DNA of 12,431 nucleotides from the NCBI GenBank assembly GCA_946410525.1, contig CAMKAQ010000011.1:1-12431 (forward strand), read 5' to 3'. Position numbers and translations under genes: made by a program. The notes beneath the pieces are model-generated. The model searched no databases. It worked only from the letters and a program-made list of their open reading frames with translations, and was not told the origin of the DNA. Position 1 is the stretch's first letter. The number at the start of each line of letters is the position of its first letter. Shown here piece after piece: positions 1 to 12,431 of the stretch. The stretch is from an uncultured Caryophanales bacterium (GTDB lineage: Bacteria; Bacillota_I; Bacilli_A; RFN20; CAG-826).

Positions 1-24
1 CGGGTTTTCTTCATGGTTTAAAGA

Positions 25-1059
25 TTAGCTTAAGAAGCAAGAAGCGTCAAAGGTTAGAGCAGCACCAAGAGCGCTGTTGAAACCGTTGGCGACAGCGGCG
101 TTATCAGTCACGTCGCTAGAAGCAAGATAAGCAAGCTTATTCTGACCGACGACCTGCTGAAGGTTGATCATGGTTGAAGGGACGCCGAAGCGGGCTTGGG
201 AGTCTCCTCCTTTGTCCTCATAGGCTTTGACGGCAGAGACAGCGACAGAGGCGTTGCTCTTGACGTTATCGATTCTGGTCTGGGTTTCGCTTAACCAAGT
301 GTCGATTTCGGCTTTCTTGGTCTCGTAGGCAGCGTTGCTGACAAAGATAGCAGCGGCTGGGACCTTGGCACCGTCATGGGCGGCAGCGAATTCGGTCTGG
401 ATGTTATAGATAACATTGAGGGTCTTGTTCTGCTGCTTGTACTGAGCCTGAACAGCGGTTAAGACTGGTTCAGCGACGACATAGTAATCGAAGGCGTCTG
501 GATCAGAGCCAAGAAGGTGGGTTCTGACATCGGCGACACCCTTTTCATAGGTGATGGCGGCATCTGGATCGGTTCCATCGCCATATTCGCCCCAGTTCCA
601 TTTGTTTTTGGCAAGGTCACGGAAAGCTTTGGAGGCGTTGCCGGTGCTGACGAAAGCGTTGACGCTTGGTTTGGAACCGGCGGCGACAGCTTCTTGAGCG
701 GTATGTTTGGTGGAGACGACATAGAAGGAGCCTTCGTTGATCCACTTGGCAAGCTTGTAGGCTCTATTCATGTTCTTGATCATGGTGAGGCCAGAGACAC
801 CGTCAAAGACGATGGCGTCATAGGAAGCACTTGCGAAAGCGCCTGGGATGACGCTTTCTGGGGTGGCGGTAGAAAGCCACTTGTCATTCTCACCCTGGTC
901 ATAGAAGGCAAGGGTTGGGGATCCGGTTGGGCTGACCCAGGTTACGGATTCGGAAGTGACTGGAGCAGAGGAAGCTTCTTTAGAAGATTCGACTGGGGTT
1001 GTGCCACAGGAAGCAAGAAGTCCTGCAGCGATTATGATTGTGAGCAATTGTTTTTTCAT
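25..1059 (-). CDS. ABC-type substrate-binding lipoprotein (NMT1/SsuA-like fold)
   Basis: Predicted 344-aa exported lipoprotein that would bind a small solute outside the membrane for an ABC importer. The N-terminus MKKQLLTIII is followed by a hydrophobic stretch and the lipobox L15-A-S-C18, so C18 is the likely lipidated residue. The body resembles type II periplasmic-binding proteins of the NMT1/SsuA/ThiY kind: an early G-x-P-x-L-A-F-Y segment, a Y-D-A-I-V-F-D-G strand and a V-V-A-E-P-V-L-T-A motif in the second lobe. The start was set at 1059, not at the upstream in-frame ATG at 1098, because this gives a proper signal peptide with GGAGG (1070-1074) exactly 10 nt upstream. A possible next gene may begin with ATG at 14-12, 10 nt after the stop, but only 4 codons are visible. 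The substrate is not recognisable. It is divergent from the Crp-family gene and shares its operator. Confidence 0.75.
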   Translation of the reverse strand: MKKQLLTIIIAAGLLASCGTTPVESSKEASSAPVTSESVTWVSPTGSPTLAFYDQGENDKWLSTATPESVIPGAFASASYDAIVFDGVSGLTMIKNMNRAYKLAKWINEGSFYVVSTKHTAQEAVAAGSKPSVNAFVSTGNASKAFRDLAKNKWNWGEYGDGTDPDAAITYEKGVADVRTHLLGSDPDAFDYYVVAEPVLTAVQAQYKQQNKTLNVIYNIQTEFAAAHDGAKVPAAAIFVSNAAYETKKAEIDTWLSETQTRIDNVKSNASVAVSAVKAYEDKGGDSQARFGVPSTMINLQQVVGQNKLAYLASSDVTDNAAVANGFNSALGAALTFDASCFLS

Positions 1060-1081
1060 AGTTGGATATCCTCCGCTCGCA

Positions 1082-1087
1082 ATTATA
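1082..1087 (-). promoter_or_regulatory. -10 box of the substrate-binding lipoprotein gene
   Basis: A perfect TATAAT reads on the minus strand from 1087 to 1082. It predicts a transcription start near 1074-1076, right before the GGAGG at 1070-1074. No TTGACA-like -35 box lies 16-18 bp upstream. That space is occupied by the TGTGA palindrome, which suggests an activator-dependent promoter. Confidence 0.5.
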
Positions 1088-1108
1088 GGTGTATGCATAT
1101 ATGATTAA

Positions 1109-1124
1109 TGTGATATATGTCACA
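1109..1124. promoter_or_regulatory. Crp-type operator TGTGA-TATATG-TCACA
   Basis: The perfect 5-bp arms TGTGA and TCACA, spaced by 6 bp, match the classical Crp consensus, with AA on the left flank and TT one base further out on the right. The site contains the ATG start codon (1117-1119) of the adjacent Crp-family gene. It is centred at 1116.5, about 41.5 bp upstream of the start predicted from the divergent -10 box. Inference: the regulator represses its own gene here and activates the lipoprotein gene from a class II position. Confidence 0.7.
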
Positions 1125-1710
1125 GTTAGATAATATTTTTAACATTCTCGAAAAAGACGAGATCGCCCTCTGGAAAAAGAAGGAGCTTCCAAAGGAAGCC
1201 ATCCTCTTCAAAGAAGGCGAGGAATGCGCGGAAGTCGGCATTGTCGTCGAAGGCCAACTTGTCATTTCTTCCTACTCATATGGTGGAAAAGAAATCGTCT
1301 ATAACCTCATCGGCCCTGGCTCAATGTTTGGCAATAACCTCCTCTACGCGGACGACAAACGCTACAAAGGCAACGTAGTCGCCAAAAAGAAGACGACCCT
1401 TTATCTCATCCATAAGACTTCCCTAATGAAGCTCTTAGCCCAGAATCCGAAGTTCTTAGAGTTCTTTCTCTCCACCGCTTCAAACAAAGTCAAAGACCTC
1501 AATGCCAGGGTGAGGCTTCTCTCATTCCAGGTTCTTGAGGAAAGGCTCATGTTCCTCATACATGAAAACAAAGGCGTTCTCCCCTACGTCTCAATCACCT
1601 CTTTGGCGAGCGAACTAGGTGCTGAAAGAGAAACCCTTTCTAGACTTGTTTCACGGTTATCTAGAGAAGGGACGATTAAAAAAGAGAAGCACCGATTAAT
1701 TGCCCTTTAG
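1117..1710 (+). CDS. Crp/Fnr-family transcriptional regulator
   Basis: 197-aa DNA-binding regulator, slightly shorter than typical family members (about 210-230 aa). Residues about 15-115 form a cyclic-nucleotide-binding-type beta-roll, with G34-E-E, V44-E-G and a G66-P-G turn. Residues about 130-195 form a helix-turn-helix of the Crp type. The recognition helix R171-E-T-L-S-R176 keeps the Arg, Glu and Arg that in E. coli CRP (R180, E181, R185) read TGTGA, which fits the operator over its start codon. The phosphate-binding cassette is degenerate: G68-S-M-F-G replaces G-E-L, and there is no R-S-A. C37 is the only cysteine, so neither cAMP binding nor an Fnr-type Fe-S cluster is likely, and the ligand is unknown. 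A stop (1111-1113) immediately precedes the ATG, so no earlier in-frame start exists. No Shine-Dalgarno is visible, so the transcript may be nearly leaderless. Confidence 0.88.
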   Translation: MSQLDNIFNILEKDEIALWKKKELPKEAILFKEGEECAEVGIVVEGQLVISSYSYGGKEIVYNLIGPGSMFGNNLLYADDKRYKGNVVAKKKTTLYLIHKTSLMKLLAQNPKFLEFFLSTASNKVKDLNARVRLLSFQVLEERLMFLIHENKGVLPYVSITSLASELGAERETLSRLVSRLSREGTIKKEKHRLIAL

Positions 1711-1716
1711 CAAAAG

Positions 1717-1744
1717 AAAAGGAGCGGCAAATCCCGCTCCTTTT
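1717..1744. terminator. Bidirectional hairpin terminator (copy 1)
   Basis: A 7-bp GC-rich stem GGAGCGG/CCGCTCC (1721-1727 with 1734-1740) has a 6-nt loop CAAATC. It is flanked by A4 on the left and T5 on the right, so it can end the Crp-family gene on plus and the Ser-rich lipoprotein gene on minus, which converge here. Its core recurs inverted at 2510-2537. Confidence 0.85.
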
Positions 1745-1748
1745 TATG

Positions 1749-2306
1749 TCAGCCTCGGCAATAGTAATAGATGTTCATGTCCGACTCGACAATCGTTTCG
1801 TTCGTCGCAAAAACGGTGCAAGCCTCATCAACGAAAAATCCTATCTCCGCATACGATCCACCGATGGGCGTATAAACCGGTCTCGTTTTCTTTCCCAAGG
1901 TACCTGAGAGATTATTCCCCGAAAAAAGAGGTTCTCCTTTTTCTGCCGTCACCTTGAAATCGAATCTTGGGTTCCCATATTTATCCTGATCTGGGATGTA
2001 GTAGCACTGATACACCGACACGGTCTGATAGACCTTATTTGCAGACGAAGAGGATGCCGCTGAGTTTGAAGAAGATGAAAGCGAGGATGAATGGGGCGAT
2101 TGCGGCGTCGAGGACCTGCTGGATTTATGACGCGAGGATGAGAGCGAAGATGAAGCGACGCTTTCGCCTGGTTCAGCGGGCGCAGAGGAAAAGGAAACGC
2201 TTTCCGGGGCAAGCGAAACGATTTCGCTTTCTTCCTCCACAAAAGAGCAAGAGGTGAGAGCAATCACCAAGAACGCTATTTTCGATAAACTCTTTTTCTT
2301 AATCAT
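1749..2306 (-). CDS. Ser-rich surface lipoprotein with InlB B-repeat-like C-terminus
   Basis: Predicted 185-aa cell-surface lipoprotein. MIKKKSLSKIAFLVIALTSC gives a basic start, a hydrophobic core and the lipobox L17-T-S-C20. Residues about 35-88 are an acidic then very Ser-rich low-complexity linker. The C-terminal part, from about residue 90, resembles an InlB/Listeria-Bacteroides B-repeat-like beta domain: it ends with F-F-V-D-E-A-C-T, then a threonine/isoleucine strand, then S-D-M-N-I-Y-Y-Y, like the Y-x-D-x-x-C-T ... D-M-T-L-Y-A pattern of that family. The start was chosen for the signal peptide. A GTG at 2402 is also in frame but would bury the signal. There is no strong Shine-Dalgarno, only GGA 4 nt upstream. 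The gene is flanked on both sides by near-identical hairpin terminators. Function is unknown; adhesion or surface display is a guess. Confidence 0.65.
   Translation of the reverse strand: MIKKKSLSKIAFLVIALTSCSFVEEESEIVSLAPESVSFSSAPAEPGESVASSSLSSSRHKSSRSSTPQSPHSSSLSSSSNSAASSSSANKVYQTVSVYQCYYIPDQDKYGNPRFDFKVTAEKGEPLFSGNNLSGTLGKKTRPVYTPIGGSYAEIGFFVDEACTVFATNETIVESDMNIYYYCRG
2038..2170 (-). repeat. Low-complexity serine-codon tract
   Basis: This tract within the lipoprotein gene is dominated by serine codons (TCA, TCC, TCT, TCG, AGC) in near-tandem arrangement and encodes the Ser-rich linker. Such tracts can change length by slippage, and the mixed codons may limit this. The boundaries are approximate. 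Confidence 0.6.
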
Positions 2307-2399
2307 AGTTCCAGCATAAACGGCGGCTTCGTACGCTTCACATGGCCGCAGAAGAAGCATATAGGCTGCGACATGCTCGTTTTGGGCACCAATGCGCTT

Positions 2400-2417
2400 C
2401 ACGTCATCAGAGACGTG
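2400..2417. repeat. Perfect inverted repeat CACGTC-N6-GACGTG
   Basis: This 6-6-6 palindrome lies in the leader of the Ser-rich lipoprotein gene, about 95 bp upstream of its ATG and downstream of the candidate -10 box. It could be an operator or an RNA hairpin. It also overlaps a short possible leader ORF on minus (2425-2399, product MSNTSLMT). Confidence 0.4.
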
Positions 2418-2459
2418 TTGCTCATATGTAACATTCCCTTATCAACATTTCAATTCGTG

Positions 2460-2465
2460 ATTATA
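2460..2465 (-). promoter_or_regulatory. Candidate -10 box of the Ser-rich lipoprotein gene
   Basis: TATAAT reads on the minus strand from 2465 to 2460, with a start expected near 2453. No convincing -35 box was found. Use of this promoter would give a leader of about 150 nt. The stretch 2307-2509 otherwise holds only the short leader ORF and the inverted repeat. Confidence 0.4.
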
Positions 2466-2509
2466 TCCATGACCTTTCCCGTTCCGTCCCCATGCCTGAC
2501 AACGAAAAG

Positions 2510-2537
2510 AAAAGGAGCGGGATTTGCCGCTCCTTTT
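2510..2537. terminator. Hairpin terminator after hydA (copy 2)
   Basis: The stem GGAGCGG/CCGCTCC (2514-2520 with 2527-2533) has loop GATTTG, with A4 on the left and T5-G-T6 on the right. On minus it lies 16 nt after the hydA stop and is followed by a TTTTCTTTT tract, so it should end the hyd operon. The 28-bp core equals the reverse complement of 1717-1744. Confidence 0.85.
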
Positions 2538-2553
2538 TGTTTTTTAATGAAGC

Positions 2554-4356
2554 TTACTTAACTTCTGGATACTTCTCGCGGTTGGCCACGTAGGTGGTGT
2601 GGAGGAGTTCTTCAGCAAGCTCGCTGCATGGTTCGCCAAGGTAGTCCTTGTAAACCTTGATGATGTCAGGGTTGTTATGGGACTGACGGATGGCGCACTT
2701 CTCGTCGATGGAGTAGAGAATAGCAGCTCTCTTCTCGCGGTAGGTCTCAAGGATGTCAGCGCCTTCCTCTGGTTTGAGGTTTGGCTTGACGAATGGCTGA
2801 CCACCGCCGTTGATGCAGCCGCCTGGGCAGCCCATGATCTCGATGAAGTGATATGGGGACTTGCCTTCTTTGATCTGGTCGAGAAGGACTTTGGCGTTCT
2901 TCATGCCAGAGGCGATGGCGACTTTGACCTTAAGGCCGTTGATTTCGACTTCGGCTTCTTTGACGGCATCAAGGCCTCTGCAGGCTTTGAAGTCGATTGG
3001 GCCGAATTCTTTTCCGGTCAAGGTGTGGTAAGCGGTACGGAGAGCGGCTTCCATGACACCACCGGTGACACCGAAGATTGGGGCAGCACCAGTGTATTGT
3101 CCGAGAAGGTCCTGATCGAACTCTTCTTCTGGAAGCTCTCTGAAGACGATGCCAGCGCGTTTGATCATCGCGGCGAGCTCACGAGTGGTGATGACGGCAT
3201 CAACATCCGGTAAGCCTTCGGCGTTGGCGTTCTGAGGACGCTTGGCTTCATATTTCTTCGCGGTGCAAGGCATAACGGAGACGACATAGATGTTCTTTGG
3301 GTCAAGGTTATGGGCTTTGGCGAAGTAGCTCTTGATGATAGCGCCTTCCATTTCGTGTGGGGACTTGCAAGTCGAGACGTTTGGAATGCACTGTGGGTAG
3401 TAGTACTCGAGGTAATTGATCCAACCTGGGGAGCAGGAAGTGATCTGTGGGAGGACACCGCCTTTGGTGATACGGTTAACAAGCTCCTGGGACTCTTCCA
3501 TGATGGTAAGGTCAGCAGCGAAGTTGGTATCGAAGACGCGGTCGAAGCCGAGTCTGTGGAGGGCGGCGACCATCTTACCGGTGGCATTGAGCTCACCGAT
3601 CTTGTAGCCGAATTCCTCAGCAAGGGCGGCACGGACGGCTGGAGCGGTCTGGACGACGACGAACTTGCCTTCCGCTTTGGCCTTGTCGACGCAGGTGATT
3701 TCGCGTTTCTCGCTTAAGGCACCAGTTGGGCAGACATTGACGCACTGGCCGCACTGGATGCATGGGACATGGGCGAAGGAACGATCGGCGATTGGGGAGA
3801 CGAAGGTGTTGAAGCCACGTTTCTCGAAGCCGAGGATGCCGATTCCCTGAGCTTCTTTGCAGCGCTCGATGCAGCGGCCGCAGAGAATGCACTTAGAGGA
3901 ATCACGGATGATGCCAGGAGCGATTTCGTCTTTGTGGACCTCGGTCTTGGAGCCTTTGAAGGCACCTGGGCGAGCTCCGACGATGGAAGCGACCTCATAG
4001 AGTTCGCAATGTCCGTTTTTGACGCAGGCTTGGCAATCCTGGTTATGGTTGGAAAGAAGAAGTTCGACGCTTGCGCGGCGGGCTTCAACTGCCATTGGGG
4101 ATGAGATTTTGATGACGAAGCCTTTCTCGGCTGGGACATCGGCGACTGGGTAGACGCAAGAAGCGAAGAGTCTGCCACCACGGGCGGTAGCGATCTCAAC
4201 TAAGCAAACACGGCAGGAGGCAAGGGAATTGTGGCCGCCTTTCCAGTAGCAAAGAGTTGGGATGTTGTAACCGACTGAACGAGCGGCTTCGAGGACCGTT
4301 AAGCTCTTATCGACTTCATAGATATGGCCTTCGATATTGATTTTGATTGTTTCCAT
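2554..4356 (-). CDS. hydA: [FeFe] hydrogenase catalytic subunit HydA
   Basis: 600-aa catalytic subunit of a trimeric cytosolic hydrogenase (2H+ + 2e- <-> H2). Domains in order: [2Fe-2S] ferredoxin (C36, C48, C51, C67); His-Cys3 [4Fe-4S] motif (H104, C108, C111, C117); two [4Fe-4S] clusters (C156, C159, C162, C166 and C199, C202, C205, C209); H-cluster domain with L1 TSCSPGW (306-312), L2 MPCTAKKYE (362-370) and L3 E-I-M-G-C-P-G-G-C (506-514, then GGGQP). The predicted H-cluster ligands are C308, C364, C510 and C514. A small-subunit-type helical region follows from about 540 to 595. The L1 loop has Ser309 where standard enzymes have the proton-transfer Cys (TSCCP). It is shorter than Thermotoga HydA and has no extra C-terminal [2Fe-2S] domain. 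GGAGG sits 10 nt before the ATG and 17 nt separate it from hydB. Maturases HydE, HydF and HydG are not in the window. Confidence 0.95.
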   Translation of the reverse strand: METIKINIEGHIYEVDKSLTVLEAARSVGYNIPTLCYWKGGHNSLASCRVCLVEIATARGGRLFASCVYPVADVPAEKGFVIKISSPMAVEARRASVELLLSNHNQDCQACVKNGHCELYEVASIVGARPGAFKGSKTEVHKDEIAPGIIRDSSKCILCGRCIERCKEAQGIGILGFEKRGFNTFVSPIADRSFAHVPCIQCGQCVNVCPTGALSEKREITCVDKAKAEGKFVVVQTAPAVRAALAEEFGYKIGELNATGKMVAALHRLGFDRVFDTNFAADLTIMEESQELVNRITKGGVLPQITSCSPGWINYLEYYYPQCIPNVSTCKSPHEMEGAIIKSYFAKAHNLDPKNIYVVSVMPCTAKKYEAKRPQNANAEGLPDVDAVITTRELAAMIKRAGIVFRELPEEEFDQDLLGQYTGAAPIFGVTGGVMEAALRTAYHTLTGKEFGPIDFKACRGLDAVKEAEVEINGLKVKVAIASGMKNAKVLLDQIKEGKSPYHFIEIMGCPGGCINGGGQPFVKPNLKPEEGADILETYREKRAAILYSIDEKCAIRQSHNNPDIIKVYKDYLGEPCSELAEELLHTTYVANREKYPEVK

Positions 4357-4373
4357 TGTTCGTCAACCTCCTT

Positions 4374-6248
4374 TTATTCGTGGCTGATGGCACCGAACTT
4401 ACAGGTAGCCATACAGGTTCCACACTTGATGCACTTGCTCTGGTCGATGACGTATGGTTCCTTGCCTGGGACGCCTTTGATGCAGCTGACAGGGCAAGCA
4501 CGGGAGCAAGCGGAGCACTTCTTGCACTTCTCTGGGTCGATGTAGTACTTGGAGAGTGACTTACAGACGTGGGCTGGGCACTTCTTGTCTTGGATGTGAG
4601 CGAGATACTCATCATAGAAGTTAGCCATGGTGCTGCTGATTGGGTTGGCAGCGGTCTGGCCAAGTGCGCAGAGGGAGTTGTTTTTGGTGATCTTGGCAAG
4701 CTCTTTGAGTTCGTCAAGGGTTTCCATGGTGCCGCGGCCTTCGACGATCTCGGTGAGGAGTTCGTAGATGCGCTTGGTACCGATACGGCATGGGGAGCAC
4801 TTACCGCAGGACTCGTCGCAGATGAAATCCATATAGAATCTCGCGACGTCGACCATACAGTTGTCTTCGTCCATGACGATGGCGCCGCCGGAGCCCATCA
4901 TGGAGCCGCGAGCGACTAAGGTATCGAAATCGATTTCAGTATCGAGGTCTTTCTCGGTTAAGCAACCGCCGGAAGGACCACCGGTCTGAATGGCTTTGAA
5001 TTTCTTGTTGCCTGGGATGCCACCGCCGATGTCATAGATAAGGGAGCGTAAGGTAGTTCCCATTGGGACTTCGACGAGACCGACGTTGTTGATCTTTCCG
5101 CCAAGAGCGAAGACCTTGGTTCCTTTGGAGCCTGCGGTTCCGACTTTGGCATATTCAGCAGCGCCAACACGGATGATATATCCGACCTGGGCAAGAGTCT
5201 CAACGTTGTTGACACAGGTTGGTTTTCCCCAAAGACCTTTGACGGCTGGGAATGGTGGACGTGGACGTGGCATACCACGTTTTCCTTCGATGGAATTAAG
5301 AAGAGCGGTTTCCTCACCACAGACAAAGGCGCCAGCGCCAAGTCTTAAGTGGCAACGGAAGCTGAAGCCGGTGCCAAGGATGTTGTCACCGAGTAAGCCA
5401 GCTTTTTCCATCGCGTCGATGGCGTGGAGTAAACGCTGGACAGCGATTGGATATTCAGCACGGACATAGAAGTAACCTTCGTTGGCGCCATAGGCGTAAC
5501 CAGCGATCATCATACCTTCGATGACCTCGAATGGGTTGGCTTCTAAGATGGAACGGTCCATGAATGCGCCTGGGTCGCCTTCGTCGCCGTTGCAGACGAC
5601 GTATTTCTTGTCGCTCTTGACGTTAGCGGCAAACTGCCATTTGCGGCCAGTTGGGAATCCACCGCCACCACGGCCACGGAGACCGGAAGCGATGATTTCG
5701 TCGATGACCTCCTGAGGGGTCATTTCGGTTAAGACCTTCTTCAAAGCCTTGAAGCCATCGTAGCCAAGGGATTCTTCAAGAAGATCTGGGTTGATAACGG
5801 AGCAGCCATGGAGGGCGATACGTTTTTGTTTTTTGTAGAAGTTGATGTCGTCCATTCTAGCGACCTTCTCGTGGGTCTGTGGATCGACATAAAGAAGATC
5901 TTCGACGATCTTGCCGTTGATGAGGTCTTCCTCAACGATACGTTCAACATCGGTAACCTTAACGGCACGGTAGAGAGTATCTTCTGGGTAAATCTTAACG
6001 AATGGGCCTTGGGAGCAGAAACCGAAGCAACCGACGTGGTTGACGCTGATTCTGTCGCTGAGGCCTTTCTCTTTGATGAGTGCCTCAAGTTTTTCGATGA
6101 TTTCTTTGCTGTTGTTGGCTAAGCAACCAGTACCACCGCAGACAAGGATGGCGCGCTTGCCGCCTTTTCCGGTGATCTTGGCACTGAGCTTCTCCGTACA
6201 CTCGGAGATTTTTTGATCTAATAATTCAGGGCTGGTAATCTTTTCCAT
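4374..6248 (-). CDS. hydB: Bifurcating hydrogenase NAD(P)H/FMN subunit HydB (NuoF-like)
   Basis: 624-aa diaphorase subunit carrying FMN and the NAD(P)H site, expected to form the electron-bifurcating core with HydC. Domains in order: thioredoxin-like [2Fe-2S] (C37, C42, C74, C78); NuoF core with the nucleotide motif G192-R-G-G-G-G-F-P-T-G, the flavin segment C219-N-G-D-E-G-D-P-G and G304-A-G-A-F-V-C-G-E-E-T; an SLBB-like stretch; the N3-type [4Fe-4S] ligands C481, C484, C487 and C527; and a C-terminal two-cluster ferredoxin domain (C575, C578, C581, C585 and C606, C609, C612, C616). This fused layout is that of HydB of Thermotoga/Acetobacterium-type HydABC, not the split HndB + HndC. The start has GGAGG 10 nt upstream (6259-6263), inside the end of hydC, and only 2 nt separate the genes. 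NADH versus NADPH preference cannot be told from the sequence. Confidence 0.95.
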   Translation of the reverse strand: MEKITSPELLDQKISECTEKLSAKITGKGGKRAILVCGGTGCLANNSKEIIEKLEALIKEKGLSDRISVNHVGCFGFCSQGPFVKIYPEDTLYRAVKVTDVERIVEEDLINGKIVEDLLYVDPQTHEKVARMDDINFYKKQKRIALHGCSVINPDLLEESLGYDGFKALKKVLTEMTPQEVIDEIIASGLRGRGGGGFPTGRKWQFAANVKSDKKYVVCNGDEGDPGAFMDRSILEANPFEVIEGMMIAGYAYGANEGYFYVRAEYPIAVQRLLHAIDAMEKAGLLGDNILGTGFSFRCHLRLGAGAFVCGEETALLNSIEGKRGMPRPRPPFPAVKGLWGKPTCVNNVETLAQVGYIIRVGAAEYAKVGTAGSKGTKVFALGGKINNVGLVEVPMGTTLRSLIYDIGGGIPGNKKFKAIQTGGPSGGCLTEKDLDTEIDFDTLVARGSMMGSGGAIVMDEDNCMVDVARFYMDFICDESCGKCSPCRIGTKRIYELLTEIVEGRGTMETLDELKELAKITKNNSLCALGQTAANPISSTMANFYDEYLAHIQDKKCPAHVCKSLSKYYIDPEKCKKCSACSRACPVSCIKGVPGKEPYVIDQSKCIKCGTCMATCKFGAISHE

Positions 6249-6250
6249 TG

Positions 6251-6733
6251 TTATTTCGCCTCCTGATTACGGAATTCATCGAGAATCTTCTCGACGTCTT
6301 TGGACTCGACGCGTGGGAAGACCTTGCCATTGACCGAAACGGCAGTCGCAAGAGCGCAAGCGCCCATGCAACGGACAGCCTCGATGGTGAAGAGTCCATC
6401 TTCGGTGGTCTGACCTGGCTGGATCTTAAGAACAGCGCACATCTTGTCCAAGACGGCCTGGGCGTTCTTGACGTAGCAAGCGGTGCCTAAGCAGACGTGG
6501 ATAACGTATTTTCCTTTTGGGGTGAGCGAGAAGAAAGAGTAGAAGGTCACAACGCCGTAGATCTCGGCAGCTGGGACTCCGGTTTCTTCAGAGATGACTT
6601 CCTGTAGCTCAACAGGAACATAGCCATACTTCTCCTGGACTTCTTCCAGAATGACAATCAACGGAGAAGGTTCGTCTTTGTGCTTTTGACAAATCTCTCG
6701 GACGTCTTTGATGACTTCAAGACGGATTTTCAT
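6251..6733 (-). CDS. hydC: Bifurcating hydrogenase [2Fe-2S] subunit HydC (NuoE-like)
   Basis: 160-aa thioredoxin-like subunit with one [2Fe-2S] cluster, the first gene of the hydC-hydB-hydA operon. The N-terminal helical part includes the family-typical E-K-Y-G-Y-V-P (34-40) and G-V-V-T-F-Y-S-F-F (60-68). The cluster ligands are C81-L-G-T-A-C86 and C122-M-G-A-C126. Length matches NuoE/HydC (about 160 aa). The start was placed at the ATG at 6733; an in-frame TTG at 6763 would add ten atypical residues and overlap the GGAGG. That GGAGG (6757-6761) is 23 nt from the ATG, too far for normal use, but a 13-nt hairpin (CGCC-GTTAA-GGCG) lies between and would reduce the distance to 10 nt. It is co-transcribed with hydB. 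Confidence 0.93.
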   Translation of the reverse strand: MKIRLEVIKDVREICQKHKDEPSPLIVILEEVQEKYGYVPVELQEVISEETGVPAAEIYGVVTFYSFFSLTPKGKYVIHVCLGTACYVKNAQAVLDKMCAVLKIQPGQTTEDGLFTIEAVRCMGACALATAVSVNGKVFPRVESKDVEKILDEFRNQEAK

Positions 6734-6761
6734 GTTTGCGTATCGCCTTAACGGCGCCTCC
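6734..6761 (-). promoter_or_regulatory. Displaced Shine-Dalgarno with bridging hairpin before hydC
   Basis: On minus: GGAGG (6761-6757), then stem CGCC, loop GTTAA, stem GGCG (6756-6744), then a 10-nt spacer and ATG. Folding the hairpin leaves exactly the 10-nt GGAGG-to-ATG spacing seen at hydB, hydA and the substrate-binding lipoprotein gene. This is inference from sequence only. Confidence 0.5.
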
Positions 6762-6805
6762 AAATTTTCAACATTGCCTTTTAGTATCTAAAAGAAATGC
6801 AACTA

Positions 6806-6811
6806 ATTATA
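6806..6811 (-). promoter_or_regulatory. -10 box of the hydC-hydB-hydA operon
   Basis: A perfect TATAAT reads on minus from 6811 to 6806. The predicted start near 6798 gives a leader of about 65 nt before hydC. The position 17 bp upstream reads TTCTAT, a poor -35, so activation by an upstream-bound factor is plausible. Confidence 0.5.
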
Positions 6812-6850
6812 TCGCTACAAAAATATTGATAGAACAAAGAAATGAGAATT

Positions 6851-6864
6851 ATCGATATATCGAT
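6851..6864. promoter_or_regulatory. Perfect 14-bp palindrome ATCGATATATCGAT
   Basis: This fully self-complementary 14-mer is centred about 58 bp upstream of the predicted hyd transcription start, a usual place for an activator operator. It does not match the TGTGA (Crp), TTGAT-N4-ATCAA (Fnr) or TTGTGA (Rex) consensus. Confidence 0.45.
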
Positions 6865-6918
6865 TTATCAACTCCTGAAAGGAAGCGAGTTTTGCCGTGA
6901 TTTTTCTCTTTCTCGCCC

Positions 6919-6952
6919 AATTCATCTTAACTTTTGTCGAAAGGTTTGAATT
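6919..6952. repeat. Bulged hairpin with alternative downstream partner
   Basis: Outer stem AATTCA/TGAATT (6919-6924 with 6947-6952), a 4-nt bulge (6925-6928), then inner stem 6929-6935 with 6940-6946 (one G-T pair) and tetraloop GTCG. The segment TTTGAAT (6945-6951) can instead pair with ATTCAAA (6964-6970), so the two folds exclude each other. Confidence 0.35.
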
Positions 6953-7050
6953 AAGGCCGCGTCATTCAAAAAAGCCCTGCAAAACCCGCTTATTTCCCCC
7001 TATCAGAAAGAAAAACCATCATATCGCTTTCCCTTGCTTAGCGACTTCAA

Positions 7051-7056
7051 TATAAT
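7051..7056 (+). promoter_or_regulatory. -10 box of the HAD-like gene
   Basis: A perfect TATAAT ends 9 nt before the ATG at 7066. The expected start (7063-7066) leaves a leader of 0-3 nt, so the mRNA is probably leaderless. No clear -35 box was found. Confidence 0.55.
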
Positions 7057-7065
7057 TGTGCCGTT

Positions 7066-7629
7066 ATGGCAAACCTTATCCTTTCTGATTGCTTCGGAGT
7101 CATCATGAATGAGATTGCCGTCGATTGGTTCAAAGAACACTTCGACGACCCTAAGACCGCAATGACTTTGAAGGAGAAATATTTCAATGACTGCGACCTT
7201 GGCGATGTATCCCTTGATGATGTTTTCGTGAGCATTGGGAAAGACCTTGGATATGACCCAAATGAGCTCAAAGCCGACTGGTATAGAAGAATCCATTTGA
7301 GGGAGGACGTTTTCGCGTACATAACCTCACTTAACAGAGGGGACGATAAGGTCGTTTTGCTAAGTAATGCGGGCTTCCCTTTCATGGGCGACATCATTGA
7401 TAGATTTGACTTCAAGAGCCACTTCGACAAGATTTTCGTGTCTGGTGCCTACCACATCATGAAACCAGATCCAGAGTTCTATAAATTGGCCATTAATTCG
7501 TATTCTGAAAAGTTCGACCACATTTATATGATCGACGACAACCCTAAGAATTTAGCCCCCGTTTCTGCACTTGGCATCGAGCCAATCCTTTACACTGACC
7601 TTGCTTCGCTCAAGGCTATCTTCCACTAG
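7066..7629 (+). CDS. HAD-superfamily hydrolase-like protein
   Basis: 187-aa cytosolic protein of the haloacid dehalogenase fold, subclass IA-like with an alpha-helical cap (about residues 15-85). Motif I is D8-C-F-G-V with the nucleophile Asp8; motif II is L98-L-S100-N; motif III is K133-P-D-P-E; motif IV is I156-D157-D158-N-P-K-N. The second motif I Asp (normally D+2, the acid/base of phosphatases) is Phe10, as in dehalogenase-like or non-phosphatase members, so phosphatase activity is doubtful. Length is near the lower end for the family. There is no Shine-Dalgarno, and the -10 box sits directly upstream, suggesting a leaderless mRNA. It stands alone between the hyd control region and the GGDEF gene. 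The substrate is unknown. Confidence 0.82.
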   Translation: MANLILSDCFGVIMNEIAVDWFKEHFDDPKTAMTLKEKYFNDCDLGDVSLDDVFVSIGKDLGYDPNELKADWYRRIHLREDVFAYITSLNRGDDKVVLLSNAGFPFMGDIIDRFDFKSHFDKIFVSGAYHIMKPDPEFYKLAINSYSEKFDHIYMIDDNPKNLAPVSALGIEPILYTDLASLKAIFH

Positions 7630-7654
7630 TCATTTTTTACAAGACTCTTTTTTT
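7628..7654 (+). terminator. Weak terminator-like hairpin after the HAD-like gene
   Basis: A short stem AGTC/GACT (7628-7631 with 7643-7646), overlapping the end of the stop codon, is followed by a run of seven T (7648-7654). With only 4 bp the hairpin is weak, so read-through into the next gene is possible. Confidence 0.3.
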
Positions 7655-7669
7655 ACAAATCAAGGCCTA

Positions 7670-7675
7670 TATAAT
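7670..7675 (+). promoter_or_regulatory. Upstream candidate promoter P1 of the PBP1-GGDEF gene
   Basis: TATAAT at 7670-7675 predicts a start near 7682, giving a 73-nt leader to the ATG at 7755. There is no good -35. The predicted start lies inside the cre/LacI-type operator at 7680-7689. Confidence 0.4.
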
Positions 7676-7679
7676 AGTC

Positions 7680-7689
7680 AAAGCGCTTT
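7680..7689. promoter_or_regulatory. LacI/CcpA-type operator AAAGCGCTTT
   Basis: A perfect 10-bp palindrome with the central AANCGNTT motif of LacI/GalR-family operators, also the core of Bacillota cre sites. It covers the start predicted for P1 (centre about +3), a repressor position. The downstream gene has a LacI-type sensor domain but no DNA-binding domain, so another protein would bind here. Confidence 0.5.
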
Positions 7690-7692
7690 TTT

Positions 7693-7705
7693 GGAATGAC
7701 ATTCC
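7693..7705. promoter_or_regulatory. Inverted repeat GGAATG-A-CATTCC
   Basis: A perfect 6-1-6 inverted repeat lies 3 bp after the LacI-type operator and upstream of promoter P2. It is a candidate operator; I do not recognise the binding family. Confidence 0.4.
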
Positions 7706-7724
7706 TGAAAAACGTGTGCTTGTG

Positions 7725-7754
7725 TAGACCTATCACAAAAAAATTTGTTATACT
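7725..7754 (+). promoter_or_regulatory. Promoter P2 of the PBP1-GGDEF gene (leaderless)
   Basis: A -35 TAGACC (7725-7730), an 18-bp spacer and a -10 TATACT (7749-7754) abut the ATG at 7755. The expected start is at 7761, the first base of the in-frame GTG codon (third codon). P2 transcripts would therefore begin with GTG and lack the ATG. Confidence 0.5.
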
Positions 7755-9626
7755 ATGTCCGTGGAAAACATTAACATTGCCCTCTTGACTGAGGGTTGGA
7801 CGCGATTCTCTTTGATGTCCTCTTTAAAGGGCATGTTCGCAAGAGCTAAGGAGCGTGGCATAGAATTATTTGTCACCCAATTTTGCTCTTTTGGCGAAGC
7901 TGCCCGTGAGGCCGTTTTTAACCAAGGCGAATATTCAGTCTACAATTTGGTCGATACAAGCTACTTCGATGCGATCATTTTAGATGTCTCAGACATGCCT
8001 AATAGCGAGATCGACGCCCGCATCTTCCCTCTTATTAGAAAAGCCAACATTCCAATACTTGCCCTCGATAGCAAATTCCCTGGCATCCATTCATTTGGTC
8101 AAAACAACAAAAAATCCATCGAAGAAATGATGGATCACTTATATAACAAGCACAAAGTCAGAAGCTTTGCTTTCTTTGGTGGCCCTAGTGCCAACTTTGA
8201 GGCCAACGCAAGGGCCCGCGCTTATGCCGATTCTTTGGCCCGCTTTGACCTAGGCCTAATCGATAACCCTATCTACGCTGGCAACTTCGAGTATGATTCT
8301 GGTTTCAGAAACATGGAGAAGCTCATCAATGAGAGAGAAGGCAAACTCCCAGGAGCCATCGTCTGCGCTAACGACCGTATCGCCATCGGCGCTCTTGAAG
8401 CAGCCAAAAAGCACGGCTACAAATGTCCAGAGGATTTCCGTATCACCGGTTTCGATAACTACGGCCAAGCTGAGCGTTATTCCCCTCAGATCACCACTGT
8501 TGGAATTGACCGCTTCCAAGCTGGCAAAAAGATGATCGATGTCGTTCTAGACTTAATCAAAGGCAAAGATGTCCCAGAATTCACCTACATTGATGGTGAA
8601 ATGGTTTACCGCGAATCCTGCGGATGTGGTAGTGAAGCTGCTTTGGATTATCGTAAATACGCGATGGACAGCGTTCTTAGCGACTTCAAGAACGACTACA
8701 AGGTCAACCGCATGACTTCCCTCATCGCGAACCTTTCCTTGCTCAATAACTTCGAAGGCTATTTCAAAACCTTAGCCGATTACCCATACTTCAAGGAAGT
8801 TGAATCGGTCCTTGTCTCAGTCGATAAGGGCTTGTTCCGCCCTGGAACTTCAAGTTTCTCATCTAAACGAGTTCCAATCGACCGCGAAGTTGTCGCCCTT
8901 TATTTCAAGAATGGGGAGCAAGAACACGTTGACTCAATCAAGGAAGTCAAAAAACGTCAAGTCAAAGACTGCAAAAACAAAGTTGCTTTCGTCAGCGCGC
9001 TTCACTTCGGAAAGGATGTTGTCGGTTATATCATCGTCAGAGAGAATTCCGACAAGATTCTCCTCCCAGATTTCGTCGATGCGAGATCCCGTTTCATCTT
9101 CCAAGCCGAATCCCTTTATAGGACCATGAAGTACTCAGAGCTTTCTAAGACTTTGAGTGAGCTATATAACAACGATCAGTTGACCGGTATCCACAACCGC
9201 ATCTTCTTTGACGAAGAGATGGTTCCTGCCTTCGACAGACTCGTCAAAAAGAAAAAGAGATGCGCGGTCTTCTTCATCGATGCCGACAACTTCAAGAACA
9301 TCAACGATACCTATGGTCACAATAGAGGCGACCTCATCCTTAAGACCATCGCCAAGACCATCGACAAGAATCTCCCAGACAGTGGCGATACTTGTAGGTT
9401 CGGCGGTGACGAGTTCGTCGCTTACTTCCCAGTCACCGACGACGATGAAGCGTATGCCTACGCCAAGAAGGTCGAGAAAGCCCTCCTTGAGAAAGACATC
9501 TCCGTCTCGATCGGTGTTGCCTTCAGTGAAAACGGCACAAGCTTATCCGAGATCGTCAACAACGCCGACAAAGAGATGTACAAAATCAAATTCAAGAAGT
9601 ACGGCGACCGTAGACGTAGCAAATAA
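7755..9626 (+). CDS. PBP1 (LacI-type sensor)-GGDEF diguanylate cyclase
   Basis: 623-aa cytosolic fusion predicted to make cyclic di-GMP from GTP in response to a sugar-like ligand. Residues about 5-280 are a periplasmic-binding-protein type 1 domain as in LacI/GalR regulators (I-A-L-L-T-E-G, V-C-A-N-D-R-I-A-I-G, I-T-G-F-D-N-Y). The N-terminal HTH is absent, and there is no signal peptide or membrane segment. R-E-S-C-G-C-G marks the end of the sensor. Residues about 290-460 are a GAF-like linker region. The GGDEF domain (about 470-615) has D474-Q-L-T-G, the metal aspartates D509-A-D and the signature G550-G-D-E-F554 intact, so it is likely active. The RxxD inhibitory site is missing (P541-D-S-G). 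GTG at 7761 is an alternative start favoured by promoter P2. Such fusions are known in anaerobic Bacillota and spirochaetes. The ligand is unknown. Confidence 0.88.
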   Translation: MSVENINIALLTEGWTRFSLMSSLKGMFARAKERGIELFVTQFCSFGEAAREAVFNQGEYSVYNLVDTSYFDAIILDVSDMPNSEIDARIFPLIRKANIPILALDSKFPGIHSFGQNNKKSIEEMMDHLYNKHKVRSFAFFGGPSANFEANARARAYADSLARFDLGLIDNPIYAGNFEYDSGFRNMEKLINEREGKLPGAIVCANDRIAIGALEAAKKHGYKCPEDFRITGFDNYGQAERYSPQITTVGIDRFQAGKKMIDVVLDLIKGKDVPEFTYIDGEMVYRESCGCGSEAALDYRKYAMDSVLSDFKNDYKVNRMTSLIANLSLLNNFEGYFKTLADYPYFKEVESVLVSVDKGLFRPGTSSFSSKRVPIDREVVALYFKNGEQEHVDSIKEVKKRQVKDCKNKVAFVSALHFGKDVVGYIIVRENSDKILLPDFVDARSRFIFQAESLYRTMKYSELSKTLSELYNNDQLTGIHNRIFFDEEMVPAFDRLVKKKKRCAVFFIDADNFKNINDTYGHNRGDLILKTIAKTIDKNLPDSGDTCRFGGDEFVAYFPVTDDDEAYAYAKKVEKALLEKDISVSIGVAFSENGTSLSEIVNNADKEMYKIKFKKYGDRRRSK

Positions 9627-9638
9627 CAAGAGCAGCAG

Positions 9639-9671
9639 AGAGAGGACGCGAAGAACATCCTCTCTTTTTTT
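9639..9671 (+). terminator. Terminator after the PBP1-GGDEF gene
   Basis: An 8-bp stem AGAGAGGA/TCCTCTCT (9639-9646 with 9658-9665) has an 11-nt loop and is followed by a T run to 9671, 12 nt after the stop codon. Confidence 0.8.
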
Positions 9672-9746
9672 ATGCCTTCTCCCCTGCTTCCATCAATCAA
9701 AAATCCTTGGCAAATCCTTTTCGGTTTCAAAAAAGAGGCGGTTTTT

Positions 9747-9785
9747 GCAAAAGAAAAACTGCTAGGGTTTTTGGCCCTAGCAGTT
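9747..9785 (-). terminator. Terminator of the GH3 gene
   Basis: On minus, an 11-bp perfect stem (9785-9775 with 9767-9757, arms AACTGCTAGGG/CCCTAGCAGTT) with a 7-nt loop is followed by TTTTTCTTTTG. It lies 11 nt after the glycosidase stop and converges with the cyclase terminator. Nothing else is seen in 9672-9746. Confidence 0.85.
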
Positions 9786-9796
9786 GTTAGTTAGCC

Positions 9797-12431
9797 TTAT
9801 TCAGCGGCTTTGGCTTCTGGCTTCTTGCCTTTCTTGAGGACGAGGAACCAGACGATGCAGAACGCACCAGCGAGGACGATGACGCCACTGCCAGTGGCGA
9901 TGCCGATGATGGCACCTAATGGGAGGCCAGCGGAGCCGTTATCGACTTCACCGGTTTCTTCCATATCGTAGGCTGGATCAACTACTTCAAGAGTGAAGAT
10001 AGTAGCAATATCGGTTGTCTTGGTTTCGCCATCAAGAGTGAGCTTGGCCCAAACGATGATGTCTTTGGCACCGGCAACGGTTGGTGTACCAGTGATCTTG
10101 CCATCTTCGAACTTGAGACCAGCTTGGAGCTTCTGATCGACCTGAACGTCATCGATAGCGAGTTCGACGTCAGTGATCTGTTTGCCGTTGTATTCCTGGC
10201 CAACGCCATACTTGTCAGCGACTTTGAAGGTGATTTGGCCAACATCCTTATTAAGGGTGACTTTGAGGCTGTCTTCAGTGGTGATGGCTTCCTGATCTTG
10301 GATGCCGAAGACGTTATCCTGAGCTTTGCCACAAGCGGCGTGGGCATAGATGAGGCCTTTGGCGCTCTGACGGACGGCGTACCACCAGGAGTAGGATTCA
10401 TAGGTCTGTCCTTCATAGGTGAAGGTTGGGGCACCTTTGCCATCGAAAGCATTTGCATCCCACTTGCAGTTCATATCTGGGCCGTAGTCAGCGGAATCGA
10501 GCTGGACGTTACAGCCAGAGAGGGTACGGTTGTTGATGTTCTCGTACTTGGTTCCATCGAAGGAGCTGTTGCCATGGTGGGTCATATCGGAAAGGACAGC
10601 GCCTTTGAAGCCCCATTCATGACGGAGAACTTCAACGAGAAGAGGATAGGAAGCAGCGGTCTCCATCATACCAAGACGGTTGTAGGAGGACATGATGCCA
10701 CGGGAATAACCATCCTGGATGCACATCTGGAATGGTTTGAGGTAGATCATACGGAGCGCTTGCTCACTGACGAAGGCCATGGTGCCTTCACGGTTCTTTT
10801 CTTGCTCGTTGACGGCGAAGTGCTTGAAGTAGCAGTAAACGCCTTTGAGGGTGGCGCCTTTGACGACCTGGGAGGCCATCTTACCCATTAAAAATGGGTC
10901 GGCGGAGTAGTACTCGAAGTTACGGCCACCGAATGGTGAACGGTGGAGGTTGACGGCTGGGCCAGCCCAACCATACATGTTGGCGAAGAAGGATTCAGCA
11001 CCAACGATGTCGCCCTGCTTCTGAGCGAGTTTGATGTTGTAGGTAGCAGCAACTGTTGGCTCACCGCACCACCAGATGATCTCGTACTGGTTTGGACCAT
11101 CGGAGTCATTGGTGCTTGGTTTGCCGATTGAATCTAATGAGGTGTTGTCATGACGGCGGACGAATCTCACAAGCTCATCATAAGTGAACTCGTTGAGCCA
11201 TTCTTCCCAGCGTGGGTCGTCGTAATCGGCGCCGATCATATCTGCGAACATGGTACGTTCGTTCTTTTCAAGGGCCTCTGGCTCCTGATGCCAATCGTTA
11301 TCGATGAAGTCTTGTTTGGTGTGATAAGCGGCTTCAGAGACGTAACCATTGTGGAGGACGTCAAGGTCAGCCACGATGAATGAGTGAGTGAGGAATTCCT
11401 CGGACTTGCTGCCTTCTGGAAGAGTGCGTTCATCAATGGTTGGGTGTTTTGGGAAGGTCTCTTCGAAATTGGAACGGCTCATGTGGTCGAAACCGATGGA
11501 GTCACTCATTGGGAGGGAGCAGAAGAAGTCATCTTCAGAGAACTGGTTGACGACTTCGTGACCGGTGTAACGGTCGTTTCTGAACTGGATGCCGCCTTTC
11601 TTGACGGTGAGTTTCTTGGAGTCGATGGTCTCGTGGGCGTTCTTCATAAGGAGAACTTCGTATTCGCCTTCATCAAGCTCGTAGCCCTTGAAATCATTCT
11701 TATTGGCGTCGGTGTAATCGTAATCGGCGAAGTCCTGGAGGTTGAAGCTGAGGGTGATGGTTTGCTCATCGCCTGGCTCAAGCATGTCAGTCTTGCCGAA
11801 AGCGCATAAGACGTGGTCCGCTTTTTCGATTCCGCCTTCATAGTAAGGGGCTTTCCAATAAAGCTGGACGGCTTCTTTACCGGCGACATCGCCGGTGTTC
11901 TTGACTTTGACGTCAACGGTGACGACCTTCTTCTTGCCAGTGAGAACGGTATTCTCGGCTGGGTCAAAGTTAACGATCGATTGTTCGAAGGTTGTGTAGC
12001 TTAAACCGTAACCGAATGGGTAGATGACACCTTCTTCTCCGTCATACCACTCGTCGGCAGCGGCCTTGTTTTCTTTGGCCATGTCGGCATAGCGGGTTTC
12101 GTGATAACGGTAATCGACGTAGACGCCTTCTTCGTAGTTGTTATAGGCGGCGCAGTAGCAGCCATTGAGACCACGGTTTGGAACGTAATGATCAGCATCT
12201 TCCCAACGAGCCTGAGTGCAGGTGCTGGTTGGGGTTCCATCGGCGTTGATCATCGTGTGGTTTGGAATTGGTTCGCCGTTCGAGTCACGATAGAGATTGC
12301 CAGCCTCGTCATAGTAGGTCTGGGAGTTATCGGCGAAGTTCTGGTAGGAAGGATCCTTGGTGAAATCGCGGGTCCAGGTATCGACGGTACGGCCACTTGG
12401 GTTGACGGCACCGGTGACGATCTCACCGATG
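9797..12431 (-). CDS. Circularly permuted family 3 glycoside hydrolase, membrane-anchored (5' end outside window)
   Basis: Partial gene: the frame stays open to the window edge, giving 877 visible residues; the N-terminus, presumably with a signal peptide, is missing. It probably hydrolyses beta-glycosides at the cell surface. Visible order: end of the GH3 alpha/beta sandwich domain (G-A-V-N-P-S-G-R-T-V-D-T-W, then E-E-G-V-Y-V-D-Y-R-Y-H-E-T and F-G-Y-G-L-S-Y-T-T-F), an FN3-like domain, then the GH3 TIM barrel with N-D-S-D-G-P, F-K-H-F-A-V-N-E-Q-E-K-N-R and the predicted nucleophile Asp in V-L-S-D-M-T-H-H-G (codon 10586-10588, visible residue 615). A putative Ig-like domain (G-K-I-T-G-T-P-T-V-A-G) and a C-terminal transmembrane helix (about 9828-9912) with a Lys-rich tail follow. 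In ordinary GH3 enzymes the barrel comes first; here it is last, a permutation I recall from Ruminococcus and Butyrivibrio enzymes. The acid/base residue lies outside the window. Beta-glucosidase versus beta-xylosidase cannot be decided. Confidence 0.9.
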   Translation of the reverse strand, partial: IGEIVTGAVNPSGRTVDTWTRDFTKDPSYQNFADNSQTYYDEAGNLYRDSNGEPIPNHTMINADGTPTSTCTQARWEDADHYVPNRGLNGCYCAAYNNYEEGVYVDYRYHETRYADMAKENKAAADEWYDGEEGVIYPFGYGLSYTTFEQSIVNFDPAENTVLTGKKKVVTVDVKVKNTGDVAGKEAVQLYWKAPYYEGGIEKADHVLCAFGKTDMLEPGDEQTITLSFNLQDFADYDYTDANKNDFKGYELDEGEYEVLLMKNAHETIDSKKLTVKKGGIQFRNDRYTGHEVVNQFSEDDFFCSLPMSDSIGFDHMSRSNFEETFPKHPTIDERTLPEGSKSEEFLTHSFIVADLDVLHNGYVSEAAYHTKQDFIDNDWHQEPEALEKNERTMFADMIGADYDDPRWEEWLNEFTYDELVRFVRRHDNTSLDSIGKPSTNDSDGPNQYEIIWWCGEPTVAATYNIKLAQKQGDIVGAESFFANMYGWAGPAVNLHRSPFGGRNFEYYSADPFLMGKMASQVVKGATLKGVYCYFKHFAVNEQEKNREGTMAFVSEQALRMIYLKPFQMCIQDGYSRGIMSSYNRLGMMETAASYPLLVEVLRHEWGFKGAVLSDMTHHGNSSFDGTKYENINNRTLSGCNVQLDSADYGPDMNCKWDANAFDGKGAPTFTYEGQTYESYSWWYAVRQSAKGLIYAHAACGKAQDNVFGIQDQEAITTEDSLKVTLNKDVGQITFKVADKYGVGQEYNGKQITDVELAIDDVQVDQKLQAGLKFEDGKITGTPTVAGAKDIIVWAKLTLDGETKTTDIATIFTLEVVDPAYDMEETGEVDNGSAGLPLGAIIGIATGSGVIVLAGAFCIVWFLVLKKGKKPEAKAAE

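What the first reader, a model, noticed from the sequence alone, without database searches (positions are those of the whole stretch)
1074..1124. One Crp-type palindrome serves as start-codon operator and class II activator site
Seen: TGTGA-N6-TCACA with perfect arms contains the ATG of the Crp-family gene, and its centre is 41.5 bp upstream of the start predicted from the divergent TATAAT, which lacks a -35 box. Known: class II Crp-dependent promoters have the site at about -41.5, and the regulator's R-E-T-x-x-R recognition helix matches TGTGA readers. Inference: a two-gene circuit in which the regulator activates the ABC lipoprotein gene and shuts off its own transcription and translation start.
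Basis: partly seen in the sequence, partly recalled or inferred. Interest (0 to 1): 0.7.

Follow-up and report, generated by a model that had tools for sequence, protein, structure and literature searches.

The report
Crp-family switch sharing one operator
In uncultured gut Bacilli one short DNA palindrome very probably lets a Crp-type regulator turn on a neighbouring uptake gene while turning itself down; the layout is strongly conserved, but it is a known kind of switch and its signal is unknown.

Summary
TGTGATATATGTCACA (1109-1124) is the only exact TGTGA-N6-TCACA in the window and in its 1.0-Mb genome. It contains the regulator's ATG (1117), and its centre lies 41.5 bp upstream of the start predicted from the divergent TATAAT (1087-1082).

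All 108 carry YGTRA-N6-TYACR at the regulator start (106 exact, 2 with one mismatch); TANNAT begins exactly 21 bp away, in class II register, in 91 of 108; no -35 is seen. The substrate-binding gene was found in 104 of 108, divergent in all 104. Of 40 genomes with that gene but no regulator, 0 have the palindrome. Losing the Crp Glu181 or Arg185 equivalent goes with TGTGA becoming TGTAA (7 of 7, few evolutionary events).

The start codon inside the operator is local (13 of 108). Activation and autorepression are inferred, not measured. Effector and substrate are unknown; the cAMP-contact residues are replaced.

The parts
1109..1124 (.). Operator palindrome TGTGATATATGTCACA, predicted dimer site of the adjacent regulator
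   Evidence: Only exact copy in window and genome; conserved in 108 of 108 loci; absent in 40 of 40 examined regulator-free genomes
1117..1710 (+). Crp/Fnr-family regulator, 197 aa (cNMP-binding-like domain and Crp HTH, recognition helix RETLSR); the ATG lies inside the palindrome
   Evidence: PF00027 and PF13545 above their cut-offs; fold matches Crp-family structures; 1708-1710 is the stop
25..1059 (-). Divergent lipoprotein, NitT/TauT-type substrate-binding protein (SBP), the predicted activated target
   Evidence: No Pfam or NCBIfam hit for the window's own protein; homologues named NitT/TauT substrate-binding protein; SBP fold
1082..1087 (-). -10 element TATAAT of the SBP promoter, 21 bp from the palindrome
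   Evidence: Sequence; TANNAT at the same distance in 91 of 108 loci
1075..1075 (-). Predicted transcription start of the SBP gene, palindrome centre at -41.5
   Evidence: Inferred from the -10; not mapped
1070..1074 (-). GGAGG, probable ribosome-binding site of the SBP gene
   Evidence: Sequence; inference
1100..1105 (+). TATGAT, candidate -10 of the regulator's own promoter, ending 3 nt before the palindrome; predicted start near 1112
   Evidence: Sequence; TATAAT 3-4 nt before the palindrome in 43 of 108 loci

Best explanation
The palindrome is the operator of the adjacent Crp/Fnr-family regulator and serves two promoters. A regulator dimer bound there sits at -41.5 of the divergent SBP promoter, which has a good -10 and no -35, so the bound regulator should act as a class II activator of the SBP gene. 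The same dimer covers the predicted start of the regulator's transcript (and in this clade its start codon), whose -10 ends about 3 bp before the palindrome, so binding should block the regulator's own promoter. The result is a local, one-operator circuit: uptake gene on, regulator self-limited. Shown by sequence comparison: the site, its register, gene linkage, absence without the regulator, covariation of half-site and helix. Inferred: binding by this protein, activation, autorepression, and control by an unknown, probably non-cAMP effector.
For: Palindrome in 108 of 108 loci, 106 exact, against 5 of 2160 resampled segments. TATAAT at exactly 21 bp in 46 and TANNAT in 91 of 108; the next commonest TANNAT offset has 23. 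After thinning to 69 and 42 regulators, 54 and 34 keep it. No -35: 106 of 108 match TTGACA at 2 or fewer of 6 positions at a 17-bp spacer, none above 3 even over 16-18 bp. SBP divergent in 104 of 104 where found. 0 of 40 examined regulator-free genomes have the palindrome upstream of their SBP homologue. Helix RE...R goes with G at position 4 of both half-sites in 99 of 101; RP...R (6) and RE...S (1) with A in both, as expected from Arg185 and Glu181 of E. coli Crp reading that base pair (passages of PMC11253593). Regulator-strand TATAAT 3-4 nt before the palindrome in 43 of 108.
Against: No binding, transcript-start or expression data. 17 of 108 loci lack TANNAT at exactly 21 bp (of the 42 thinned loci 37 have it at 20-22). 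The regulator's own -10 is weaker evidence: the loose TANNNT is at 3-4 nt in 77 of 108 but also at 22 nt in 53 and at -1 in 33. The half-site change rests on few events (3 changes by parsimony; one origin not excluded). One of ten weaker Crp-like genes has an exact palindrome about 193 nt upstream (G056). The regulator-free SBPs may include paralogues, and the genomes are often incomplete. In G000, 16 of 30 one-mismatch sites were not examined.
Confidence: 0.82

Rival explanations
1. The regulator represses both promoters from the one site; the SBP promoter fires without it and simply has a poor -35.
For: The site also lies close to the SBP promoter and could exclude RNA polymerase. No activation has been measured.
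Against: A repressor site need not keep a fixed helical register, yet the distance is exactly 21 bp in 91 of 108 loci, and a -35 is absent throughout, which is what activator dependence predicts.
Confidence: 0.1
2. The palindrome is the site of another, global Crp-like protein, and the adjacent regulator acts elsewhere.
For: TGTGA-N6-TCACA is read by many Crp-family proteins; one weaker Crp-like gene in another genome (G056) also has an exact copy upstream.
Against: One exact site in G000; palindrome missing where the regulator is missing, 0 of 40; half-site changes with this regulator's helix.
Confidence: 0.05
3. The palindrome is a terminator-like or other dispersed hairpin, not an operator.
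For: In one relative (G181) 11 further copies exist, several between genes beside T runs.
Against: In the window it lies between two divergent starts. Of the 11 extra G181 copies 0 have TANNAT at 21 bp (one has TATAAT at 20 bp but points into the 3' end of an opposed gene), while operator copies mostly do. G181 is exceptional: 20 of the 21 genomes with a match have one or two.
Confidence: 0.02

Closest known systems
Class II Crp(CAP)-dependent promoters, e.g. E. coli gal
   Same: TGTGA-N6-TCACA centred at -41.5, good -10, no -35 (register tested here; class II definition from passages of PMC7192510)
   Different: One dedicated local regulator and, as far as tested, one operator per genome; cAMP-contact residues replaced
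Divergent regulator-target pairs with an autorepressed regulator (e.g. AraC-type divergons, recalled)
   Same: A shared intergenic operator governs target and regulator
   Different: Crp/Fnr family; a single palindrome at both promoters; in this clade it also covers the start codon
T. maritima Crp-family protein 1o5l, P. gingivalis HcpR 9day, Pseudomonas DNR 3dkw
   Same: Best solved relatives by profile: E 3.5e-26, 3.6e-18, 6.1e-16 over nearly the whole protein
   Different: Distant; no evidence for their ligands here
NitT/TauT-type ABC uptake systems (SsuA, TauA, ThiY-like SBPs)
   Same: SBP fold, PF00528 permease next to the SBP in relatives
   Different: 8-15% identity in the 50 fold matches listed; solute unknown; no ATPase gene noticed next to it

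Membership tests
Crp/Fnr superfamily regulator | N-terminal cNMP-binding-like beta-roll and C-terminal Crp-type HTH | tested here: met
   PF00027 58.6 bits (cut-off 27.5), PF13545 29 bits (cut-off 27); Foldseek matches to Crp structures
Crp (TGTGA-reading, R-E-x-x-x-R helix) | RE...R recognition helix with TGTGA half-sites | tested here: met
   RETLSR in the window; RE...R with G in both half-sites in 99 of 101 loci
cAMP receptor protein (Crp proper) | cAMP-contact residues (Glu72, Arg82, Ser83 of E. coli Crp; recalled) | tested here: not met
   These align with Asn, Tyr, Lys in the profile alignment; the Asn pair, Tyr83 and Gly85 are nearly invariant or invariant in the family. NCBIfam Crp equivalog 35 bits against cut-off 266
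Class II Crp-type promoter | Site centred at -41.5 in place of the -35 | tested here: met
   By sequence only: 21 bp to TANNAT in 91 of 108, no -35; transcription start not mapped
Class II Crp-type promoter | Activation by the bound regulator through contacts with RNA polymerase | not testable with these tools
   Needs in vitro transcription
Autorepressed divergon | Regulator represses its own promoter from the shared operator | tested here: inconclusive
   Regulator-strand TATAAT 3-4 nt before the operator in 43 of 108; no expression data
NitT/TauT-type SBP | Lipoprotein signal, SBP fold, linked binding-protein-dependent permease | tested here: met
   Fold; PF00528 in the 3 neighbouring permeases tested in relatives; the window ends before the permease; Pfam gives the window's SBP no family

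The most novel reading that the evidence does not exclude
A deeply conserved, dedicated Crp/Fnr subfamily in an order of uncultured gut Bacilli that controls one operator per genome and senses a non-cAMP signal (family-specific Asn-Asn and Tyr-x-Gly pocket, conserved Cys37), possibly redox or hydrogen metabolism because the HydABC hydrogenase is a recurrent neighbour. In the window's clade the bound dimer also covers a nearly leaderless start codon, so one dimer would gate uptake-gene transcription, its own transcription and, by occluding the start region, its own expression at the very first codon.
Probability: 0.3. Interest if true: 0.55.

Novelty: new member of a known kind. Interest (0 to 1): 0.42.

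Why it matters
It turns a one-window guess into a predicted regulatory circuit with over a hundred examples, an operator rule (RE...R goes with TGTGA, RP...R with TGTAA) and natural regulator-free controls, in bacteria that are hard to grow. It is a compact case of a local Crp/Fnr regulator and its site changing together, and a handle on an unknown uptake system of ruminant gut bacteria. It does not reveal a new principle of gene control.

Tried and rejected
Global-Crp reading rejected: one exact site in G000, absence without the regulator, covariation with the local helix. Larger regulon in G000: of 30 one-mismatch places (reversed control 12) 14 were examined: 0 of 14 have TANNAT at 20-22 bp on either side and 10 of 14 lie in stop-free frames of over 200 codons; the other 16 were not examined. 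Larger regulon in G181: 11 extra sites, 0 with TANNAT at exactly 21 bp; one (G181 C4) has TATAAT at 20 bp but faces the 3' end of an opposed gene. Substrate from fold: the SBP model matches binders of many solutes at 8-15% identity among the 50 listed, so no substrate can be named. Neighbour genes: HydABC in some clades, phosphopentomutase/XerD/DinB-like genes in others (names by eye except HydABC of the window), so neither points clearly to a function. Literature: the searches listed no paper that by title or abstract start treats this regulator; only passages of PMC11253593 and PMC7192510 were read, the rest seen as listings. The first operator-locating routine misplaced L087, L088 and L136 and broke ties towards 21 bp; the counts used here come from the later scan without that preference. 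Rows dropped: of 114 matches of at least 110 bits, six partial ones (G268 twice, G252, G259, G253, G222) were not fetched; the 108 loci come from 107 genomes (G210 twice). L136 (one mismatch, no SBP found) is probably a misplaced site but is counted. The 40 regulator-free genomes are a part of those available.

Full report
What is in the window. The palindrome TGTGATATATGTCACA lies at 1109-1124 and holds the ATG (1117) of a 197-aa protein with a cNMP-binding-like domain and a Crp HTH. A stop lies directly upstream in frame, so this ATG is the first possible start; no Shine-Dalgarno sequence is seen before it. On the other strand a 344-aa lipoprotein begins at 1059, with GGAGG at 1074-1070 and TATAAT at 1087-1082. 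The start predicted from that -10 is 1075, and the palindrome centre is at -41.5. The -35 position reads CATTAA. The window is a whole contig (C11) of a 1.0-Mb, 170-contig genome, so the gene after the lipoprotein is missing here. The eight named relatives found are MAGs labelled Bacilli, Bacillales or Erysipelotrichaceae bacterium, those with a stated source from rumen or reticulum, 86-94% identical in the regulator.

Is it more than chance. The exact pattern occurs once in the window and once in the genome. The family pattern YGTRA-N6-TYACR turned up in 5 of 2160 resampled upstream segments.

Conservation. A regulator profile matched 135 of 279 genomes of the order. I fetched 108 of the 114 matches of at least 110 bits; six partial ones were left out. 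All 108 carry the palindrome between 150 nt upstream and 40 nt downstream of the regulator's start as placed by the profile, 106 exactly and 2 with one mismatch. On the SBP strand TATAAT begins exactly 21 bp after the palindrome in 46 loci and TANNAT in 91. The next commonest TANNAT offset (3 bp) has 23, in the AT-rich stretch that also holds the regulator's own -10 on the other strand. After thinning to 69 (70% identity) and 42 (50%) regulators the count at 21 bp is 54 and 34. In the aligned region the arms carry 1.0-2.0 bits (seven of ten columns above 1.6), the -10 0.6-1.6 bits; one spacer column reaches 1.4, and every column outside the palindrome and the -10 stays below 1. At a 17-bp spacer 106 of 108 match TTGACA at 2 or fewer of 6 positions and 2 at 3; over spacers of 16-18 bp the best is 3 (7 loci). 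An SBP match was found in 104 of 108 fetched stretches, on the opposite strand in all 104.

Controls. Forty genomes of the order with an SBP homologue and no regulator match were examined: 0 of 40 have the palindrome within 250 bp upstream, even with one mismatch. In many of these the SBP follows a gene whose C-terminus looks like phosphopentomutase (by eye). Of ten weaker Crp-like genes, one (G056) has an exact palindrome about 193 nt upstream. In 20 larger contexts (264,372 bp) the pattern occurs 27 times, 20 of them at the regulator.

Regulon. With the narrower pattern YGTGATWNNWATCACR, 21 of 35 genomes had a match, and in all 21 one match is the regulator's operator; the other 14, G000's clade among them, have operators that this pattern misses. 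Extra sites: one in G254, inside a gene, and 11 in G181, none with TANNAT at 21 bp and one with TATAAT at 20 bp pointing at the 3' end of an opposed gene. The reversed-pattern control gave 6 forward matches over the 35 genomes. So far as tested this is a one-operator regulator; in G000 16 of 30 one-mismatch places remain unexamined.

Protein and site change together. Helix type RE...R goes with G at position 4 of both half-sites in 99 of 101 loci; the other two have one G half and one A half (one of them, L136, is probably a misplaced site). RP...R (6) and RE...S (1) go with A in both. In E. coli Crp, Arg185 and Glu181 read the G4:C4 pair (passages of PMC11253593), so losing either should relax exactly this position. 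On a tree of 41 of the 108 regulators the TGTAA rows cluster; parsimony needs 3 changes and a single origin is not excluded, so this is strong in logic but few in events.

Regulator's own promoter. On the regulator strand TATAAT ends 3-4 nt before the palindrome in 43 of 108 loci, against 5 at the next commonest offset. The looser TANNNT does so in 77, but is also common at 22 nt (53) and -1 (33). This puts the regulator's predicted start inside the palindrome. In the window it is TATGAT (1100-1105) with a start near 1112, five bases before the ATG. By the first in-frame ATG, the start codon falls inside the palindrome in 13 of 108 loci, nine of them the window's clade (in L159 a later ATG is as likely). 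In 74 of 108 it follows 2-8 nt after the palindrome. The start codon in the operator is therefore a local tightening of a general plan.

What it probably senses and moves. The residues that contact cAMP in E. coli Crp (recalled) align with Asn, Tyr and Lys, and parts of this altered pocket are nearly invariant in the family, as is Cys37. cAMP is therefore unlikely. The SBP is of the NitT/TauT type with a permease beside it in relatives; the solute cannot be told. Neighbours include the NADH-dependent HydABC hydrogenase in the window and, by eye, in several other clades but not in all.

Mechanism and status. Shown: site, register, absence of a -35, linkage, absence without the regulator, covariation. 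Inferred: binding by this protein, activation of the SBP gene, autorepression, effector control. Class II Crp promoters have the site at -41.5 (passages of PMC7192510). The system works like a class II Crp/Fnr-controlled divergent pair and meets its sequence features; by the residues tested it is not a cAMP receptor. It is a new member of a known kind.

Noticed in passing
window 2557-6763 (-): Three genes of an NADH-dependent [FeFe] hydrogenase (HydA matches NCBIfam group A6 above cut-off) lie convergent to the regulator; a similar trio stands near the regulator in several other clades (by eye).
   Followed up: partly
window 7755-9626 (+): A 623-aa protein joins a LacI-type periplasmic-binding domain to a GGDEF domain: a possible sugar-sensing diguanylate cyclase.
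   Followed up: no
window about 1721-1746 and 2509-2536: Two copies of a 20-bp sequence in opposite orientation, each itself a terminator-like hairpin with a T run (read), flank a lipoprotein-like ORF (1752-2402). No such ORF was called between regulator and hydrogenase in G005 (L044), so it looks like a variable segment.
   Followed up: no
G181 (L196-L206): Eleven extra copies of the operator-like palindrome, several between genes beside T runs, only in this genome among 35 searched.
   Followed up: partly
L209-L248 (regulator-free genomes): The SBP homologue often follows a phosphopentomutase-like gene closely (by eye), as if the regulator were gained or lost at this spot.
   Followed up: partly
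G056 (L038), about 193 nt upstream of a weaker Crp-like gene: An exact TGTGATAAATGTCACA upstream of a Crp-like gene outside the strong set; its role was not examined.
   Followed up: no
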